NCBI RefSeq assembly: GCF_017916365.1
Contig: NZ_JAFMSU010000003.1
Location: forward strand, 806,001-870,000
Source: Rufibacter roseolus
Lineage (GTDB): Bacteria; Bacteroidota; Bacteroidia; Cytophagales; Hymenobacteraceae
Direction of reading: 5' to 3'
DNA length: 64,000 nt
This document shows positions 1 through 64,000 of this stretch, one piece after another (the stretch's first letter is position 1; each line of letters starts with the position of its first letter). A program made the position numbers and the translations under genes. The notes under the pieces are model-generated. The model was given only the letters and a program-made list of their open reading frames with translations, searched no databases and was not told the DNA's origin.

Positions 1-119
1 AAATCCTGGTGATTGACAAAGGGCAGATTGTGGAGGAAGGCTCACATGAAGTACTGGCCAACAACCCAGATGGGATTTACGCGAACCTTCTGCGACTACA
101 GTTTGACGTACATTCTTAA
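1..119 (+). CDS. ABC exporter ATP-binding protein, C-terminal end (partial)
   Basis: Only the last 38 codons are inside the window, read in frame from base 3 to the TAA at 117-119. They begin ILVIDKGQIVEEGSHEVL and continue to a YANLLRLQ segment. This is the region after the Walker B and H-loop strands in ABC exporter nucleotide-binding domains of the MsbA/multidrug type (family knowledge: the phrase 'G-x-I-V-E-x-G-S/T-H-x-E-L' is typical). The protein is probably a fused membrane/ATPase half-transporter, but the membrane part lies outside the window, so the substrate cannot be inferred. A strong terminator follows 66 bases after the stop. Confidence 0.85.
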   Translation, partial: ILVIDKGQIVEEGSHEVLANNPDGIYANLLRLQFDVHS

Positions 120-185
120 GAAGCTCTTACAAGAAGGTAAGAATGCGGCTCTTAGGCGATGTTCCGGATCTATTTACGTAATAGT

Positions 186-231
186 AAAACAAAGAGAGTT
201 TGCTCCTGCGGGAGCAAACTCTCTTTGTTTT
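186..231 (+). terminator. Rho-independent terminator, probably bidirectional
   Basis: A perfect 21-bp inverted repeat (186-206 with 211-231) around a 4-base loop TGCG. The stem starts with AAAA and ends with TTTT, so it can terminate on either strand. It lies 66 bases after the ABC transporter stop. Confidence 0.9.
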
Positions 232-455
232 TACAGCCATTGCTTGGAAAGAATTTGATATGATGATGGGCATTTGACCTTATTGGAAATTCAGCAGCGC
301 TGACCAGGATTTGTTATTGCAGCTCATTATTTCCAACTTAATAATATATCCATAGGGTCAAAATGGCATCCGCTGATTTATGCCTCAATTCATTTATGGC
401 CTATGGAAAACATTGAACATAGAGTTATGGAATGAATACAGAAAAGAAGGAAATA

Positions 456-487
456 AAAAAGCCCTGGCAGATCCTACCAGGGCTTTT
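456..487 (-). terminator. Terminator of the minus-strand susC/susD operon
   Basis: An 11-bp stem (457-467 with 477-487, arms AAAAGCCCTGG and CCAGGGCTTTT) around a 9-base loop. It is followed on the minus strand by a run of T. It lies about 30 bases after the susD stop. Confidence 0.85.
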
Positions 488-518
488 GACTAATCAGGCT
501 TTAGACCTGAAATAATTC

Positions 519-1946
519 TTAGAATTTATCCCAGAAAACTTTTGAGGTAACGGTATTACCACCAATGGCAGCTGAAGCAGCTTCGGCGTTATCACCATTA
601 CTGTTAAACTCCGTAGTTGGGTAAGTTAACCGAAGTGGAATCTCACTGATACCCAAAGCTGGTTTCACCAGGTTTGGAGCATCTAATCTTCTCCACTCTT
701 TCCAACCTTCAACTGGGTTGTTGTAAAGGGCTAACCATTTTTGGGTACCAATTTTCTGCTTGTAATCTCCAGGAGCAGTCAGGTAGTTAACGCTTGGTTG
801 CAGAATGTAAGCAGTTGCTTCGGCTTCAGTTCCACCCCACTCAGTGATAGAGGCAGTGATACCAGCATTGTAGTGACCCATTGCGGTTCCGCCTACAGCA
901 AATCCTCTTTCAACTGCTTCGGCCAGCAAGAACTCAACTTCTGAGTATGACAACAGCATACCTGGGTTAGTAGGGCTCTCAAGGATAGTACCAGGAGCAG
1001 AGTTCGCAGAGTAAGAGTTTGGCGCACCGTAAGTACCACCTTTAAAGGTACCATTCTCCAATGGTTTGAAGTACTCATTTCTTCTTGGGTCATTCAACGC
1101 GTTCATTCTATCAATGATCGTGTTTGCTCCCACGAAGTCAGCTCTACCACTTTGTACTAGATCTGTCCAAACAGGGTTAGTGTTGGGGGTAGTAGCCAGG
1201 TAAGTGATATCTGCACTTTCTGTGTTAGATTTAATTACGTTAGGGGCTGCAGCCTCTACCATTGCTTTAGCTTTGGCAGGGTCCACATCTGCTAACGTCA
1301 TGCCCAGTCTCAATTTCAGAGAGTTGGCAAACTTAATCCAGTTAGGAACATTGCCATTGTAGATCAAATCAGCGGTACCTAATCCGGTAGCTGTAGCGTC
1401 AAACATACCAATCGCTTTGTCCAGACGAACAGTTAAATCAGCATAGATGGCAGCATCATCATCGTACTTAGGCAATACATTAGCAATGTCTAAGGCCTCT
1501 GAGTAAGGAACATCTCCAAAGGTATTTACCAATACAGACCAGGCATATACTTCCAGAACTTCAATAGAAGCTAACTGGTTTGCTTTAATCTTTGCATCTA
1601 AAAGATTATTCGCCGTGATAATGGTCTTGGCCTCTTTTAAATCACGCAGAACGTCACGGTAAAAAGGATCCCAGAAGTTTCTATCCACTTGTCTGGTAGC
1701 AATCACAAACTGGCTCTCATCTGGATACGTAGTAGCCGCCCAGTACTGTGCATAAAACCGGAAAGGGTTATTATTCACACTGGAACTGGTGATGATATTA
1801 GACAAGCTGCGCTCAGCACTAGTTACCAGAGTAGCACCCGGTACTTGAGTGGCGGCTTTCGTGTTGATATTATAATCATCTAAGCTATCTACACACGAAG
1901 TAGTGAATAGCAAAGCTGGAATGCAGAAATATAGTATTCTCTTCAT
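519..1946 (-). CDS. SusD/RagB-family nutrient-binding outer membrane lipoprotein (SusD-like type 2)
   Basis: 475 residues. The N-terminus is a lipoprotein signal (MKRILYFCIPALLFTTSC), with Cys18 the likely lipidated residue, then a long alpha-helical body. The stretches around FYAQYWAATTYPDESQF and the C-terminal QKWLALYNNPVEGWKEWRR resemble the SusD-like_2 subfamily rather than classic SusD. In this family the protein forms the surface lid that captures a ligand (oligosaccharide, peptide or other) for its SusC partner. Its start is 10 bases after the stop of the upstream susC gene, so the two form an operon. No enzyme lies beside it to suggest a substrate. Confidence 0.9.
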   Translation of the reverse strand: MKRILYFCIPALLFTTSCVDSLDDYNINTKAATQVPGATLVTSAERSLSNIITSSSVNNNPFRFYAQYWAATTYPDESQFVIATRQVDRNFWDPFYRDVLRDLKEAKTIITANNLLDAKIKANQLASIEVLEVYAWSVLVNTFGDVPYSEALDIANVLPKYDDDAAIYADLTVRLDKAIGMFDATATGLGTADLIYNGNVPNWIKFANSLKLRLGMTLADVDPAKAKAMVEAAAPNVIKSNTESADITYLATTPNTNPVWTDLVQSGRADFVGANTIIDRMNALNDPRRNEYFKPLENGTFKGGTYGAPNSYSANSAPGTILESPTNPGMLLSYSEVEFLLAEAVERGFAVGGTAMGHYNAGITASITEWGGTEAEATAYILQPSVNYLTAPGDYKQKIGTQKWLALYNNPVEGWKEWRRLDAPNLVKPALGISEIPLRLTYPTTEFNSNGDNAEAASAAIGGNTVTSKVFWDKF

Positions 1947-1955
1947 TGTTCTTAA

Positions 1956-4900
1956 TTAAAATTTGAATCTAAGGTTAAATCCAATATTACGGGTAGTTGG
2001 GTAGCTACCAGAAATATATCCTTGTCCTAAGTTACCAGAGCTCAAACCATCTTCTGGATCTGCGTAAGGCAGGTTTTTGTGGATGATCCACAGGTTTCTA
2101 CCTACCAGAGACAAATCAATTGCAGAGAAAGGTTTCAATTTAGCCATCAACGGAGCTGGTAAAGAATAGCTCAAAGAAACTTCTCTCAGTTTTACAAAGC
2201 TGGCATCATAAACATGCGCCTCTTGTGGCATGTAGTAACCATAAAGACCTTCACCGTTTTCTACACGGATGTCGTTTGGCGTACCGTCTTCTTTCACACC
2301 TGGCAGGATAACTCCACCACCTTGAGCGATTGGCAAACGAGATGGGTTTCCAAGGTCATTGTTCTGAGTAGTTTCTTCATAAAGACCTGTACCAAAACCG
2401 TAGAAATTATCCAAAGAGAACACATCTCCGCCTTGACGCACGTCAACCAGGAAGTATAAGCCAATACCTTTGTAGTTTAAGGTATTAGAAATACCACCTC
2501 TCCAGTTAGCATTAGGATCACCAATTTCTCTGTTTGAAGAAAGCATGTAGTGTCCATCTTCATCCACTACTTTCTGGCCGTCTTTGTAAACAAATCCAGC
2601 ACCGCGCAGTGTACCAAACGGACGACCTACGGTAGCGTTAGAAGACATACCACCTTGGTAGGTAGCCAATGAAATGTTTTGAACACCTTCGTACAATGAA
2701 ATTACTTCGTTTCTGTTTTTAGACCAGTTCACATTCACGGTCCAAGAGAAATCATCGTTTTTAACGGGGTTAACAAAGGCAGATACTTCAATACCTTTAT
2801 TTTCCACATTACCAGAGTTCACGAAGGTTGAGTTGTAACCTGTGGCTGTAGAAACGCTCACTGGTAAGATTTGGTCTACTGTGTTAGTTTTATAAACTGA
2901 CATGTCAAAACCAAATTTACCTTGCAAGAAGGCCATCTCTAAACCAGCTTCCACACTCTTGGTTCTTTCTGGTTTCAGGTTTTGGTTGTTTTTAGTTCCA
3001 ACTACAGAGAACAAAGGAATAGAACCCCAGGCAGTTGGTTTGTCATACACGTCATAGATAGACAAGGCTGGGGCATCGTTACCTACTTCTGCATAGTTCA
3101 AACGCACTTTACCATAGCTTAACCAAGGCAAAGTTTCTTTCAGAGTTTCTGAGAAAACGTAGCTGGTTGCAACAGATGGATAATAGAATACATTGTTAGG
3201 AGCCAACAAGGTAGTAGCCTTGTCTCTTCTTGCTGTCACATCTAAGAACACAGTTTCTTTGTAACCAACTGTAGCACTGGCAAAGATACCATCCATTCCG
3301 GTTCTCAACTCGCTCTCAGTTGGTGCGTTGATTGGGCTTACTGAGTTAGAGAGAGAATACAATCTAGGAACTACCAGACCTCCGTTAGTTGTGGCAAAGA
3401 TGGAGCTCTCGTAGTTTCTGCGAATGTTAGCACCAATCAAACCAGATAAGCTAACATCGCCGCCTGCTACCATTTTGTTGAAATTAGCAATCAGGTCATA
3501 GTTAAACTCTCTGGAAGTTCTGTTGAAACGAGAATAAGCAGCGACACCGGTACTACCTACCGCATTTCTTTCTTCCTGCATCTCATCATAAGAGTCCAAA
3601 GTAACTCTACCCATCAGGTTAAACCAGTCAGCGAATTTATAAGTGGCAGATACATTACCAAAATAACGGTAACGCTCATCATTTTCATAGTTCTCATAAC
3701 GTACCCAGTAAGGGTTGTCAGAGTAGATTGGTCTCAAGTCAGTGGCACTACGAGTGTTCCAGGTAATGTTCTGTCTGTTGCGGAAATAAGCTTCTTTCTG
3801 CTCTTTCAGGTCAACGTTGGTTTGCCACCATTGTCTGAATTGCTGCATTGGGTTAAAAGAGCTATAACCAGTTCCGTAACGACCTAAGCCATTTACTTTG
3901 GAGAAGTTAACAGACGCACTGGTAGTCAATTTAGGCGACACGTTATAAGTAGCCGCAAAATTGATCATGTTCTTGGTAAGATTACTGTTTGGCAGAATAC
4001 CTTTGTCCTCATTTCGGGTGAAACCCAATTTGAAGCTACCGTTATCGTTGCCACCATCTAAAACAACACTGTTGTTCACAGAAACAGCATCTTCGAAGAA
4101 ATAGTTAGGATCGTTTTTAGCACCTACCCAAGGAGTAGCCTGACGATACTGAGGAGAGGTTGGGTCTAATGAGTTCCACTGGTACACCATCAGGCTTGGA
4201 TCAAAAGGAGCACCGTAAGAAGCATCTTCAGTGAAAGGAACAACTAAGTCCAGAACGCCATCGCCGTTCATGTCACGCTGGTTGAAATAAGCATCTTCAT
4301 CCGGGCCATAGAAAGGACCGTAACCAGCACCGTATTGTTTCTGGTATTTAGGAGCAGTGCTTTTGTCAACAAAGCCCATGGTTACACCATTGTTCATGGT
4401 GATACCCAAACCTCTTCTACCTTTTTTGGTAGTGATCATGATCACACCGTTAGCGGCGCGTGAGCCATAAAGTGCAGTTGCAGCAGCACCTTTCAGAACG
4501 CTCATTGACTCAATGTCGTCTGGGTTGATGTCAGCGGCAGCGTTACCGTAGTCATAACCGCCACGGCCAGTTCTCTGGTTAGCGGAGTTAGTGTTGGCAT
4601 TGCTGATTGGAACACCATCTACCACAAACAGAGCCTGGTTATTACCAGTGATTGATTTGGTACCGCGCATTACCACGTTGGTAGAACCACCCATGGTGTT
4701 GTTTTGCGTGATGTTCAAACCAGCCACTTTACCAGCCAATGAGTTAACAGCATTGGGGTTACGAGCAACCGTAAGGGCCTCGCCCTGTACCTGCTGCGCA
4801 GCGTAAGGCAATGAGTTCTTGGTTCTTTCGGCACCTAAAGCTGTTACCACAACTTCTTTCAGCTGTTCTGCATCAGTAGACAATCTTACGTTAACAGAAG

Positions 4901-5168
4901 TTTGGTTTCCAATGGCCACTTCCTGGTTTGTGTAACCAATGAAAGTGAATACGAGTGTACCACCACCAGCAGGCACGCTGATGGAATAACTTCCATTAAC
5001 ATCCGTAGGCACTGCTGTAGTGCTTCCCTTGAGCTGGACAGTCACTCCTGGCATTCCCTCGCCAGTACTTGCGTCTGTGACTTTCCCTGTAATAGTCCTA
5101 TTCTGCGCCGCGGCTTGTTGTAGCACCACGGTGAACAGAACAAGAACTAAAAGTAAGACTTTCTTCAT
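1956..5168 (-). CDS. SusC/RagA-family TonB-linked outer membrane transporter
   Basis: 1070 residues. Domains in order: signal peptide ending AAAQ (about 1-21), carboxypeptidase-regulatory-like beta-sandwich (about 23-105, with a VTDASTGEGMPGVTV segment), plug domain with the family phrases VVDGVPI, LKGAAATALYGSRAANGVI and TTKKG, then a 22-strand barrel to the C-terminal Phe. It imports a ligand captured by SusD, using TonB/ExbB/ExbD energy. It is the first gene of a two-gene operon reading away from a second, divergent SusC/SusD pair. The first 100 or so residues are strongly similar to those of that second SusC, while the plug and barrel are clearly different, so the two systems probably carry different substrates. 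Confidence 0.95.
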   Translation of the reverse strand: MKKVLLLVLVLFTVVLQQAAAQNRTITGKVTDASTGEGMPGVTVQLKGSTTAVPTDVNGSYSISVPAGGGTLVFTFIGYTNQEVAIGNQTSVNVRLSTDAEQLKEVVVTALGAERTKNSLPYAAQQVQGEALTVARNPNAVNSLAGKVAGLNITQNNTMGGSTNVVMRGTKSITGNNQALFVVDGVPISNANTNSANQRTGRGGYDYGNAAADINPDDIESMSVLKGAAATALYGSRAANGVIMITTKKGRRGLGITMNNGVTMGFVDKSTAPKYQKQYGAGYGPFYGPDEDAYFNQRDMNGDGVLDLVVPFTEDASYGAPFDPSLMVYQWNSLDPTSPQYRQATPWVGAKNDPNYFFEDAVSVNNSVVLDGGNDNGSFKLGFTRNEDKGILPNSNLTKNMINFAATYNVSPKLTTSASVNFSKVNGLGRYGTGYSSFNPMQQFRQWWQTNVDLKEQKEAYFRNRQNITWNTRSATDLRPIYSDNPYWVRYENYENDERYRYFGNVSATYKFADWFNLMGRVTLDSYDEMQEERNAVGSTGVAAYSRFNRTSREFNYDLIANFNKMVAGGDVSLSGLIGANIRRNYESSIFATTNGGLVVPRLYSLSNSVSPINAPTESELRTGMDGIFASATVGYKETVFLDVTARRDKATTLLAPNNVFYYPSVATSYVFSETLKETLPWLSYGKVRLNYAEVGNDAPALSIYDVYDKPTAWGSIPLFSVVGTKNNQNLKPERTKSVEAGLEMAFLQGKFGFDMSVYKTNTVDQILPVSVSTATGYNSTFVNSGNVENKGIEVSAFVNPVKNDDFSWTVNVNWSKNRNEVISLYEGVQNISLATYQGGMSSNATVGRPFGTLRGAGFVYKDGQKVVDEDGHYMLSSNREIGDPNANWRGGISNTLNYKGIGLYFLVDVRQGGDVFSLDNFYGFGTGLYEETTQNNDLGNPSRLPIAQGGGVILPGVKEDGTPNDIRVENGEGLYGYYMPQEAHVYDASFVKLREVSLSYSLPAPLMAKLKPFSAIDLSLVGRNLWIIHKNLPYADPEDGLSSGNLGQGYISGSYPTTRNIGFNLRFKF

Positions 5169-6690
5169 GTTAGGTTGTAGTTAGGTTATAAATGGTTTTA
5201 TCGTTGCCTAATATTAAGCGATTCTTGGCTCAGAAACAAGGTTTTTAGTTTTTCACCATCTCAAATCCTAACTTTTTTTCTTAAACTCTTCACCAGGCCA
5301 GAATTCCCTCTTTACTTAGAGGTTATCCCAATGTTTTATTTAAATCAATTTTCCAGCCTTAAAGATGAGACAGAGGTAGAAAAATTCACTCTAGCACAAT
5401 CAATACAGGCTTTTTGGGGAGAGAAGCCCTGTGCTTCCACTCACTGACTATATTCCATTGTTCGAATAAGACAAGTAACTTTTGGTGCTACTCTTCACCT
5501 TCTCTTCCGTGTTCTTGAATTATTCACAATTTCGAACCTTCACTTTAGACCTAAACATTTTCTCAAGCAGACTGCTACCGTTTTAAGGTCTTTTTACGGT
5601 TATGAGGAGAAAACCGCAAGTCAGATCTCTTTACCTTAATCCTTTATTTAATGGAATGAAGAAGCTTTCAGGCAAGAATTCGTTAATCTTTTGTGTACTG
5701 GCATACTGATGCATTGAGTTTTATTCAGCTGTAATTAGCTTTTTCAAGAGCTATAAGACTTCCATCCTGCGCTTATTCAGAAGCTTTGCCATTGATTAAA
5801 CAGGCATGCACCACCACAAAACCAAAAGGGAAATACACCATTTAACTAAACCTATCAGCATTACAACTACCAGTTAAAACAATACTCAACGCCTTATGTA
5901 TAACCATTTTACACTTCGAAAAACAGATAAAAGCTTCTACTTACTTTAAGATCCCTAAAATAAAAACGTTTGTAAAATACAATAATCAAGCCTTGACTTA
6001 AAATAGAAAAAATGAAATATTTTACTGGCTCACTTTTCCAGAAACAATTTAGTAAACTCAAGATTCAAAATTGGACTTGTAATTTTATTTTTAATTTATT
6101 GAATATTCTTTATGAAATTAATAAAAACATGCTATTCTATTATCATATAGGCATTGTCAACTCTCTATGGTTATAAGAAATTGATAGAATGAAAAGTAAC
6201 TGGTTTGTCTTACTCCCTAAAACCAAGCCCTTATTCTTTTGGATATAAAAGCTTCACATTGTGGCAGATATGAAAGTCATTGCGCAGGTTATCAAACCTG
6301 AGCAACCATAAGGAGGCAGTTGCTCGTCATGGCAATGACACAAGACGGTGGTTGTTCTATCTTAGCAATGATTATTTACAAAACCCTTAGAAACAAAAAA
6401 CGTTACAGCTTCTATCCTCTCAACAGATTTGCCACAAGTAAACTACAGCATCCTTCTGTCTGCATTCTTGTAAAGAATATATAATTTTGATTATATATTC
6501 TAATTAACATATTATTAAAAACGGCTGTGCTCCAGGGCATTACAGCACCTCATCAAAATAACCATATGTTAAGTATCAGTTATGCAGAGAAATACACTAA
6601 AAAAACAAACTAATAGCTCAGGGGTTATTAGTTTATATTAATAATTGTTATTTTTATACACTTCATTTACCTAAACAAACAAAAACCAAC
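5169..6690. other. Long AT-rich divergent spacer between two SusC/SusD operons
   Basis: 1,522 bases with no credible coding frame. It must hold the promoters of both operons, but I could not place a convincing TAnnTTTG element for either. It is much more AT-rich than the rest of the window. The only clear structure is the multi-hairpin element at 6276-6339. No sigma/anti-sigma gene pair, which often accompanies SusC genes, is present. Confidence 0.6.
6276..6339. repeat. Nested inverted repeats able to form a three-way junction
   Basis: Outer arms GTCATTGC (6276-6283) and GCAATGAC (6332-6339) are perfectly complementary. They enclose two complete hairpins: CAGGTT/AACCTG (6285-6290 with 6295-6300) and AGCAAC/GTTGCT (6301-6306 with 6319-6324). 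The layout resembles short dispersed palindromic repeats, but this is the only copy in the window. Confidence 0.55.
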
Positions 6691-9690
6691 ATGAAGAAAA
6701 TTTTACTATTAAGTCTTTTCTTGTTGTCTATGGCTCTGCAGGAGGCCGTGGCGCAATCAAGGACGATCACAGGAAGGGTGACTGATGCTGCAACAGGCGA
6801 TGCAATGCCTGGGGTAACAGTCCAGCTCAAAGGAACCAGCACTGCTGCGCCTACAGATGTTAATGGTAGCTACACCATTTCTGTACCGGCTTCTGGGGGA
6901 ACTCTCGTATTCTCTTTCATTGGATACACCAACAGAGAAATTGCTATTGGAGGTCAATCAAACATAGATGTTCGCTTATCAACAGATGCCCGTACCCTGA
7001 GCGAGGTTGTGGTAACTGGTTATGGTACCCAAACCAAATTAGAGCAAACCGGGGCTGTGTCACAGGTTGGTGGGGCTGAAATAGAGAACATCCCTATGTC
7101 TTCTGTTGACAAGGCCCTACAAGGCCGGGTAGTTGGCCTACAGTCAGTTGGTGCATCAGGCCAACCAGGTTCTGCCCAGCAGATCCGCATCAGAGGTATT
7201 GGTTCCATCACTGGTTCTTCTGCACCCCTATTCGTAGTAGATGGAGTTCCCATCAACTCTGGTGATTTGTCTAGAAATACTACCACTGCCAACGCTTTGG
7301 CTGGTATTAACCCCAATGATATTGAGAGCATCAACGTATTGAAAGATGCCTCTGCTGCCTCTATCTATGGTTCAAGAGCGGCCAACGGGGTAATTGTAAT
7401 TACCACCAAGAGCGGTAGAGCCGGAAAAACCAAAGTGCGTTTTGATGCAGAGTACGGGGTAGCCAAACGGGCCTATTATAATGAGAAAACCCGGATGCTC
7501 ACAACCGCTGAAAACATTGAGTTGCTGGGTGAGGCGCTGCGCAATGATGGCTACTGGGACTTCTATGAACTGAATGAAGACAATATTGGCGCATTCATTC
7601 AAGAGAACTTCGGACTGGACCCAGAGGTGAATACCAACTGGGAAGATGAAGTACTGCAAACAGGTAAAACGCAACAATATAACCTTGCCGCTTCAGGGGG
7701 AGATGAAAAAACTACCTTCAATATCTCTGGTGGTTATTTCAACCAGGAAGGCACCACTCTTAACTCAGAATTCACAAGATACTCTGGTGGTTTAAATATC
7801 AGACACAGCTTAAACCAGAAGCTGGCAGTAGGTACTAACCTGTTGCTTTCCAATAGTACTCAAACCGGTCCGCTTAACAGTGGATTCTTTGCCAACCCAA
7901 TTCTGGCTGGTTTATTCCTGATGCCAACCCTTGGTCTTGATGCTGAACCACAAGGCCCTTTCAACCCACTCCGTTTGGCAGAATTAGATAAAAACGAGAG
8001 CAACATCTTAAAGGCTATCGGGAGCTTGAATGCAGAGTATAAAATTTTGCCAGGCCTCTCCTTCACTACAAAGTATGGTATTGACTACAACAGTCTGGAA
8101 GAAGACAACTATCAAAACCCTTTCTATGGTGATGCAGAATCTGTAGGCGGTAGCTCCACAAGGTATTATACCCGTTATTTCAACTGGGTATGGACAAACC
8201 TGTTGAACTACACCTGGGACATTAACAAGGACAATGCCTGGGTTGTAAACCTGAAAGGTGGTTATGAAGCGCAGAGATCCTCAATCTATACATCTAATGT
8301 GTATGCCGAGAACATGCCGCTGAACATTGATTTCACGGCTCCTTCTAACGCTGCCACGCCAATCACGGCCAATGGAGCCAATGAAGGCTACTCCTTTGCG
8401 TCCATCCTGTCTTTAGGAGATATTTCTTACAAAGGCAAGTATGTATTGTCTGGCTCCTTCAGGAGAGACGGTTCTTCCAGATTCGGATCAGAGAACAGAT
8501 ACGGTAACTTCTGGTCTGTAGGCGCTAGCTGGAACATTGACCAAGAAGATTTCATGCAAGATTATGACTGGATCAACCAGTTGAAGCTAAGAACCTCCTA
8601 TGGGGTAAACGGTAACGCCGGGATTGGTAATTATGACTGGAGAAGGGTTTATTCTTATGCCAGCACATACGAAGGCGCTGTGGCTGCCACACCATCATCA
8701 CTGGGTAATGCCAACCTCACCTGGGAGAAAAATAAACCATTTGACGTGGGTATTGATGCGATCTTGTTTGACAACCGCTTAAGCTTAACCGCAGACTATT
8801 ACTCCAGAACTACCTCAGACCTGCTGCTGAACCGTCCGCTTTCCTTAACCACTGGTTTCCCCAGCATTCTGGAAAACATTGGCGCCATGAAAAACAGTGG
8901 ATTTGAGCTTGCCATTTCCGGTACTCCAATCCAAGTAGGAGACTTTAAGTGGGACCTGAGCTTTAACATCTCCAGAAACAAAAACGAGATCACAGAGCTA
9001 GCGGTAGACAAGCAACAAACCGGTGGTTTCATCAGACAAGTGGGTCAGGATATCTACCAGTTCTACATGCCAATCTGGGCTGGTGTAGATCCTGAGGATG
9101 GCATGCCAATGTGGTATACAGATGCGTCTCAGTCAGAGACCACTAAAACTTACTCACAGGCTGCTTATTCATTGACCGGGAAATCTGCCTTACCTACTGC
9201 TTTTGGTAGTGCAGGTACCACCCTTACTTACAAAGGCCTGACCCTTGATGCCTTGTTTTACTATAGCTATGGCAACTACATCCGCGACCCATACTTCCAG
9301 TATCTGAACAGTGGTGGATGGTACCTGAGCGGATTCAACCAAAGAGCAACCCAACTTGACAGATGGCAACAGGAAGGTGACCAGGCTTCTGTGCCTATGT
9401 TGTCTTATGACAATGACTTGCGTTATCGCTCTTTGTCTACAAACAACCTGAACAAAGGTGATTTCATTCGCCTGAGAGATGTAACACTGGGGTACAGCTT
9501 ACCAGCCAGTCTTATTGGAAACCTAAAAATGACTAACGTAAGAGTATACCTGAGAGGAACCAACTTAGCTACTTGGGTGAAAGACGACACACTTCCTTAT
9601 GACCCTGAGGCAGGGGGAGTTACGGGAACCACAAACTTCGAAATCAGTGTTCCTAAAACAGTCACTTTTGGTATTAACGTTGGCTTCTAA
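6691..9690 (+). CDS. SusC/RagA-family TonB-linked outer membrane transporter
   Basis: 999 residues. Signal peptide ends near VAQS (about residue 22). A carboxypeptidase-regulatory-like domain follows (about 24-103), then a plug with VVDGVPIN, LKDASAASIYGSRAANGVI and TTKSG, then the barrel ending in a C-terminal Phe. The ATG is preceded by an A-rich leader without a Shine-Dalgarno sequence, as usual in Bacteroidota. It is followed 15 bases later by its susD partner, so the two are cotranscribed. The signal and beta-sandwich region matches the divergent SusC at 1956-5168 closely in protein and roughly three quarters at DNA level by eye; the barrels do not match. Substrate unknown. Confidence 0.95.
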   Translation: MKKILLLSLFLLSMALQEAVAQSRTITGRVTDAATGDAMPGVTVQLKGTSTAAPTDVNGSYTISVPASGGTLVFSFIGYTNREIAIGGQSNIDVRLSTDARTLSEVVVTGYGTQTKLEQTGAVSQVGGAEIENIPMSSVDKALQGRVVGLQSVGASGQPGSAQQIRIRGIGSITGSSAPLFVVDGVPINSGDLSRNTTTANALAGINPNDIESINVLKDASAASIYGSRAANGVIVITTKSGRAGKTKVRFDAEYGVAKRAYYNEKTRMLTTAENIELLGEALRNDGYWDFYELNEDNIGAFIQENFGLDPEVNTNWEDEVLQTGKTQQYNLAASGGDEKTTFNISGGYFNQEGTTLNSEFTRYSGGLNIRHSLNQKLAVGTNLLLSNSTQTGPLNSGFFANPILAGLFLMPTLGLDAEPQGPFNPLRLAELDKNESNILKAIGSLNAEYKILPGLSFTTKYGIDYNSLEEDNYQNPFYGDAESVGGSSTRYYTRYFNWVWTNLLNYTWDINKDNAWVVNLKGGYEAQRSSIYTSNVYAENMPLNIDFTAPSNAATPITANGANEGYSFASILSLGDISYKGKYVLSGSFRRDGSSRFGSENRYGNFWSVGASWNIDQEDFMQDYDWINQLKLRTSYGVNGNAGIGNYDWRRVYSYASTYEGAVAATPSSLGNANLTWEKNKPFDVGIDAILFDNRLSLTADYYSRTTSDLLLNRPLSLTTGFPSILENIGAMKNSGFELAISGTPIQVGDFKWDLSFNISRNKNEITELAVDKQQTGGFIRQVGQDIYQFYMPIWAGVDPEDGMPMWYTDASQSETTKTYSQAAYSLTGKSALPTAFGSAGTTLTYKGLTLDALFYYSYGNYIRDPYFQYLNSGGWYLSGFNQRATQLDRWQQEGDQASVPMLSYDNDLRYRSLSTNNLNKGDFIRLRDVTLGYSLPASLIGNLKMTNVRVYLRGTNLATWVKDDTLPYDPEAGGVTGTTNFEISVPKTVTFGINVGF

Positions 9691-9705
9691 TTTTAAAAAG
9701 ACCTC

Positions 9706-11118
9706 ATGAAAAATAATTATAAGGTAATGCTTTTAGCTGGGCTGCTTTCTGCAGGCATGCTCAGTTCCTGCGGTGATGAGTTCCTGGATGAAACACCTTC
9801 AACGGGCATCAACGCAAATGAAGCCCTTCGCACAGACAATGATGTTCTAAGCGCCCTAAGAGGAGCGTATGGCGGACTTGCTTCTACAAACCTGTATGGC
9901 TTGAACCTACCGGTGCTGGGAGACATGCTCGCCGACAACATGTATGTCGCTACTTCCAACTCGGGTTATTTCAACTCTCTCTCCGGCTACAATTTCCTGA
10001 ACAACAGCGGGGAAGTAACCGAAATCTGGACAGGGGCCTATGACGTGATCAACCGAACCAACGCGATCATCAATTCAAACCCTACTGTTACAGACCAGGA
10101 AGCAGTAGACCAGTACAAAGGCGAGGCCTATGCTTTAAGAGCCTTAATGTATTTTGAATTAGTGCGGCACTTTGCCAGACCTTACAATGAAACCGCCAAT
10201 GCCTCGCATTTGGGTGTGCCGCTCGTCTTGAAAGAGTTCGAATACAATGCACAGCCAAGCCGGAATACGGTAGCTGAGGTGTACGCACAGATCTTGTCTG
10301 ATTTGGACAAAGCCTACACCATGATGACCCTGGATGAAGGCACGGTACGCTTGTCTAAGTATGCCGCCCGCGCTTTGCAGGCCGAAGTGAACCTCTACAA
10401 AGGAGATTACGCTTTGGCTTTACAGCAAGCAGAGGAAGTCATCAATGAAAGCGGCGTTGAGCTGTTGCCATATGAGTCTGTATTATCTTACTGGGCAGAG
10501 ACAGACGCCACCAAACTGCAAGGCCTGGAGTCATTGTTTGAGGTTTCCGCTACCCAGACGGAGAATAACGGGGTAAATGAATATGCCTACTTCTTCAACC
10601 AGGGTGGTTACGGCCAAAACTTGGCCACGCCAAGCCTTTTCGCCCAGTATTCACCTGATGATATCAGAAGACAGTTGATTAGGGTAGGTAGAAGAGGCGC
10701 CGGTGACAACCCAGCCTACATTGTCACTAAGTACAATGCCATAGCTGGCGACGCTGAAGACAAAGTAGTGATCCGGATGTCTGAGGTTTACCTCATTGCC
10801 GCCGAGGCAGCCAACCGTACCGGGAATGATGAACTGGCTCTCACGTATCTGAATGCTTTAGTAGCGGAAAGAGAACCAGGCAAGGTATACGCCTCTACCG
10901 GAACGCAACTCCTGAACGATATCATTACGGAGCGCAGAAAAGAGCTGGCTTTTGAAGGCGATCGTTTTGCCACCCTAAACAGGCTAATGGCTGATATCAC
11001 TGGCAGAAGAAGAGCACCAAATGATCTTCCTTACAGTGATCCAAAGAGAATATTGCCAATTCCACGTACCGAGATAACTGCCAACCCTAACATTCAGCAG
11101 AATCCGGGTTGGGAATAA
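9706..11118 (+). CDS. SusD/RagB-family nutrient uptake lipoprotein
   Basis: 470 residues with a lipoprotein signal (lipobox LSSC, Cys22) followed by GDEFLDETP, a common start of mature SusD proteins. The helical repeat region contains the typical EAYALRALMYFELVRHF segment and the C-terminal ITERRKELAFEGDRF segment, followed by an ILPIPRTE end. This is the classic SusD family, unlike the type-2 SusD at 519-1946. It is the second gene of the plus-strand SusC/SusD operon and is followed by a clear terminator, so the operon has only these two genes. Confidence 0.95.
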   Translation: MKNNYKVMLLAGLLSAGMLSSCGDEFLDETPSTGINANEALRTDNDVLSALRGAYGGLASTNLYGLNLPVLGDMLADNMYVATSNSGYFNSLSGYNFLNNSGEVTEIWTGAYDVINRTNAIINSNPTVTDQEAVDQYKGEAYALRALMYFELVRHFARPYNETANASHLGVPLVLKEFEYNAQPSRNTVAEVYAQILSDLDKAYTMMTLDEGTVRLSKYAARALQAEVNLYKGDYALALQQAEEVINESGVELLPYESVLSYWAETDATKLQGLESLFEVSATQTENNGVNEYAYFFNQGGYGQNLATPSLFAQYSPDDIRRQLIRVGRRGAGDNPAYIVTKYNAIAGDAEDKVVIRMSEVYLIAAEAANRTGNDELALTYLNALVAEREPGKVYASTGTQLLNDIITERRKELAFEGDRFATLNRLMADITGRRRAPNDLPYSDPKRILPIPRTEITANPNIQQNPGWE

Positions 11119-11165
11119 TAGGTGATAAATGAAAGGTCATTCAATCAAACCCTGAATGAATAACT

Positions 11166-11199
11166 AATAAGCCCTCAGACTTACCTGAGGGCTTATTTT
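11166..11199 (+). terminator. Terminator of the plus-strand susC/susD operon
   Basis: A perfect 13-bp stem (11166-11178 with 11185-11197), arms AATAAGCCCTCAG and its complement, loop of 6, then T-rich sequence. It lies about 48 bases after the susD stop. Confidence 0.9.
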
Positions 11200-11304
11200 A
11201 TTTCAGCATGAGACAAACGGTACTTACGCTCAATTTCTTTAGCTTTATAAGCGTTGCAGATGTAGCTCTATTCTACTTTAACTTACAACATCTCACCATT
11301 TAAC

Positions 11305-11985
11305 ATGAACCCAAACAAACTTTTATGGCTGGTATTGCTGCTCATAGCATGTACCAGTATGAGAACCACTGCCCAGGTTTATTTAGAGGAAGTGAACGGC
11401 CGGCCTATCAGGTTAAGCCAGTACGTTAACGTGGAAGGCTCCCCCTTTTTACAGGAAGACTTTAGCAAAGGAACCATCACACTCCCCAATGGCACCATCC
11501 ACAAAGACGTAGAATTGAAGTATGACATGGTGGAAGGCCTGCTGCAGTTCAAAAACAAACATGGCATAGTGATGGAACTCACCCAACCCGTAACTTCTTT
11601 CAGCATCGACTACTCACGGGACAAAGTCACTGAACAGACCAGAACCTTTCTGAGTGGTCCCACCGTTGATAAAAGCGCGCAAGCCAACACGTTTTATGAA
11701 GTCCTGGCTACCGGACCGGTGAGTCTGCTGAAAAGGGACTTCAAGGTAATAAGAGAAGAAAAAGCATTCAATTCAGCCACTGTCACCAAAAGAATTGCCG
11801 ATGTCACCATCTACTACCTTAAACAGGGTGATGAGCTTACCAAAATAAAGAATGATGAAAAATCGGTTTTGTCTGCGCTGAAAAACAAAAAGGATGCACT
11901 GAAAGGCTACATCACCACCAATAAACTTAACCTTAAAAACGACAAAGATTTAACCCAGGTAATCAATTACTACAACACCATTTAA
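11305..11985 (+). CDS. Secreted protein of unknown function
   Basis: 226 residues with a signal peptide (MNPNKLLWLVLLLIACTSM, cleavage likely after TTAQ at residue 24). The first two thirds look beta-rich; the last 60 residues are Lys-rich and helical (EKSVLSALKNKKDALKGYI, then NKLNLKNDKDLTQVINYY). That C-terminal pattern recurs in Bacteroidota proteins of unknown function that I recognise only by style. The gene stands alone between two terminators (11166-11199 and 12008-12070), so it is its own transcription unit. No function is proposed. Confidence 0.8.
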   Translation: MNPNKLLWLVLLLIACTSMRTTAQVYLEEVNGRPIRLSQYVNVEGSPFLQEDFSKGTITLPNGTIHKDVELKYDMVEGLLQFKNKHGIVMELTQPVTSFSIDYSRDKVTEQTRTFLSGPTVDKSAQANTFYEVLATGPVSLLKRDFKVIREEKAFNSATVTKRIADVTIYYLKQGDELTKIKNDEKSVLSALKNKKDALKGYITTNKLNLKNDKDLTQVINYYNTI

Positions 11986-12007
11986 GCAGAAACGGGTTAT
12001 AAACGCC

Positions 12008-12070
12008 AAAAAGGGAAAGTCCTTAAAAGAACCAATCCATGGATAGTTCTTTTAAGGACTTTCCCTTTTT
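12008..12070 (+). terminator. Very long perfect hairpin terminator
   Basis: A perfect 25-bp inverted repeat (12008-12032 with 12046-12070), loop 13, beginning AAAAA and ending TTTTT. It can stop transcription from either side. It lies 22 bases after the stop of the secreted-protein gene. Confidence 0.9.
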
Positions 12071-12213
12071 ACACCCATTTCCATCATTGATGCAGACAAA
12101 CAGCACAAGAAGAGAATCCAAAACCATACTGTTTCATGCAGGTCAATTTCCTCTGAGCAATGTCTGGTGTGGCCAACAACAAGCAGTAGTGTTCGGGCTT
12201 TCTCTGCTCATTT

Positions 12214-12252
12214 CGTTTTAGCCTCAATTTTCCAAGAATAGCTGTTAAACGG
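12214..12252 (+). repeat. Dispersed AT-rich palindrome, copy 1
   Basis: Outer arms CGTTTTA and TTAAACG, inner arms AGCCT and AGCT around ATTTTCCAAGAAT. It is the first of at least 22 related copies in the gaps of this window. Confidence 0.5.
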
Positions 12253-12501
12253 CATTTCTTGAGCTTGGAGCTTTCCTGGGCTTATTGCTTTTGCCGCAGA
12301 AGATCACCAACCCAAGATTAATTTTTCTTTAAGAAATGAACCAAACCGTTGGTATTTTCATTTTTTTAATGAAATCTTTGCGGAAGCTTTCAAGCAGAAG
12401 CCAACATTTTTTACACGATCCTAAATCAATGAATAAAAAGTCGCTTTTATCAGTTGTTGTGGCAACGGTAAAACGCTCCGTTTTGAGGAGTGCGCTTTTT
12501 T

Positions 12502-12525
12502 CTGTTCTGCCCAGAACAGTTTTTT
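12502..12525 (+). terminator. Short hairpin followed by a T-run upstream of the arginine cluster
   Basis: CTGTTCTG (12502-12509) pairs perfectly with CAGAACAG (12512-12519) across a 2-base spacer, followed directly by six T. It is a possible attenuator or terminator; no leader peptide with an Arg run was found before it. Confidence 0.45.
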
Positions 12526-12572
12526 GTGAACCCATTTACCTTACCCGATCCAGGCGCTAGGCCACCGGCGCA

Positions 12573-12629
12573 GGTTGTAATCTACAACCAACCCGGATGC
12601 ATCTCTGTATACCAACTCTTAAGTTGGTA
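12573..12629. repeat. Two adjacent short hairpins (REP-like remnant)
   Basis: GGTTGTA/TACAACC (12573-12579 with 12583-12589) and TACCAACT/AGTTGGTA (12610-12617 with 12622-12629). A similar hairpin, GTTGTTGGTG/CACCAACAAC, lies at 38922-38945. They resemble fragments of short dispersed palindromic repeats. Confidence 0.4.
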
Positions 12630-12673
12630 GCAGTACCTCCTTTTCTTTCTTATTTTTTAACAAACATATAGCG

Positions 12674-13288
12674 ATGCGTACATACGCTTCGGCTGTAGAG
12701 TTGCAGCCTATTGCATCTGTTCCTTTCATGGAAACTTCAAATAACGCTTTCACGGTAGTGGTTGCTACTGAGGAGCACACCCCCTTTGCACAGCAGATTT
12801 GCGACGAGATGGAGTCTTCGGCGAAAGCCCGCGGCACCGGTATCGCGAAGCGCTCCCCAGACTATGTGGCCCAGAAGATGCGGGAAGGCAAAGCCGTGAT
12901 CGCGTTTGATGCCGAGGGCAACTGGGCGGGCTTCTGCTACATTGAAACCTGGGGCCATGGCGAGTACGTGGCCAACTCGGGCCTGATTGTGTCACCGCAC
13001 CTGCGTAAGAGCGGATTGGCCAAGCGCATCAAGCAAAAGGTGTTTGAACTGTCGCGCACCAAGTATCCCGAGGCTAAAATTTTCGGGTTGACTACTGCAT
13101 TGGCGGTGATGAAAATCAACTCAGACCTTGGCTACCGTCCGGTGACTTACTCTGAGCTCACCAACGACGAGGAGTTCTGGAAAGGCTGCCGCAGCTGCGT
13201 GAACTTTGACATCCTCACGGCCAAAAACCGCAGCAACTGTCTCTGCACGGCCATGCTGTACGTTCCGCCAAAGGCGGACAATGAATGA
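12674..13288 (+). CDS. GNAT acyltransferase heading the arginine cluster (probable N-succinylglutamate synthase)
   Basis: 204 residues of GNAT fold: an acyl-CoA binding region in the SGLIVSPHLRKSGLAKRI segment (about residues 105-122) and a FGLTTALAVMKINSDLGYRPV strand-helix unit typical of the C-terminal half. It stands first in an arginine cluster that has no argA or argJ. The cluster's transcarbamylase is of the succinylornithine type, so the first step should succinylate glutamate, and this is the only acyltransferase available. From memory, the GNAT protein at this position in Bacteroidota has been assigned this step; the assignment here rests on position and pathway logic. The C-terminus is Cys-rich (CRSC, NCLC) and may bind a metal. 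Confidence 0.75.
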   Translation: MRTYASAVELQPIASVPFMETSNNAFTVVVATEEHTPFAQQICDEMESSAKARGTGIAKRSPDYVAQKMREGKAVIAFDAEGNWAGFCYIETWGHGEYVANSGLIVSPHLRKSGLAKRIKQKVFELSRTKYPEAKIFGLTTALAVMKINSDLGYRPVTYSELTNDEEFWKGCRSCVNFDILTAKNRSNCLCTAMLYVPPKADNE

Positions 13289-13404
13289 TTGAATGGTTGA
13301 GTGAAAGAGTGAATAGGTTTTATTTTACTCATTCTCTTATTCACTCAACCACTGATTCACTCATTGAAAATATTCTCTCAATCAATCATTCTCTCAATCA
13401 CCCA
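13281..13404. repeat. Low-complexity inverted repeat between the GNAT gene and argG
   Basis: Short units of the type GAATGA, TTGAGTGA and GAGTGAATA on one side face TATTCACTCAA and TCACTCATT on the other. The spacer can fold into an imperfect long hairpin. No gene or terminator is seen. Confidence 0.6.
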
Positions 13405-13412
13405 TTACACCC

Positions 13413-14609
13413 ATGAAAAAAGTAGTTCTCGCGTTCAGCGGCGGCTTAGACACATCTTTCTGTGTGAAGTACCTGCTGGAACAAGGTTATGAAATCTATT
13501 CGGCCATCGTGAATACCGGCGGCTTCTCTGAAGAGGAGTTAGCCGAGATTGCCCGAAGGGCGGAGAATCTGGGCGTGGCCCATCACGTAACCTTAGACGA
13601 AACCGATAACTACTATCTGTCTTGCCTGAAGTACCTGATTTTTGGGAATGTGTTGAAAAATAACACCTACCCCCTATCCGTGAGCGCCGAGCGTATCTCG
13701 CAGGCGGTGGCCATTGCCAAGTACGCCCAGGAAATCGGAGCCGAGGCCGTGGCCCACGGCAGCACCGGCGCCGGCAACGACCAGGTACGATTTGACATGG
13801 TATTCAACATTCTGGTACCGAACGTGCAGGTGATTACCCCCATTCGCGACCTGAAACTGTCGCGCGAGGAAGAAATTGCCTACCTGAAAGAGCGCGGCGT
13901 GGAGATGGATTTCCAGAAGGCGCAGTACTCTATCAACAAAGGCATCTGGGGAACGTCGGTGGGTGGCAAAGAGACCTTGACATCGCACCAGGCCCTGCCA
14001 GAATCGGCGTACCCAACCCAGCTTTCTAAAGAAACGCCGGAACGTATCACGCTGCACTTCAAAAACGGCGAGCCGGTAGGCCTGAACGAGGAGCTATTTG
14101 ACAACCCGGTGCACGTGATCCAAAAGCTGCAGGAGATTGCCGGTGGCTTTGCCATTGGCCGTGACATTCACGTAGGCGATACCATCATCGGGATCAAAGG
14201 ACGCGTGGGTTTTGAGGCGGCGGCGCCGATGGTCATCATCAAAGCGCACCACGCCCTGGAGAAACACACGCTCACCAAGTGGCAGCTGTACTGGAAAGAC
14301 AGCCTGGCGACTTGGTACGGCAACTGGATGCACGAGGGCCAGTTCCTGGACCCAACCATGCGCAACATCGAGACGTTCCTCACCGACACCCAGAAAACCG
14401 TGACTGGAAAAGTACACGTACTGCTGGCCCCGTACCGCTTCCAGGTAGAAGGCATTGAGTCGGAGCATGATTTGATGTCCTCAAAATTCGGTTCTTACGG
14501 TGAGATGAACAACGCCTGGACTGGCGAAGACGTGAAAGGCTTCTCCAAGATCTTCGGGAACCAGACCATGATGTACCGCTTAATCAACGGCGAGGATGGC
14601 GCAGAGTAA
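13413..14609 (+). CDS. argG: Argininosuccinate synthase
   Basis: 398 residues, normal length. It joins citrulline and aspartate using ATP to give argininosuccinate. The N-terminal PP-loop VLAFSGGLDTSFCVKYL (about 5-21) binds ATP, and AHGSTGAGNDQVRF (about 111-124) is the conserved substrate-binding signature. The start follows an A-rich stretch 124 bases after the GNAT gene. The stop overlaps the argC start by 14 bases, so the two are translationally coupled. In many bacteria argG stands next to argH; here it comes early in the cluster. Confidence 0.97.
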   Translation: MKKVVLAFSGGLDTSFCVKYLLEQGYEIYSAIVNTGGFSEEELAEIARRAENLGVAHHVTLDETDNYYLSCLKYLIFGNVLKNNTYPLSVSAERISQAVAIAKYAQEIGAEAVAHGSTGAGNDQVRFDMVFNILVPNVQVITPIRDLKLSREEEIAYLKERGVEMDFQKAQYSINKGIWGTSVGGKETLTSHQALPESAYPTQLSKETPERITLHFKNGEPVGLNEELFDNPVHVIQKLQEIAGGFAIGRDIHVGDTIIGIKGRVGFEAAAPMVIIKAHHALEKHTLTKWQLYWKDSLATWYGNWMHEGQFLDPTMRNIETFLTDTQKTVTGKVHVLLAPYRFQVEGIESEHDLMSSKFGSYGEMNNAWTGEDVKGFSKIFGNQTMMYRLINGEDGAE

Positions 14610-15588
14610 TCTTATAAAAGTGGGCATTGTAGGCGGAGCGGGCTACACCGGTGGTGAACTGCTGCGCCTGCTGGTGCACCACCCTCACGTAGACATCAGC
14701 TTTGTGCATAGCAACAGCCAGGCCGGAAAACCCGTCACTGCTACCCACACTGATTTGATTGGCGACACGGATTTGGTCTTCACCAACGAGCTGGGTACCG
14801 AGGTAGACGTGCTATTCCTCTGCGTAGGTCACGGCGATGCGAAGAAGTTTCTGGACGCCAACTCCATTCCAGACGCGGTGAAAATCATCGACCTGAGCCA
14901 GGATTTTAGGTTAACTGAGAAATCATCTTTCGGCAACCGCCAATTTGTGTACGGTCTGCCAGAGCTTAACCGCGAGCAAATCAAAACCGCCGCCAATGTA
15001 GCAAACCCGGGCTGCTTTGCCACGGCGATTCAATTGGCTTTGCTTCCGCTGGCGCAGAACGGTTCTTTGCCGGAAGAAGTACACGTAAGCGGCATTACCG
15101 GCTCAACCGGCGCAGGGCAGAAGCTGGCTGAGACCTCGCACTTCAGCTGGCGCAACAACAACATCTCCAGCTACAAAGTCTTCGGGCACCAGCATCTGGA
15201 CGAGATCACTGAAAGTCTGCAATCGTTGCAAAACGGTTTGGACACTGCAATCCGGTTTGTACCCTACCGCGGCAACTTTAGCCGGGGTATTCTGTGTACT
15301 ACCTATCTGAACTCAGATTTAAGTCTGGAGGATGCCCAGACTTTGTTCAGGGAGTTCTACGCAGGTCATCCGTACACCCTAATCACCGACCAGAACCCAG
15401 ATCTGAAGCAGGTGGTGAACACGAACAAATGCCTCCTCTATCTGGAGAAGCACGACGGTCAACTGGTCATCACCAGCTTGATTGACAACCTGCTGAAAGG
15501 TGCCTCAGGCCAAGCCGTGCAGAACATGAACCTACTGTTCGGGTTGGAGGAAAGGGCTGGTTTGCAGTTAAAGGCCATCGGGTTTTAA
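14596..15588 (+). CDS. argC: N-acyl-gamma-glutamyl-phosphate reductase
   Basis: 330 residues. It reduces acylglutamyl phosphate to the semialdehyde with NADPH. The Rossmann motif is GGAGYTGGELLRLL (about 12-25). The catalytic Cys lies in NPGCFATA (about 139-146), and the HQHLDEI segment fits the substrate-binding His region. Its start lies inside the argG tail (14-base overlap). In this cluster the acyl group is expected to be succinyl rather than acetyl, although ArgC itself gives no sequence sign of that. A 17-bp hairpin follows 5 bases after the stop. Confidence 0.95.
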   Translation: MAQSNLIKVGIVGGAGYTGGELLRLLVHHPHVDISFVHSNSQAGKPVTATHTDLIGDTDLVFTNELGTEVDVLFLCVGHGDAKKFLDANSIPDAVKIIDLSQDFRLTEKSSFGNRQFVYGLPELNREQIKTAANVANPGCFATAIQLALLPLAQNGSLPEEVHVSGITGSTGAGQKLAETSHFSWRNNNISSYKVFGHQHLDEITESLQSLQNGLDTAIRFVPYRGNFSRGILCTTYLNSDLSLEDAQTLFREFYAGHPYTLITDQNPDLKQVVNTNKCLLYLEKHDGQLVITSLIDNLLKGASGQAVQNMNLLFGLEERAGLQLKAIGF

Positions 15589-15593
15589 GGATT

Positions 15594-15639
15594 TTTTCGT
15601 TTTCGGCCTGCTTTTAGAAAAACAGGCCGAAAACGAAAA
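15594..15639 (+). terminator. Strong hairpin after argC; also the most perfect copy of the dispersed palindrome
   Basis: A perfect 17-bp stem (15594-15610 with 15623-15639) around a 12-base loop CTTTTAGAAAAA, beginning 5 bases after the argC stop. It would terminate or partly attenuate transcription inside the arginine cluster. It is also copy 2 of the family found in other gaps, with the core GGCCTG...CAGGCC and A-rich tail AAAACG. Confidence 0.65.
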
Positions 15640-15653
15640 TCAATTCAAGGTTC

Positions 15654-15766
15654 CGCTGGCGCGAGCGTCCCGCTCGTGTCCGCACGCATTTCTGAACATT
15701 GTTCTGCTGATGTGCAAAAGAGGATCTGGAATGCTACCGGACACGAGCGGGACGCTCGCGCCAGCG
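15654..15766. repeat. Inverted-pair palindromic element, family 1, copy 1 (REPIN-like)
   Basis: Perfect 29-bp inverted arms (15654-15682 and 15738-15766). Each arm contains its own small palindrome, CGAGCG-TCC-CGCTCG. The 55-base centre has no inner element, unlike copies 2 and 3. It lies between argC and argD. Confidence 0.85.
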
Positions 15767-15796
15767 AAAAGAAATAGAAATCAGAATAGCCGTTTT

Positions 15797-15829
15797 AAGG
15801 CTGTTTTCCAGAAAATAGACCCAAAACAG
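15797..15829 (+). repeat. Dispersed AT-rich palindrome, copy 3
   Basis: GGCTGTTTTC then AGAAAATAGACC, with the A-rich tail AAAACAG. It lies between the family-1 element and argD. Confidence 0.5.
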
Positions 15830-15833
15830 AAAT

Positions 15834-15856
15834 CGTGTTACGCGGGGCGTAATACG
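15834..15856. repeat. Palindrome immediately upstream of argD
   Basis: CGTGTTACGC (15834-15843) faces GCGTAATACG (15847-15856) with one mismatch and a GGG spacer, ending 11 bases before the argD ATG. Related CGTGTTAC and GATACG words recur in the spacer after argD (17004-17080). It could be an operator or a dispersed repeat remnant. Confidence 0.4.
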
Positions 15857-15867
15857 TGCTACGAACT

Positions 15868-17004
15868 ATGAATCTCTTTGACGTTTACCCCCTCTTCGAT
15901 ATAACACCAGTGAAGGCCCTCGGCTCCACCCTTTGGGACGAGAACGGTACCGAGTACCTGGATCTGTACGGCGGCCATGCGGTGATTTCCATCGGCCACA
16001 GCCACCCGCATTACGTGCAGCGCCTCACTGACCAGCTCAACAACATCGGGTTTTACTCCAACTCCGTGAAGATTCCGCAGCAGCAGGAATTGGCTGAGAA
16101 ACTGGGCAAGCTGAGTGGTTATGAAGACTACCAACTCTTCCTGATCAACTCCGGCGCTGAGGCGAACGAGAATGCGCTAAAGCTGGCATCGTTCCACACG
16201 GGCCGCAAAAAGGTCATTTCCTTCAGCAAGTCGTTTCATGGCAGAACCTCAGCGGTAGTGGCCGCGACGGATGACCGCAGCCTGGTGGCCCCGGTGAACG
16301 AGACGGAGAACATCATCTTCCTGCCGTTCAATGATTCTGCCGCGGTGGAAGAAGCACTGGCCACCAATGAGGTGGCAGCCATTATTGTGGAAGGCATCCA
16401 GGGTGTGGGTGGCGTGAACATCCCGGCAGTCAAGTTTCTGCAGAATTTGGAAAAACTAGCCAAAAAACACGGCGCGCTGCTCATCCTGGACGAGATTCAG
16501 TCGGGGTACGGACGTTCGGGCAAGTTTTTCGCGCACCAGCACGCGGGCATCAGACCAGATTTGATTACCATCGCCAAAGGCATGGGCAACGGTTTTCCGG
16601 TGGCGGGCGTGTTGATTTCGCCTGAGATTCCCGCCAGACACGGCATGCTGGGCACCACCTTCGGGGGCAATTACCTGGCCTGCGCCGCTGCACTGGCCGT
16701 GCTGGAAGTGATGGAGCAGGAGAACCTGGTGGAGAATGCATCCAATATGGGTGCCTACCTCATGGAGAAAGCCAAAGCCCTACCCGGCGTGCGCGAGGTG
16801 CGCGGACAAGGTTTGATGGTGGGTATAGAGATGGAAACACCCTGCGCCCCGCTCCGCAAAGCCCTGTTGGACGAGTACCGCATCTTCACCGGCTCAGCCT
16901 CCAACAAGAATACCATCCGGGTCTTGCCTGCTTTGAATGTCACGAAGGCAGAAATAGACAGATTCTTAGAGGCGTTCGCTGCGTTAGTATCACAAAGCGC
17001 GTAG
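15868..17004 (+). CDS. argD: N-acylornithine aminotransferase
   Basis: 378 residues from the ATG at 15868 (MNLFDVYPLF). A GTG four codons earlier is open but less like family starts. It is a class III PLP aminotransferase that converts the acylglutamate semialdehyde to acylornithine. Visible signatures are INSGAEANENALKLA (PLP phosphate region), ILDEIQSGYGRSGKFFAHQ with the PLP-binding Asp, and TIAKGMGNGFPVAG with the Schiff-base Lys. In this pathway the substrate should be N-succinylglutamate semialdehyde. It is separated from argC by repeat elements but is on the same strand in cluster order. Confidence 0.95.
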   Translation: MNLFDVYPLFDITPVKALGSTLWDENGTEYLDLYGGHAVISIGHSHPHYVQRLTDQLNNIGFYSNSVKIPQQQELAEKLGKLSGYEDYQLFLINSGAEANENALKLASFHTGRKKVISFSKSFHGRTSAVVAATDDRSLVAPVNETENIIFLPFNDSAAVEEALATNEVAAIIVEGIQGVGGVNIPAVKFLQNLEKLAKKHGALLILDEIQSGYGRSGKFFAHQHAGIRPDLITIAKGMGNGFPVAGVLISPEIPARHGMLGTTFGGNYLACAAALAVLEVMEQENLVENASNMGAYLMEKAKALPGVREVRGQGLMVGIEMETPCAPLRKALLDEYRIFTGSASNKNTIRVLPALNVTKAEIDRFLEAFAALVSQSA

Positions 17005-17080
17005 CACGTATCAAGATTTCAGATTGATGTCAAACCGGTGTCGTGTTACCTGATACGCGATACTTGATACCATAAAAAAG

Positions 17081-18034
17081 ATGAAGCAATTCACTTCTGT
17101 TCACGACGTAGAAGATTTAGAGTCACTGGTGCGGGAAGCGCTGGTGTTGAAGCAGCACCCCTACGCCCATGAGAGCCTGGGCAAACATAAAACGTTAGGT
17201 CTTATTTTCCTGAACCCTAGCTTGCGGACGCGCCTCAGCACGCAGAAAGCGGCCCAGAGCCTGGGCATGAATGTGATGGTGATGAACATGGGCCAGGAAG
17301 GCTGGGCGTTGGAAACCCAGGACGGCGCCATCATGAACGGTACCACCGTGGAGCACATCAAGGACGCCGCCGCTGTCATGGGCCAGTACTGCGATGTGTT
17401 GGGCATGCGCTCCTTCCCAAAACTGCAGAACGTGGAAGAAGATTACTCCGAGGAAATCCTGCAGAAATTCATCCAGTATGCCAACGTGCCCTTCGTGAGT
17501 TTAGAATCCGCCACACGTCACCCGCTGCAAAGCCTCGCTGATCTGGTGACCATTACCGAGCACGCCCCTAAAGGCCGTCGGGCAAAGGTGGTCTTGACCT
17601 GGGCCCCGCACGTGAAGGCCTTGCCCCAGGCCGTTCCCAATTCCTTTGCCGAGTGGATGTGCGCCGCGGATGTGGACTTCGTCATCACCCACCCCGAGGG
17701 CTACGAGCTGGACCCGCAATTCACCAACGGCGCCACCATCACTTACAACCAGCAAGAAGCCCTGGAAGGCGCTGATTTCATCTACGTAAAGAATTGGTCC
17801 ACCTACGCACCCTACGGACAGGTACTCACCCAAGACGCCAGCTGGATGCTTACGAACCAACATCTCACCAACACCAACAACGCCAAAGTGATGCACTGCC
17901 TCCCCGTCCGGCGCAACGTGGAACTGAGTGACGAAATTCTGGACGGTCCTAACTCTTTGGTAGTGCAGACCGCCGCCAACCGTGAATTCGCTGCCCAAGT
18001 GGTCCTGAAGCGGTTGCTGGAAAGCATTAACTAA
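17081..18034 (+). CDS. argF': N-succinylornithine carbamoyltransferase (SOTCase)
   Basis: 317 residues. The carbamoyl phosphate signature is SLRTRLSTQ (about 47-55), with RHPLQSLADL further on. Two features point to the succinyl enzyme rather than ordinary ornithine carbamoyltransferase. One is the proline-rich loop TWAPHVKALPQAVPNSFAEW, which matches my memory of the Bacteroides fragilis SOTCase. The other is residue 90, Val in GTTVEHIK: the acetylornithine enzyme has Glu here and B. fragilis has Pro, and this position is known to switch acetyl/succinyl preference. The C-terminal HCLPVRRNVELSD carries the conserved HCLP motif. It converts N-succinylornithine to N-succinylcitrulline. Confidence 0.92.
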   Translation: MKQFTSVHDVEDLESLVREALVLKQHPYAHESLGKHKTLGLIFLNPSLRTRLSTQKAAQSLGMNVMVMNMGQEGWALETQDGAIMNGTTVEHIKDAAAVMGQYCDVLGMRSFPKLQNVEEDYSEEILQKFIQYANVPFVSLESATRHPLQSLADLVTITEHAPKGRRAKVVLTWAPHVKALPQAVPNSFAEWMCAADVDFVITHPEGYELDPQFTNGATITYNQQEALEGADFIYVKNWSTYAPYGQVLTQDASWMLTNQHLTNTNNAKVMHCLPVRRNVELSDEILDGPNSLVVQTAANREFAAQVVLKRLLESIN

Positions 18035-18061
18035 AGGCTAATTACTTTTAGGATGATGCCC

Positions 18062-18267
18062 CGCTGGCGCGAGCGTCCCGCTCGTGTCCGCACGCATTCC
18101 TTCAGGCATTGTAAATCCTCTTTATGTCATCTTGGAAAGATCTTGGTAACCAACAGTAGTACCGCCTGATTAAGGCTATTCGAGTTCGCCCACAAGATCC
18201 TTTCAGGATGACAAATAATCAGTCATCAGAAATACGTGCGGACACGAGCGGGACGCTCGCGCCAGCG
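18062..18267. repeat. Inverted-pair palindromic element, family 1, copy 2, with a nested family-2 element
   Basis: 37-bp arms (18062-18098 and 18231-18267) with one mismatch. The interior holds a complete family-2 element (18125-18213). It fills nearly the whole gap between the transcarbamylase gene and argB. Confidence 0.88.
18125..18213. repeat. Inverted-pair palindromic element, family 2, copy 1 (nested)
   Basis: Ends TGTCATCTTGGAAAGATCTT (18125 on) and its near complement ending CAGGATGACA (to 18213), about 89 bp. Each arm holds a small palindrome (TCCT-gaa-AGGA type). It sits wholly inside a family-1 element. Confidence 0.85.
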
Positions 18268-18289
18268 TAAAGTTTAAAACCAACCTCTA

Positions 18290-19087
18290 GTGTCTGAAAA
18301 AATAAACGTCATCAAAATCGGGGGAAACGTGCTGGACAACCCAGCGCAGATGGAGCAGTTCCTTACCGATTTCGCCACCATAGAAGGTCCAAAAATACTG
18401 GTACACGGCGGCGGGAAAATTGCCTCGGAACTGAGCAAACAGCTGGGCATTGAACCTAACATGGTCAACGGCCGCCGCATCACCGATGCCGATACCCTGC
18501 GCGTGGTCACCATGGTGTACGGCGGGTTGCTGAACAAGAACCTGGTGGCCCAACTGCAGGCACGCGGCTGCAACTCCCTGGGCCTCACCGGAGCCGATGC
18601 CAACGTGATTCCCGCCCATAAGCGCCCCGTCAAAGACACTGATTACGGTTTTGTGGGCGATGTGGAAAGCCCCGAGCAGGTGAACGTTACCTTCCTGGCT
18701 TTTTTGGCCGAACAGGGCCTTACGCCTGTTTTCGCCGCGCTCACGCATGACGGGCAGGGCAACCTGCTCAACACCAACGCCGACACTATCGCCTCTACCC
18801 TGGCCGTAGCGTTAAGTCAGAAATTTGAAGTGAACCTGGTGTACTGTTTTGAGAAGAAAGGGGTGCTGCTGAATGTGGAGGACGAAACCAGTGTCATTCA
18901 TCACCTCCAACCTGATTATTACGCTGAGTTGAAAGAACAAGGCGCCATTTTCGCAGGGATGCTGCCCAAATTGGACAACGCTTTTGCCGCGCTTCAAGCC
19001 GGAGTAAATGCCGTCATTATTGGAGATGCTGCGGAAATCAAAGACATTGCCGCTAGCGGGAAAGCAGGAACCAGAATCACGCGGTAA
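18290..19087 (+). CDS. argB: N-acylglutamate kinase
   Basis: 265 residues from a GTG start (MSEKINVIKIGG); no ATG fits. It phosphorylates acylglutamate with ATP. Motifs of the amino acid kinase fold are KIGGNVLD (about 9-16), LVHGGGKIASEL (Gly-rich nucleotide/substrate loop, about 37-48) and NTNADTIASTLAVAL. The final segment IIGDAAEIKDIAASGKAGTRI matches ArgB C-termini, with the Gly-Thr near the end. The long N-terminal helix found in arginine-sensitive ArgB is absent, so feedback inhibition of this enzyme is not expected (inference). Confidence 0.93.
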   Translation: MSEKINVIKIGGNVLDNPAQMEQFLTDFATIEGPKILVHGGGKIASELSKQLGIEPNMVNGRRITDADTLRVVTMVYGGLLNKNLVAQLQARGCNSLGLTGADANVIPAHKRPVKDTDYGFVGDVESPEQVNVTFLAFLAEQGLTPVFAALTHDGQGNLLNTNADTIASTLAVALSQKFEVNLVYCFEKKGVLLNVEDETSVIHHLQPDYYAELKEQGAIFAGMLPKLDNAFAALQAGVNAVIIGDAAEIKDIAASGKAGTRITR

Positions 19088-19128
19088 GACACTTGTAGGA
19101 GTTGCGGCACACTACGAGTGTCTCCGGC
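19087..19128. repeat. Hairpin after argB
   Basis: AGACACTTGTAG at the 3' end of argB can pair with CTACGAGTGTCT across a 13-base loop, with one G-T pair. There is no T-run, so it is more likely a repeat remnant than a terminator. Confidence 0.35.
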
Positions 19129-19136
19129 AAAAGCTA

Positions 19137-19172
19137 TTTTGAGCCTGATTTTCAGAAAACTAGCTCAAAACG
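19137..19172 (+). repeat. Dispersed AT-rich palindrome, copy 4
   Basis: Outer arms TTTTGAGC (19137-19144) and GCTCAAAA (19163-19170) are perfect. The centre is CTGATTTTCAGAAAACTA. Confidence 0.55.
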
Positions 19173-19254
19173 ACTTCTGGAATCCGCAAATTATCTTTCT
19201 TGCGGGGAGAACTTTTAAACCGAAGCCGGTGCGCCGGCTGCAACCTAAAGAGCC

Positions 19255-20076
19255 ATGAGTGAACAGTACAAGAAAATAGCCATTCTGGGCGGCGGCAACA
19301 TGGGCATCGCGCTAGCGAAGGGCATGGTGGCCTCCGGGAAATACCGCGCCGAGGACATCACCCTCACCCGCCGCAACACCAAGCTGCTGGACTCGATGGT
19401 GGAGCAGGGCTACCGCGCCTCCAGCAACAACGCGCTGGCTGTGTCTGAGGCCGACATTGTAATCCTGAGCATCCTGCCGCAGCAACTGGACAGCGTGCTG
19501 GACAACATCTCGGAGAGCATTGACCCCAGCCGCCACCTGTTCATCTCCATCGTGACCGGCGTGGCCGTGACCGATATCATCAGCCGCCTGGGCAAAGTGG
19601 TGGAAGTAGTGCGTGCCATGCCCAACACCGCCATTGCCATACGGGAGTCCATGACGTGTATCACCAGCAAGAACGCCTCGCCTGAAAACATCGCGTTGGT
19701 AAAAGAAATTTTCGCGGCCGTGGGCGAAACGGTGGAAATAGAGGAAGAACTGATGTCCTCGGCTACGGCACTGGTGGCCTGCGGAATCGCCTTCTTTTTG
19801 CGCTCCATCCGGGCGGCAGCTCAGGGCGGCACCGAAATAGGTTTCCACGCGGGCGACGCGCTGCGCATGGCGGCCCAAACGGCGAAAGGCGCGGCTTCCC
19901 TCCTGCTGCATTTCGGGAGTCACCCGGAAAACGAAATTGACAAAGTGACGTCGCCTAAGGGCTGTACCATTGCCGGCCTCAACGAGATGGAGCACAACGG
20001 CTTCAGCTCTGCCATGATCAAAGGTATCCGGACCTCGGCGCAAAAAGCCGAGAAGCTGTATACCGATGAAAAGTAG
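19255..20076 (+). CDS. proC: Pyrroline-5-carboxylate reductase
   Basis: 273 residues. It makes proline from pyrroline-5-carboxylate with NAD(P)H. The Rossmann start is ILGGGNMGIALAKGM (about 9-23). The C-terminal family signature runs through TSPKGCTIAGLNEMEHNGF (about 225-243), matching ProC 'SPGGTTIAAL...E..GF'. Its place inside the arginine cluster links proline and arginine synthesis; proC within arg clusters is familiar in Bacteroidota. The nearest upstream spacer holds a GCCGG-TGCG-CCGGC hairpin. Confidence 0.93.
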   Translation: MSEQYKKIAILGGGNMGIALAKGMVASGKYRAEDITLTRRNTKLLDSMVEQGYRASSNNALAVSEADIVILSILPQQLDSVLDNISESIDPSRHLFISIVTGVAVTDIISRLGKVVEVVRAMPNTAIAIRESMTCITSKNASPENIALVKEIFAAVGETVEIEEELMSSATALVACGIAFFLRSIRAAAQGGTEIGFHAGDALRMAAQTAKGAASLLLHFGSHPENEIDKVTSPKGCTIAGLNEMEHNGFSSAMIKGIRTSAQKAEKLYTDEK

Positions 20077-20114
20077 AGACCAGGCACCGCCTTGTCTCCA
20101 CGCGTTGCTGATTT

Positions 20115-20146
20115 GGGCCTATTTTCCAAAAAATGAGCTAAAAAAG
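20115..20146 (+). repeat. Dispersed AT-rich palindrome, copy 5
   Basis: GGGCCTATTTTCC then AAAAAATGAGC, tail TAAAAAAG. It begins 39 bases after the proC stop. Confidence 0.45.
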
Positions 20147-20163
20147 AGAATCAGCAGATATAA

Positions 20164-20192
20164 TCATCCCCCTACCCCCTTCAAAGGGGGAC
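20164..20192. repeat. Family-3 palindromic repeat, single unit
   Basis: TCATCCCCCTACCCCCTTC followed by AAAGGGGGAC. The CCCCCTT/AAGGGGG core is palindromic. Solo copy just upstream of the deacylase gene. Related units are at 33221, 38644, 38763, 61357 and 61511. Confidence 0.85.
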
Positions 20193-20213
20193 CATGGATA
20201 GTGTACCTCCTAA

Positions 20214-21278
20214 ATGAACAACACCTTATACCAAGACGCCTTAACCCTGCTACAGCAGTTGATTTCCATCCAGTCGTTCAGCCGCGAGGAGGCGGGAACG
20301 GCGGAGGCGATTGCGCAGTTTTTGCAGGCCAAAGGCGTAGAAATTCACCGCAAGGAGAACAACGTCTGGGCGTTTAACAAACATTATAATTCAGCCTTGC
20401 CTACGGTGCTGCTGAACTCACACCATGATACCGTGAAGCCGCACCCCAGCTGGACATTTGACCCGTTTACACCTACTCTGCAAGATGGCAAACTCATCGG
20501 TTTGGGCAGTAATGATGCGGGTGGTTGCCTAGTGGCACTCATCGCTACGTTCCTGCACTTTTATGAGCGACAGGATTTGAGGTATAACCTGGTAGTGGCG
20601 GCTACCGCTGAGGAGGAAATCTCGGGCCGGAATGGCATTGAAATGGTGTACCCAGAAATGGGCGCGGTGGAGTTTGCCATCGTAGGCGAACCAACCCAGA
20701 TGCACTTGGCGGTAGCCGAAAAAGGCCTGATGGTACTGGATTGCGTGGCCCACGGCCAAGGTGGTCACGCTGCCCGCGAGGAAGGTGTGAATGCCATCTA
20801 TGAAGCGCTACCAGATATTGAGTGGTTCCGCACGTTCCGTTTCCCGAAGGAGTCTAGCTTCTTAGGCCCGTTGAAGATGAGTGTAACCATCATTCAGGCC
20901 GGTACGCAGCACAACGTAGTGCCAGACCAATGCAAATTCACCGTAGATGTGCGCATGACCGATGCCTACCAACCTGAGGAAGTGTTGAGCATTATAAGAG
21001 AACACGTGAAAAGCGAGGTGACGCCAAGGTCCACCCGGTTGCGGCCCTCGTCCATTGACCAGAACCATCCTATTGTGCAGTCGGGCATCAGGCTGGGTAG
21101 GAACCTGTACGGCTCCCCTACTACCTCAGACCAGGCGCTGTTGAACATCCCATCGGTGAAGGTGGGCCCGGGTGACTCGGCGCGTTCCCATACCGCCGAT
21201 GAGTTTATTTACCTTTCAGAACTGGAAGAAGGCATCGCTCTTTACATACAATTATTGACACCCGTTATTAACGCTTAG
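20214..21278 (+). CDS. argE: M20-family deacylase of the arginine cluster (probable N-succinylcitrulline/ornithine desuccinylase)
   Basis: 354 residues. Metal ligands of the M20 peptidase family are visible: His in NSHHDTV (about 69-75), bridging Asp in GLGSNDAGG (about 96-104), the catalytic Glu pair in AEEEISG (about 135-141), Glu in VGEPTQ and His in RSHTADEF near the C-terminus. A lid domain lies between about 165 and 275. In a succinyl pathway the acyl group must be removed from N-succinylcitrulline after carbamoylation, so the substrate probably differs from E. coli ArgE. Its stop is one base before the argH start (TAGCATG), giving tight coupling. Confidence 0.88.
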   Translation: MNNTLYQDALTLLQQLISIQSFSREEAGTAEAIAQFLQAKGVEIHRKENNVWAFNKHYNSALPTVLLNSHHDTVKPHPSWTFDPFTPTLQDGKLIGLGSNDAGGCLVALIATFLHFYERQDLRYNLVVAATAEEEISGRNGIEMVYPEMGAVEFAIVGEPTQMHLAVAEKGLMVLDCVAHGQGGHAAREEGVNAIYEALPDIEWFRTFRFPKESSFLGPLKMSVTIIQAGTQHNVVPDQCKFTVDVRMTDAYQPEEVLSIIREHVKSEVTPRSTRLRPSSIDQNHPIVQSGIRLGRNLYGSPTTSDQALLNIPSVKVGPGDSARSHTADEFIYLSELEEGIALYIQLLTPVINA

Positions 21279-21279
21279 C

Positions 21280-22611
21280 ATGAAACTCTGGCAAAAAGAA
21301 ACCTCCGTCGCGCAGAACGTTGAGAAATTCACCGTGGGCAAAGACGCCGAAATGGACTTACAGTTGGCTCCTTTTGACGTGCTCGGCTCCCTAGCGCACA
21401 CACGCATGCTGGAGAGCATCGGGCTGATGGAGCCGGAAGACCTGGCCGCCGTGCAGCGGGAACTAAAGGAAATCTATAAAACCATCGAACGCGGCGAGTT
21501 CGAAATTGAGCCCGGCGTGGAAGACGTGCACTCGCAGGTGGAGCTTTTGCTCACGCGCCGTTTGGGTGAGGCGGGTAAGAAAATCCATAGCGGCCGCTCC
21601 CGCAACGACCAAGTGCTGGTAGACCTCAAACTGTTCATCCGCCATGAAATCCGTGAAACCGTGGAGGCCGTGCACACGCTGTTCAATACCCTCCAAGAGC
21701 TAAGCGAAAAGAACAAGCACATCCTGCTGCCCGGGTACACGCACCTGCAAGTGGCCATGCCGTCTTCGTTCGGGCTGTGGTTTGGCGCGTATGCCGAAAG
21801 CCTGGTAGATGACCTTCAACTCTTGCAAGCGGCCTATAAAATCAGCAACAAGAACCCGTTGGGCTCGGCGGCTGGTTACGGTAGTTCCTTCCCGCTCAAC
21901 CGCCAGATGACAACCGATCTGCTGGGTTTTGAGGCATTGAACTACAACGTGGTGTACGCGCAAATGGGCCGTGGTAAAACGGAACGCAGCGTGAGCTTGG
22001 GTTTGGCCTCCATTGCCAGTACCCTCGGCCGCATGGCCATGGATGTGTGCCTGTACATGAGCCAGAACTTCGCCTTCGTGACCCTGCCCGACGAACTGAC
22101 CACCGGTTCCAGCATCATGCCGCACAAAAAGAACCCCGATGTCTTTGAGATCATGCGCGGCAAGTGCAACCGCCTGCAAGCCCTGCCCACCGAGATTCAG
22201 ATGCTCCTTGGCAACCTGCCGTCCGGCTATCACCGTGAGCTGCAGTTACTCAAAGAAAGCTTCTTCCCGGCCTTTGGTGAGATCCGGGATTGCCTGGAGA
22301 TGATGACCTTCATGCTTCCGCACCTCAAGCTAAACGAGGACATCCTGAAAGACGAGAAATACCAGTACCTCTTCAGCGTGGAAGTGGTGAACAACCAAGT
22401 GTTGAATGGCGTGCCGTTCCGGGATGCCTACAAAAACGTGGGATTGGCCATTGAGAAAGGTGAGTTTAAACGTCCCGAAACGGTGCACCACAAGCATGAA
22501 GGCAGCATTGGTAACCTGTGTACAGCAGAGATTAAAGGTTTGATGGAAGAGGTACTAAGCGGCTTCCAGTTTGAGAAAGTAGATAAGGTAATTGCTGAGT
22601 TGCTGGCATAA
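21280..22611 (+). CDS. argH: Argininosuccinate lyase
   Basis: 443 residues, normal length for the family. It splits argininosuccinate into arginine and fumarate. The fumarase/aspartase superfamily signature GSSIMPHKKNPD (about 278-289) is intact. SGRSRNDQV (about 104-112) and GYTHLQVAMP (about 148-157) hold the conserved catalytic and substrate residues. It is the last gene of the cluster and is followed by a terminator at 22645-22682. Confidence 0.97.
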   Translation: MKLWQKETSVAQNVEKFTVGKDAEMDLQLAPFDVLGSLAHTRMLESIGLMEPEDLAAVQRELKEIYKTIERGEFEIEPGVEDVHSQVELLLTRRLGEAGKKIHSGRSRNDQVLVDLKLFIRHEIRETVEAVHTLFNTLQELSEKNKHILLPGYTHLQVAMPSSFGLWFGAYAESLVDDLQLLQAAYKISNKNPLGSAAGYGSSFPLNRQMTTDLLGFEALNYNVVYAQMGRGKTERSVSLGLASIASTLGRMAMDVCLYMSQNFAFVTLPDELTTGSSIMPHKKNPDVFEIMRGKCNRLQALPTEIQMLLGNLPSGYHRELQLLKESFFPAFGEIRDCLEMMTFMLPHLKLNEDILKDEKYQYLFSVEVVNNQVLNGVPFRDAYKNVGLAIEKGEFKRPETVHHKHEGSIGNLCTAEIKGLMEEVLSGFQFEKVDKVIAELLA

Positions 22612-22615
22612 TCCG

Positions 22616-22644
22616 TTTTTAGCCAGTTTTCCAATAAATGCAGT
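22616..22644 (+). repeat. Dispersed AT-rich palindrome, copy 6 (left half only)
   Basis: TTTTTAGCCAGTTTTCC followed by an eroded right half, starting 4 bases after the argH stop. Confidence 0.35.
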
Positions 22645-22682
22645 AGGCCTCACAGGTCTTGGAAACCTGTGAGGCCTTTTCT
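22645..22682 (+). terminator. Terminator of the arginine cluster
   Basis: A perfect 13-bp stem (22645-22657 with 22665-22677), arms AGGCCTCACAGGT and complement, loop 7, then T-rich sequence. It lies 33 bases after argH. Confidence 0.9.
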
Positions 22683-22692
22683 TTTTACTCAT

Positions 22693-22962
22693 CGCTGGCG
22701 CGAGCGTCCCGCTCGTGTCCGCACGCATTAAAGATAACTTTTAGAAGTGCTAATAGATTAACTCCCTTTTGTCATCCTGAAAGGATCTTGGTGGCGAAGG
22801 CAGAAGCGCCTGTGCGAAGTTTACCTGGTTCGTTCACAAAATCTTTCCAAGATGACAAAGTGGGTTAGGAAACACAGGAAGAGCCAGAATTCCGAAGCTC
22901 AAAAAGAGAAGCGAAGAACACTCAGCAATGCGTGCGGACACGAGCGGGACGCTCGCGCCAGC
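22693..22962. repeat. Inverted-pair palindromic element, family 1, copy 3, with a nested family-2 element
   Basis: 36-bp perfect arms (22693-22729 and 22927-22962 within one base). The interior contains a family-2 element at 22769-22858. It is the longest of the three family-1 copies (about 270 bp). Confidence 0.88.
22769..22858. repeat. Inverted-pair palindromic element, family 2, copy 2 (nested)
   Basis: Left arm TGTCATCCTGAAAGGATCTT (22770 on); right arm is the near complement ending AAGATGACA (22857). It sits inside family-1 copy 3. Confidence 0.85.
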
Positions 22963-23052
22963 AATGGTTCATTCTGTTCTTACCAGAAGGCACCAAACCC
23001 CTGTAGAGACAAAGCACTGCCTTATTTCCACGACACAAACAATCCTTCATTT

Positions 23053-23087
23053 CTAGCCTCCTTTCCTGAAAACAGGTCCAAAACAGA
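23053..23087 (+). repeat. Dispersed AT-rich palindrome, copy 7
   Basis: TAGCCTCCTTTCC then TGAAAACAGGTCC, tail AAAACAG. It lies just beyond the stop of the convergent GH5 gene. Confidence 0.5.
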
Positions 23088-23092
23088 CGGCC

Positions 23093-24877
23093 TTACTTCA
23101 CACTAATCTCTAGGGACTGCAGCTGAAAACCGCCTTGCTCGGCAAAGACCCTAAAAACGTTCTTGCCGGGTTTCAGGGGGATATTTTTCAGCGTTATGGT
23201 TTTCCATTTCTTTGGGCCGCCAGTGTTGGGGACACCCATGCCTGCTTTCACCACGTCTCCATTTAAGGTGAGGGTAAGTCTACCCGCGTTGTTATCTGAA
23301 GCCACTAATAGCTTAAGTGTGCCCGTAGTCGCTTTGTTTTCCTCGAAGGCGGTGGTATACTGCAGCCACTCGCCGGTTTCAATGTGATCCACGAAAAACT
23401 TCTTAGAAATGCTATCCTGAGCAATGTCTACGCCGTCGTTGCGGTAGGTGGTGCCTCGGTTCCAGGGCGTGCGCGGGCCGCCGGTGGAGATGTAGTAGTT
23501 GGCGGTGTCTTTGTCCAGGTAAGCGAAACCGTTTCGGCCCAGGTCATAGTTCACGGCGGGGATGGTTAGTTTTTTGACAAAACTGTAGTTCCCGAACGGA
23601 ACCGTTTCAGTTGATTTCACCTGCCGGAACATGGCGTCCACCACATCAGGATGGTAGAGGTTGTTCTCCAGTTTCAGGTTCTCGGTCAGTTCCATCAGGG
23701 AGGCGTAAGCTTCATCGGCGGAAGGTTTAGGGCCTTTGCCTTGCCAGTAAGTCAGCAGTTTCCCGTAGCCGGGCGTCATGGGCACTTCCAGCGGATTGTT
23801 GAAGCCCAGTTTCTTGAGCGGCCACCAGGCCCAGCCGATGCCCTGCCCTTCCACCAGCTCAATGGCCTGCCGGAACCACACGTTGGAGTTCTCACCGGTC
23901 TCGCCCAGCCAGATGGGTACGTTGTGCTGATCGCGCAACTCCAGCCATCCTTTGATGGCGTTCAGGTCGTTGTAGTTCCAGTATTTGTGGAAGCTGAGGC
24001 CCATGTTCTTGTCCCAGACCGGCAGCACGCCGTTGTAGTTGTTGCCCCAGCAGTTGCCTTCTATGAAAATCAGGTGGCGCTGGTCTACCTCCCGGATGGC
24101 CTTGGTGATGTCCATCATCAGCTGGCGCAGCGGGGCGTTGTCTTTTTCGGCGCAGCCGTTTTTGTCTTCTTTGCTTTGGAAACCCCAGTTGGGCTCGTTG
24201 ATGATGTCGTAGGCGCCTATCCAGGGCTCGTCTTTGTAACGCTCGGCCAGTTTGCGCCACAGCGCGATGGTTTTCTGCTTGTTCGCCTCGCTGTCCCACA
24301 AAGAGGGTTTGGCCGGATCACGGTCCGAGATGTTGTTGTCGTTGCCTTGTCCGCCGGGGGCGGCGTGCAGGTCCAGGATGAGGTACATGCGGTTGGCTTT
24401 GCACCATTGCAGCAGGCTGTCGGTCATGGCAAAACCCTTCTCCAGCCAGGTGTTCTGGCCCACCACCGGCTCCTGCTCCACGGGCAAGGTGTACAGGTTG
24501 TAGTGCATGGGCAGGCGTACGGAGTTGAAGCCCCAGGCCGCCATAGAATCAATATCGATCCTGCGGGTGTGGTTCTGCAGCCAGGCGTTGTAGAACTCCT
24601 GCGTGCGCTCCGGCCCTATCATCTCCTCCATCTTCGCTTTGATGCGGTGCTGCTGACCGGCAAACTCGGCGGTACGGAGCATGTAGCCTTCCTGCAACAT
24701 CCAGCCGCCCAGACCCATGCCCCGCAGGATAACCGGTTGGTTCTGTCCGTTTACAATCTGCTTCCCCTCGGCCCGCAGAAATCCCTGGGCCTGGACCTTC
24801 CCGTGGAAGAAAAACGAAAGACAGCAAAGGACCATGAATAGCTTGGGCAAGGAACAGGTACGTGGGCGCATAGTCAT
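23093..24877 (-). CDS. Secreted GH5-family glycoside hydrolase with C-terminal carbohydrate-binding module
   Basis: 594 residues from the ATG at 24877 (MTMRPRTCSLPKL), chosen because it begins a proper signal peptide ending HGKVQAQ. An upstream in-frame ATG at 24937 would put 20 polar residues before the signal. The catalytic domain covers about residues 30-390: RGMGLGGWM near the start, acid/base Glu in DIINEPNWG, nucleophile Glu in IWLGETGEN, and HAAPGGQ. The final 150 residues form a beta-sandwich of CBM6-like character (GEWLQYTTAF, LKLLVASDNNAGRLTL). It probably cleaves a beta-glucan. It is transcribed with or near the upstream sodium:solute symporter. Confidence 0.88.
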   Translation of the reverse strand: MTMRPRTCSLPKLFMVLCCLSFFFHGKVQAQGFLRAEGKQIVNGQNQPVILRGMGLGGWMLQEGYMLRTAEFAGQQHRIKAKMEEMIGPERTQEFYNAWLQNHTRRIDIDSMAAWGFNSVRLPMHYNLYTLPVEQEPVVGQNTWLEKGFAMTDSLLQWCKANRMYLILDLHAAPGGQGNDNNISDRDPAKPSLWDSEANKQKTIALWRKLAERYKDEPWIGAYDIINEPNWGFQSKEDKNGCAEKDNAPLRQLMMDITKAIREVDQRHLIFIEGNCWGNNYNGVLPVWDKNMGLSFHKYWNYNDLNAIKGWLELRDQHNVPIWLGETGENSNVWFRQAIELVEGQGIGWAWWPLKKLGFNNPLEVPMTPGYGKLLTYWQGKGPKPSADEAYASLMELTENLKLENNLYHPDVVDAMFRQVKSTETVPFGNYSFVKKLTIPAVNYDLGRNGFAYLDKDTANYYISTGGPRTPWNRGTTYRNDGVDIAQDSISKKFFVDHIETGEWLQYTTAFEENKATTGTLKLLVASDNNAGRLTLTLNGDVVKAGMGVPNTGGPKKWKTITLKNIPLKPGKNVFRVFAEQGGFQLQSLEISVK

Positions 24878-24984
24878 TACAGGTTTTAGGGGAAATTCAG
24901 CTCGGTGCCAATATATCAATCTTTTAGATAACCGCATTTCCGCCAGAAGCTTCCGATGAAAAAAGGCCGGCTTGAACAGAGTTG

Positions 24985-25016
24985 TTAGCCTCTTTTTGGG
25001 AAAATAGCTTAAAAAT
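24985..25016 (+). repeat. Dispersed AT-rich palindrome, copy 8, overlapping a stop codon
   Basis: TTAGCCTCTTTTTGGGAAAA then TAGCTTAAAAATG. The TAA stop of the minus-strand symporter gene lies within it. Confidence 0.45.
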
Positions 25017-26415
25017 GAACCGGCTTTTCTTCAGGTTCCTGGACCGTTTCTCTGCTCAGAAGCCCGCCTATCAGGTAACCAAGTACGCTTCCGGCTAGTC
25101 CGTACCACATCGGCTCCACCTCGGTACCCGCTAACCGACAGACAAGCCAGGCGCCCATGCCCAACACCATGGACAGAATAGCGGCCGTGGCCGAGGCTTT
25201 CTTCAGGTAAATGCCGGCCACCAAGGGCACCAGCAGACTCACCAGACTCAGCGCCGAGGACTCGCTCACCAGTTCATGGATGTTGTTGCGCGACAAGGCA
25301 AAGCCCAGCGAGATCACCGATACAATCAAGACGCTGCCTCTGGACAAAGCCAGCAGCTTTTTATCGGTGATGTCTTGGAAAAAAGGGCGCAGCAGGTTCT
25401 CGCTCAGGATGGAGGCCGGGGCCAGAATAGCGCCGCTGGCAGTACTGATGATGGCCGAGATCAACGCCCCGAAGAACAGCACTTTGATCACCATAGGGCT
25501 GGAGCCTAAAATGAGGCTGGGTACCAGCATCTGGGCATCGTTATTCAGCAGATGCGGGTGCAGTACCTTAGCATACAGCGCCAGAATCAAGGGCAGCAAG
25601 GCCACCGTCACGTACAGCAAAGCGGCCAGCAAAGAAGCGTTGATGGCCACCTTTTCGGATTTAGACGACATGACCCGCTGGAACACATCCTGCTGCGGAA
25701 TGGAGCCCAGCCCGATAGTCATCCAAAGCGCCAGATAGTTGAGCCAGCCCGAGAAAGAGGTCCCCATTTTAGGCGTGATTCTGTAAAAATCGGGCGGAAG
25801 CGTGACGGTCACCTCTGAGAAGGGCTTCTCGCGCATGACCCACCAGGTCACAATGAGCAACCCCAGGATGATCATGATGGTTTGCAGGTAATCTGTGACG
25901 CTCACGCTCCACATGCCGCCAAAGTAAGTGTAGAGCACCACCAGAAAACTCCCGATTAAGATGCCCTGCACCAGCGTAGTGCCCAGCAGCAGATTAAACG
26001 AAATGCCCAATGCCACCATCTGCGCAGCCACCCAGCCGAAGTAGGAAATAACCAGGCAGAACGAGGCGATGATCTCAGTGGTGCGGCCAAATTTGACGCG
26101 GTAGAAATCCCCGAAGGTGAGCAGGTTCATGCGGTAAAGCTTTTTAGCGAAGAATAGCCCCACCAGCACCAGGCACAGCGCCGCGCCCAGTGGGTCTTCC
26201 ACCATGCCTATCAGACCGTCCTCGGCCACCTCAGCGGATGCTCCCAAAATAGTCTCTGAGCCGAACCAGGTCGCAAACACCACGGCCGTAGCCATGGGCA
26301 GCGGCAAGGCCCGGCCAGCAAGCATAAAGTCTGAGGTATTGTGCACCCGGCGGGCGGCCCATAGCCCAAGCAGCACGTTGAGTGCCAGGTACAGAAGAAC
26401 GAAGAAAACGAGCAT
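25009..26415 (-). CDS. Sodium:solute symporter (SSS family)
   Basis: 468 residues with about 13 hydrophobic segments. Family features are the short N-terminal helix followed by TSDFMLAGRALPLPMATAVVFATWFGSETILG (TM1-TM2, with the sodium-binding TM1 region), the LTFGDFYRVKFG loop, and the internal A-S-G-A-I-L-A-P-A-S segment at about 325-335. It couples sodium entry to uptake of a small solute such as a sugar, proline or a monocarboxylate; the solute cannot be read from sequence. The start is the ATG at 26415. The gene precedes the GH5 gene by about 130 bases on the same strand, which makes a sugar plausible. Confidence 0.88.
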   Translation of the reverse strand: MLVFFVLLYLALNVLLGLWAARRVHNTSDFMLAGRALPLPMATAVVFATWFGSETILGASAEVAEDGLIGMVEDPLGAALCLVLVGLFFAKKLYRMNLLTFGDFYRVKFGRTTEIIASFCLVISYFGWVAAQMVALGISFNLLLGTTLVQGILIGSFLVVLYTYFGGMWSVSVTDYLQTIMIILGLLIVTWWVMREKPFSEVTVTLPPDFYRITPKMGTSFSGWLNYLALWMTIGLGSIPQQDVFQRVMSSKSEKVAINASLLAALLYVTVALLPLILALYAKVLHPHLLNNDAQMLVPSLILGSSPMVIKVLFFGALISAIISTASGAILAPASILSENLLRPFFQDITDKKLLALSRGSVLIVSVISLGFALSRNNIHELVSESSALSLVSLLVPLVAGIYLKKASATAAILSMVLGMGAWLVCRLAGTEVEPMWYGLAGSVLGYLIGGLLSRETVQEPEEKPVHF

Positions 26416-26437
26416 AGAAAGGCAATTTCCGTTTGGC

Positions 26438-26468
26438 GGCTGTTTTTATGAAACGGGTCCAAAAACAG
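26438..26468 (+). repeat. Dispersed AT-rich palindrome, copy 9
   Basis: GGCTGTTTTTATGAAAC then GGGTCC, tail AAAAACAG. It lies between divergent genes. Confidence 0.45.
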
Positions 26469-26530
26469 GTGGCAAGTTATAGGATTTCAAATTCTTTTGA
26501 GTCGGGCAAAAAATATAGGGTTGAACCCAC

Positions 26531-26558
26531 TTGGTGGCTTTAATTAATTCTATTTTTA
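26531..26558 (+). promoter_or_regulatory. Putative Bacteroidota-type promoter for the first T9SS protein
   Basis: TTG (26531-26533), 17-base spacer, TATTTTTA (26551-26558). This matches TTG-N17-TAnnTTTG except for the last base. It would give a leader of about 75 bases. Confidence 0.4.
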
Positions 26559-26640
26559 TGCATCAATAATATAACACCCACTGTTTTATCACTTTTTAAG
26601 CAATCACTTATTCTATCTATCCTTCCATAGAACCTTCTAC

Positions 26641-28398
26641 ATGAATAAACCTTTACCCACATTCAAATCCTGCCTTTCCTTTCTACTCTTCTTCCTACTA
26701 GCTACCACCGTGGCGCAGGCTACCCACTTACGCGCGGGACAAATATATGCCTCCACTGATACCACGGCCAACCCAATACCGGGACGGTTCTTCTTTACGC
26801 TGGTTACCTTCAGCGTGGCCCCGCCGCCCTTTGAAGATTTGGAGGCGACGCTTCATTTCGGGGACTGCAGCAGCCAAACCGCAGCCCACGTGTCCAGAAC
26901 GTTGCTCAGCAACGGCCAGAACAACACTTTCCTCAATACCTACTGCTTTGAGCATACCTACGCCAAGCCAGGCACTTTTTCGGTCACGTTTGTGGGGGAA
27001 AACAGGAATGGCGGCGTAGTAAATATTTCTTCCTCGGTACAGCAGACCTTCTTTTTGCAGGCCACCGTTACCGTTGATCCCACGCTGGGAGTGAACCGTT
27101 CTCCAATTCTCCAATACGCTCCGGTGGATGTGGCGGTCAGAAACAAGGTTTTTGTGCACAACCCTGCCGCCTTTGACTTAGATGGAGATAGTCTCTCTTA
27201 CAAAATGGTGGCACCACGCATTTCCAGTGGAGTAGACGCCTGCGGAAATCCCGTTGGAATTACAGCCCCGGGTTACCGGGAACTAGGGCAGTTTACCGGT
27301 CGTACCGCCACCGGTAGGCCCTCGGGTTTCTCCTTGGATGCGAATACCGGCCAGATGACGTGGAATACCCCCGGGGTGCTGGGTGAGTTCAACATCGCGT
27401 TTGAGGTGGAGGAGTGGCGAAGTGGCCGATTGATTGGCAAAGTGACCCGCGACATGCAGATTTTTGTACGGGAAGATTCCAACCATCCACCTCTCTTGAC
27501 TGTTCCCCAGGGCCTATGCGTGGTAGCCGGCACCTCGGTCCATAAAGTCATCCAAGCGGCCGATGAAGACCAGGACCCAATGGTTTTATCTGCCTTGGGG
27601 CCCATGTTTACGCTACTTTCCTCCAACGCCAGTTTTATTACTCAAGATGGCGCTTCGGGAGTTTTCACGTGGTCTCCTGGCCAATTAGATATCCGCGCAG
27701 AGCCTTACCAGGTGGTTTTCAGGGCAGAAGAACAAAAGGGGACCAATCAGCTTAATCTGGTGGACCTGCAGCCTTGGCGTATTACGGTACTGGGGCCGGC
27801 TCCGACCCTTACTGCGGCAGTCCGGGAAACCGATGCCAGCATCCGGCTTACCTGGGAAACTTATGCTGTACCAAATGCCCGGCGCCTCTACATCTACCGA
27901 AAGGTAAACCCTTCCAACCTTACGCCCAGCGCCTGCGATAAAGGCATTCCGACCATGGCAGGGTATTCGCTGATCGGCTCTGTGACGGCTGCCACAACTT
28001 CCTATGTGGACAACAACAACGGACGGGGACTTGACTTGAGCCAGGACTACAGCTACCGCCTCTACGCCGATTTCAATGCCCCTAAAGGAGGCACCAGCAT
28101 GGCTTCTAATGAGATAACCACTGGCCGCCTGACCGGAATTTCAGACGAAATCAAAGGGCAGATCAGCTTCCATCCTAATCCTACGACGGGTATCCTGATG
28201 GTGCAAGCCCCAACGGCAGTGAAAGTATGGGCTGCACAGGTATTTGACCCAACCGGGAAGGTCCTGACTTTGCTTATTCCACAGAAAACAGCCGAAGAAT
28301 GGATCCTTGATGTCCGCCATTTACCTGAGGGCTTCTATCTGCTCCGCTTGCAAACAGACCAGGGAACGCTGGCTCATAAATTGGTCATACAGCGTTAA
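26641..28398 (+). CDS. Secreted T9SS type A cargo protein, larger paralog
   Basis: 585 residues. Signal peptide ends VAQA (about residue 26). The next 250 residues (THLRAGQIYAS..., EHTYAKPGTFSVTF, NGGVVNISSSVQQTF) form a PKD-like beta-rich region. A further cadherin/Ig-like segment follows, then an Fn3-like segment (SIRLTWETYAVPNARRLYIYRK). The last 75 residues (FHPNPTTGILMVQAP to HLPEGFYLLRLQTDQG, ending KLVIQR) are a type A sorting domain recognised by the T9SS. It is therefore exported to the surface or medium. The downstream gene is a shorter paralog. No catalytic motif was seen; adhesion is a guess. Confidence 0.85.
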   Translation: MNKPLPTFKSCLSFLLFFLLATTVAQATHLRAGQIYASTDTTANPIPGRFFFTLVTFSVAPPPFEDLEATLHFGDCSSQTAAHVSRTLLSNGQNNTFLNTYCFEHTYAKPGTFSVTFVGENRNGGVVNISSSVQQTFFLQATVTVDPTLGVNRSPILQYAPVDVAVRNKVFVHNPAAFDLDGDSLSYKMVAPRISSGVDACGNPVGITAPGYRELGQFTGRTATGRPSGFSLDANTGQMTWNTPGVLGEFNIAFEVEEWRSGRLIGKVTRDMQIFVREDSNHPPLLTVPQGLCVVAGTSVHKVIQAADEDQDPMVLSALGPMFTLLSSNASFITQDGASGVFTWSPGQLDIRAEPYQVVFRAEEQKGTNQLNLVDLQPWRITVLGPAPTLTAAVRETDASIRLTWETYAVPNARRLYIYRKVNPSNLTPSACDKGIPTMAGYSLIGSVTAATTSYVDNNNGRGLDLSQDYSYRLYADFNAPKGGTSMASNEITTGRLTGISDEIKGQISFHPNPTTGILMVQAPTAVKVWAAQVFDPTGKVLTLLIPQKTAEEWILDVRHLPEGFYLLRLQTDQGTLAHKLVIQR

Positions 28399-28410
28399 AT
28401 GGATTACCTG

Positions 28411-28444
28411 TTTCAGGGCTTTTTTCTGAGAAACAGCCCTGAAA
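28411..28444. repeat. Hairpin after the larger T9SS gene (dispersed palindrome, copy 10)
   Basis: Perfect 10-bp arms TTTCAGGGCT (28411-28420) and AGCCCTGAAA (28435-28444), 12 bases after the stop. It could serve as a terminator, although the T-run lies inside the loop. Confidence 0.55.
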
Positions 28445-28686
28445 TAAAAATTACCAAGCTTGGGGGTTTTCATCTGCGGCATTTGAACGCCCCAGACAAT
28501 ATTAGCTTATCTTCTTTCCATTCAAATTTGACTTACTGCAAGGTGCATGGTTGGTTCCGGCTGCGCTTAAAGGCTTAAGGCATCTGTTGTAAACGCGGCT
28601 CCAAACTACTATATTTATCTAAAAGCCAGACCATTGAAATTGAATCCAATATTTTATCCAACTGAATAAGGCAAGCGCCTCACACT

Positions 28687-29799
28687 ATGAAACTTCCCCT
28701 ACCATTTAAAAAGACCAAAGTTCTATTCCTGCTTCTGTTTTTCCTTGTTTGCTTCTCTGCACAGGCCTCCCACATTAGGGCTGGGAATATCTACTACCAG
28801 AGTGACACAACCGCGGCCCGTAACCCAATGCGGTACTTCTTTACCCTGGTCACCTACAGCGTGGCCCCGCCACCCTTTGAAGACCTGGAAGCCACGCTCT
28901 ATTTTGGTGATTGCACAAGCCAGAAGGTAGCCAGAGAATCAAGGACTTTGGTGACCGTTGGTTCTGATAATGCATTTATGAATGTGTATAAGTTTGAGCA
29001 CACTTATACAGGGGCAGGCACCTACCTTGCCACTTACACCGCAGGGAGCCAGAGTGGCGTAGTGAACATCTCATCCTCGGTTAAGGAGACCTTTTACCTG
29101 GAGAGCACCATCATCGTTGATCCTTTCCTGGGAGTAAACCACGCTCCCAAGTTTCAGTCCTACCCTATAGGCGTCCCCGTCCGCAACCAAGTTTTCGTGC
29201 ATAATTCTGGCGCTGTTGATGCCGAAGGAGACAGTCTCTCATTCAAGTTAGTAACGCCAAAAGCCTCAAACGGGGTAAGTGCCTGCGGAAATCCTATCGG
29301 CGTGAACACCCCGGGCTACAGCGGACTGGAGAACTTCCTGGGCGCCCCGGTCTCCACTTCAACTGCCGGCGTAACCCTGAACAGAAACACTGGTTTACTG
29401 ACCTGGAATACCCCCCGCCTGCAGGGAACCTACAATGTTGCCATCGTGGTAGAAGAGTGGCGCAACCGACGGCTCATTGGTACCATGGTGAGGGACATGC
29501 TCCTTTTTGCGCTGGAAAACCCACCGGTGGTGACCGGCGTCTCTGAAGAATGGCAAACGCAGGTTTCTGCTTTTCCTAATCCCGCCACTTCCACCCTCAC
29601 CATGAAAGTGCCCGCCTCTGTTCAGGTGCGGGGCACCAGTATGTACAATTCTGTGGGTAAGCCAGTTAAGCTACCGGCCCCGGTAAAGTCAAACGAGGGC
29701 TGGGTCTTTGACATCCAAGGTCTAGCCGAAGGCTTTTACCTCCTCTACCTCAGCACGGCCCAGGGTAAAATGGTCCAGAAGTTCATCGTGAAACGCTAG
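28687..29799 (+). CDS. Secreted T9SS type A cargo protein, shorter paralog
   Basis: 370 residues. Signal peptide ends SAQA (about 27). The N-terminal 250 residues align closely with the preceding gene (SHIRAGNIYYQSDTTAA, SVAPPPFEDLEATLYFGDC, WRNRRLIGTMVRDM). It then passes directly to the T9SS sorting domain (FPNPATSTLTMKVPA to GLAEGFYLLYLSTAQG, ending KFIVKR). It lacks the roughly 215-residue cadherin/Fn3-like middle of its neighbour. The pair arose by duplication followed by loss or gain of the middle block. A TATATTTA at 28610-28617 may be its -7 element. Confidence 0.85.
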   Translation: MKLPLPFKKTKVLFLLLFFLVCFSAQASHIRAGNIYYQSDTTAARNPMRYFFTLVTYSVAPPPFEDLEATLYFGDCTSQKVARESRTLVTVGSDNAFMNVYKFEHTYTGAGTYLATYTAGSQSGVVNISSSVKETFYLESTIIVDPFLGVNHAPKFQSYPIGVPVRNQVFVHNSGAVDAEGDSLSFKLVTPKASNGVSACGNPIGVNTPGYSGLENFLGAPVSTSTAGVTLNRNTGLLTWNTPRLQGTYNVAIVVEEWRNRRLIGTMVRDMLLFALENPPVVTGVSEEWQTQVSAFPNPATSTLTMKVPASVQVRGTSMYNSVGKPVKLPAPVKSNEGWVFDIQGLAEGFYLLYLSTAQGKMVQKFIVKR

Positions 29800-29813
29800 A
29801 ACTAAGCTTCTTT

Positions 29814-29846
29814 AGGGCCGATTTCTGAATTTTAGGCTGAGAACGG
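29814..29846 (+). repeat. Dispersed AT-rich palindrome, copy 11
   Basis: AGGGCCGATTTCTGAATTT then TAGGCTGAGAACGG, 14 bases after the stop of the shorter T9SS gene. Confidence 0.4.
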
Positions 29847-29884
29847 AAAGGACTCAAGTGCCCCTAATTCGAAATCTGTCGGAG

Positions 29885-29925
29885 AAAAGAAAAGGAGCAG
29901 GTCATCAGCCTGCTCCTTTTCTTTT
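29885..29925 (+). terminator. Terminator after the T9SS gene pair
   Basis: A perfect 17-bp stem (29885-29901 with 29909-29925), loop 7, A-rich on the left and T-rich on the right, followed by more T. Confidence 0.92.
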
Positions 29926-30183
29926 TTGAGGATGCTTTAGACTATTGAAGTCTGTTGGGTTCACGCTTCGGCGAGGCATAATTTGACAGGCTCATTAGCT
30001 TGCGGCTCCTCTAGTTTTTGGCCACCCTCGTCCTGGTTTTTCTCGGCGGTAGCTGCTTGTGCACTTTCTGAAAAACAAGGAAAGAACTGGCTTAGATGAT
30101 AGATAGGGAGATTGCGATATTTAATTCTTACACGAGGCAACCTCCTGCACTTTTGGTTCATCTTTCAGGCATATCAAATTTGT

Positions 30184-32613
30184 ATGAGCCAAACCTTTAC
30201 TTTCCGCCACCTCCCCATCCTGGTTTTCCTGAGTTTTCTTTATTCATTCTCCGCCTCGGCGCAGAACCGCACTACCGTGAAAGGCACGGTGCAGGATGGC
30301 CAGAAGCAACCCCTCGCCTATGCCACCATCGTGCTGGTGTCTTTACCGGATTCTATCCTGGTCAACTCCCAGATGACGGATGAAGCCGGCGCCTATGTTT
30401 TTGAAAAAGTAGCCTCCGGCCGATACACCATCAAAGCCAGCCGCATTGACCACAACACGGTAGCAAGCCCGGCCTTTGAGGTAGGCACCCAGCCGATTCA
30501 GGTGCCTGTTTTGCAAACCGCCCTCAAAACCACTGCCCTCAAAGAAGTGGTGGTGCAGGGTCAGCGCCCTCTGCTGGAGCAGCAAGCCGATAGGCTGATC
30601 ATGAACGTGGAGAAACTCAACACCGCTGGCGAGAACTCGCTGGAGATCTTGAAGAATGCGCCGGGCGTACGGCTGGACAAAGACGATAATATCATCTTCA
30701 GGGGCAGTGGCGGCGTGAACGTCATGATCAACGGCAAGATGACGTACATGACGGGTTCTGAGCTGAGCATGTACCTTAAATCCTTACCGGCCTCGGCGGT
30801 GAGCAAGGTAGAGCTGATCGCCAATCCACCGGCGTCTTTTGATGCAGCAGGCACGGCGGGTATCATCAACATCGTGCTCAAGCGCGAGCTCACCAAAGGC
30901 ATGAACGGGACCCTAAGTGCGGGCTCCGGTTACGGCACGTATGAGAAAGCCTGGGTTGCCCTCAACCTGAATTACAACCTGGGAAAAGTGAGTTTCTACA
31001 CCCGCTTGAGCACCGGCCACGTGAATTCCTACAACAAACTCACCATGGAGCGCACCATCAGAGACAGTCTGTACCGCTCGGTGAACTACTGGCACCCCAT
31101 CACCAAAACAGTAAACGTAGTGGCGGGCGCCGATTATTTCATCAACCCGAAGCACACCGTGGGCATCATGGTCAAAGGCTACACCTCACCGCAGGATGTC
31201 CTGACCACCAGTAACTCGGTGAATTATGACGTACCAGGCAACGCCATCGGCAGCGTGCAGATGAACAACCCCCGCGATGTGGTCTCCAACAACTACAGCC
31301 TCAACCTGAACTATAAGTTCGATATAGACACGACGGGCCGCTCGCTCACCTTTGATGCCGACTACGTGCGCTACCGTAACGGGACAGATGAATCCTTCGC
31401 CAACCAGTACTTTGCGGAAGCCATCCAGAACGGGAAGGAGTTTGAAAATCTGCGCAGTTTCTCAGATGCCGCCACGCAGATCTACGCCATCAAAGCCGAT
31501 TACGTGCACCCGCTGGCCCACAACTGGAAAGCCGAAACCGGCTGGAAGAGCAGCTGGGTACGCAATGACGCAGACATCAGATTTGAGAAGCAACTGGAAA
31601 ACACCTGGCAAACCGATGAGCGCCGCACAAACCAGTTCCTGTATGACGAGAACATCAATGCCGGCTACCTCAGCTTCAGCAAAAAAGTAAGCAAGGCATT
31701 GAGCCTGAAGGCCGGGCTACGGGCCGAGCAAACCATCTCAAGAGGCAATTCGCGCACGACGCAGAAAGTGGTAGACCGCAACTATTGGGAGCTGTTCCCC
31801 AGCGTCTTCGCCAGCTACAACCCCAGTGACGAGCATCAGTTTTCTACCTCCTACAGCCGCCGCATCAGTAGGCCCAATTACCGCAGCCTGAACCCATTCA
31901 CGTTCTTTTCAGACCCGTACATGGGCATCAAAGGAAACCCGTTTTTGCAACCGTCCTTCTCCAACTCGCTGGTGGCCAGTTACACCTTCAAAAACTTCCA
32001 GTTGCTGAGCATCAGCTACCTGCAGGAGAATGATTTTGTGATGGAAGTAGTGAGCCAGAACGATGCCACCAAAGAAAGCATCAGCACGCCGCAAAACCTG
32101 AGCCGCGCCCGTTCTTTGAGCATCAGCAGCGGCGGCACCTTGCCCGTGCGCAAATGGTGGAGCGCCAACCTGCAACTACAGGGCAACCTGAACAAGGTAA
32201 GCACCCCGGTGCAAGGCGAACAATACAACCAGGAACAGTTCTCCTGGGACTTCAGCACGGACAACAACTTCACGCTGCCCAAGAACTTCAGCGTGCAATA
32301 TTCGGCTTATTACAACTCCCCCTCGGTATCTGGCCTTTTCCGGCACAAAGCCTCTTACCTCATGAGCATAGGCGGTAAGAAAACCTTCATGGACGGCCGC
32401 GCCACGGTAAGCGTAAAGCTGAATGACATCTTTGACACAGCCCACTTCAGAGCCAACCTGAACTACAGCAACGTGAACATGTACTGGGAAAACGAGTGGG
32501 AAAGCCGCCGCCTGAACCTCACCTTTGACTACAAGTTCGGTAACAGCAAGATCAAGGCTGCCCGCAACCGGAAAACCGGCACCTCAGACGAAGAGAACCG
32601 GGTGAGCAAGTAA
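30184..32613 (+). CDS. TonB-dependent receptor, outer membrane beta-barrel family
   Basis: 809 residues from the ATG at 30184 (MSQTFTFRHLPILVFLSFL), chosen because it starts the signal peptide ending SASAQ; an earlier in-frame ATG at 30112 adds 24 unlikely residues. A carboxypeptidase-regulatory-like domain comes first (about 28-110, VKGTVQDGQKQPLAYATI). The plug follows (ILKNAPGVRLDKDDNIIFRGSGG, AAGTAGIINIVLKRE), then the barrel. The protein belongs to the FecA/CirA-like 'OMP_b-brl_3' type rather than SusC: there is no SusD partner and the plug lacks the SusC phrases. The ligand may be a siderophore, metal complex or peptide. Confidence 0.88.
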   Translation: MSQTFTFRHLPILVFLSFLYSFSASAQNRTTVKGTVQDGQKQPLAYATIVLVSLPDSILVNSQMTDEAGAYVFEKVASGRYTIKASRIDHNTVASPAFEVGTQPIQVPVLQTALKTTALKEVVVQGQRPLLEQQADRLIMNVEKLNTAGENSLEILKNAPGVRLDKDDNIIFRGSGGVNVMINGKMTYMTGSELSMYLKSLPASAVSKVELIANPPASFDAAGTAGIINIVLKRELTKGMNGTLSAGSGYGTYEKAWVALNLNYNLGKVSFYTRLSTGHVNSYNKLTMERTIRDSLYRSVNYWHPITKTVNVVAGADYFINPKHTVGIMVKGYTSPQDVLTTSNSVNYDVPGNAIGSVQMNNPRDVVSNNYSLNLNYKFDIDTTGRSLTFDADYVRYRNGTDESFANQYFAEAIQNGKEFENLRSFSDAATQIYAIKADYVHPLAHNWKAETGWKSSWVRNDADIRFEKQLENTWQTDERRTNQFLYDENINAGYLSFSKKVSKALSLKAGLRAEQTISRGNSRTTQKVVDRNYWELFPSVFASYNPSDEHQFSTSYSRRISRPNYRSLNPFTFFSDPYMGIKGNPFLQPSFSNSLVASYTFKNFQLLSISYLQENDFVMEVVSQNDATKESISTPQNLSRARSLSISSGGTLPVRKWWSANLQLQGNLNKVSTPVQGEQYNQEQFSWDFSTDNNFTLPKNFSVQYSAYYNSPSVSGLFRHKASYLMSIGGKKTFMDGRATVSVKLNDIFDTAHFRANLNYSNVNMYWENEWESRRLNLTFDYKFGNSKIKAARNRKTGTSDEENRVSK

Positions 32614-32681
32614 TTCTTCCCTAAATCCCGTCCGCAGGACGATGCAGGCATTGCACCGGTTCCAAAGCAAGGCAACTCACC

Positions 32682-32734
32682 TGCGGCAGGCCGGGACGAA
32701 GGCCTACAGTGAGGCCGAGGCCCGGCCTGCCGCA
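32682..32734. repeat. Large GC-rich hairpin
   Basis: TGCGGCAGGCCGGG (32682-32695) is perfectly complementary to 32721-32734, with an inner GGCCT/AGGCC pair (32701-32705 with 32712-32716). Weaker complementarity extends outward to about 32650 and 32760. Confidence 0.75.
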
Positions 32735-33220
32735 CGCTGGAACGGTTCAGGTGGCAATGGCCTAAGTCTACGATGCAACAGATAGCCTTTGCCAAGTGGC
32801 ACAGAAAGTGAAGAAAAGACTGTCTGAGCGTCAGCGAGTTTCTTTTCTTCTTGATTCTTTTGGTTACTTTTCTCATCAAGGAGAAAAGTGACAAACGCCC
32901 GCAGAAAGCGGCTGCAGCCTTGAGGCTTGGTAGGAAGGGATTGGAGAGTAATAGCAGAAATTTTACCGGATAGGCAGTTGAAGTAATTGGTGAGAACACA
33001 AACAACGACGATATATACTACCAACAGGAACCTCTTCCAATTCGCCAATCAGGAGATTGACAGTCCGGCAAGTGCGGAGATCGCTGTCGCTAACTCTCCG
33101 CACAACGCAAGCGAAATCCGAGTTTGATGCAACACCTCACTGCAGTTGCAAACTGCAGGCCATGGTAGGTCCAAGTTGAAAACTTGAACCAGAGAAAGAA
33201 AAGAAGAATCAGCAGGCGAA

Positions 33221-33249
33221 GTCATCCCCCTCCCACTTCAAAGGGGGAC
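33221..33249. repeat. Family-3 palindromic repeat, diverged single unit
   Basis: GTCATCCCCCTCCCACTTC then AAAGGGGGAC. It has TCCCA where the other copies have TACCCCC. Confidence 0.75.
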
Positions 33250-33439
33250 TTTGCGCTTAGTAAACGTAGTTTTTGAAAAACCAATATCGGTTTGCAAATC
33301 CCTTATCTAACACAAATTAGGCAAAACGTTTCGCTCCTATTTTTTCAAAAACACCCTGAAATCACCGCCACACCCGGCCCCCAGGTAAAAATCACCGGAA
33401 CAACCGCCTTTTGTCCTATCCTTGCCATTCCAATGCACG

Positions 33440-33447
33440 TACCTTTG
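33440..33447 (+). promoter_or_regulatory. Putative -7 element upstream of the DUF983 gene
   Basis: TACCTTTG, a perfect TAnnTTTG, 24 bases before the ATG. A TTG lies 15 bases upstream of it, slightly closer than the usual 17-19. Confidence 0.45.
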
Positions 33448-33470
33448 TAAAGAGAAAAGAATAGAAAGCT

Positions 33471-33875
33471 ATGTTAGGAAAAGGCTCTAAACTATACAGC
33501 ATTGCCAAACTGAAATGCCCGCGATGCCACGAGGGCGATCTGTTTGAGAACAACAGCCTCATGGGGTACCGCAAAATGAGCAAAATGCTGGACCACTGCC
33601 CGGTGTGCAACCAGATCTATGAACCGGAGCCCGGCTATTATTACGGCGCCATGTTCGTGAGTTACGGACTCACCGCCGGACCAACGCTAGCCATTGTAGG
33701 CCTCATGATGCTGTTCTCAGAGGAAATCACCCTCTGGATGTTTATGGGCGCGCTGCTGTTGTCTCTGCTGCTGTTCATGCCTGCGCTCTTCAAACTTTCC
33801 CGCGCCATCTGGATCAACATCTTCATAAGTTATAACCCCGAGGCTGCCGCGCATCCCTTTGCCCGGGGCCACTAG
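33471..33875 (+). CDS. DUF983-family membrane protein with zinc ribbon
   Basis: 134 residues. The N-terminal half has CPRC (about 18-21) and CPVC (about 42-45), a four-Cys zinc ribbon, followed by the family phrase YEPEPGYYYGAMFVSY. Two membrane helices follow (about 65-85 and 88-108). The layout matches DUF983 proteins of Bacteroidota and Alphaproteobacteria; their function is unknown. The gene is monocistronic or cotranscribed with the AraC regulator 69 bases downstream. Confidence 0.9.
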   Translation: MLGKGSKLYSIAKLKCPRCHEGDLFENNSLMGYRKMSKMLDHCPVCNQIYEPEPGYYYGAMFVSYGLTAGPTLAIVGLMMLFSEEITLWMFMGALLLSLLLFMPALFKLSRAIWINIFISYNPEAAAHPFARGH

Positions 33876-33891
33876 CAGGTCTTTGTTTTAA

Positions 33892-33922
33892 AGCTATTTT
33901 TCGGAAATTGGGGCCAAACCAG
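33892..33922 (+). repeat. Dispersed AT-rich palindrome, copy 12
   Basis: AGCTATTTTTCGGAAATT then GGGGCC, tail AAACCAG. It fills the short gap between the DUF983 and AraC genes. Confidence 0.4.
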
Positions 33923-33944
33923 CCAGGCGCTGGCACTTTGCTCT

Positions 33945-34817
33945 ATGCCCGAAAAGCTCCCCGTTTACCGCATCCCTGATTTTACCCCAGCAAAACCCCT
34001 GAGCCGGGGCATCCACGTGGCCGATCTGCAGGCGCACCGGCAAACCCACGCCTTTGTGCAGGCCCCGCACAAGCACGACTTTTATCTTCTGCTATGGGTA
34101 AGAAGCGGACAGGGCACGCACACCATTGATTTTACCCAGTATGAGGCTACTCCCGGCAGTGTGTTTTTCCTGACGCCCGGCCAGGTGCATGCCTGGGACC
34201 TCACCCCGGAGACCGAAGGCACCCTCCTCTTTTTCTCCCCGGAGTTTTATCGCGGCGGTCAGGAGAAAGACAACCTGCGGCAGTTCCCCTTCTTCCGGAC
34301 CTGGCAACACCCGCCCGTCTTGTATGCCTCAGCCCAGGACCTTGCTCCCATAGAACAGCTTCTGCAGCAGATGCAGCACGAGTATACCCAAGCGGCTTCT
34401 TTCCAAACCGATGCCCTACGCGCGTATTTGGAACTACTCCTGATCCGGTTGGCCCGGCTGTACCAGGCTGCCCCCGTGCAGTTAGAGGAGAACAGCTGGC
34501 CTTTCCAGCTGTACCAGTTGGAGAACCTGGTGGAGCAGCATTACCTGGAGCATCAGTCCGTGAAGTTCTACGCCCAGGCCCTGCACCTTTCGCCCAAATA
34601 CCTCAACGAGCTCTGCAAAGAGAACCTGGGTAAAACCACCACTGACCTGTTGAAGGAACGACTCTTGCTGGAAGCCAAACGGCTGCTCACCCACTCACCC
34701 CACCTCAACATCGCGCAGGTAGCGCAGGTCCTGGGCTTTGAGGACAATTCTTATTTCAGCCGTTTTTTCAAAAAACACACCGGAAACACCCCTGAACAAT
34801 TTCGGCAGAAAGGATAA
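33945..34817 (+). CDS. AraC-family transcriptional regulator
   Basis: 290 residues. The N-terminal half is a cupin ligand-binding domain with HKHDFYLLLWVRSG (about 43-56) and VFFLTPGQVHAWDL (about 74-87). The C-terminal 100 residues are the double helix-turn-helix: LHLSPKYLNELCKENLGKTT (first HTH) and LNIAQVAQVLGFEDNSYFSR with FFKKHTGNTPEQFR (second HTH and family signature). It stands 99 bases before the sugar dehydrogenase gene on the same strand and may regulate it; its inducer is unknown. Confidence 0.92.
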   Translation: MPEKLPVYRIPDFTPAKPLSRGIHVADLQAHRQTHAFVQAPHKHDFYLLLWVRSGQGTHTIDFTQYEATPGSVFFLTPGQVHAWDLTPETEGTLLFFSPEFYRGGQEKDNLRQFPFFRTWQHPPVLYASAQDLAPIEQLLQQMQHEYTQAASFQTDALRAYLELLLIRLARLYQAAPVQLEENSWPFQLYQLENLVEQHYLEHQSVKFYAQALHLSPKYLNELCKENLGKTTTDLLKERLLLEAKRLLTHSPHLNIAQVAQVLGFEDNSYFSRFFKKHTGNTPEQFRQKG

Positions 34818-34916
34818 ATACTGATTCTGGCTTCTGGTCAGTCAATTAGAACAACCTATTGCGGACAAGGCAGGTTAAAAGGGAGGAAAATTATGTGGGT
34901 CTTTCCTTTTTAGCTT

Positions 34917-36512
34917 ATGCCGCGTTGCCTCCTGTTCCTGCCCTTCCTTCTGCTTCTTTCCTGTACGTTCACCTCGGCCCAGGACCTTACCGGGCCCAAA
35001 GGCGAGACCTTTACCGTGCGGGTGATCAAAGACAAACTCAGTGATCCCTGGGAAGTGACCTACGGGCCCGATAACTACCTCTGGATTACCGAGGCCAAAG
35101 GCTATAAAGTAAGCCGACTGAACCCGGCCACCGGCGCGCAGACCGTCTTACTGGACCTTACCCCCGAGCGGAAATTCCCCCGCTATGACAAGGTGCCTGA
35201 CTCCGTAGACGGCGGAAAACCCTGGCCGCAGGGCGGTCTGATGGGCATGGCTTTGCACCCCCAATTACTCTCGGGAAAAGCATACGTGTACCTGGCCTAC
35301 GCTTACCAATATGCCGGTGCTGGCAAACAGGGCGATGGCTGTGATCCTAACTTCGGGGGCTGCCATTACACCATGCGCCTGGTGCGGTATGACTACGATG
35401 CTAAGGGACAGAAACTCACCAATCCGCAGGTACTCTGCGATTCCATCCCCGGCAGCAACGACCATAACTCAGGCCGAGTGCTCATCGCGCCGGTGCAAGG
35501 CAAGAATTACCTCTTCTACACCGTAGGCGATATGGGTGCCGGGCAGTTCAAGAACATTGGCCGGATCAACCACGCGCAAGCTACCAGCAGTTACGAAGGC
35601 AAAGTCCTTCGCTTCAACCTGGAACCCGATGCCGATAAAAAACAGTATGACCGCTGGATTCCCAATGACAACCCGTTTATCAGTACGCAAAAGCAGAACG
35701 CTGTCTGGAGCCTGGGGCACCGCAACGCACAAGGCCTGGCGTACGCCCAGGTGAATGGCACTGGCCGCATCTACGCTAGCGAGCACGGTCCTTTCTCAGA
35801 CGATGAAATCAACGTGGTGGAACGCGGCAAAAACTATGGCCATCCGCTCATCATCGGGTACAATGACAACAACTACAACGGGCTGGCCGCCGGCGTGAGC
35901 AACCACACCGAGATACCCGGCGAGTGGCACACGGCTTACCCTACTATTAAAAGCGAGAAAGAGAATGCCGCCGCCATCGGAGCCCAGACCTACCGTGATC
36001 CTGTCTACAGTTTCAATCCCAACTCCAACGCGTTCCTTACCAAGGTCATGACGCAAGTGCGAAGCAATGGCGAAAAGGATTCGCCGGAGTGGCCTTCTGA
36101 GGCGCCCAGCAGCATTGCCGTGTACACTTCCCCGGGCATACCCGGCTGGCAGAACTCCCTGTTGGTGCCCACGCTCAAAACCGGCAAGCTGATCAGGTTA
36201 CCGCTCAACGCCTCCGGCACGGGCGTCACCGGTGATACGCTCACCTACTTCCGGTCCAAAATCCGCTACCGCGATTTGGCTATCTCCCCTGATGGCAAAA
36301 AAATCTACCTGGCCGTGGACAGTTCCTCGGTGACCTCCGGCCCCTCCGGCGAAGACCCCAAAGGCAGTCAGTACCGAGGCTCTATCCTGGAGTTTACTTA
36401 CGTGAAAGGCGGCACTGCTTTGAATAAAGCCACTGACGGAAAACCAGATGGCAGCACCCAAACCGGTGCAAAAGCGGCAATCCAGGTTGGGGAGAAAAGG
36501 CGGAGAGAATAA
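34917..36512 (+). CDS. PQQ-dependent aldose sugar dehydrogenase (GSDH family)
   Basis: 531 residues. Signal peptide ends TSAQ (about 22), so it is periplasmic or secreted. The six-bladed propeller of the glucose/sorbosone dehydrogenase family shows PWEVTYGPDNYLWITEA, GGLMGMALHP, NDHNSGRVLIAP (active-site His region), LGHRNAQGLAY, and ASEHGPFSDDEINVVERGKNYGHP with the expected PQQ/calcium-site residues. It oxidises aldoses to lactones. It may lack cofactor unless PQQ is imported, because no pqq genes are seen here. The Gly/Lys-rich tail after about residue 505 is low-complexity. Confidence 0.87.
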   Translation: MPRCLLFLPFLLLLSCTFTSAQDLTGPKGETFTVRVIKDKLSDPWEVTYGPDNYLWITEAKGYKVSRLNPATGAQTVLLDLTPERKFPRYDKVPDSVDGGKPWPQGGLMGMALHPQLLSGKAYVYLAYAYQYAGAGKQGDGCDPNFGGCHYTMRLVRYDYDAKGQKLTNPQVLCDSIPGSNDHNSGRVLIAPVQGKNYLFYTVGDMGAGQFKNIGRINHAQATSSYEGKVLRFNLEPDADKKQYDRWIPNDNPFISTQKQNAVWSLGHRNAQGLAYAQVNGTGRIYASEHGPFSDDEINVVERGKNYGHPLIIGYNDNNYNGLAAGVSNHTEIPGEWHTAYPTIKSEKENAAAIGAQTYRDPVYSFNPNSNAFLTKVMTQVRSNGEKDSPEWPSEAPSSIAVYTSPGIPGWQNSLLVPTLKTGKLIRLPLNASGTGVTGDTLTYFRSKIRYRDLAISPDGKKIYLAVDSSSVTSGPSGEDPKGSQYRGSILEFTYVKGGTALNKATDGKPDGSTQTGAKAAIQVGEKRRRE

Positions 36513-36545
36513 AAAAAGGCGAGAGCTAAATCAGCCTTCCGTTGA

Positions 36546-36577
36546 GCGCCCGATTTCTGAAAATCGACCTAAAACAG
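36546..36577 (+). repeat. Dispersed AT-rich palindrome, copy 13
   Basis: GCGCCCGATTTCTGAAAAT then CGACCT, tail AAAACAG. It lies between convergent genes. Confidence 0.45.
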
Positions 36578-36621
36578 ACTCAAAGCCAAACAGGTCTTAA
36601 CAGAACAGGCCTCTCCCGTTT

Positions 36622-36711
36622 TGTCATCCTGAAAGGATCTTGTGCACAAGCTGAAAAAGCCTCTTCGTAAACGCTAATTCAGTTTGCGCGCAGGATCTTT
36701 CCAGGATGACA
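36622..36711. repeat. Inverted-pair palindromic element, family 2, copy 3 (free-standing)
   Basis: Arms 36622-36642 and 36691-36711, about 90 bp in all. It is the same element as the two nested copies but without family-1 flanks. That shows family 2 is an independent unit. Confidence 0.87.
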
Positions 36712-36752
36712 TTTAGGTGATGATAATTAGTGATTCCTTATACTGGTTATTC

Positions 36753-38465
36753 TTACAAAATCCCCTTCGCCCGCTTGCGCTCTTCAAAATAGGCCGCCAC
36801 TTCGTCCCGGCTTTTGGCGTTGAATGTCATCTCCGGGGTTAGTCCGCCTTTGCGGCCGACGAGTACGCCGTAGCGCATGTCATCGTAGCCGCGCATGCTG
36901 TGGGCGTCTGGGTTGATGCTCAGGAGCACGTTCTGGCTCAGGGCGTATTCTACCCAGCGCCAATCCAGGTCCAGGCGCCACGGGTTGGCGTTGATTTCTA
37001 TGATGACTTGGTTTTCGGCGCAGGCGTCAATCACGGTTTTATGGTCAATGGGGTAGCCTTCGCGGCGCAGGAGCAAGCGACCGGTGGGGTGCCCCAGCAT
37101 GGTGGTATAGGGGTTTTGGATGGCGTTCACCAATCGGTCAGTGGCCTTCACGATGTCCATTTTTAGGTTGCTGTGGATGGAGGCGACAATGAAGTCAAAA
37201 GAGGCGAGCACGTCATTGTCATAGTCCAGCGAGCCATCTGCCAGGATATCAGACTCAATGCCTTTGAAGATGCGGAACGGCCCCAGCTCCTGGTTAAGGC
37301 GGTCAATCTCTTTCTGCTGCTCCTTCACCCTGAATTCCTGCAGACCATTGGCATAGTAGGCAGATTTGGAGTGATCGCAGATGCCCAGGTACTCGTAGCC
37401 CAGTTGTTTGCAGTGCACGGCCATCTGCTCCAGCGTGTGCGCGCCGTCTGAGTAGGTGCTGTGGTTGTGCAGGATGCCTTTCAGGTCGCTGTCCTGGAGG
37501 AGCGTGGGCAGTTGGTTTTCGCGGGCCAACTCCAGCATGCGCAGGCTTTCGCGCAGTTCCGGGGCGATGTACGGCAGGTTCACGCGCCGGAAGATCTCCT
37601 CCTCAGAAGCAGCCGGCTCGCCGTAGGCCTCCGCGATGAGCGTATCGCCGGCTTCGTTCACGGGTTGCGATAACCACGCCGGACTGGCTGAGTACAGCAG
37701 CGTCTGGTTTGCGAAGCGGCGTTCGGGCACCAGCCGCACCTCCAGCTTCACGCCGGATGTGTCTACCAGTCCACGCCACACAAACGGTCCGGAAACCGAT
37801 TCCTGCGGCGATATCCCCGGCAGCTCGGTCAGGAAGTAGGGCCAGTTCTCCTCACTGTTCAGGCTCAGAAGGAACTGCAGGGTCTCCACGGTCTCCAGGT
37901 TTCGGCGAATCTCCCCTACCACTTCGGCGGCTACCGTTTCAGGCCTGTTTTTGAGGAAAGAGAGCAATTCCAGCGCCAGGGTCTCGGCCTCGGCCCAGAG
38001 CAGTTTGCCTTTGTTGGACTCGGTGTATTGCAGCCCCTGCAGAATGGTTTCCTGGGTTTTCGCCCCGAAGCCTTTCAGCTTAGATACTTCGTTTTTCTCA
38101 CAGGCCTCACGCAAGCCTTCAATGGTGTCCACGCCCAGGTCTTTCCAGATGGTTTTGATTTTCTTCGGCCCTATGCCTTTGATGTTGAGCATCTGCACCA
38201 CGCCTTCGGGGGTGGTTTCCAGGAGCCGTTTCAGGTCGGTGTGGGAGCCGGTCTGGATGGCTTCCATGATCTTGCCGGCCATGCCTTTGCCAATACCATC
38301 CAGCTTTTCCAACTGGGCCTGGCTCATCTGGTGAATAGGTGATTCTATCCGTTCCATCACCATCACGGCGCTGGTATAGGATCTTATTTTAAACGGGTTC
38401 TCGTCATGCAGCTCCATCAGAGAAGCCGTCAGCCGGAACATACGGATAAGTTCTTTGTTCTCCAC
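36753..38465 (-). CDS. polX: PolX-type protein: PHP phosphoesterase with a degenerate polymerase domain
   Basis: 570 residues, full family length. Helix-hairpin-helix motifs are at LDGIGKGMAGKI (55-66), IKGIGPKKIKTI (95-106) and LKGFGAKTQETI (130-141). The palm region reads VGEIRRNLETVETLQFLL (183-200). Where family X polymerases carry the D-x-D metal site, this protein has Thr195 and Gln197, and the third carboxylate is Glu242. The C-terminal PHP domain (about 330-560) keeps its metal ligands: HNHSTYSDG, ICDHS, GIESDI, ASIHS, LGHPTGR, INPDAHS. It is therefore probably a DNA 3'-5' exonuclease or AP-endonuclease-like enzyme without DNA synthesis. It stands alone. Confidence 0.93.
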   Translation of the reverse strand: MENKELIRMFRLTASLMELHDENPFKIRSYTSAVMVMERIESPIHQMSQAQLEKLDGIGKGMAGKIMEAIQTGSHTDLKRLLETTPEGVVQMLNIKGIGPKKIKTIWKDLGVDTIEGLREACEKNEVSKLKGFGAKTQETILQGLQYTESNKGKLLWAEAETLALELLSFLKNRPETVAAEVVGEIRRNLETVETLQFLLSLNSEENWPYFLTELPGISPQESVSGPFVWRGLVDTSGVKLEVRLVPERRFANQTLLYSASPAWLSQPVNEAGDTLIAEAYGEPAASEEEIFRRVNLPYIAPELRESLRMLELARENQLPTLLQDSDLKGILHNHSTYSDGAHTLEQMAVHCKQLGYEYLGICDHSKSAYYANGLQEFRVKEQQKEIDRLNQELGPFRIFKGIESDILADGSLDYDNDVLASFDFIVASIHSNLKMDIVKATDRLVNAIQNPYTTMLGHPTGRLLLRREGYPIDHKTVIDACAENQVIIEINANPWRLDLDWRWVEYALSQNVLLSINPDAHSMRGYDDMRYGVLVGRKGGLTPEMTFNAKSRDEVAAYFEERKRAKGIL

Positions 38466-38537
38466 GAATGTTGTTGTGAATGGGGTTCAGACAAAGATAA
38501 GAACATCCTGCGGATGTAAGTCCTGAGTCAACGTGAG

Positions 38538-38562
38538 AGTCCTGAGTCTTGAGTCTTGAGTT
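38538..38562. repeat. Inverted low-complexity repeat, left arm
   Basis: Tandem CTGAGTCTTGAGT words. Their complement, ACTCAAGACTCAG, lies in the arm at 39108-39139, about 550 bases away. Confidence 0.7.
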
Positions 38563-38571
38563 AGGAATGTT

Positions 38572-38620
38572 TTCGGCAAAGCCGATTAAGGCTTGTTTTC
38601 TGAGAAACAGCTTAAAAATG
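38572..38620 (+). repeat. Dispersed AT-rich palindrome, copy 14, with attached hairpin
   Basis: TTCGGCAAAGCCGATT (CGGC/GCCG hairpin) leads into AGGCTTGTTTTCTGAGAAAC and then AGCTTAAAAATG. The same leader occurs at copy 15 (39008-39058). Confidence 0.55.
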
Positions 38621-38643
38621 CTTAATACCTTTAACTCTCCAAC

Positions 38644-38799
38644 GCATTCCGTCCCCCTTTGAAGGGGGTAGGGGGATGATTGCTCGTGCTGTTCATGGCA
38701 TTCTCCGGAAATCATTGTGCCCTTCTTTGCTATTTAAGCTTTTGGTTCTTCGTCCTGCTTTGTCATCCCCCTACCCCCTTCAAAGGGGGACGATATGCG
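38644..38799. repeat. Family-3 palindromic repeat, inverted pair
   Basis: GCATTCCGTCCCCC at the left end (38644) and GGGGGACGATATGC at the right end (to 38799) face each other, with about 80 bases between the units (38644-38679 and 38763-38799). Confidence 0.88.
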
Positions 38800-38872
38800 T
38801 GTGAATTCTACAGCGTTTTCTGTGGTCTTTACAGGAACCAGGCTAAACATCTTTATCTATGCAAGTATTTGA

Positions 38873-38900
38873 GTAGGGACAATCCCTTGTGGTTGCCCTT
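38873..38900. repeat. Family-4 short hairpin repeat, copy 1
   Basis: GTAGGGACAATCCCTTGTGG then TTGCCCTT. It appears in the opposite orientation at 61453-61479, inside a family-3 pair. Confidence 0.75.
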
Positions 38901-38921
38901 GCGCAGGCCTCCGCAACTTGA

Positions 38922-38945
38922 GTTGTTGGTGATAACACCAACAAC
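38922..38945. repeat. 10-bp perfect hairpin
   Basis: GTTGTTGGTG (38922-38931) and CACCAACAAC (38936-38945) around ATAA. No T-run follows. Confidence 0.65.
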
Positions 38946-39007
38946 GGGACCTTGTTGGCGGGCACTTAGCTCTGGATCATGAATAATAGAGGGCATAACA
39001 GGTTGGT

Positions 39008-39058
39008 TTCGGCAAAGCCGATTTGAGCCTGTTTGAAGGAAAACGGCTCCAAAACAAA
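39008..39058 (+). repeat. Dispersed AT-rich palindrome, copy 15, with attached hairpin
   Basis: The leader TTCGGCAAAGCCGATT is identical to that of copy 14, followed by GAGCCTGTTTGAAGGAAAAC then GGCTCC, tail AAAACAA. Confidence 0.55.
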
Positions 39059-39107
39059 TAAATTCCTGCAAGTCAGCACTGACCCTTCATCGGCTTATAT
39101 TCTTCCC

Positions 39108-39139
39108 AACTCAGGACTCAAGACTCAGAACTCAGGACT
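39108..39139. repeat. Inverted low-complexity repeat, right arm
   Basis: AACTCAGGACTCAAGACTCA and continuation; complement of the words at 38538-38562. Confidence 0.7.
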
Positions 39140-39197
39140 ATTTTTTATATTGTGCCTGAATTGTCATGGACGCAAAGTTGAGGCAACACGCAGACGT

Positions 39198-39593
39198 ATG
39201 AAACACTTCTTTTTGCTGAGCCTGCTGGCCCTGGTGCTCATGGGGGCCCGGTGCGGCGCCAAAGCCGATTTGCCGGCCTCGGTGTACGGGCTTACCTGGC
39301 TCAACTCCTATGAAGAAGACTCTGCCGATGTGCGCACCTACCGGCCCAATACCTTTGACTTTCCGCCCTCGCGGGGGCGCACCGGGTTTATGATCCAGGC
39401 AGACGGCACGTTCATCCGCTACGGCATCGCCCCTACCGATGGTCTGGAAGAGCAGCCCGGCAAGTGGGAGGCCAAGGCCAAAGACCGCCTGCTGGTAACC
39501 TTTGACAATCCCAAACACGCCCCGGAAGAACTGGAGATCATCTCTGTCACCTCAGAACTGATCAAACTCCGGCGAAAGAAAAACCAAGAATAG
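39198..39593 (+). CDS. Small exported protein, probable lipoprotein, unknown function
   Basis: 131 residues from the ATG at 39198 (MKHFFLLSLLALVLMGARC). The frame is open 55 codons further upstream, but that stretch is repeat-derived and lacks a signal. Cys19 follows a weak lipobox (MGAR-C), so lipidation is uncertain. The mature part is predicted beta-rich, with a repeated W (WLNSYEEDSADVRTYRP, GKWEAKAKDRLLVTF) that is faintly lipocalin-like. It is probably cotranscribed with nothing: a terminator follows before the EVE gene. Confidence 0.75.
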   Translation: MKHFFLLSLLALVLMGARCGAKADLPASVYGLTWLNSYEEDSADVRTYRPNTFDFPPSRGRTGFMIQADGTFIRYGIAPTDGLEEQPGKWEAKAKDRLLVTFDNPKHAPEELEIISVTSELIKLRRKKNQE

Positions 39594-39616
39594 AATCCTT
39601 TTACCTTTAACCATGG

Positions 39617-39654
39617 CAAGTGGGCTCCTCACTGGGAAAACCCACTTGTTTTTA
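39617..39654 (+). terminator. Terminator after the small lipoprotein gene
   Basis: CAAGTGGG (39617-39624) pairs with CCCACTTG (39641-39648) around a 16-base loop, followed by TTTTT. Confidence 0.75.
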
Positions 39655-39662
39655 GCTTACCT

Positions 39663-40067
39663 ATGAATTACTGGCTCGTTAAATCTGAACCTGAAAAATA
39701 CGCCTGGTCTGACCTGCAACGCGATAAACAAACCACCTGGGACGGAGTTAGAAACTTCCAGGCCCGTAACAACCTCCAGAAAATGCAGCAGAACGATCTG
39801 GTCATGTACTACCACAGCGTCTCTGAGAAATCTATTGTGGGGGTGGCCAAAGTAAGCCAGGAAGCCTATCAGGACCCCACCACCCCAGAGACCCAATGGG
39901 TGGCGGTAACCCTGGTGCCGGAGAGCGCGTTTGCAAAACCAGTAACCCTGGACCAGATCAAAAAAGAAGAACGGCTCCAGAACATCGCGCTGCTGCGGCA
40001 GTCAAGGTTATCTGTGATGCCATTAACGCCCGAAGAGTTTGACCTTTTGTTGGCCATGGGCCAGTAA
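39663..40067 (+). CDS. EVE-domain protein
   Basis: 134 residues covering one EVE domain, a PUA-like fold. Family features are the start MNYWLVKSEPEKYAWSDL, WDGVRNFQARNNLQKM with the aromatic pocket residues, DLVMYYHS and the VGVAKV strand. The domain is thought to read modified bases in nucleic acid; the free-standing bacterial form resembles thymocyte nuclear protein 1. It lies just upstream of the four-paralog array on the same strand, but nothing ties it functionally to the array. Confidence 0.93.
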   Translation: MNYWLVKSEPEKYAWSDLQRDKQTTWDGVRNFQARNNLQKMQQNDLVMYYHSVSEKSIVGVAKVSQEAYQDPTTPETQWVAVTLVPESAFAKPVTLDQIKKEERLQNIALLRQSRLSVMPLTPEEFDLLLAMGQ

Positions 40068-40136
40068 GCGGCATATAACATCTGGCTACAGGTTGGCGTT
40101 TTTATTGAGTTCAGCGTGATTTCTTAAAAACACCGT

Positions 40137-41684
40137 ATGTTCCCACTCATCAGAAGCACTTCCTGGCGGTACCTGTTTCTCCTGCTCTGCTGGGGCTGGG
40201 TTTTCTGTGCGCAGGCGCAGAAGAAAGACAAAGACAAGCAGAAGCCTGAGCCGCCGGCCCAAACCTATCGGGCAGAGATAGAAAGTGACTCTTATGACGA
40301 GGAGCATTCTGTGCACACGCTCCCAGACACCAGCCTGTTGGTGGTATCGTTTAAGCGGAACAGTTGGTTCAGCAAGGATGACTTTGTGCTCACCAAGTAC
40401 AACCGCGAGCTGAAACAGGTCTGGCAAACCAAGTATGAGCATAAAACCAACCATGTGCTGCTGCAGGTGGCCGCCGACCGCAAATTGGTGTTCCTGCTGT
40501 TCTCTACCCCCAACAACAAAAAGCTGATGCTGCACAAGGTGAACGCCGCCACGGGCGTCTCCACCTTTAGCGAACATACGTTGCCGGCCTCCTATATCAC
40601 CATCAGGGAGATGGCTACCCTTGACGGACAGGTGTTCCTCAACGGCCTGGACCGCGACAACCTGAACATGCTGCACCTGGACCCCAACGTGGACGAAATA
40701 AAGCTGCTACCCGCCGTTTTTGGGATGGAAGATGACTTGGGCGAGTTCAGGGTAGACACGCTTACCCACGCGGTAGAGTTTGTTGTGGCCGAGTCAAACG
40801 GCAGGCGCTCACGGGTGCAGGCCAAACGCATGAACACCAAGGGCGAGGTTATAGGCACGTATTTTCTCCAGCCCGAGCTGGACGAGCGCAATGACAACAC
40901 CCTGCAGGCTGGTCGCCTCACCCCCGGCGACACCCTCACCAAGGTGCTGCTGGGCACCTATGGTTTCCGCACCTCGGTGTTCGCCAAGGGTTTGTACAGC
41001 AGTGACTTGGCCGGCAACGTCAACTACTACGATTTCACCAAGCTGGATCATTTCTTTGAGTACATGGGGCCCCGCGCCCAACGGCGCATGAAAGCGAAAT
41101 TCGCCCGGCAGGAGGCCAAAGGAAAACCGCCCGTGCTGCGCTACCGCATGTACCTGCACCCCATCATGCCTCACCCGCAAGGTTACGCCTTGGTGGGCGA
41201 GATCTATTACCCGCAGTACCGCAACAACAGCTTAAACCAATACACCAACATCACGGGCCGGTACCCGGACATCCGGCAGGCCAGGAGCAACTTTGACGGT
41301 TATCGGTTTACCCATGCCATTGTCTGTGTTTTTGACCGCGAGGGCAAGCTGCTCTGGGACAACTCCTACAAACTGCAGAACGAGACCTACCCCCAACTGG
41401 CCCCCACCGTGGAAGCCGGCGTCACCCCCGAGGGCAACATCGCCCTGACTTACCCGGAGGAAGAATACATCTGGTACAAGACCGTTAAACCCAACACCTA
41501 CGTTTCTGACGATGAGAAAGTAGAGGTGCGGCTGCAGGAGGAAAGCGAGAAAAGAATCACCAGCAGCAACGAAGGCATTGTGCATTGGTACGGCGGCAAT
41601 TTCGTGGCCTTCGGGTTCCAGCGCATCAAGCCTGATCACGGCTCGGCCCGCACCGTCTTTTACCTGCAGAACATGGTCTTCTAA
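40137..41684 (+). CDS. Array paralog 1: secreted protein of unknown function
   Basis: 515 residues. Signal peptide about 1-27 (ending FCAQAQ), then a short charged linker KKDKDKQKPEPPAQTYR. The body has repeated short strand pairs, for example DDFVLTKYNRELKQVWQTKY and DGQVFLNGLDRDNLNMLHL, suggesting a beta-propeller (inference). Blocks shared with the next three genes are GEFRVDTL, TPGDTL, the basic RRMKAKFAR segment, LHPIMPHPQGYALVGE, FTHAI-CVFD, LLWDNSYKL, HWYGGNFVAFGFQRIKP and RTVFYLQNMVF at the very C-terminus. There is no T9SS tail, lipobox or catalytic triad. I do not recognise the family. It is first in the array and 69 bases after the EVE gene. Confidence 0.85.
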   Translation: MFPLIRSTSWRYLFLLLCWGWVFCAQAQKKDKDKQKPEPPAQTYRAEIESDSYDEEHSVHTLPDTSLLVVSFKRNSWFSKDDFVLTKYNRELKQVWQTKYEHKTNHVLLQVAADRKLVFLLFSTPNNKKLMLHKVNAATGVSTFSEHTLPASYITIREMATLDGQVFLNGLDRDNLNMLHLDPNVDEIKLLPAVFGMEDDLGEFRVDTLTHAVEFVVAESNGRRSRVQAKRMNTKGEVIGTYFLQPELDERNDNTLQAGRLTPGDTLTKVLLGTYGFRTSVFAKGLYSSDLAGNVNYYDFTKLDHFFEYMGPRAQRRMKAKFARQEAKGKPPVLRYRMYLHPIMPHPQGYALVGEIYYPQYRNNSLNQYTNITGRYPDIRQARSNFDGYRFTHAIVCVFDREGKLLWDNSYKLQNETYPQLAPTVEAGVTPEGNIALTYPEEEYIWYKTVKPNTYVSDDEKVEVRLQEESEKRITSSNEGIVHWYGGNFVAFGFQRIKPDHGSARTVFYLQNMVF

Positions 41685-41718
41685 AGGCCTTTCTTAAAAC
41701 GCACCCGCTTGTGCTTAC

Positions 41719-41750
41719 AGGCTACTTTTCTAAAAACAGGGTTAAAACAG
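41719..41750 (+). repeat. Dispersed AT-rich palindrome, copy 16
   Basis: AGGCTACTTTTCTAAAAAC then AGGGTT, tail AAAACAG, 34 bases after array paralog 1. Confidence 0.45.
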
Positions 41751-41863
41751 CCTCAATACTGTTCGCCCTGGTCAGGACTTCTATTTCCAGGAAAGCCTTT
41801 TGGACTAAAACCATAAGGGAGTTAATTCACTCATTTGAGTGAAGATTTTAAACAGGGTAATGT

Positions 41864-41911
41864 CTTTATATAACTTTATCCATATATTAAGATCTGATTA
41901 GCTTCCTTTTT
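41864..41911 (+). promoter_or_regulatory. Conserved upstream block of array paralog 2
   Basis: CTTTATATAACTTTATCC through CATATATTAAG and GATTAGCTT. The same block, at the same 48-base distance from the ATG, precedes paralog 4 (45281). It probably contains the promoter; TAACTTTA is the closest match to a -7 element. Confidence 0.55.
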
Positions 41912-43465
41912 ATGCGTGTCTTCCCCCGGTGTACTTCCTTGATGCCTCTGCCGTTTTTGCTGCTCTGCTGTATTGGCTCTTTTGCGGCACATGCCCGCCA
42001 GAAAAATAAGGATAAAGAAAAGTCAGCTGCGCCTAACCAGACTTACCGGGTAGAACTCAAAAGTAATTCGTTTGACGATGACCACCGGGTGCATGTTCTG
42101 CCAGATAGTGCACTGTTTCTGGTGTCTTTGCCCCGGCACGCAGGGTTTGGCCATCAGGACTTTGTCCTTACCAAGTATGACCGCCAGCTTAAACCCATTT
42201 GGGAATCAAAGTACGCGCATGACCCCAACCACCACTTGATAGATGTGGCTTCTGACAGCCGGAAGATGTATCTGCTGTTTTCCACTAAGTCTTACCAAAA
42301 GCTGGTGCTATACCAGGTAGACGCGGCCACCGGCAAAGCCACGCACAGCGAACACAGCCTGCCCTCCATTTTCATCTACATCCGGGGAATAGCCGCTGTG
42401 GACGGTCAGGTCTTCTTGAATGGGCTGGAGAAAGAAAACCTGAGAATGCTGCACCTAAACCCCCAGGAAGAAGAAATAAAGCTGTTGCCCTCGGTTCTGG
42501 GGCTGAAGGATGATCTGGCTGAGTTCAGGGTAGACACGCTCTCCCGCACCATGGAGTTTGTGGTGGCCGAGTCTGATGGCTTACACCCGCGGGTACAAGC
42601 CAGGCGCATGAATCCGCAGGGCGGCATCATTGGCACGTACTTTTTCCAACCTAAACCGGAAGAGCGCACAGACAACACCTTGCAAACAGGTCTCCTCACC
42701 CCCGGTGATACCCTAGGCAAGTTACTCATCGGGTCCTATGGGTACCGATCCAGCCGCTTCCTGCGAGGTTTGTTTACGGGTGATCTGAAAGGTAATCTCA
42801 AGTATTATGATCTAAGTAAACTAAGCCACTTTCTGGAGTACCTCTCTCCCCGGGCTCAACGACGCATGAAAGCCAGGTTTGCCCAGGAAGAAGCAAAAGG
42901 CAAACCATGGACCTACCCTTACCAACTACTGCTACACCCAATTTTGCCCCACCCGCTGGGTTATGCTGTAATTGCAGAGGTCTATCATAAGCAGTTTGGC
43001 CACGACAAGTACTACACCTCCAGGGCTACTAACCCCGTGTATGCTCCGGTGGCCGATGCCCGCCCCATGATGTTTGACGGCTATCGGTTTACCCATGCTA
43101 TTGCCTGTGTTTTTGACCGCGAGGGGAATCTGCTCTGGGACAATTCTTATAAACTGAAGAACATCACCTATCCAGAATTAACCCCCACGGTGGAGGCCAG
43201 CATTAGTCCTGAGGGGAACATTACCATGGCCTACCCAGATGAGAAATATGTTTGGTACAAAACCCTAAAACAAGACCAGTCTATCAGTGATGAAGAGAAG
43301 GTAGCGGTAAGGTTACAGGAAGAAACCGAGAAGAGGGTCGCCAGCAGCCACGAAGGCCTTGCTCACTGGTATGGCAACAACTTTATCGCCTTCGGGTTTC
43401 AGCGCATTAAGCCCAAAAAAGGCTCCTCCAGAACAGTTTTCTATCTCCAGAACATGGCTTTCTAA
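41912..43465 (+). CDS. Array paralog 2: secreted protein of unknown function
   Basis: 517 residues. Signal peptide about 1-27 (ending FAAHAR), linker QKNKDKEKSAAPNQTYR. It has the same body and the same conserved blocks as paralog 1, with small changes: LHPILPHPLGYAVIAE replaces the HPQGYALVGE form, and the C-terminus is FYLQNMAF. The segment between the YH-KQF strand and FDGYRFTHAIACVFD (about residues 368-395) is unrelated to the other copies. It has its own conserved upstream block, so it is probably transcribed separately from paralog 1. Confidence 0.85.
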   Translation: MRVFPRCTSLMPLPFLLLCCIGSFAAHARQKNKDKEKSAAPNQTYRVELKSNSFDDDHRVHVLPDSALFLVSLPRHAGFGHQDFVLTKYDRQLKPIWESKYAHDPNHHLIDVASDSRKMYLLFSTKSYQKLVLYQVDAATGKATHSEHSLPSIFIYIRGIAAVDGQVFLNGLEKENLRMLHLNPQEEEIKLLPSVLGLKDDLAEFRVDTLSRTMEFVVAESDGLHPRVQARRMNPQGGIIGTYFFQPKPEERTDNTLQTGLLTPGDTLGKLLIGSYGYRSSRFLRGLFTGDLKGNLKYYDLSKLSHFLEYLSPRAQRRMKARFAQEEAKGKPWTYPYQLLLHPILPHPLGYAVIAEVYHKQFGHDKYYTSRATNPVYAPVADARPMMFDGYRFTHAIACVFDREGNLLWDNSYKLKNITYPELTPTVEASISPEGNITMAYPDEKYVWYKTLKQDQSISDEEKVAVRLQEETEKRVASSHEGLAHWYGNNFIAFGFQRIKPKKGSSRTVFYLQNMAF

Positions 43466-43553
43466 TTATTAAATCTTCATCCTTTTTAGGCAAATACTGC
43501 TTTTAAAAATCTATACCTATTCAATATCTATTACCCTGATCACTACTCTTTCT

Positions 43554-45104
43554 ATGCATTTCTCCCGCCCCAAAAACCATCTTAAGTTTCTGATCGTGCT
43601 TCTTTTCTGCTGGGGCACGGCTTTTAGCGTGCAGGCCCAGAAAAATAAGAACCGGGAGAAATCGGCTGCGCCGGCCCAGACTTACCGGTCAGAACTGGCT
43701 AGCAATTCCTTTGACAACGAACACCACGTGCAGGCACTTCCAGACAGTGCCCTTCTGTTGGTGTCTATGAAACGCAATGCATGGTTTGGCAAGAATGATT
43801 TTGTGCTTACCAAGTATGACCGGGCGCTTAAGCCGGTTTGGGAAACCAGGAACGAGCATTTGCCCAACACCGGCTTACTTTTTGTCGCTGCGGAGCGGGG
43901 CAAGATCTATCTTCTGTTTTCTACCCTTACGAGCCAGAAACTCCTCCTCTACCAGGTAAATACGAACACAGGCCTGGGAACGGTCAGTGAACACACCCTG
44001 CCTTCCACCGATATCCTCTTCAAGGAAATGGCCGCGCTGAATGGCCAGGTGTTCCTGAGCGGCGTGAATAAATTCACGTTGAACATGCTGCATTTGAACC
44101 CGCAACAGGAGGAAATAAAACTGCTGCCGGCGGTTTTCGGTACGGAGAAAGACCTGGGCGAGTTCAGGGTAGACACGCTCTCCAAGGCCGTGGAATTTGT
44201 GACGGCGGCAACAAACGGGCAGTATGCGCAGGTACAGGTAAAGCGCATGAACTCCAAAGGCGATGTCACCGGTAGCTACTTCATCCAACCTGACTTAAAC
44301 AGCCGCGCCAACAACACCCTGCAACCAGCCCGCCTCACGCCCGGTGACACGCTGAACAAACTACTGGTGGGCACCTATGGGTACCGCACCGACAAATATG
44401 CCAATGGTTTGTTCATCAGCACCCTGGCCGGGCAGATCGCTTATTATGACCTGTACAAACTCAGCCACTTCTTTGAATACTTATCGCCGGGGGGAGAGCG
44501 CCGCATGAAGGCCAAATTAGCCCGCAAGGAGGAAAGAGAGCGCGCTTTGGTGATGGAGCACCAGGTATTGCTGCACCCCATCATGCCGCACCCGCAGGGC
44601 TTTGCCCTGGTGGGAGAAGTGTATTATCCGCACTATACCACCCTTACTAAAGGTGAGTTCAGAAAAGAAAATGGCCGATTACCCAATTACAATGATAAAA
44701 GAATCACTTTTGACGGCTATCAATTCACCCATGCCATTGCCTGTGTATTTGACCATGAGGGCAACCTGCTGTGGGATAACACCTATAAACTCAGAAATCT
44801 CACGCACGCCACTTTGGATCCTACCCTAAAGGCTGGAGTTTCCCCGGCGGGCAACATCACGCTGGTGTACCAGGAAAAGGATTTTGTCTGGCATAAAACC
44901 CTGAAACCAAATATCTCCCTCACAAACAAAGAAAAGGTATTGGTGCGGCTCCAGGAAAAGACGGAGAAAATGGTCACCAGCACCAATGAGCAAATCATAC
45001 ACTGGTACGGCAGCAACTTCATCGCCTACGGTTTCCAAAGAATCAGACCCAAGCAGGGTGAGGCGCGCACGGTGTTTTACCTGCAGAACATGGCTTTTGA
45101 GTAA
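43554..45104 (+). CDS. Array paralog 3: secreted protein of unknown function
   Basis: 516 residues. Signal peptide about 1-28 (ending SVQAQ), linker KNKNREKSAAPAQTYR. It is the most diverged copy in the basic segment (RRMKAKLARKEERERAL) and lacks the KGKP that follows in the others. LHPIMPHPQGFALVGE, FTHAIACVFDHEG and the C-terminal RTVFYLQNMAFE are kept. It lies only 88 bases after paralog 2 and lacks the upstream block seen before paralogs 2 and 4, so it is probably cotranscribed with paralog 2. Confidence 0.85.
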   Translation: MHFSRPKNHLKFLIVLLFCWGTAFSVQAQKNKNREKSAAPAQTYRSELASNSFDNEHHVQALPDSALLLVSMKRNAWFGKNDFVLTKYDRALKPVWETRNEHLPNTGLLFVAAERGKIYLLFSTLTSQKLLLYQVNTNTGLGTVSEHTLPSTDILFKEMAALNGQVFLSGVNKFTLNMLHLNPQQEEIKLLPAVFGTEKDLGEFRVDTLSKAVEFVTAATNGQYAQVQVKRMNSKGDVTGSYFIQPDLNSRANNTLQPARLTPGDTLNKLLVGTYGYRTDKYANGLFISTLAGQIAYYDLYKLSHFFEYLSPGGERRMKAKLARKEERERALVMEHQVLLHPIMPHPQGFALVGEVYYPHYTTLTKGEFRKENGRLPNYNDKRITFDGYQFTHAIACVFDHEGNLLWDNTYKLRNLTHATLDPTLKAGVSPAGNITLVYQEKDFVWHKTLKPNISLTNKEKVLVRLQEKTEKMVTSTNEQIIHWYGSNFIAYGFQRIRPKQGEARTVFYLQNMAFE

Positions 45105-45134
45105 TCTCCTTTATTGAGCAGGTCTCTGTTTCCA

Positions 45135-45165
45135 CCCCATTTTCCTGAAAACACGGTCAAAACAG
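45135..45165 (+). repeat. Dispersed AT-rich palindrome, copy 17
   Basis: CCCCATTTTCCTGAAAACAC then GGTC, tail AAAACAG, 30 bases after array paralog 3. Confidence 0.45.
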
Positions 45166-45280
45166 CGGCAAAACTGCCAGACTTTGGCAGATCCTTATTT
45201 TCCGGCTGTAGATTTTGAACCGGGAAATTCTTATGAAGATGACAGAAACAAATCTGAAAAGTTCTTAATCTGACTTGTGG

Positions 45281-45328
45281 CTTTATATAATTTTATAACT
45301 ATATTAAGTTCAGATTAGCTTTTCTTGT
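45281..45328 (+). promoter_or_regulatory. Conserved upstream block of array paralog 4
   Basis: CTTTATATAATTTTATAAC through TATATTAAG and GATTAGCTT, matching 41864-41911 with the same spacing to the ATG. Confidence 0.55.
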
Positions 45329-46885
45329 ATGCGTCTCTTCTCATGTGGTACATATCAGGTAATGCTTGCGCTACTCCTGCTTTGCTGGAGCATCACTTGT
45401 ACTGCGCAAGTCCGCCAGAAGAACAGGGGCAAGGAGAAATCAGCACCTCCGGCTCAGACGCACCGGGTAGAGGTGGAAAGCAGTTCTTTTGATGACAAAC
45501 ACCTGGTGCATGCCCTACCGGACAGTGGCTTGCTGGTAATCTCCACCAAACGCCACGCGGTAGAGGGGAAGCATGAATTTGTGCTCACCAAATACAACAA
45601 AGCGCTTAAACCTATCTGGCAAACAAGCCATGGGCATCATTCAAACCACGCCTTCCTGCTTTTGGCCGCCGAGCCGAAAACCCTGTACCTGCTGTTTTAC
45701 AGGCTCCATGACAGGAAAGTCCTGCTTTACCAGGTAAATAATACTTTGGGTACGGTTACGTTCAGTGAGCACACGTTACCCCCGTCTGGTCTTACCCTCA
45801 AAGAAATGAAAGCGCTGGACGGACAGGTGTTTCTGAAGGCGCTGGAAAAAGACCAGCTGAGTCTACTGCACCTAAACCCTAGTCAGGGAGAAATAAGAGC
45901 CCTGCCCCTTACGCTGGGCCTGGAAGAGGATGTAGGCGAGTTCAGGGTAGACACCTTGACGCACGCGGTTGAAGTTGTGGTGGCCGAGTCAAACGGAACG
46001 CGTTCGCGGCTGCAGATCAAGCGCATGAATTCCAATGGCGAGGTCGTGGGCACGTACTTTGTTCAGCCCCAGATGGAGTTCCGCTCAGAGAACACGCTGC
46101 AAAGTGCCCGGCTCGCTCCCGGAGACACCCTCAACAAGGTACTGGTGGGCACTTTCGGGCATCGCAGGTATACCTTCTCCAAGGGTTTATTTTCCAGCAG
46201 CTTGGTTGGCAACCTCAGGTATTTTGATTTCAGCAAGCTCAAGCACTTCTTTGAATACCTCTCGCCCAGGAGAGCACGCCGGATAAAAGCCAAATTCGCC
46301 CGCCGCGAAGCCAAGGGAAAGCCTGTTCTGCTGCGCCCCCGCTTACTTTTACACCCTGTTATGCCCCACCCGCAAGGATACGCCATGGTAGGGGAAATTT
46401 ATTACCCACAGTACAAAAGCGGCCCCCTTAATCTGTATAGCAGCATCTATGGTTCCGGGCAGGACAAGCAACCCTCTGAGCAGGAATTGATTGAAGGTTA
46501 CCAATTCACCCATGCCATTGCCTGTGTTTTTGACCATGAGGGCAACCTGCTGTGGGACAATTCCTTCCGGCTCAAAAATGAAACTTATCCAGAGTTGATG
46601 TCAAAGGTAACACCAGGTGTCTCGCCGGCGGGCAATATCACGCTGGTGTACCCCGAGGAAGAATACGTCAGGTACAAGACTTTACGGCCAAACGTTTCTA
46701 TCTCCGATGAGGAGAAGGTGGAGGTAAGATTACAGGCCGATTCTGAGAAACTGTACGCCAGCAACGAGGAAGGAATCATCCATTGGTACGGCAGCAATTT
46801 TATCGCCTACGGGTTTCAGCGCATCAAACCGGCCCATGGCCAAGACCGCACGGTTTTCTATCTCCAAAGCATGACGTTTGATTAA
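45329..46885 (+). CDS. Array paralog 4: secreted protein of unknown function
   Basis: 518 residues. Signal peptide about 1-25 (ending CTAQ), linker RQKNRGKEKSAPPAQTHR. The blocks GEFRVDTL, PGDTL, LHPVMPHPQGYAMVGEIYYPQY and HWYGSNFIAYGFQRIKP are retained. The variable segment before GYQFTHAIACVFD is SGQDK/SEQE-rich and differs from the other three. The C-terminus is FYLQSMTFD. Its TAA stop shares the bases TTAA (46882-46885) with the stop of the convergent nhaA gene, so no terminator fits between them. Confidence 0.85.
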   Translation: MRLFSCGTYQVMLALLLLCWSITCTAQVRQKNRGKEKSAPPAQTHRVEVESSSFDDKHLVHALPDSGLLVISTKRHAVEGKHEFVLTKYNKALKPIWQTSHGHHSNHAFLLLAAEPKTLYLLFYRLHDRKVLLYQVNNTLGTVTFSEHTLPPSGLTLKEMKALDGQVFLKALEKDQLSLLHLNPSQGEIRALPLTLGLEEDVGEFRVDTLTHAVEVVVAESNGTRSRLQIKRMNSNGEVVGTYFVQPQMEFRSENTLQSARLAPGDTLNKVLVGTFGHRRYTFSKGLFSSSLVGNLRYFDFSKLKHFFEYLSPRRARRIKAKFARREAKGKPVLLRPRLLLHPVMPHPQGYAMVGEIYYPQYKSGPLNLYSSIYGSGQDKQPSEQELIEGYQFTHAIACVFDHEGNLLWDNSFRLKNETYPELMSKVTPGVSPAGNITLVYPEEEYVRYKTLRPNVSISDEEKVEVRLQADSEKLYASNEEGIIHWYGSNFIAYGFQRIKPAHGQDRTVFYLQSMTFD

Positions 46886-48081
46886 ACGGCTTCCCTGTGA
46901 TTCTCTAAAACCGGAGTTTTGGCAGAAACCGCCCCCAGCAGAAAATAGCCAAACACCCCAGACAACACAGATGCCACCAAAATGGAGAACTTGGCTCCGG
47001 TCTGGTAAGCAGGGTCTGAGAAGGAAAGCAGGGCAATGAAAATAGACATGGTAAAGCCTATCCCAGCCAACAAACCCAAGCCGGCCACCATTTTCCAGTT
47101 AACGCCGGTAGGCAAAACGCTCGCCCCCAATTTTACGGCCGCCCAGCTGGAAAAGAAGATTCCCAGGGGTTTTCCCAAAAACAGCCCCAAAACAATACCC
47201 AGACCCAAGGGACTCAGCAACCCCTCCAGCATACCTGCCTCAAACCTGATGTTGGTGTTGACCAGGGCAAAGATGGGCATGATGAGAAAGTTCACGGGTT
47301 TGGTAAGCGCGTGCTCCAGATGCTCTAACGGTGACTCCCGGGCATCTGAGGTGGTAGGGATGGTAAGGGCTGTCAACACCCCTGCTACGGTGGCATGTAC
47401 CCCAGAATGGTGAATAAAATACCACATGAAAAGCCCCGGCACCAAATAAAAGACCAATGACTTAACCCCAAACCTGTTGAAAACCAGCAACAGCAGAAAG
47501 ATTGCGGCGGCGTAGAGCAGGTACGCAAAGTGCAACCCTGCAGAATAGAAGACGGCAATGACCACTATCGCGCCTAAATCATCTACAATGGCCAGGGCGG
47601 TCAAGAAGATCTTCAGCCCCGCAGGCACCCTACTGCCCAGCAAAGAAAGCAAGCCAATGGCAAAAGCGATATCAGTGGCCATGGGAATACCCCACCCACC
47701 GGCTGTATCAGTTCCTGTATTGACAAGCGCATAAATGGCAGCCGGCACCACCATGCCACCCACCGCGGCAAACACCGGCAGAGCAGCCTTTCTGGGCGAG
47801 GAGAGCTCCCCTTCCACCATCTCGCGCTTGATCTCCAGCCCTACCAGCAAAAAGAAAATGGCCATGAGCCCATCATTGACCCAAAGGAGTATAGGATACC
47901 TCAGGTGCACCTGCGCAGACTCAAAGCCCAGCTGGGTCTGCAGAAATCCAGCATAGGCTTCTCCCCAGCCAGAGTTGGCTATGAGCAGGGAAATAACCAA
48001 CGAAATGATGAGAATGATACCGCCCGCCGAGGCTGATCTGAAAAAATCGGGGAATACTTTTAGGTTAATGAGTTTAGCCAT
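46882..48081 (-). CDS. nhaA: Na+/H+ antiporter NhaA
   Basis: 399 residues, about 11-12 membrane helices. It exports sodium in exchange for protons. Family signatures: LLWVNDGLMAIFFLLVGLEIKREM (about 68-91), GWGIPMATDIAFAIGLLSLLGSRVP (about 130-154) and the paired transport aspartates in LTALAIVDDLGAIVVIAVFY (about 162-181). A perfect TAGGTTTG -7 element lies at 48086-48093 on the minus strand, so close to the ATG that the transcript may have almost no leader. The 3' end abuts array paralog 4 tail to tail. Confidence 0.95.
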   Translation of the reverse strand: MAKLINLKVFPDFFRSASAGGIILIISLVISLLIANSGWGEAYAGFLQTQLGFESAQVHLRYPILLWVNDGLMAIFFLLVGLEIKREMVEGELSSPRKAALPVFAAVGGMVVPAAIYALVNTGTDTAGGWGIPMATDIAFAIGLLSLLGSRVPAGLKIFLTALAIVDDLGAIVVIAVFYSAGLHFAYLLYAAAIFLLLLVFNRFGVKSLVFYLVPGLFMWYFIHHSGVHATVAGVLTALTIPTTSDARESPLEHLEHALTKPVNFLIMPIFALVNTNIRFEAGMLEGLLSPLGLGIVLGLFLGKPLGIFFSSWAAVKLGASVLPTGVNWKMVAGLGLLAGIGFTMSIFIALLSFSDPAYQTGAKFSILVASVLSGVFGYFLLGAVSAKTPVLENHREAV

Positions 48082-48085
48082 AACT

Positions 48086-48093
48086 CAAACCTA
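48086..48093 (-). promoter_or_regulatory. Putative -7 element of nhaA
   Basis: On the minus strand TAGGTTTG, five bases before the ATG. If functional, it implies a leaderless or near-leaderless mRNA. Confidence 0.35.
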
Positions 48094-48269
48094 CGGCAAA
48101 ATCCCTTTGAGGTAAGCGGGTTTTTCTCAAATTAACCAGCAGGAACTCTGCTGCTCCTTGTTCCCAACTGGGAAAATTTAAGTCAATGCCTCAAAAATAC
48201 AGCTTTTGAAACCACAGGCCAGAGAAGAGAAAAATTGCTTTCTTTTACCCAAGGCTGCCGGTAAGTCTT

Positions 48270-48277
48270 TATATTTG
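48270..48277 (+). promoter_or_regulatory. Putative -7 element of pyrR-pyrB
   Basis: TATATTTG, a perfect TAnnTTTG, 14 bases before the pyrR ATG. A leader of only about 10 bases leaves no room for a PyrR attenuator ahead of pyrR. Confidence 0.45.
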
Positions 48278-48291
48278 CCCAAAACCCGGCC

Positions 48292-48864
48292 ATGCACAAA
48301 CGCCTCATTGTTCCGCACGCACTGTTTCAGATCATGATCCGGCGCCTGGCGCACCAGCTCATAGAGACGCACCGCGATTTTTCCAATTCCGTTATCCTGG
48401 GCCTGCAGCCGCGCGGCATCTTTGTGGCAGACCGGCTCCAGCAGACCCTGCAGGAGATTCTGGGTATAACGGTGCAGACCGGCTACCTGGACATCACTTT
48501 CCACCGCGATGACTTCCGCCGCCGCGCCACGCCGCTGGCTCCAAATGCCACCAAGGTAGATTTCTCCCTGGAAGGCAAACGCGTGATTCTGGTAGATGAT
48601 GTGCTCTATACCGGCCGCTCCGTGCGGGCCGCCCTGGACGCCATGATCTCCTACGGACGCCCCGCCCAGGTAGAGCTGCTGGTACTAATTGATCGCCAGT
48701 ACACCCGCGATTTACCCATTGAAGCCACGTATACCGGCCAGCGCGTAGACTCCCTGCACTCGCAGCGGGTAGAAGTCACCTGGCAAGGCCCAGATTCACC
48801 AGAGGATGTTATCTGGCTCCTCACCCTTACCCCAGACCAAGAAGAACCCCATGCAACAGCTTAG
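48292..48864 (+). CDS. pyrR: PyrR-type uracil phosphoribosyltransferase / pyr regulator
   Basis: 190 residues. The PRPP-binding motif VILVDDVLYTGRSVRAALDA (about 98-117) is intact. ILGLQPRGIFVADRL and the TYTGQRVDSLHSQRVEV segment fit PyrR rather than Upp or HPRT. It can convert uracil to UMP. In Gram-positives it also attenuates pyr operons by binding leader RNA, but no such leader is visible here. Its last 14 bases overlap pyrB, so the two are coupled. The gene may act mainly in salvage. Confidence 0.92.
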   Translation: MHKRLIVPHALFQIMIRRLAHQLIETHRDFSNSVILGLQPRGIFVADRLQQTLQEILGITVQTGYLDITFHRDDFRRRATPLAPNATKVDFSLEGKRVILVDDVLYTGRSVRAALDAMISYGRPAQVELLVLIDRQYTRDLPIEATYTGQRVDSLHSQRVEVTWQGPDSPEDVIWLLTLTPDQEEPHATA

Positions 48865-49774
48865 CGTCCGGCATCTGTTGGGCATCAAAGAGATTACCCC
48901 GCAGGATATTCAGTTGATCTTTGAAACCGCTGACCAGTTTAAGGAGGTTCTGAACCGGCCTATCAAGAAAGTGCCGTCGCTCCGCGATGTCACCATTGCC
49001 AACGTGTTCTTTGAGAACTCCACCCGTACGCGGCTCTCTTTTGAGCTGGCAGAGAAACGCCTCTCGGCGGATGTAATCAACTTCTCGGCCTCGGGCAGTT
49101 CAGTGAAAAAAGGCGAAACCCTGCTGGACACCGTCAACAACATCCTGTCTATGAAGGTAGATATGATTGTGATGCGCCACAGCAGCCCCGGCGCACCGCA
49201 TTTCCTGTCGCGTAAAATCCAGGCCAACATCGTGAACGCCGGCGACGGCACCCATGAGCACCCTACCCAGGCGCTGCTGGACTCCTTCTCCATCAGGCAG
49301 AAACTGGGCGAGGTAGCCGGCAAAAAGGTGGCCATCATCGGTGACATCACCCACTCCCGGGTGGCGCTTTCCAACATCTTCGCGCTGCAGATGCAGGGAG
49401 CCGAAGTAGCCGTATGCGGACCGCCCACCCTGCTGCCCAAACACATTGCTGATTTGGGCGTGAGGGTTTTCTGGAACGTGCGCGAGGCCCTGCAATGGTG
49501 CGATGTGGCCAACGTGCTGCGCATCCAGCTGGAGCGCCAGCAAGGCAAACTGTTTCCGTCCTTGCGCGAATACGCCCTTTACTTCGGGATCAACAAGAAG
49601 ATGTTGGACGAACTGGACAAGGAGATCGTGTTGATGCACCCTGGTCCTATCAACCGCGGCGTGGAACTCACCTCAGACGCCGCCGACTCCCACCACTCTA
49701 TCATCCTGGACCAGGTAGAGAACGGCGTGGCCATCCGGATGGCGGTCTTGTACCTGCTGGCCAGCAAAGGGTAA
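48851..49774 (+). CDS. pyrB: Aspartate carbamoyltransferase catalytic chain
   Basis: 307 residues from the ATG at 48851 (MQQLSVRHLLGI); an upstream ATG at 48806 would lie deep inside pyrR and adds residues not seen in the family. It makes carbamoyl aspartate in pyrimidine synthesis. Carbamoyl phosphate site FFENSTRTRLSFE (about 53-65), aspartate-site loop SSVKKGET, GDGTHEHPTQALLD (about 133-146), and the C-terminal HPGPINRGVEL are all intact. No pyrI regulatory gene follows; the gene ends at a terminator. Confidence 0.97.
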   Translation: MQQLSVRHLLGIKEITPQDIQLIFETADQFKEVLNRPIKKVPSLRDVTIANVFFENSTRTRLSFELAEKRLSADVINFSASGSSVKKGETLLDTVNNILSMKVDMIVMRHSSPGAPHFLSRKIQANIVNAGDGTHEHPTQALLDSFSIRQKLGEVAGKKVAIIGDITHSRVALSNIFALQMQGAEVAVCGPPTLLPKHIADLGVRVFWNVREALQWCDVANVLRIQLERQQGKLFPSLREYALYFGINKKMLDELDKEIVLMHPGPINRGVELTSDAADSHHSIILDQVENGVAIRMAVLYLLASKG

Positions 49775-49812
49775 CCAGCCAGCCCACAGAAATCAAAAGG
49801 AAAACCAGCGCT

Positions 49813-49846
49813 TTAGGCCTGTTTTCCTAAAATTATGCTAAAAACA
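49813..49846 (+). repeat. Dispersed AT-rich palindrome, copy 18
   Basis: TTAGGCCTGTTTTCCTAAAA then TTATGC, tail TAAAAACA, between pyrB and its terminator. Confidence 0.45.
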
Positions 49847-49848
49847 AA

Positions 49849-49888
49849 GCAAGTGCCCGGGAGCAGAACTTCCGGGCACTCGCTTTTT
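49849..49888 (+). terminator. Terminator of pyrR-pyrB
   Basis: GCAAGTGCCCGG (49849-49860) pairs with CCGGGCACTCGC (49872-49883) with one mismatch, followed by TTTTT. Confidence 0.85.
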
Positions 49889-50000
49889 ATCAGGGTCCAA
49901 TACCATGGTAAATCCGTTGCTTTTAACCCTTTACAGACACACCATAGTCTTCCCTGTTATCATACAGCTATCCAAACAAAGCTACTTGAATTAAAATATG

Positions 50001-50008
50001 TATATTTG
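50001..50008 (+). promoter_or_regulatory. Putative -7 element of the STAS-like gene
   Basis: TATATTTG, perfect TAnnTTTG, 34 bases before the ATG at 50042. It supports that start over an earlier in-frame ATG at 49835, which lies next to the pyrB terminator. Confidence 0.5.
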
Positions 50009-50041
50009 GAGTACAGAAAACTGAGCAACCTCAATAATACC

Positions 50042-50452
50042 ATGACGAAGGAACTTGTTAATCCTTTTGGAAGAGTTTATCTCACAATCAAAGAGGATTC
50101 CCAAAACAGGTTAATCTATGTAAACTGGATGGGGTACTTAACCGAGGAGAACATAAAAACCGGGGCCAGGGCTTACACGCAGGCGCTGGCTGAGGCAGGA
50201 TACAAATGCGTCTTGAACGATACGCGGCTCATTATTGGCTCCTGGGACCACTCCATAGACTGGGTTGTGAATGAGTGGGCGCCCAGCGCGGCCAAAGCGG
50301 GGCTCAAACGCTTCGCGATGCTAGCCAATCCAGAGAGTTTAGGGGAGTCCTCAGCGTCAACGTTCCTAAGTGAGGTAAAAGCCTTTGAAGCCAGATCCTT
50401 TGACAACCTGGATACTGCCCGCAAATGGCTTGCAGAGGCTTACACCAGATAA
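50042..50452 (+). CDS. Small cytoplasmic protein, STAS/SpoIIAA-like
   Basis: 136 residues from the ATG at 50042 (MTKELVNPFGRVYLTI). It has no signal peptide or membrane segment. The alternation of strands and helices (RLIYVNWMGYLTEENIKTGARAYTQAL, CVLNDTRLI, KRFAMLANP, FDNLDTARKWLAEAY) resembles the SpoIIAA-like/STAS fold proteins that are common and uncharacterised in Cytophagales. It is a single-gene unit, with its own promoter element and a strong terminator right after it. A role in regulation or sensing is only a guess from fold. Confidence 0.75.
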   Translation: MTKELVNPFGRVYLTIKEDSQNRLIYVNWMGYLTEENIKTGARAYTQALAEAGYKCVLNDTRLIIGSWDHSIDWVVNEWAPSAAKAGLKRFAMLANPESLGESSASTFLSEVKAFEARSFDNLDTARKWLAEAYTR

Positions 50453-50469
50453 CCACCCACAGATACATT

Positions 50470-50516
50470 ATAAACAGAAGAGCCCGCTATCATCAGTAGC
50501 GGGCTCTTCTGTTTAT
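50470..50516 (+). terminator. Terminator after the STAS-like gene, bidirectional
   Basis: A perfect 19-bp stem (50470-50488 with 50498-50516) around a 9-base loop. It also lies about 60 bases beyond the stop of the convergent TolC gene. Confidence 0.9.
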
Positions 50517-50547
50517 GGGCCTGTTTTCCAGAAACAAGGGCAAAACG
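50515..50547 (+). repeat. Dispersed AT-rich palindrome, copy 19
   Basis: ATGGGCCTGTTTTCCAGAAA then CAAGGGC, tail AAAACG. It directly abuts the terminator stem. Confidence 0.45.
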
Positions 50548-50573
50548 CTGCGGTACATTGCCCTGTGCTATAT

Positions 50574-52118
50574 TTAAAACGGCAGCGGCATGGTCAAAGG
50601 CTGGTTTGTCTCAAAGTCATAGAGGGTTTGGAGGCGCAGGTTGTAGTAGGCATCCCAGAAATTGCGCAGGGAACTCACGTAGCTGCGGCGGGCCGAGTCA
50701 CGCTCGGTGGCGGCCTGGTTCAGCTCCAACAAACCTATTTTCCCGCTCAGGTACCGGTCTTTGGCTCCCAGGAACCTACGCTCTGCCAGGCCATTCGCCT
50801 GCTGCGCAATCTTCATCTGCTCACGCAGCATTTTAAATCTTTTCACCTGCAGGAACACGTCCTGCTCAAAGCTCACGCGCTGCTGTTCCAGGTTGGCTTT
50901 CACCAGTTTCAGGTTAGCTTTGGCGGTTCCAATCTTAGACTTGTTACGGCCCCAATCCATCAGCGGAACGCTAAATCCCAGATTGACCCGTTGCTGATCT
51001 GTAGGGTCTTGGTACACCGGTCCCAGAGAACCTGCCCGCTGGGTTAAACCGTACTGCAGGAAAAGATCAGCGTTTACACCGGCACTGGCCTGGGCCCAAT
51101 CCAGGTTCCGCTCGGCGTCCAGCTCCTCCCGTTTGATCCCGATCATGCGGGAACGGTTTTCGCGGGCTTGTCGCAGCGCCACTTCTTCATTCACCTCAAA
51201 CTGAGGGATAAGGTCTGGCGGCAGCAACCGGATGGGGTACGTCTCGGTGAAACCTAAATACGTCTTCAGGCGCAGCGTGCTGGTCTCAATATCCAATCTG
51301 GCTTGCTCCAGGCTCTGTTTGGAAGTCAAGAGGCTTAACTCAAGCTGCAGCAGCTCATTTACGCTGATTTTGGCGTCGTAGAAGCGGCTCTGGGCAATCT
51401 TGAAGAGGGTGTCATTGTTGGCCACGTTCTTCTGGGCAATGTCATAGCCTATCTGGCTTTGCAGCTGCGAGAAATAAAGGTCCGTAGCCCGCACGGCAAT
51501 GCGCTCCATTTCCTCCCAGAAGTTACGCTTGGCTTCCTCGTAGCGCAGAGGCTCTGTTTTGCGGTCCCACTTCAAACCATTATGGTTGAAAATAGGCTGC
51601 CGGAGCGTTACCACCACCGGGTTGGAGGCATAGATATAACTATGCCCCTGGATTTCGTGGAAGTTGTCAATCCGGTTCAGCTTGGAATCAATGGCAATGG
51701 TGCCCCCGGTCAGGCCGATGTTCTGCTTCAGCTCTAAGTGCCCTGAGGAGATGGATGATTGGACAGGAACGAAGTTCACGCGTCCTTCCGGATCGGTGAC
51801 GCGTTCATAGTCTTTGGTGTAGGAAGGCAGCGTGGCATACAGCGCCAACTGGGGCAAGTAATTACTCTTATATGTTTGGTACTGCCAGGTACGGTTTTCC
51901 AGCTGGGTGATGGCCTGCTGATAGCTGGGAGATTGCTCCCTGGCCATCTTGATTACCTCTTCTAAGGTAAGCCGGCGGGTACCGGGCTCTTCCGTATCAA
52001 TGGGCAGGGGCGCTTCTTTCTGCTGGGCCATTGCGGTTGACCCCACCAACAGGGCAGCCACCATTCCTGCCCAGGTAAGGGCACGCCCTGCTTTTACAAT
52101 CTCTTTTACGGTACTCAC
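50574..52118 (-). CDS. TolC-family outer membrane efflux protein
   Basis: 514 residues. Signal peptide ends TAMAQ (about 32). The mature protein is mostly long amphipathic helices in two repeats, with LTLEEVIKMAREQSPSYQQA at the start and the family's second-repeat region around VNLGFSVPLMDWGRNKSKIGTAKANLKL (about 365-392), then AERRFLGAKDRYLSGKIGLLELNQA. It forms the outer membrane channel of a tripartite exporter. No inner membrane pump or adaptor gene lies next to it, so its partner is elsewhere. Confidence 0.92.
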   Translation of the reverse strand: MSTVKEIVKAGRALTWAGMVAALLVGSTAMAQQKEAPLPIDTEEPGTRRLTLEEVIKMAREQSPSYQQAITQLENRTWQYQTYKSNYLPQLALYATLPSYTKDYERVTDPEGRVNFVPVQSSISSGHLELKQNIGLTGGTIAIDSKLNRIDNFHEIQGHSYIYASNPVVVTLRQPIFNHNGLKWDRKTEPLRYEEAKRNFWEEMERIAVRATDLYFSQLQSQIGYDIAQKNVANNDTLFKIAQSRFYDAKISVNELLQLELSLLTSKQSLEQARLDIETSTLRLKTYLGFTETYPIRLLPPDLIPQFEVNEEVALRQARENRSRMIGIKREELDAERNLDWAQASAGVNADLFLQYGLTQRAGSLGPVYQDPTDQQRVNLGFSVPLMDWGRNKSKIGTAKANLKLVKANLEQQRVSFEQDVFLQVKRFKMLREQMKIAQQANGLAERRFLGAKDRYLSGKIGLLELNQAATERDSARRSYVSSLRNFWDAYYNLRLQTLYDFETNQPLTMPLPF

Positions 52119-52170
52119 GTTCTTTCTGAAAATCTAATTCGGCCGCCTGGCCTTGGTTTAAGCATTCCTG

Positions 52171-52206
52171 TTTAAGGGCTGGTTTTTAGAAATCAGCCCC
52201 GGAACA
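52171..52206 (+). repeat. Dispersed AT-rich palindrome, copy 20
   Basis: TTTAAGGGCTGGTTTTTAGA then AATCAGCCCCGGAACA; a 6-bp GGGCTG/CAGCCC stem. It lies between two minus-strand genes. Confidence 0.45.
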
Positions 52207-52226
52207 AGTCACCTGAAATCTTTTGC

Positions 52227-53516
52227 TTAACCGCGCATCTCGCGCTCTATGTCCTCCAGTTCCAGCGGGATGTTCTCCATCAAATCTACCGGACCGTTAT
52301 GAGTGATGAGGATGTCGTTCTCCAGCCTGATTCCCAATCCTTCTTCCCTGATGTAGATGCCGGGCTCGCAGGTGAAGACCATACCCTCTTCAAACGGGCG
52401 GTATTTATCGCCCACGTCGTGCACGTCCAGGCCCAGGAAGTGGGAGGTGCCGTGCGGGAAGTATCTCTTGTAAAGGGGCTGCGCGGGATTCTGGTTGTTC
52501 ACCTCTTCCTCAGAAAGCAGGTCCAGCTTGATGAGCTCGTTCTCCATCACCTTGCCCACAAATTTGTGGTACTGGTCCAGGGTGTTGCCGGGCACCAGCA
52601 TCTGCTTGGCGGTTTTCATCACGTGCAGCACGGCGTTGTAGACATCGGCCTGGCGCTGGGTGAATTTGCCGTTAACAGGAATGGAGCGGGAAAGGTCAGC
52701 GGCGTAGTTCGCGTACTCAGCCCCGAAGTCCATGAGCAGCACATCACCGTCTTTACACTCTCTGAAATTATCTACGTAGTGCAGGATGCAGGCATTGGCG
52801 CCCGAGGCAATAATAGAGCTATAGGCCGGGCCCCGGGAGCGGTTGCGCAGGAACTCATGGGCTATCTCGGCCTCAATCTCGTACTCCATCACGCCGGGCT
52901 TCACAAATTTGAGCAGCCTCCGGAAGGCTTTCTCAGTGATGTTGCAGGCGGTGCGCATGAGCTCAATCTCGCGCGGGTGCTTGAGGGAGCGCAGGTAATG
53001 CAGGTGCTGCGTGCTGCGACAATAGTTGTGTAAAGGGTATTTTTCCTTTATCTTCTTGATAAAACGGGCATCGCGGGTCTCTACCTCTACCACGGCACGC
53101 AGGTGCTCGTTGGAGTTGAGGTATACGTTCTCGGCGTACGGCATGAGCGAGTTCAGGATAGAGTCAAACTCATGGGTCCAGAAAACGGTCTCAATGCCGG
53201 AAACCTCGCGGGCCTGCTCCTTGGTGAGTTTGTAGCCTTCCCAGGTGAGGATGTGGTCATTGGTCTCGCGCACGAACAGGATCTCTTTGAGGCGCTCCTC
53301 ACGGGCATCGGGGAAAAGAATCAGCACACTTTCCTCCTGGTCTATACCACTCAGCCAAAGCAGGTCGTTGTTCTGCCGGAAAGGCATGGTACCGTCTGCG
53401 TTGGTGGGCATCACATCATTGGAATGGAAGATTGCCAGTGACTGCGGCTTGAGGTATGGGATGAATTTGTGGCGGTTGTGGATGTAAAGGTCTTTCCCGA
53501 TAGACTCGTATTTCAT
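52227..53516 (-). CDS. pepP: Xaa-Pro aminopeptidase (aminopeptidase P)
   Basis: 429 residues, cytoplasmic. It removes N-terminal residues that precede proline. The N-terminal domain (about 1-165) is the creatinase-like half (FRQNNDLLWLSGIDQEESVLIL). The C-terminal pita-bread domain carries the five metal ligands of family M24: Asp in LMDFGAEYANYAADLSRS (two Asp), His in HGTSHFLGLDVHD, Glu in TCEPGIYI and Glu in GIRLENDILI. It is upstream of the tolC gene on the same strand, with about 110 bases between them. Confidence 0.95.
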   Translation of the reverse strand: MKYESIGKDLYIHNRHKFIPYLKPQSLAIFHSNDVMPTNADGTMPFRQNNDLLWLSGIDQEESVLILFPDAREERLKEILFVRETNDHILTWEGYKLTKEQAREVSGIETVFWTHEFDSILNSLMPYAENVYLNSNEHLRAVVEVETRDARFIKKIKEKYPLHNYCRSTQHLHYLRSLKHPREIELMRTACNITEKAFRRLLKFVKPGVMEYEIEAEIAHEFLRNRSRGPAYSSIIASGANACILHYVDNFRECKDGDVLLMDFGAEYANYAADLSRSIPVNGKFTQRQADVYNAVLHVMKTAKQMLVPGNTLDQYHKFVGKVMENELIKLDLLSEEEVNNQNPAQPLYKRYFPHGTSHFLGLDVHDVGDKYRPFEEGMVFTCEPGIYIREEGLGIRLENDILITHNGPVDLMENIPLELEDIEREMRG

Positions 53517-53563
53517 GGCGGTACGTGTTGGCGTAGTTTGGTGTGCTACAAGCTTGGCGCTTC

Positions 53564-53598
53564 TGGCCTGCTTTTCTGAAATAGACCTTAAAACAAGG
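53564..53598 (+). repeat. Dispersed AT-rich palindrome, copy 21
   Basis: TGGCCTGCTTTTCTGAAAT then AGACCTT, tail AAAACAAGG, in the divergent gap between pepP and the subtilase gene. Confidence 0.45.
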
Positions 53599-53668
53599 TT
53601 TTGAGGCTTAAATGTATAACATTAAACGGTAATTTGCAGGCAAATAGCCTTCATTTAATCTCTGGAAC

Positions 53669-55231
53669 GTGAGGGTTTGTACAATAGTGTTTTTTTTCTG
53701 TGCCTTGGCTATAAGGAGCTTCTTTCCGGCCCAAGCACAGGCGCAACAGCGGTATTGGGTCATCTTCAAAGACAAGCCTGCCGCCGGTTCAGGCCCGATG
53801 GTGAGCGCGGCCGCCCTGGAAAGACGCCGCCTGCAAAACCTGCCCCTCGCCCAGTCTTCTGACCAACCGGTACACCCCGCCTACCTGGACAGTCTGACCC
53901 AAAAAGGCTTCACGGTTACGGCGGTTTCCAAGTGGCTCAACGCCGCCGTGGTCACGGCCAACCCCGCGCAGGTGAAAAGTCTGGAGCAAAGTTCTTTTGT
54001 GCGGGAGCTAAAGCCCATTACCGGGTATTTCAAGCCTACCCAGACCTCTACGCCTTACAAGCCGCTGTACGTGAGCAAAGCCCTGACCCAACTCAAGCCC
54101 GAGGCCATTCTGGCGGCCGGTCTCACGGGCCGAGGGGTGAAAGTGGGCGTGATTGATGCCGGTTTCTTTGAGGCCCCCAAGAAAGCGGGTTTACAGCCCA
54201 TTTTTGAAAACGGCCGCCTGAAAGCCTTCCGTGATTTTGTGAACCCCGCCCTGAGCCAGACCTACCACAAGCGCGAAACCTACATGGACTCCCACGGCAC
54301 CGATGTCTTGCTGTGCCTGGCCGGCTCTGACCCCGGTGCCCGGGTGCTGAGCGGCTTTGCCTCTGAGGCCGATTTCTACTTGGCCCGCACCGATCAGGGC
54401 AACCGCGAGAGCCGCGTGGAAGAGGAATACTTTGTGCGGGCGCTGGAATGGATGGACAGCCTGGGCGTGCGCCTGGTGAACTCCTCTTTGGGTTATGGCA
54501 CCGGTTTTGACAAACCCGAGGAAAACTACCGACCCGAGCAGATGGACGGCAGCAGCTACATTGCCCGCGCCGTGCAGATGGCTGTGGAGCATAAAGGCAT
54601 GATGCTGGTGATTGCGGCCGGCAATGACGGCAACAACAAGAAATGGCAGGTAGTGAACACCCCCGCCGATGCCGCCGGTGTGCTCACTGTGGGCGCCACC
54701 GACTTCTCCACCTGGAGCAAACAGGGCTACAGCAGCATCGGGCCCACTTTTCTGCCCTACCTCAAACCAGATGTAGTGTGTTTCGCGGCCTCAGGGACTT
54801 CTTTCTCAGCACCCGTTATTGCCGGACTGGCCGCCTGCCTTTTAGAAGCAAACCCCAGCCTCACACCCCAACAGTTAACCGACATTATCCAGAAAAGCAG
54901 CCATCTGTACCCCTTCGGAAATAACTATGTGGGCTACGGCGTGCCCGATGCAGGCAAAGCGCTGGAGCTAACGCAAAGCTTGGTTAGCCCAGATCAGGTG
55001 CACGCCGTGATTCCAGTAACGGGCAGCATGTTCAGTTTCAAGACTGATTCTGTGCGTGGAATACAGGAAAACGGTGGCATTGTGCTGTATCGGAAGGCCT
55101 CCCAGACCAAGGTCATGAGCCAGCAAAAACTATCCAGCCGCCTCAAGAAGATTGTGGTAAACCGGCTGCCCGGCGAGACCCACACCACGGTACAGGTTGG
55201 CCCCAAAGTAATGGAGTTGGTTTGGCAGTAG
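53669..55231 (+). CDS. Secreted subtilisin-like serine protease (S8 family)
   Basis: 520 residues from a GTG start (MRVCTIVFFFCALAIRSFF), the only start that gives a full signal peptide (ending AQAQAQ). A short inhibitor-like propeptide follows (about 27-120, RYWVIFKDKP, VTAVSKWLNAAVV). The catalytic triad is visible: Asp in GVKVGVIDAGF, His in DSHGTDVL and Ser in ASGTSFSAPV, with the oxyanion Asn in VIAAGNDGNN. The C-terminal 85 residues are a beta-rich tail that resembles, but does not clearly match, a T9SS sorting domain. It is a single gene. Confidence 0.93.
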   Translation: MRVCTIVFFFCALAIRSFFPAQAQAQQRYWVIFKDKPAAGSGPMVSAAALERRRLQNLPLAQSSDQPVHPAYLDSLTQKGFTVTAVSKWLNAAVVTANPAQVKSLEQSSFVRELKPITGYFKPTQTSTPYKPLYVSKALTQLKPEAILAAGLTGRGVKVGVIDAGFFEAPKKAGLQPIFENGRLKAFRDFVNPALSQTYHKRETYMDSHGTDVLLCLAGSDPGARVLSGFASEADFYLARTDQGNRESRVEEEYFVRALEWMDSLGVRLVNSSLGYGTGFDKPEENYRPEQMDGSSYIARAVQMAVEHKGMMLVIAAGNDGNNKKWQVVNTPADAAGVLTVGATDFSTWSKQGYSSIGPTFLPYLKPDVVCFAASGTSFSAPVIAGLAACLLEANPSLTPQQLTDIIQKSSHLYPFGNNYVGYGVPDAGKALELTQSLVSPDQVHAVIPVTGSMFSFKTDSVRGIQENGGIVLYRKASQTKVMSQQKLSSRLKKIVVNRLPGETHTTVQVGPKVMELVWQ

Positions 55232-55256
55232 CCGCTTCGCTTTAGCCATTCCGTTT

Positions 55257-55300
55257 AGGAGCCGTTTTCAAAGAAAGAGCCCGGAAACAGGTTCCGGGCT
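55257..55300 (+). repeat. Dispersed AT-rich palindrome, copy 22, fused to a 9-bp hairpin
   Basis: TAGGAGCCGTTTTCAAAGAA then AGAGCCC, tail GGAAACAGG. Bases 55278-55286 (AGCCCGGAA) pair with 55292-55300 (TTCCGGGCT). It lies between convergent genes and may also terminate transcription. Confidence 0.5.
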
Positions 55301-55330
55301 TCGGGGCAAATAAGTAGTTAAGGAAAAGTT

Positions 55331-57805
55331 CTATTGGGACAGATCCACCTTGTAAGGGAGGTTTAGCTTGACGTTCACGGCTTTCCCGTTCTGTTTTCCC
55401 GGAATCCAGGTGGGCATGTTCTTGAGGGCTTTTTCCAAAGCCTGGTCCAAAGCAGGATGAAGTTTCTTTATCACCTCTACCTTCGTGATCTTGCCCTCGG
55501 CGGTGACCACAAAACTGGCGATGACCATTCCCTCTACCTTTGCCTGGCGGATTTCTTCAGGTAAACCGACCTTCTCAGAGAGATACTTCATCAAAGCCGC
55601 CTGACCTCCTCCAGGAAACTCAGGCATTTGCTGCACGGCCACAAAAACCTTCTCCTCCTGATTATACGCCGGTTCATTGGTGCCATTGGCCGCTGCTTCC
55701 GCTACCACTCGGTACGGAACCGTGTATTTCACCGATACCGCTTTCCCGTTCTGCATGCCTGGTCTCCAATTGGGCATATTCTGTAGCGACTGCACGAAGG
55801 CCTGGTCTAGGCTGGGATGTAGCTTCTTTAATACTTGTACATCTGTTACTTTTCCTTCCGGATTAATCACAAAGGAAGCCACCATCATGCCGGAGATATT
55901 GGCCCGTTTGGCATCTTCGGGATAGGCAATATTCTCTTTCAGGTACTTCATCATGGCTGCCATTCCACCGGGAAACTCGGGCATCTGCTCTACGGCGATG
56001 AAAACCAAGTCTTTCGCAGCGGCGGATTTCTCCTGGGTCACATTTGGATTTTCATTGCCTTCGGTCCCTGGCAAATTAATATTCATAATTGTGGCAAACT
56101 CCACCGTTTCTTTGGAAACAACCGCTGCACCTTTCAGGTAAGCTGGTGTCCAGCGAGGCATCTGCTTTACCACGCGTAGAAATTCTTTTTTTTCCGAAGC
56201 TGTGGCTACTATATTCAGATAAGGCTTGATAGAAGGCTTGACGAAGGTTACCTCCTCGACTTGACCGTCAGCCCCGATGTTGAGTTCTGCCTTTATATAG
56301 CGCAGGAACTTCACAGTGCTATCAGTCCTTCCTTTGGCTTCTAACGCAGCTTTAGGTGTAATAACATCTTTAGGTGCAATGTATTGGGTATGAAGGTAAC
56401 GGATCATGGCATCTTTACCACCAGGATACTCTGCACGTTTGGTGACAGAACTGTTGGCATCTCCTGCCTTTGAAGTAACCGAGGTCTTTTGCTGCCGGCT
56501 GGCTAGGTAGTCTGCATAAGACAGGAAATTTCCGCTCACGCTGGACACCGAAATGGTTTCTTTGGACGTGATGGCTTTGCCGTCTTTCTGAGCCGGCGTC
56601 CATTTGGGCATCTGGCTTACCATCTGGGCAAACTGTGCGTGGATGGCTTTCACCACCTCAGGGTCATTGGGCCGCACTTCCAGGCCCAGGCTTTTCCCGT
56701 AGCGGGGCGTGCCGTCTGTACCTATCTCCAACTCAATGCTGCCTTTCACCTGCACAAAGTCGTTCTGATTCTTTCTCTTCTGGAAAGCTATCTGCGGCAG
56801 CACCAATTGGTTCTTCACGTAGGCATTGAGCGCCTCGCGGCCGCCGGGGAACTGGGCGGGTCCGTTCTGCACCTTGGCCGTTGTCTCTGCGCTACTTTCA
56901 GGAACCGGGGCCGGACGCATGGCGGCTACCGCTACCAAAACCAGGACCAAAACAGGAACTACCATCAGCATGCGGCTGAGTTTGGGGGACTCATGCAATC
57001 TTTTCATCATCTTGATTCTGGTTAGGGTGAGGGATTTATTGAGGAAAAAGTAACTGCCTAAAGGAAAGTCGGCGCTCCTGAGCACCTGCTTTGCCAGGAG
57101 CGAAGAATACAAAGCCGGACCGGAGGTTTTAGCTACTTGGGCATCGGCGATAAACTCATGGGTTTGTTCCAGGGCCTTTTTATACAGCACCAGCAGCGGA
57201 TTAAACCAAAACACAATTCCTATCAGAGACACCAACAGCACATCCAAGGTGTGTCGCTGGTCAATGTGCACCTGCTCGTGCTGGAGAATGCGTTCTGTTT
57301 CCTCCGGGGTGAGCGTTTGGCTGTTGTCAAAGAAAACCCAGCGCCAGAAAGAGAAGGTGGGGAACTGCCCATTGGTGAGCACCACGGGCGCCCGGTTGGG
57401 TAAGTAAATGGAAATGCCCTCCTGCCTGGCAAACCTTCTGAGATGGAAGACCTGTACTACAAACCTGCCAGCAAAGAACAATACGCCTAGACCGTAGGCC
57501 GCGTACAGCAGGTTCCAGTAGTCAAAGGATTCCTCGGGGGTGATAACTGCCTCACCAGTTACCAAAGGCATTCCCATGGCAGTTTCAAACACCAAGGTGG
57601 GTTCTGGTTCCAACTCCTGCGGCCAGATACTGAGGCCCGGTAGGTTGGAGAGCGGCAAAAGGCAAGCCAGCAGGATGGCCGCCAGCAGGTAGAACCGGTT
57701 AAACTGGAAACAAGTCTCCCGTTTCAAAACCAGCACGAAGAAGAGGTAGAGTAACACCAGGCCTGCGCCTGATTCCAGCAGGTACTGCAGCAGCGCCTCA
57801 TTCAT
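55331..57805 (-). CDS. BlaR1-like M56 membrane metallopeptidase with four TonB-type C-terminal repeats
   Basis: 824 residues. The N-terminal 300 residues are the M56 unit: membrane helices near 13-28, 38-55 and 98-120, the zinc motif HEQVH (176-180) with E217 in THEFIADAQ, and a fourth helix near 278-296. After that comes a periplasmic part with four units of the TonB C-terminal/'FPGG' type, starting near residues 320, 460, 610 and 720. Each unit ends in an MP-x-W-x-P segment (MPKWTP, MPRWTP, MPNWRP, MPTWIP). The gene overlaps the upstream repressor gene by 8 bases. It probably senses an envelope signal and cleaves the repressor; the repeats may contact other envelope proteins. Confidence 0.88.
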   Translation of the reverse strand: MNEALLQYLLESGAGLVLLYLFFVLVLKRETCFQFNRFYLLAAILLACLLPLSNLPGLSIWPQELEPEPTLVFETAMGMPLVTGEAVITPEESFDYWNLLYAAYGLGVLFFAGRFVVQVFHLRRFARQEGISIYLPNRAPVVLTNGQFPTFSFWRWVFFDNSQTLTPEETERILQHEQVHIDQRHTLDVLLVSLIGIVFWFNPLLVLYKKALEQTHEFIADAQVAKTSGPALYSSLLAKQVLRSADFPLGSYFFLNKSLTLTRIKMMKRLHESPKLSRMLMVVPVLVLVLVAVAAMRPAPVPESSAETTAKVQNGPAQFPGGREALNAYVKNQLVLPQIAFQKRKNQNDFVQVKGSIELEIGTDGTPRYGKSLGLEVRPNDPEVVKAIHAQFAQMVSQMPKWTPAQKDGKAITSKETISVSSVSGNFLSYADYLASRQQKTSVTSKAGDANSSVTKRAEYPGGKDAMIRYLHTQYIAPKDVITPKAALEAKGRTDSTVKFLRYIKAELNIGADGQVEEVTFVKPSIKPYLNIVATASEKKEFLRVVKQMPRWTPAYLKGAAVVSKETVEFATIMNINLPGTEGNENPNVTQEKSAAAKDLVFIAVEQMPEFPGGMAAMMKYLKENIAYPEDAKRANISGMMVASFVINPEGKVTDVQVLKKLHPSLDQAFVQSLQNMPNWRPGMQNGKAVSVKYTVPYRVVAEAAANGTNEPAYNQEEKVFVAVQQMPEFPGGGQAALMKYLSEKVGLPEEIRQAKVEGMVIASFVVTAEGKITKVEVIKKLHPALDQALEKALKNMPTWIPGKQNGKAVNVKLNLPYKVDLSQ

Positions 57806-58175
57806 CTTCTTTCTTGTCTAGGTCCTCCTTTACGTGTTTCAGCATTTCCTCCAGTTCCTGCAGGTCCATGTTCTCCTCTTTTGCAAAGAAAGAAACCAGG
57901 CGCTTGAACGAGCCCCCAAAGTAGCCGCTCACAAAGTTCTTGAGGTAGAAATGGCGGTAATCGTCGCGGGCGATGAGCGGGTAATACTCGTGGGTCTTGC
58001 CGTAGGCCTTGTAGCCTACAAAGCCTTTCTTCTCCAGAATGCGCACAATGGTGGAAACGGTGTTGTAGGCAGGTTTTGGCTCCGGCAACTGGTCCAGGAT
58101 GTCCTTCACGAAGCCCTGTCGCAAATTCCAGAGAATCTGCATAACCTGCTCTTCGGCTTTGGTTAACTCTTTCAT
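57798..58175 (-). CDS. BlaI/MecI/CopY-family repressor
   Basis: 125 residues from the ATG at 58175 (MKELTKAEEQVMQILW), the usual start of this family; an in-frame ATG at 58229 adds 18 residues that overlap the operator. It has a winged helix-turn-helix N-terminal domain (LTKAEEQVMQILWNLRQGFVKDIL, YNTVSTIVRILEKKGFVGYKAYGKTHEYYPL) and a C-terminal dimerisation helix. It should repress its own operon until cleaved after signalling by the M56 protein, whose gene it overlaps. A double palindromic site lies 34-69 bases upstream of this start. Confidence 0.93.
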   Translation of the reverse strand: MKELTKAEEQVMQILWNLRQGFVKDILDQLPEPKPAYNTVSTIVRILEKKGFVGYKAYGKTHEYYPLIARDDYRHFYLKNFVSGYFGGSFKRLVSFFAKEENMDLQELEEMLKHVKEDLDKKEDE

Positions 58176-58208
58176 AGGTAGGAAGTCATGGTGATGAAAT
58201 AAACCTAC

Positions 58209-58244
58209 AACTAATATTTTAGTTTTCAAACTAAATACTTAGTT
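58209..58244 (-). promoter_or_regulatory. Two tandem 16-bp operators of the BlaI-like repressor
   Basis: AACTAA-N4-TTAGTT occurs twice, at 58209-58224 (spacer TATT) and 58229-58244 (spacer ATAC). The centres are exactly 20 bp apart, about two helical turns, so two dimers could bind the same face. They lie 34-69 bases before the repressor ATG. Confidence 0.8.
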
Positions 58245-58263
58245 ATTATTAGGTAAAAATAGT

Positions 58264-58310
58264 AGGAGCCCCATGAGACGGTATTGTATACCGCCTCATG
58301 GGGCTCCTTT
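58264..58310 (-). terminator. Terminator between the DUF937 gene and the repressor operon
   Basis: A 14-bp stem (58264-58277 with 58294-58307) plus an inner CGGTA/TACCG stem, separated by an A-C mismatch. On the plus strand it ends in TTTT; on the minus strand it lies about 65 bases after the DUF937 stop. It sits directly upstream of the operator pair. Confidence 0.8.
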
Positions 58311-58374
58311 TGTACAGCCGTGCCGCTAAAACATTCTTTAGATCAGGAATGCAGGCAAAATAGTTTTTAGCTCA

Positions 58375-58833
58375 TTATTTGAACAACCCACCTAAACCGC
58401 CCAGATTACCTAATCCGCCTAAACCACCTTTACCCAACATGCCTGTGAGGGATTCTGTGATGCTGGAGGGGGTGATGCTGTGATCATTGGGATCATTGGC
58501 CTTGTGGGTGAATTTCTGCAGCAGGGCCGGCAAAGCGGCTGCAATGGCGGTGGTGGCCGCTGCAGGCAAACCAAACTTACTTCCCAGGCTACTTACCACA
58601 TTATGGGTGATGGAGGCAATCACAGGATTACCTGCGGTCGCGCCGCCGCCCTGCAACATAGACAACAATCCGCCTATACCGCCTTGGGTGACCAACTGGT
58701 TGGCTAATCCATTGGTAACCTGGTGGGCAACCTCATTGTGCACTGCATCTGCCTTTCCTGGGGGGATGGCTGCCGCCACCTGGGGGTTGCTGCCCAATTG
58801 CTGCTTTACTAAGCCTAATATTTGATCAAACAT
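58375..58833 (-). CDS. DUF937-family protein
   Basis: 152 residues, no signal peptide. The start MFDQILGLVKQQLGSNP and the helical, Gly/Ala-rich body (GGLLSMLQGGG, NPVIASITHNVVSSLGSKFGLPAAAA) fit DUF937, whose YidB-like members have unknown function. The C-terminus is a GLGG-rich tail (GMLGKGGLGGLGNLGGLGGLFK), low-complexity and probably disordered. The gene is flanked by a terminator and an unannotated spacer and appears monocistronic. Confidence 0.85.
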   Translation of the reverse strand: MFDQILGLVKQQLGSNPQVAAAIPPGKADAVHNEVAHQVTNGLANQLVTQGGIGGLLSMLQGGGATAGNPVIASITHNVVSSLGSKFGLPAAATTAIAAALPALLQKFTHKANDPNDHSITPSSITESLTGMLGKGGLGGLGNLGGLGGLFK

Positions 58834-58989
58834 GCGTAACTCCTTTACTTAAGTGAATGTGGATTCTCTGTAAACGGAGTTCAAACCAGAATTGTTAATG
58901 CAGGCTTTTTCATTGGCCACCCAATTGGGAAACCGAATTGACTCACGCAATATGGCAGAACAGGGAATTTGCCGTTTTTTCAACTTTGC

Positions 58990-59802
58990 TCATTTCTCTC
59001 CTTCCTTTACTTCATAGGCAAATGAATAAATAGCCGGTACTGCCTTCCCTTTTTGTTTGGCAGGTTTCCAGGCAGGCATCTCCTCAATGGCTTGCCTTAC
59101 CGCCTTGCTGAAGTCTGGGTGCAGGGCCCTGGTGATACGGATATCCGTTACTTTACCGGTTTCTGAGACCAGGAACTCTGCCTCAAAAACACCAGTTACT
59201 TTCATCTGTCTGGCGTCTTCCAGGGAGGCTTTCTTTTCCTTCATGTACTCCCACAGGGCCTTCTCTCCGCCCGGGAACTCAGGGGTTGCCTGTAGTTTAG
59301 GTTGTTCCTGCTGGAGGTGCCCATTGATAATGTTGGCAAGGGCATTATTAGGAGTGAGTCCTTTCCAGGCTACCTTAAGCGGAACCGAAGACCTAACGGC
59401 TACGGGAACCCCTTGGTGTACGCCGGGCTTCCAGGTGGGCATGGCGGAAACCACCCGCACCATCTCGGCATCCAGAATTGGGCTTAATTTTTTCACGACC
59501 TCCACCTGAGACACTTTTCCCTCTGGGGTAATGACAAAAGACGCCACCATGGTGCCATTCAAGGGCTCGTTGGGCAAGCCAGGCAGCATCCTGAAATTAT
59601 CAGTCACAAATTTGAGCATGGCGCTTTGCCCGCCCGGAAACTCCGGCATCTGGTCTGCGCTCATGTAAACTTTTTCCTCAGCGCGCTTTTCCTGGGCAGC
59701 CGCAGACAACCCAACACAGAGCCCTGCCCAAAGCAAAACCATGAATTTAAACCCTTTTGCAGGAGCAAAGGGCCAAAACAGACCAAGTACGCTTCTTATC
59801 AT
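58990..59802 (-). CDS. Secreted protein with two TonB-type C-terminal domains
   Basis: 270 residues. A signal peptide or anchor lies at about 18-36 (FKFMVLLWAGLCVGLSAAAQ). Then come two FPGG units: MPEFPGGQSAMLKFVTDNF to MPTWKPG, and TPEFPGGEKALWEYMKEK to MPAWKPAKQKGKA. They match the repeats on the M56 sensor at 55331-57805. There is no N-terminal TonB membrane anchor plus proline-rich linker, so it is not an energising TonB protein. It may bind the same envelope partner as the sensor. It is on the same strand as the sensor operon but separated from it by the DUF937 gene. Confidence 0.85.
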   Translation of the reverse strand: MIRSVLGLFWPFAPAKGFKFMVLLWAGLCVGLSAAAQEKRAEEKVYMSADQMPEFPGGQSAMLKFVTDNFRMLPGLPNEPLNGTMVASFVITPEGKVSQVEVVKKLSPILDAEMVRVVSAMPTWKPGVHQGVPVAVRSSVPLKVAWKGLTPNNALANIINGHLQQEQPKLQATPEFPGGEKALWEYMKEKKASLEDARQMKVTGVFEAEFLVSETGKVTDIRITRALHPDFSKAVRQAIEEMPAWKPAKQKGKAVPAIYSFAYEVKEGEK

Positions 59803-60078
59803 TTTGCAGGTTTTATGGAAAGTTTCTTAAAGGTTTGCTATGCCTAAGCCAGGAGCAATGATGCATCAATATAGGATAAATCATCTATACATTTTTACCC
59901 ATATTCAAAACCTTGAGCAATCCCGCGAAAATTATTTCCTATGCAGGTTACTTTCCCTAATCTGACCAGAATGCTGCGGCTGGGCAAAGCCTTTAGCTTC
60001 TCTTTTCCGTAATTTTCTACCTTGGACCTCCGGCTCAATCTACTTCTCCCGGAAGAATGCTAATATTGCGGTGCTGAT

Positions 60079-61206
60079 ATGAAGATAGGATACGACGCGA
60101 AACGCGCTTTTACCAATACCTCGGGCCTGGGAAATTACAGCCGGTTTGTTATCTCGGGCATGATGATGCATTATTCCCAGGACGAGTACGCGCTGTTTAC
60201 CCCCCGCCGAAACGATTTGTTCAAGGATTTCTTTCCGGCCGTGGCCAAAACCCAGATTGTACAGCCCAACGGGTTAGGCAAGCGGTTCTCTTCTCTTTGG
60301 CGCACCTTCGGGCTTCGGGCGGCTTTGCCCCGGCACGGGGTGCAGGTGTACCATGGCCTCAGCAATGAGCTGCCCTACGGCCTGGACCGGCAGCGTACCA
60401 AACTAGTGGTCACCATCCATGATTTGATTTTCCTGCGTTTCCCGGAACTCTATCCTACCATTGACCGCTACATCTACCGCAAGAAGTTCAAGGACGCCTG
60501 CGACAGTGCGCACCAGATCATTGCCATCAGTGAGCAGACCGCCCAGGACCTGGAGGAGTTCTTCGGGGTAGGCCGCGAAAAGGTGCAGGTGGTGTACCAG
60601 GACTGCGATCCTGTTTTTCAGCTGATTCCCGAAAAAGAGGCCCAAAAAGCCGTGCGGCAGAAATACGGCTTACCAGGCCAGTTCATCCTGTGCGTGGGTA
60701 CGCTGGAGCGCCGCAAAAACCAATTGCATCTTTTGCAAGGCTGGCACGCGGCAGGCGCGCCTATTCCGCTGGTCTTCATCGGGCGCAAAACGGAGTACTA
60801 CCAGGAGATCCATGACTTTATTGAGCAGCATTCACTGGCGGAGAAGGTGTTGTTTCTGCCCTATATCCCGTTCCAGGAGCTGCCGGTGATTTACCAACTG
60901 GCCACGCTGTTTGTCTACCCTTCCATCTTTGAGGGCTTCGGGATACCTATCTTGGAGGCCTTGAACAGCGGCGTGCCCGTGATCACGTCTACCGGCTCCT
61001 GCTTCTCCGAGGCCGGCGGCCCGGCCACTCGCTACGTCTCCCCTACCGATGTTGAAGCCATGGCCCACGCCATCCGGGAAATCCTGTCCAGCCCCGATCT
61101 CCAGAAACAGATGGTAAAACAAGGCCTGGAACACGCCCAAACCTTCCGGCCGCAGGTCACCATCCCGCAGCTCTACCAGGTCTATGAGCAGGTCTTAAAT
61201 CAATAA
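60079..61206 (+). CDS. Glycosyltransferase family 4 (GT-B fold)
   Basis: 375 residues, cytoplasmic. The N-terminal domain begins MKIGYDAKRAFTNTSGLGNYSR with the acceptor-side Gly-rich loop. The C-terminal domain has FILCVGTLERRKNQLHLLQGW (nucleotide-sugar region), VLFLPYIPFQELPVIYQLA, and the E-x7-E signature in FVYPSIFEGFGIPILEALNSGVPVI, where Glu pairs contact the sugar nucleotide. It probably adds a hexose to a surface glycan or lipid; no polysaccharide genes adjoin it. Confidence 0.93.
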   Translation: MKIGYDAKRAFTNTSGLGNYSRFVISGMMMHYSQDEYALFTPRRNDLFKDFFPAVAKTQIVQPNGLGKRFSSLWRTFGLRAALPRHGVQVYHGLSNELPYGLDRQRTKLVVTIHDLIFLRFPELYPTIDRYIYRKKFKDACDSAHQIIAISEQTAQDLEEFFGVGREKVQVVYQDCDPVFQLIPEKEAQKAVRQKYGLPGQFILCVGTLERRKNQLHLLQGWHAAGAPIPLVFIGRKTEYYQEIHDFIEQHSLAEKVLFLPYIPFQELPVIYQLATLFVYPSIFEGFGIPILEALNSGVPVITSTGSCFSEAGGPATRYVSPTDVEAMAHAIREILSSPDLQKQMVKQGLEHAQTFRPQVTIPQLYQVYEQVLNQ

Positions 61207-61356
61207 AAATCTCCTGACTTTAAGCCGGGCATCAATAAAGCTTAGCTGAGAATTATTCTTACCGGGGACTGGATTAGGAAAGCTGTTTTTAGGCAATTTC
61301 TGCAAGACGGGCTTGAAATGGATATCCAATTAGCTAACGTCAACTCTGAAACTATT

Positions 61357-61547
61357 GCACATTCCGTCCCCCTTTGAAGGGGGTAGGGGGATAACAAGGC
61401 GGCGTCAAAAACCGAAAGCTTTCGCTACAGAGCTAATGCCGCCCTATTGAAAAGGGCAACCACAAGGGATTGCCCCTACACTTCGGAAATGCCATGATTA
61501 GCAGGAGTAGTCATCCCCCTACCCCCTTCAAAGGAGGACGAAATGCG
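61357..61547. repeat. Family-3 palindromic repeat, inverted pair enclosing a family-4 hairpin
   Basis: The left unit ends in GTAGGGGGAT (61357-61392); the right unit is TCATCCCCCTACCCCC onward to GACGAAATGCG (61511-61547). It has the same outward-facing layout as 38644-38799. Confidence 0.87.
61453..61479. repeat. Family-4 short hairpin repeat, copy 2
   Basis: AGGGCAACCACAAGGGATTG then CCCCTAC; complement of 38873-38900 with one difference. Confidence 0.75.
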
Positions 61548-61694
61548 TATACAGCATAGCAGAAAGGCACCCTATGTAGACTTAAATGTAGACTGAGTGG
61601 ATTGTCCTTCTTTTTTTAATCCCGAGCTCACTTTAATTACTTTCCTTCAGAAGGATAGAGAAGAATTTACCATTTAATCTGGGTCTCTAAGAAA

Positions 61695-62186
61695 TCATTC
61701 CTTATCTAGCTCCATATACAGGATGGGGTGCGGCTTGCCCATGGCATCCTGCTCAGAACGGTTGATCACTTTGAAACCGTGGCGCTGGTAGAACTCCAGG
61801 GCTTGTTCGTTCTCCTCGTTCACGTCTACTTTGGTCACGCCCTGATGCTGGATCACGTACTGCAGCAGAGCCGTGCCTATGCCTCTGCCCCGGGCCATGG
61901 GGTGCAGAAACAGCATCTCCAGTTTACCAGAAATTACCCCGGCAAAACCCAAGATGGCCCCGTGGTTGTTGCGGGCGCAGGTGAGCTGCATCATTTTGAG
62001 GTAGTCGTGCAGGATAATGGGCCGGAAATAGTCTATCTCCTCTTCGGTCACAAAGTCGTGGGTGGCCCGCACCGATGCCTCCCAAACTGCTACCAGCTCG
62101 GGATAATCCGCGGGCGTGGCGCCGCTCAGTCTGATATCAGGGATCGCTGAATGAATCATTTCCTTGGCCCTTTTATGACTAGACAC
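61695..62186 (-). CDS. GNAT-family N-acetyltransferase
   Basis: 163 residues (154 if the ATG at 62159, MIHSAIPDIRLSG, is used). A single GNAT domain: RLSGATPADYPELVAVWEASVRATHDFV at the start, the acetyl-CoA loop HPMARGRGIGTALLQYVI (about 95-112), and DVNEENEQALEFYQRHGFKV at the end. The pattern is that of the small-molecule or protein acetylating RimI/YafP-like group. The substrate is unknown. Single gene between a repeat-rich gap and the divergent M16 gene. Confidence 0.9.
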   Translation of the reverse strand: MSSHKRAKEMIHSAIPDIRLSGATPADYPELVAVWEASVRATHDFVTEEEIDYFRPIILHDYLKMMQLTCARNNHGAILGFAGVISGKLEMLFLHPMARGRGIGTALLQYVIQHQGVTKVDVNEENEQALEFYQRHGFKVINRSEQDAMGKPHPILYMELDKE

Positions 62187-62323
62187 CCAAAGACCCGGTG
62201 TACCCTATCAGAGGTTGAATAAAAACTTAAAGGGGAACGAATCCATTCTGATGCCCCCTTCTCCATCCTGCAAAATTGCGGGCCGCTTCTGCTAAATCTT
62301 CACCATTTCACGCCAATCCTCCG

Positions 62324-62331
62324 TACCTTTG
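62324..62331 (+). promoter_or_regulatory. Putative -7 element of the M16 peptidase gene
   Basis: TACCTTTG, perfect TAnnTTTG. It lies inside the frame that would be coding if translation began at 62276, and so supports the later TTG start at 62396. Confidence 0.45.
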
Positions 62332-62395
62332 CAGGCTGCTCTTTCTTTTAAACAACTTAAGGCAGCACAGAAGTGTTTTACTTGTAAACGCACCA

Positions 62396-63643
62396 TTGAA
62401 ATTGACGAAATTACCTGATTACCATATCCATACCCTATCAAACGGCATAAGAGTGCTGCACAAGCAGGTACCGCATACTAAAATCGCGCACTGCGGTTTT
62501 ATGATGGACATAGGCTCCCGCGATGAATTGCCCCATGAGCAAGGCCTGGCCCACTTCTGGGAGCACATGGCCTTCAAAGGCACACAGAAACGGAAATCGT
62601 TCCATATTCTGAACCGGCTGGAGAGCGTGGGCGGCGAACTGAACGCCTACACCACCAAGGAGAAGATCAGCTTTTATGCTTCGGTTTTGGAAAACCACTT
62701 CGAAAAGGCGTTTGAGCTCCTCACTGATATCACCTTTAATTCTACTTTCCCTGGCAAGGAGATTGAGAAGGAGCGCGGCGTGATTCTGGAGGAAATGGCT
62801 ATGTACCTGGATACCCCTGAAGACGCCATCATTGACGAGTTCGATGCCGTGGTGTTCCAGAACCACCCGCTGGGCTACAACATCCTGGGCACCCGTGAGA
62901 GCGTGAGCGGCTTTACCCGCGAGAACTTCCAGGTCTTCATTGAGCGCAACCTCAGCACTGATAAACTGGTGTTCTGCTCGGTGAGCAACTGGCCTATTGC
63001 CAAGGTGGTGAAGCTGGCGGAAAAATACCTGGGCCACATCCAGAGCAAGATCCAGCCCCGCGAGCGGCTTTTGTTCAACAGCTATCAGCCCCAGACGCTG
63101 GTCATGGAGAAGGCCATCCAGCAGGCGCACTGCGTAATCGGGTGCCCGGCCTATCCTTTGTCTGATCCGCGCCGACTGACCTTTTTCATGCTGGTGAACA
63201 TCCTGGGTGGCCCTGGCATGAACTCCCGCCTAAACCTGGCGGTGCGTGAGAAACATGGCCTTGTGTACACCATTGACGCAAACTACGCCACCTACGTGGA
63301 TACCGGATTGTTCGGAATTTACTTCGGGACGGAGAAAAAGCAGCTGAAGCGCACCGTTGGTCTGGTCTTGAAAGAACTAAAACTATTGCGGGAGAAGCCT
63401 ATGGGCTCGGTGCAGCTCCACACCGCCAAAGAACAGCTCATGGGCCAGTTGGCCATGGCCGAGGAAAGCAACATGGGCTTTATGATGATGATGGGCAAAA
63501 GCATCCTGGACCTGAACACCATTGAAAGCCTGAACGACATCTTTGGGCAGATCAGAAAAGTACAGGCCAACGACCTGCTGGAGATGGCCAACGATACCCT
63601 GCGCGAAGAAAACCTTAGTTTCCTGCAGTACGTGCCTAATTAA
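62396..63643 (+). CDS. M16-family zinc peptidase
   Basis: 415 residues from a TTG at 62396 (MKLTKLPDYHIHTLSNG). The frame is open upstream to 62276, but the extra residues (MRAASAKSSPF...) do not look like the family and contain the promoter element. The inverted zinc motif H-F-W-E-H is in GLAHFWEHMAFKGT, with the distal Glu in KERGVILEEMAMY, so the catalytic half is intact. The C-terminal half is the second M16 repeat (about 220-400). There is no signal peptide with this start, so it is probably cytoplasmic. A terminator follows at 63692. Confidence 0.88.
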   Translation: MKLTKLPDYHIHTLSNGIRVLHKQVPHTKIAHCGFMMDIGSRDELPHEQGLAHFWEHMAFKGTQKRKSFHILNRLESVGGELNAYTTKEKISFYASVLENHFEKAFELLTDITFNSTFPGKEIEKERGVILEEMAMYLDTPEDAIIDEFDAVVFQNHPLGYNILGTRESVSGFTRENFQVFIERNLSTDKLVFCSVSNWPIAKVVKLAEKYLGHIQSKIQPRERLLFNSYQPQTLVMEKAIQQAHCVIGCPAYPLSDPRRLTFFMLVNILGGPGMNSRLNLAVREKHGLVYTIDANYATYVDTGLFGIYFGTEKKQLKRTVGLVLKELKLLREKPMGSVQLHTAKEQLMGQLAMAEESNMGFMMMMGKSILDLNTIESLNDIFGQIRKVQANDLLEMANDTLREENLSFLQYVPN

Positions 63644-64000
63644 GCAACTGCCCTTGTAAGTCGGCTTTCTACTTTACTTCACTTTCTCACTAAAAGGCTG
63701 CCTCTGGCAGCCTTTTTCTATTTAAGAGGATTTCAAACCAGGAGAGCAAACATATCCAAGGTCGCTCAGGCTTTCTTGATTGAATAAATAACAAGAAATA
63801 TATTACGTATAAATACTCCTTTTCACATCATCTTTTAACTAAAACTAGCCACAAACAATTTCAATGTTTGTACATGAATACAAGGAATATATCTTCTACC
63901 TATTCTTTTAATTAAGTTTAAACTACTCACATCCACCTTGTAAATAGTTCTAATATTTTAACAACATATTGCCAAAATACAAAACCTTTTTACAAGAGAA
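63644..64000. other. AT-rich end of the window
   Basis: Apart from the terminator at 63692-63717 nothing is recognised. It is probably the upstream region of a gene beyond the window. Confidence 0.5.
63692..63717 (+). terminator. Terminator of the M16 peptidase gene
   Basis: AAAAGGCTGCC (63692-63702) pairs perfectly with GGCAGCCTTTT (63706-63716), loop TCT, followed by further T. Confidence 0.9.

Follow-up and report, generated by a model that had tools for sequence, protein, structure and literature searches.

Four consecutive genes of Rufibacter roseolus, which lie in the 64,000-nucleotide stretch analysed here ('the window'), encode secreted proteins with a predicted beta-propeller fold and differ from one another most strongly in one short segment. 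The array probably arose by birth-and-death tandem expansion of a core beta-propeller gene with a disordered loop that is under weak constraint and drifts in all lineages. We arrive at this reading from the array itself, its distribution and synteny, the predicted fold, and a comparison of paralogs with orthologs at matched divergence.

The tandem array and its variable segment

The four open reading frames (c1–c4; Table 1) are intact and free of stops, lie in tandem on the + strand and align co-linearly from the signal peptide to the C-terminus, with c2–c4 being 58–60% identical to c1, which bears out the initial annotation of four tandem genes with common blocks throughout. A whole-genome search revealed no further family copies elsewhere in R. 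roseolus (total of four), and no Rfam or tRNA matches occurred in the window.

A single segment (alignment columns 363–388) stands out, with a mean pairwise identity of 0.12 among c1–c4. In the six pairs its identity was 0.00–0.23 vs. 0.57–0.63 in the remainder from column 41, and 10,000 column shuffles produced no window of 26 columns as low. Identity was higher in the next most variable windows, at 0.32 for the signal peptide and 0.41 for residues of about 95–121. The shuffle result and the alignment therefore confirm the segment and argue against chance. The annotation had also allowed that the segment might prove no more divergent than the rest, which these identities contradict. Its estimate of segment length (26–30 residues) was somewhat high, as the segment measures 25–26 residues in c1–c4.

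Table 1. Positions in the window of the propeller gene copies, their variable segments, the upstream elements and the conserved neighbours.
Feature	Position	Strand	Remarks
EVE-domain gene	39663..40067	+	conserved upstream neighbour
Copy 1 (c1)	40137..41684	+	515 aa; sole-copy type of most Rufibacter species
c1 variable segment RNNSLNQYTNITGRYPDIRQARSNF	41220..41294	+	alignment; disordered hairpin tip in model
AT-rich element before c2 (TTTATATAACTTTAT..ATATTAAG..CTGATTAGCTT)	41863..41911	+	alignment
Copy 2 (c2)	41912..43465	+	517 aa; close ortholog absent from the 16 Rufibacter genomes searched
c2 variable segment GHDKYYTSRATNPVYAPVADARPMMF	42998..43075	+	alignment
Copy 3 (c3)	43554..45104	+	516 aa; orthologs: R. 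hautae copy 2, G015 copy 2, more distantly G014 copy 2
c3 variable segment TTLTKGEFRKENGRLPNYNDKRITF	44637..44711	+	alignment; disordered in c3's own model
AT-rich element before c4, same as that of c2	45280..45328	+	alignment
Copy 4 (c4)	45329..46885	+	518 aa; orthologs: R. hautae copy 3, G004/R. latericius copy 2
c4 variable segment KSGPLNLYSSIYGSGQDKQPSEQELI	46415..46492	+	alignment
Phosphoribosyltransferase-domain gene (pyrR-like)	48292..48864	+	conserved downstream neighbour
Aspartate carbamoyltransferase (pyrB)	48806..49774	+	conserved downstream neighbour

Distribution and genomic neighbourhood

Close relatives all come from Rufibacter, namely R. hautae (96% for copy 1), R. latericius, R. 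glacialis, R. psychrotolerans and R. immobilis. All 16 Rufibacter genomes searched contained the family, in one to four copies each, so that copy number, which the initial annotation had proposed to check, does vary between species. Beyond the genus, it was present in all 196 good Hymenobacteraceae genomes, nearly always as a single copy, and in 194 of 239 good Cytophagales genomes. Outside the Cytophagales, a phylum sample of 392 genomes yielded two matches, of which that in G445 was strong (E 2e-43) and that in G771 marginal and stop-containing.

Searches of Pfam, NCBIfam and PDB sequences with c1–c4 returned chance-level matches only. Nine diverse relatives run against the profile libraries likewise gave only weak matches below the Pfam cut-offs, among them LPD38 against L091 (E 8e-4) and a beta-propeller model against the far-diverged R. 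hautae copy described below (E 0.005). A literature search found no publications on the propeller family, and the earlier view that no described family has this layout stands after the database searches. Judged from sequence comparison, this is a widespread and unnamed core gene of the Hymenobacteraceae, for which we found no model in Pfam or NCBIfam.

The position of the gene is also conserved. At most of the Hymenobacteraceae loci examined the order is polX, a small lipoprotein-like gene, an EVE-domain gene, the family gene, a pyrR-like gene and pyrB, and the stretch from the family gene through pyrR to pyrB recurs in two other Cytophagales families. The extra copies of Rufibacter lie within the EVE–pyrR interval wherever flanks were read, with the exception of the far-diverged R. 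hautae copy. Of the upstream neighbours, the small lipoprotein-like protein of the window (39198–39593, + strand, 131 aa) has no Pfam match and travels with the EVE and propeller genes across the Hymenobacteraceae. The PolX-like protein (36753–38465, - strand) has HHH and PHP domains and a partial polymerase-beta thumb in Pfam searches, with no match to the palm, and its polymerase part may be degenerate. At two loci of another Cytophagales family (L090:6499–8046, L092:6412–7965) the propeller gene sits beside a different conserved gene of ~592–595 aa rather than pyrR–pyrB; from the start of its sequence this neighbour is probably argS.

Predicted structure and export

Copies c1 and c3 were modelled separately from a shallow 14-sequence alignment (pLDDT 77.0 and 77.5, respectively; pTM 0.76), and blades were grouped by hand from DSSP strands. 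Both models have eight four-stranded antiparallel blades, with strand 41–49 closing the ring, and there is an extra helix at 312–327 (306–327 in the comparison with BamB). The variable segment links two long strands of blade 6 (349–361 and 386–399) and has pLDDT < 50 in both models; it is predicted to form the disordered tip of a protruding blade-6 hairpin. The top structural matches are also propellers, many of which score alike: the IFT-A subunits reach a Z of 19.0, BamB one of 17.5 (rmsd 4.2 over 317 residues) and the designed Ika8 one of 17.0. The models and matches thus lend support to two suggestions of the initial annotation, a beta-propeller fold and a surface-loop position for the segment.

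While an eight-bladed beta-propeller is supported by modelling, function does not follow from the fold. No one functional family stood out in the fold search: generic scaffolds led by Z, and enzymes and receptors such as ulvan lyase, sortilin and prolyl oligopeptidase reached TM-scores of about 0.3–0.4. The Bacteroidota do have other secreted propellers of unknown role, among them the DUF4221 protein BVU_1028 (3s9j), which resembles the Rufibacter proteins in being a Bacteroidota beta-propeller (Foldseek E 3e-6) but differs in its TM-score of 0.32–0.41, 12% identity and the lack of a Pfam DUF4221 match to our proteins.

The signal peptides end in AQA/AHA-like sites and, judged by eye, there is no lipobox. 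Searches of Pfam and NCBIfam up to E = 10 matched no T9SS sorting domain, and the modelled fold reaches the last residues; both results agree with the first description of proteins without a T9SS tail or a lipobox. The proteins would be exported to the periplasm, and to judge solely by fold and location, their most likely role appears to be that of a binding scaffold in the periplasm or envelope.

Divergence of the segment in paralogs and orthologs

The initial annotation compared paralogs only, and considered repeated duplication with diversification at one surface loop. As a control, we related pairwise segment identity to pairwise backbone identity among 67 family members, and compared classes of pairs at backbone identity 0.56–0.70. 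Copies within one genome averaged 0.16 in segment identity (n = 11), the first or single (c1-type) copies of different Rufibacter species averaged 0.19 (n = 51), and single-copy orthologs from other genera averaged 0.21 (n = 118). The paralogs did not differ significantly from either ortholog set in one-sided Mann–Whitney tests (p = 0.20 and 0.14), values which are only a guide as pairs share sequences, and which leave room for a small excess of segment divergence in paralogs. At matched backbone divergence, single-copy orthologs in other genera and in other Rufibacter species thus differ in the segment to the same degree as paralogs, and the proposed link between segment variability and the array falls away.

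The traits of the segment are likewise family-wide. It is the highest-entropy stretch of the family-wide alignment, varies in length from 16 to 48 residues, and consists to 70% of N/G/S/P/Q/Y/T/R vs. 44% elsewhere. Its dN/dS was 0.04–0.78 in those ortholog pairs where it was computable, synonymous sites being saturated in several pairs and in paralogs; the upper value comes from c4 of the window and its R. hautae ortholog. One paralog pair exceeded 1, and in both of these comparisons synonymous changes were few or saturated. The matched-divergence control, these family-wide traits and dN/dS < 1 in the evaluable ortholog pairs therefore place the variability in the loop of the whole family, not in the array. 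More generally, a hypervariable loop seen among paralogs alone calls for comparison with orthologs before diversification is concluded.

One subtype behaves differently. The c3-type loop, TTxTKxxFRKENGRLPxYND, is kept in three of its four members, and G014 copy 2 shows greater identity in the segment than in the backbone both to the c3 copy of G015 (0.76 vs. 0.57) and to c3 of the window (0.68 vs. 0.55). The segment is therefore not free to drift in every subtype. In R. hautae, on the other hand, the c3-type loop is altered (segment 0.40 vs. backbone 0.91). Recombination as the source of the c3-type loop in G014 copy 2 is unproven, the synonymous sites of the common stretch being not clearly more alike than those elsewhere. 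With few sequences to hand, the retention of the c3-type loop is the sole hint of subtype- or copy-specific function.

History of the copies

In the family tree, c1, c3 and c4 each group with orthologs from other species and c2 stands alone, with many inner branches weak. R. hautae has a far-diverged fourth copy located beyond nhaA (L032:14900–16408). This copy and one from G010 (L027) are about 29–36% identical to all others and 36% identical to each other, and they cluster at full support on long branches, possibly as an ancient paralog or the product of a transfer.

In both R. hautae and G015, copies 1 and 2 are 94–96% identical over their final ~36 codons vs. a gene mean of 66%, and in R. 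hautae the likeness continues into the intergenic DNA. Such a pattern is typical of tandem arrays that undergo conversion or unequal crossing-over, and 3'-end gene conversion has taken place in these relatives. Among c1–c4 themselves, the only candidate tract was a 90-nt stretch of 90% identity directly after the segment in c1 and c2, which is not conclusive. Alignment of the upstream regions showed that the AT-rich element found before c2 and c4 (Table 1) is absent before c1 and c3, and that in R. hautae and R. latericius it also precedes the downstream copies. This pattern suggests a candidate separate promoter for c2 and c4.

Origin and possible roles of the array

In the explanation that we favour, a core single-copy gene of the Hymenobacteraceae and most other Cytophagales would have expanded in tandem at the level of the genus, through unequal crossing-over and gene conversion. 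The polar, disordered tip of the blade-6 hairpin would be weakly constrained family-wide, its sequence and length drifting in every lineage, so that old paralogs come to be as divergent there as orthologs of equal age. The extra copies may serve dosage or mild subfunctionalization. With one to four copies at one locus and 3'-end conversion tracts, the array resembles ordinary bacterial birth-and-death arrays of tandem paralogs; it is set apart from these by one very unconstrained loop and nothing else.

Alternatively, each copy could have gained its own loop for a different ligand or partner after duplication, such that the array widens the binding repertoire. No other part of c1–c4 diverges as much as the segment, which is in keeping with this idea, as are the recognizable loop of each subtype and the c3-type loop, which in its most distant member is kept above the backbone level. 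We nonetheless consider it unlikely, since at equal divergence the loop differs no more between paralogs than between orthologs (0.16 vs. 0.19 vs. 0.21), which also distinguishes the array from variable-loop diversification systems, and because the loop is predicted to be disordered, the evaluable ortholog pairs show no dN/dS excess, and R. hautae has an altered form of the c3-type loop itself. That the blade-6 hairpin tip acts as a subtype-specific recognition element is, in our estimation, slightly more doubtful still.

Variation of a surface-exposed loop under phage or predator attack, as a means of receptor-site evasion, would affect single- and multi-copy species alike, and would fit a loop that is polar, exposed by prediction and variable in length and sequence in every lineage. 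However, segment dN/dS between species mostly lies far under 1, the loop is retained in some species pairs (segment identity is 0.96 between c1 of the window and c1 of R. hautae), and a cell-surface location would have to be assumed for this explanation, which we find the least probable of those considered. Scarcely more probable is a duplicated BamB-like scaffold of outer-membrane protein assembly. BamB chains from solved BAM complexes (e.g. 9cnw chain B) rank with the top PDB matches and align along almost the full model (residues 34–514), and BamB is likewise exported and built of eight four-stranded blades. Yet unrelated eight-bladed propellers, namely the IFT-A subunits and Ika8, score equally; identity to BamB is about 10%; neither c1–c4 nor the nine diverse relatives match the Pfam profiles for PQQ_2/PQQ-type (BamB) repeats; no lipobox was seen in c1–c4; and bam genes are absent nearby. 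The Rufibacter protein further differs from BamB in its extra helix and in its protruding blade-6 hairpin with a variable tip.

Birth-and-death expansion with a drifting loop thus remains our preferred account, and the interest of the array is modest, coming chiefly from the unannotated core family and less from the loop. Were the hairpin tip a recognition element after all, Rufibacter would run parallel propeller receptors or scaffolds, with the partner of each set by one exchangeable loop. The main value of the finding is the family itself: a secreted, predicted propeller present in every good Hymenobacteraceae genome and in four of every five Cytophagales sampled, at a fixed spot.
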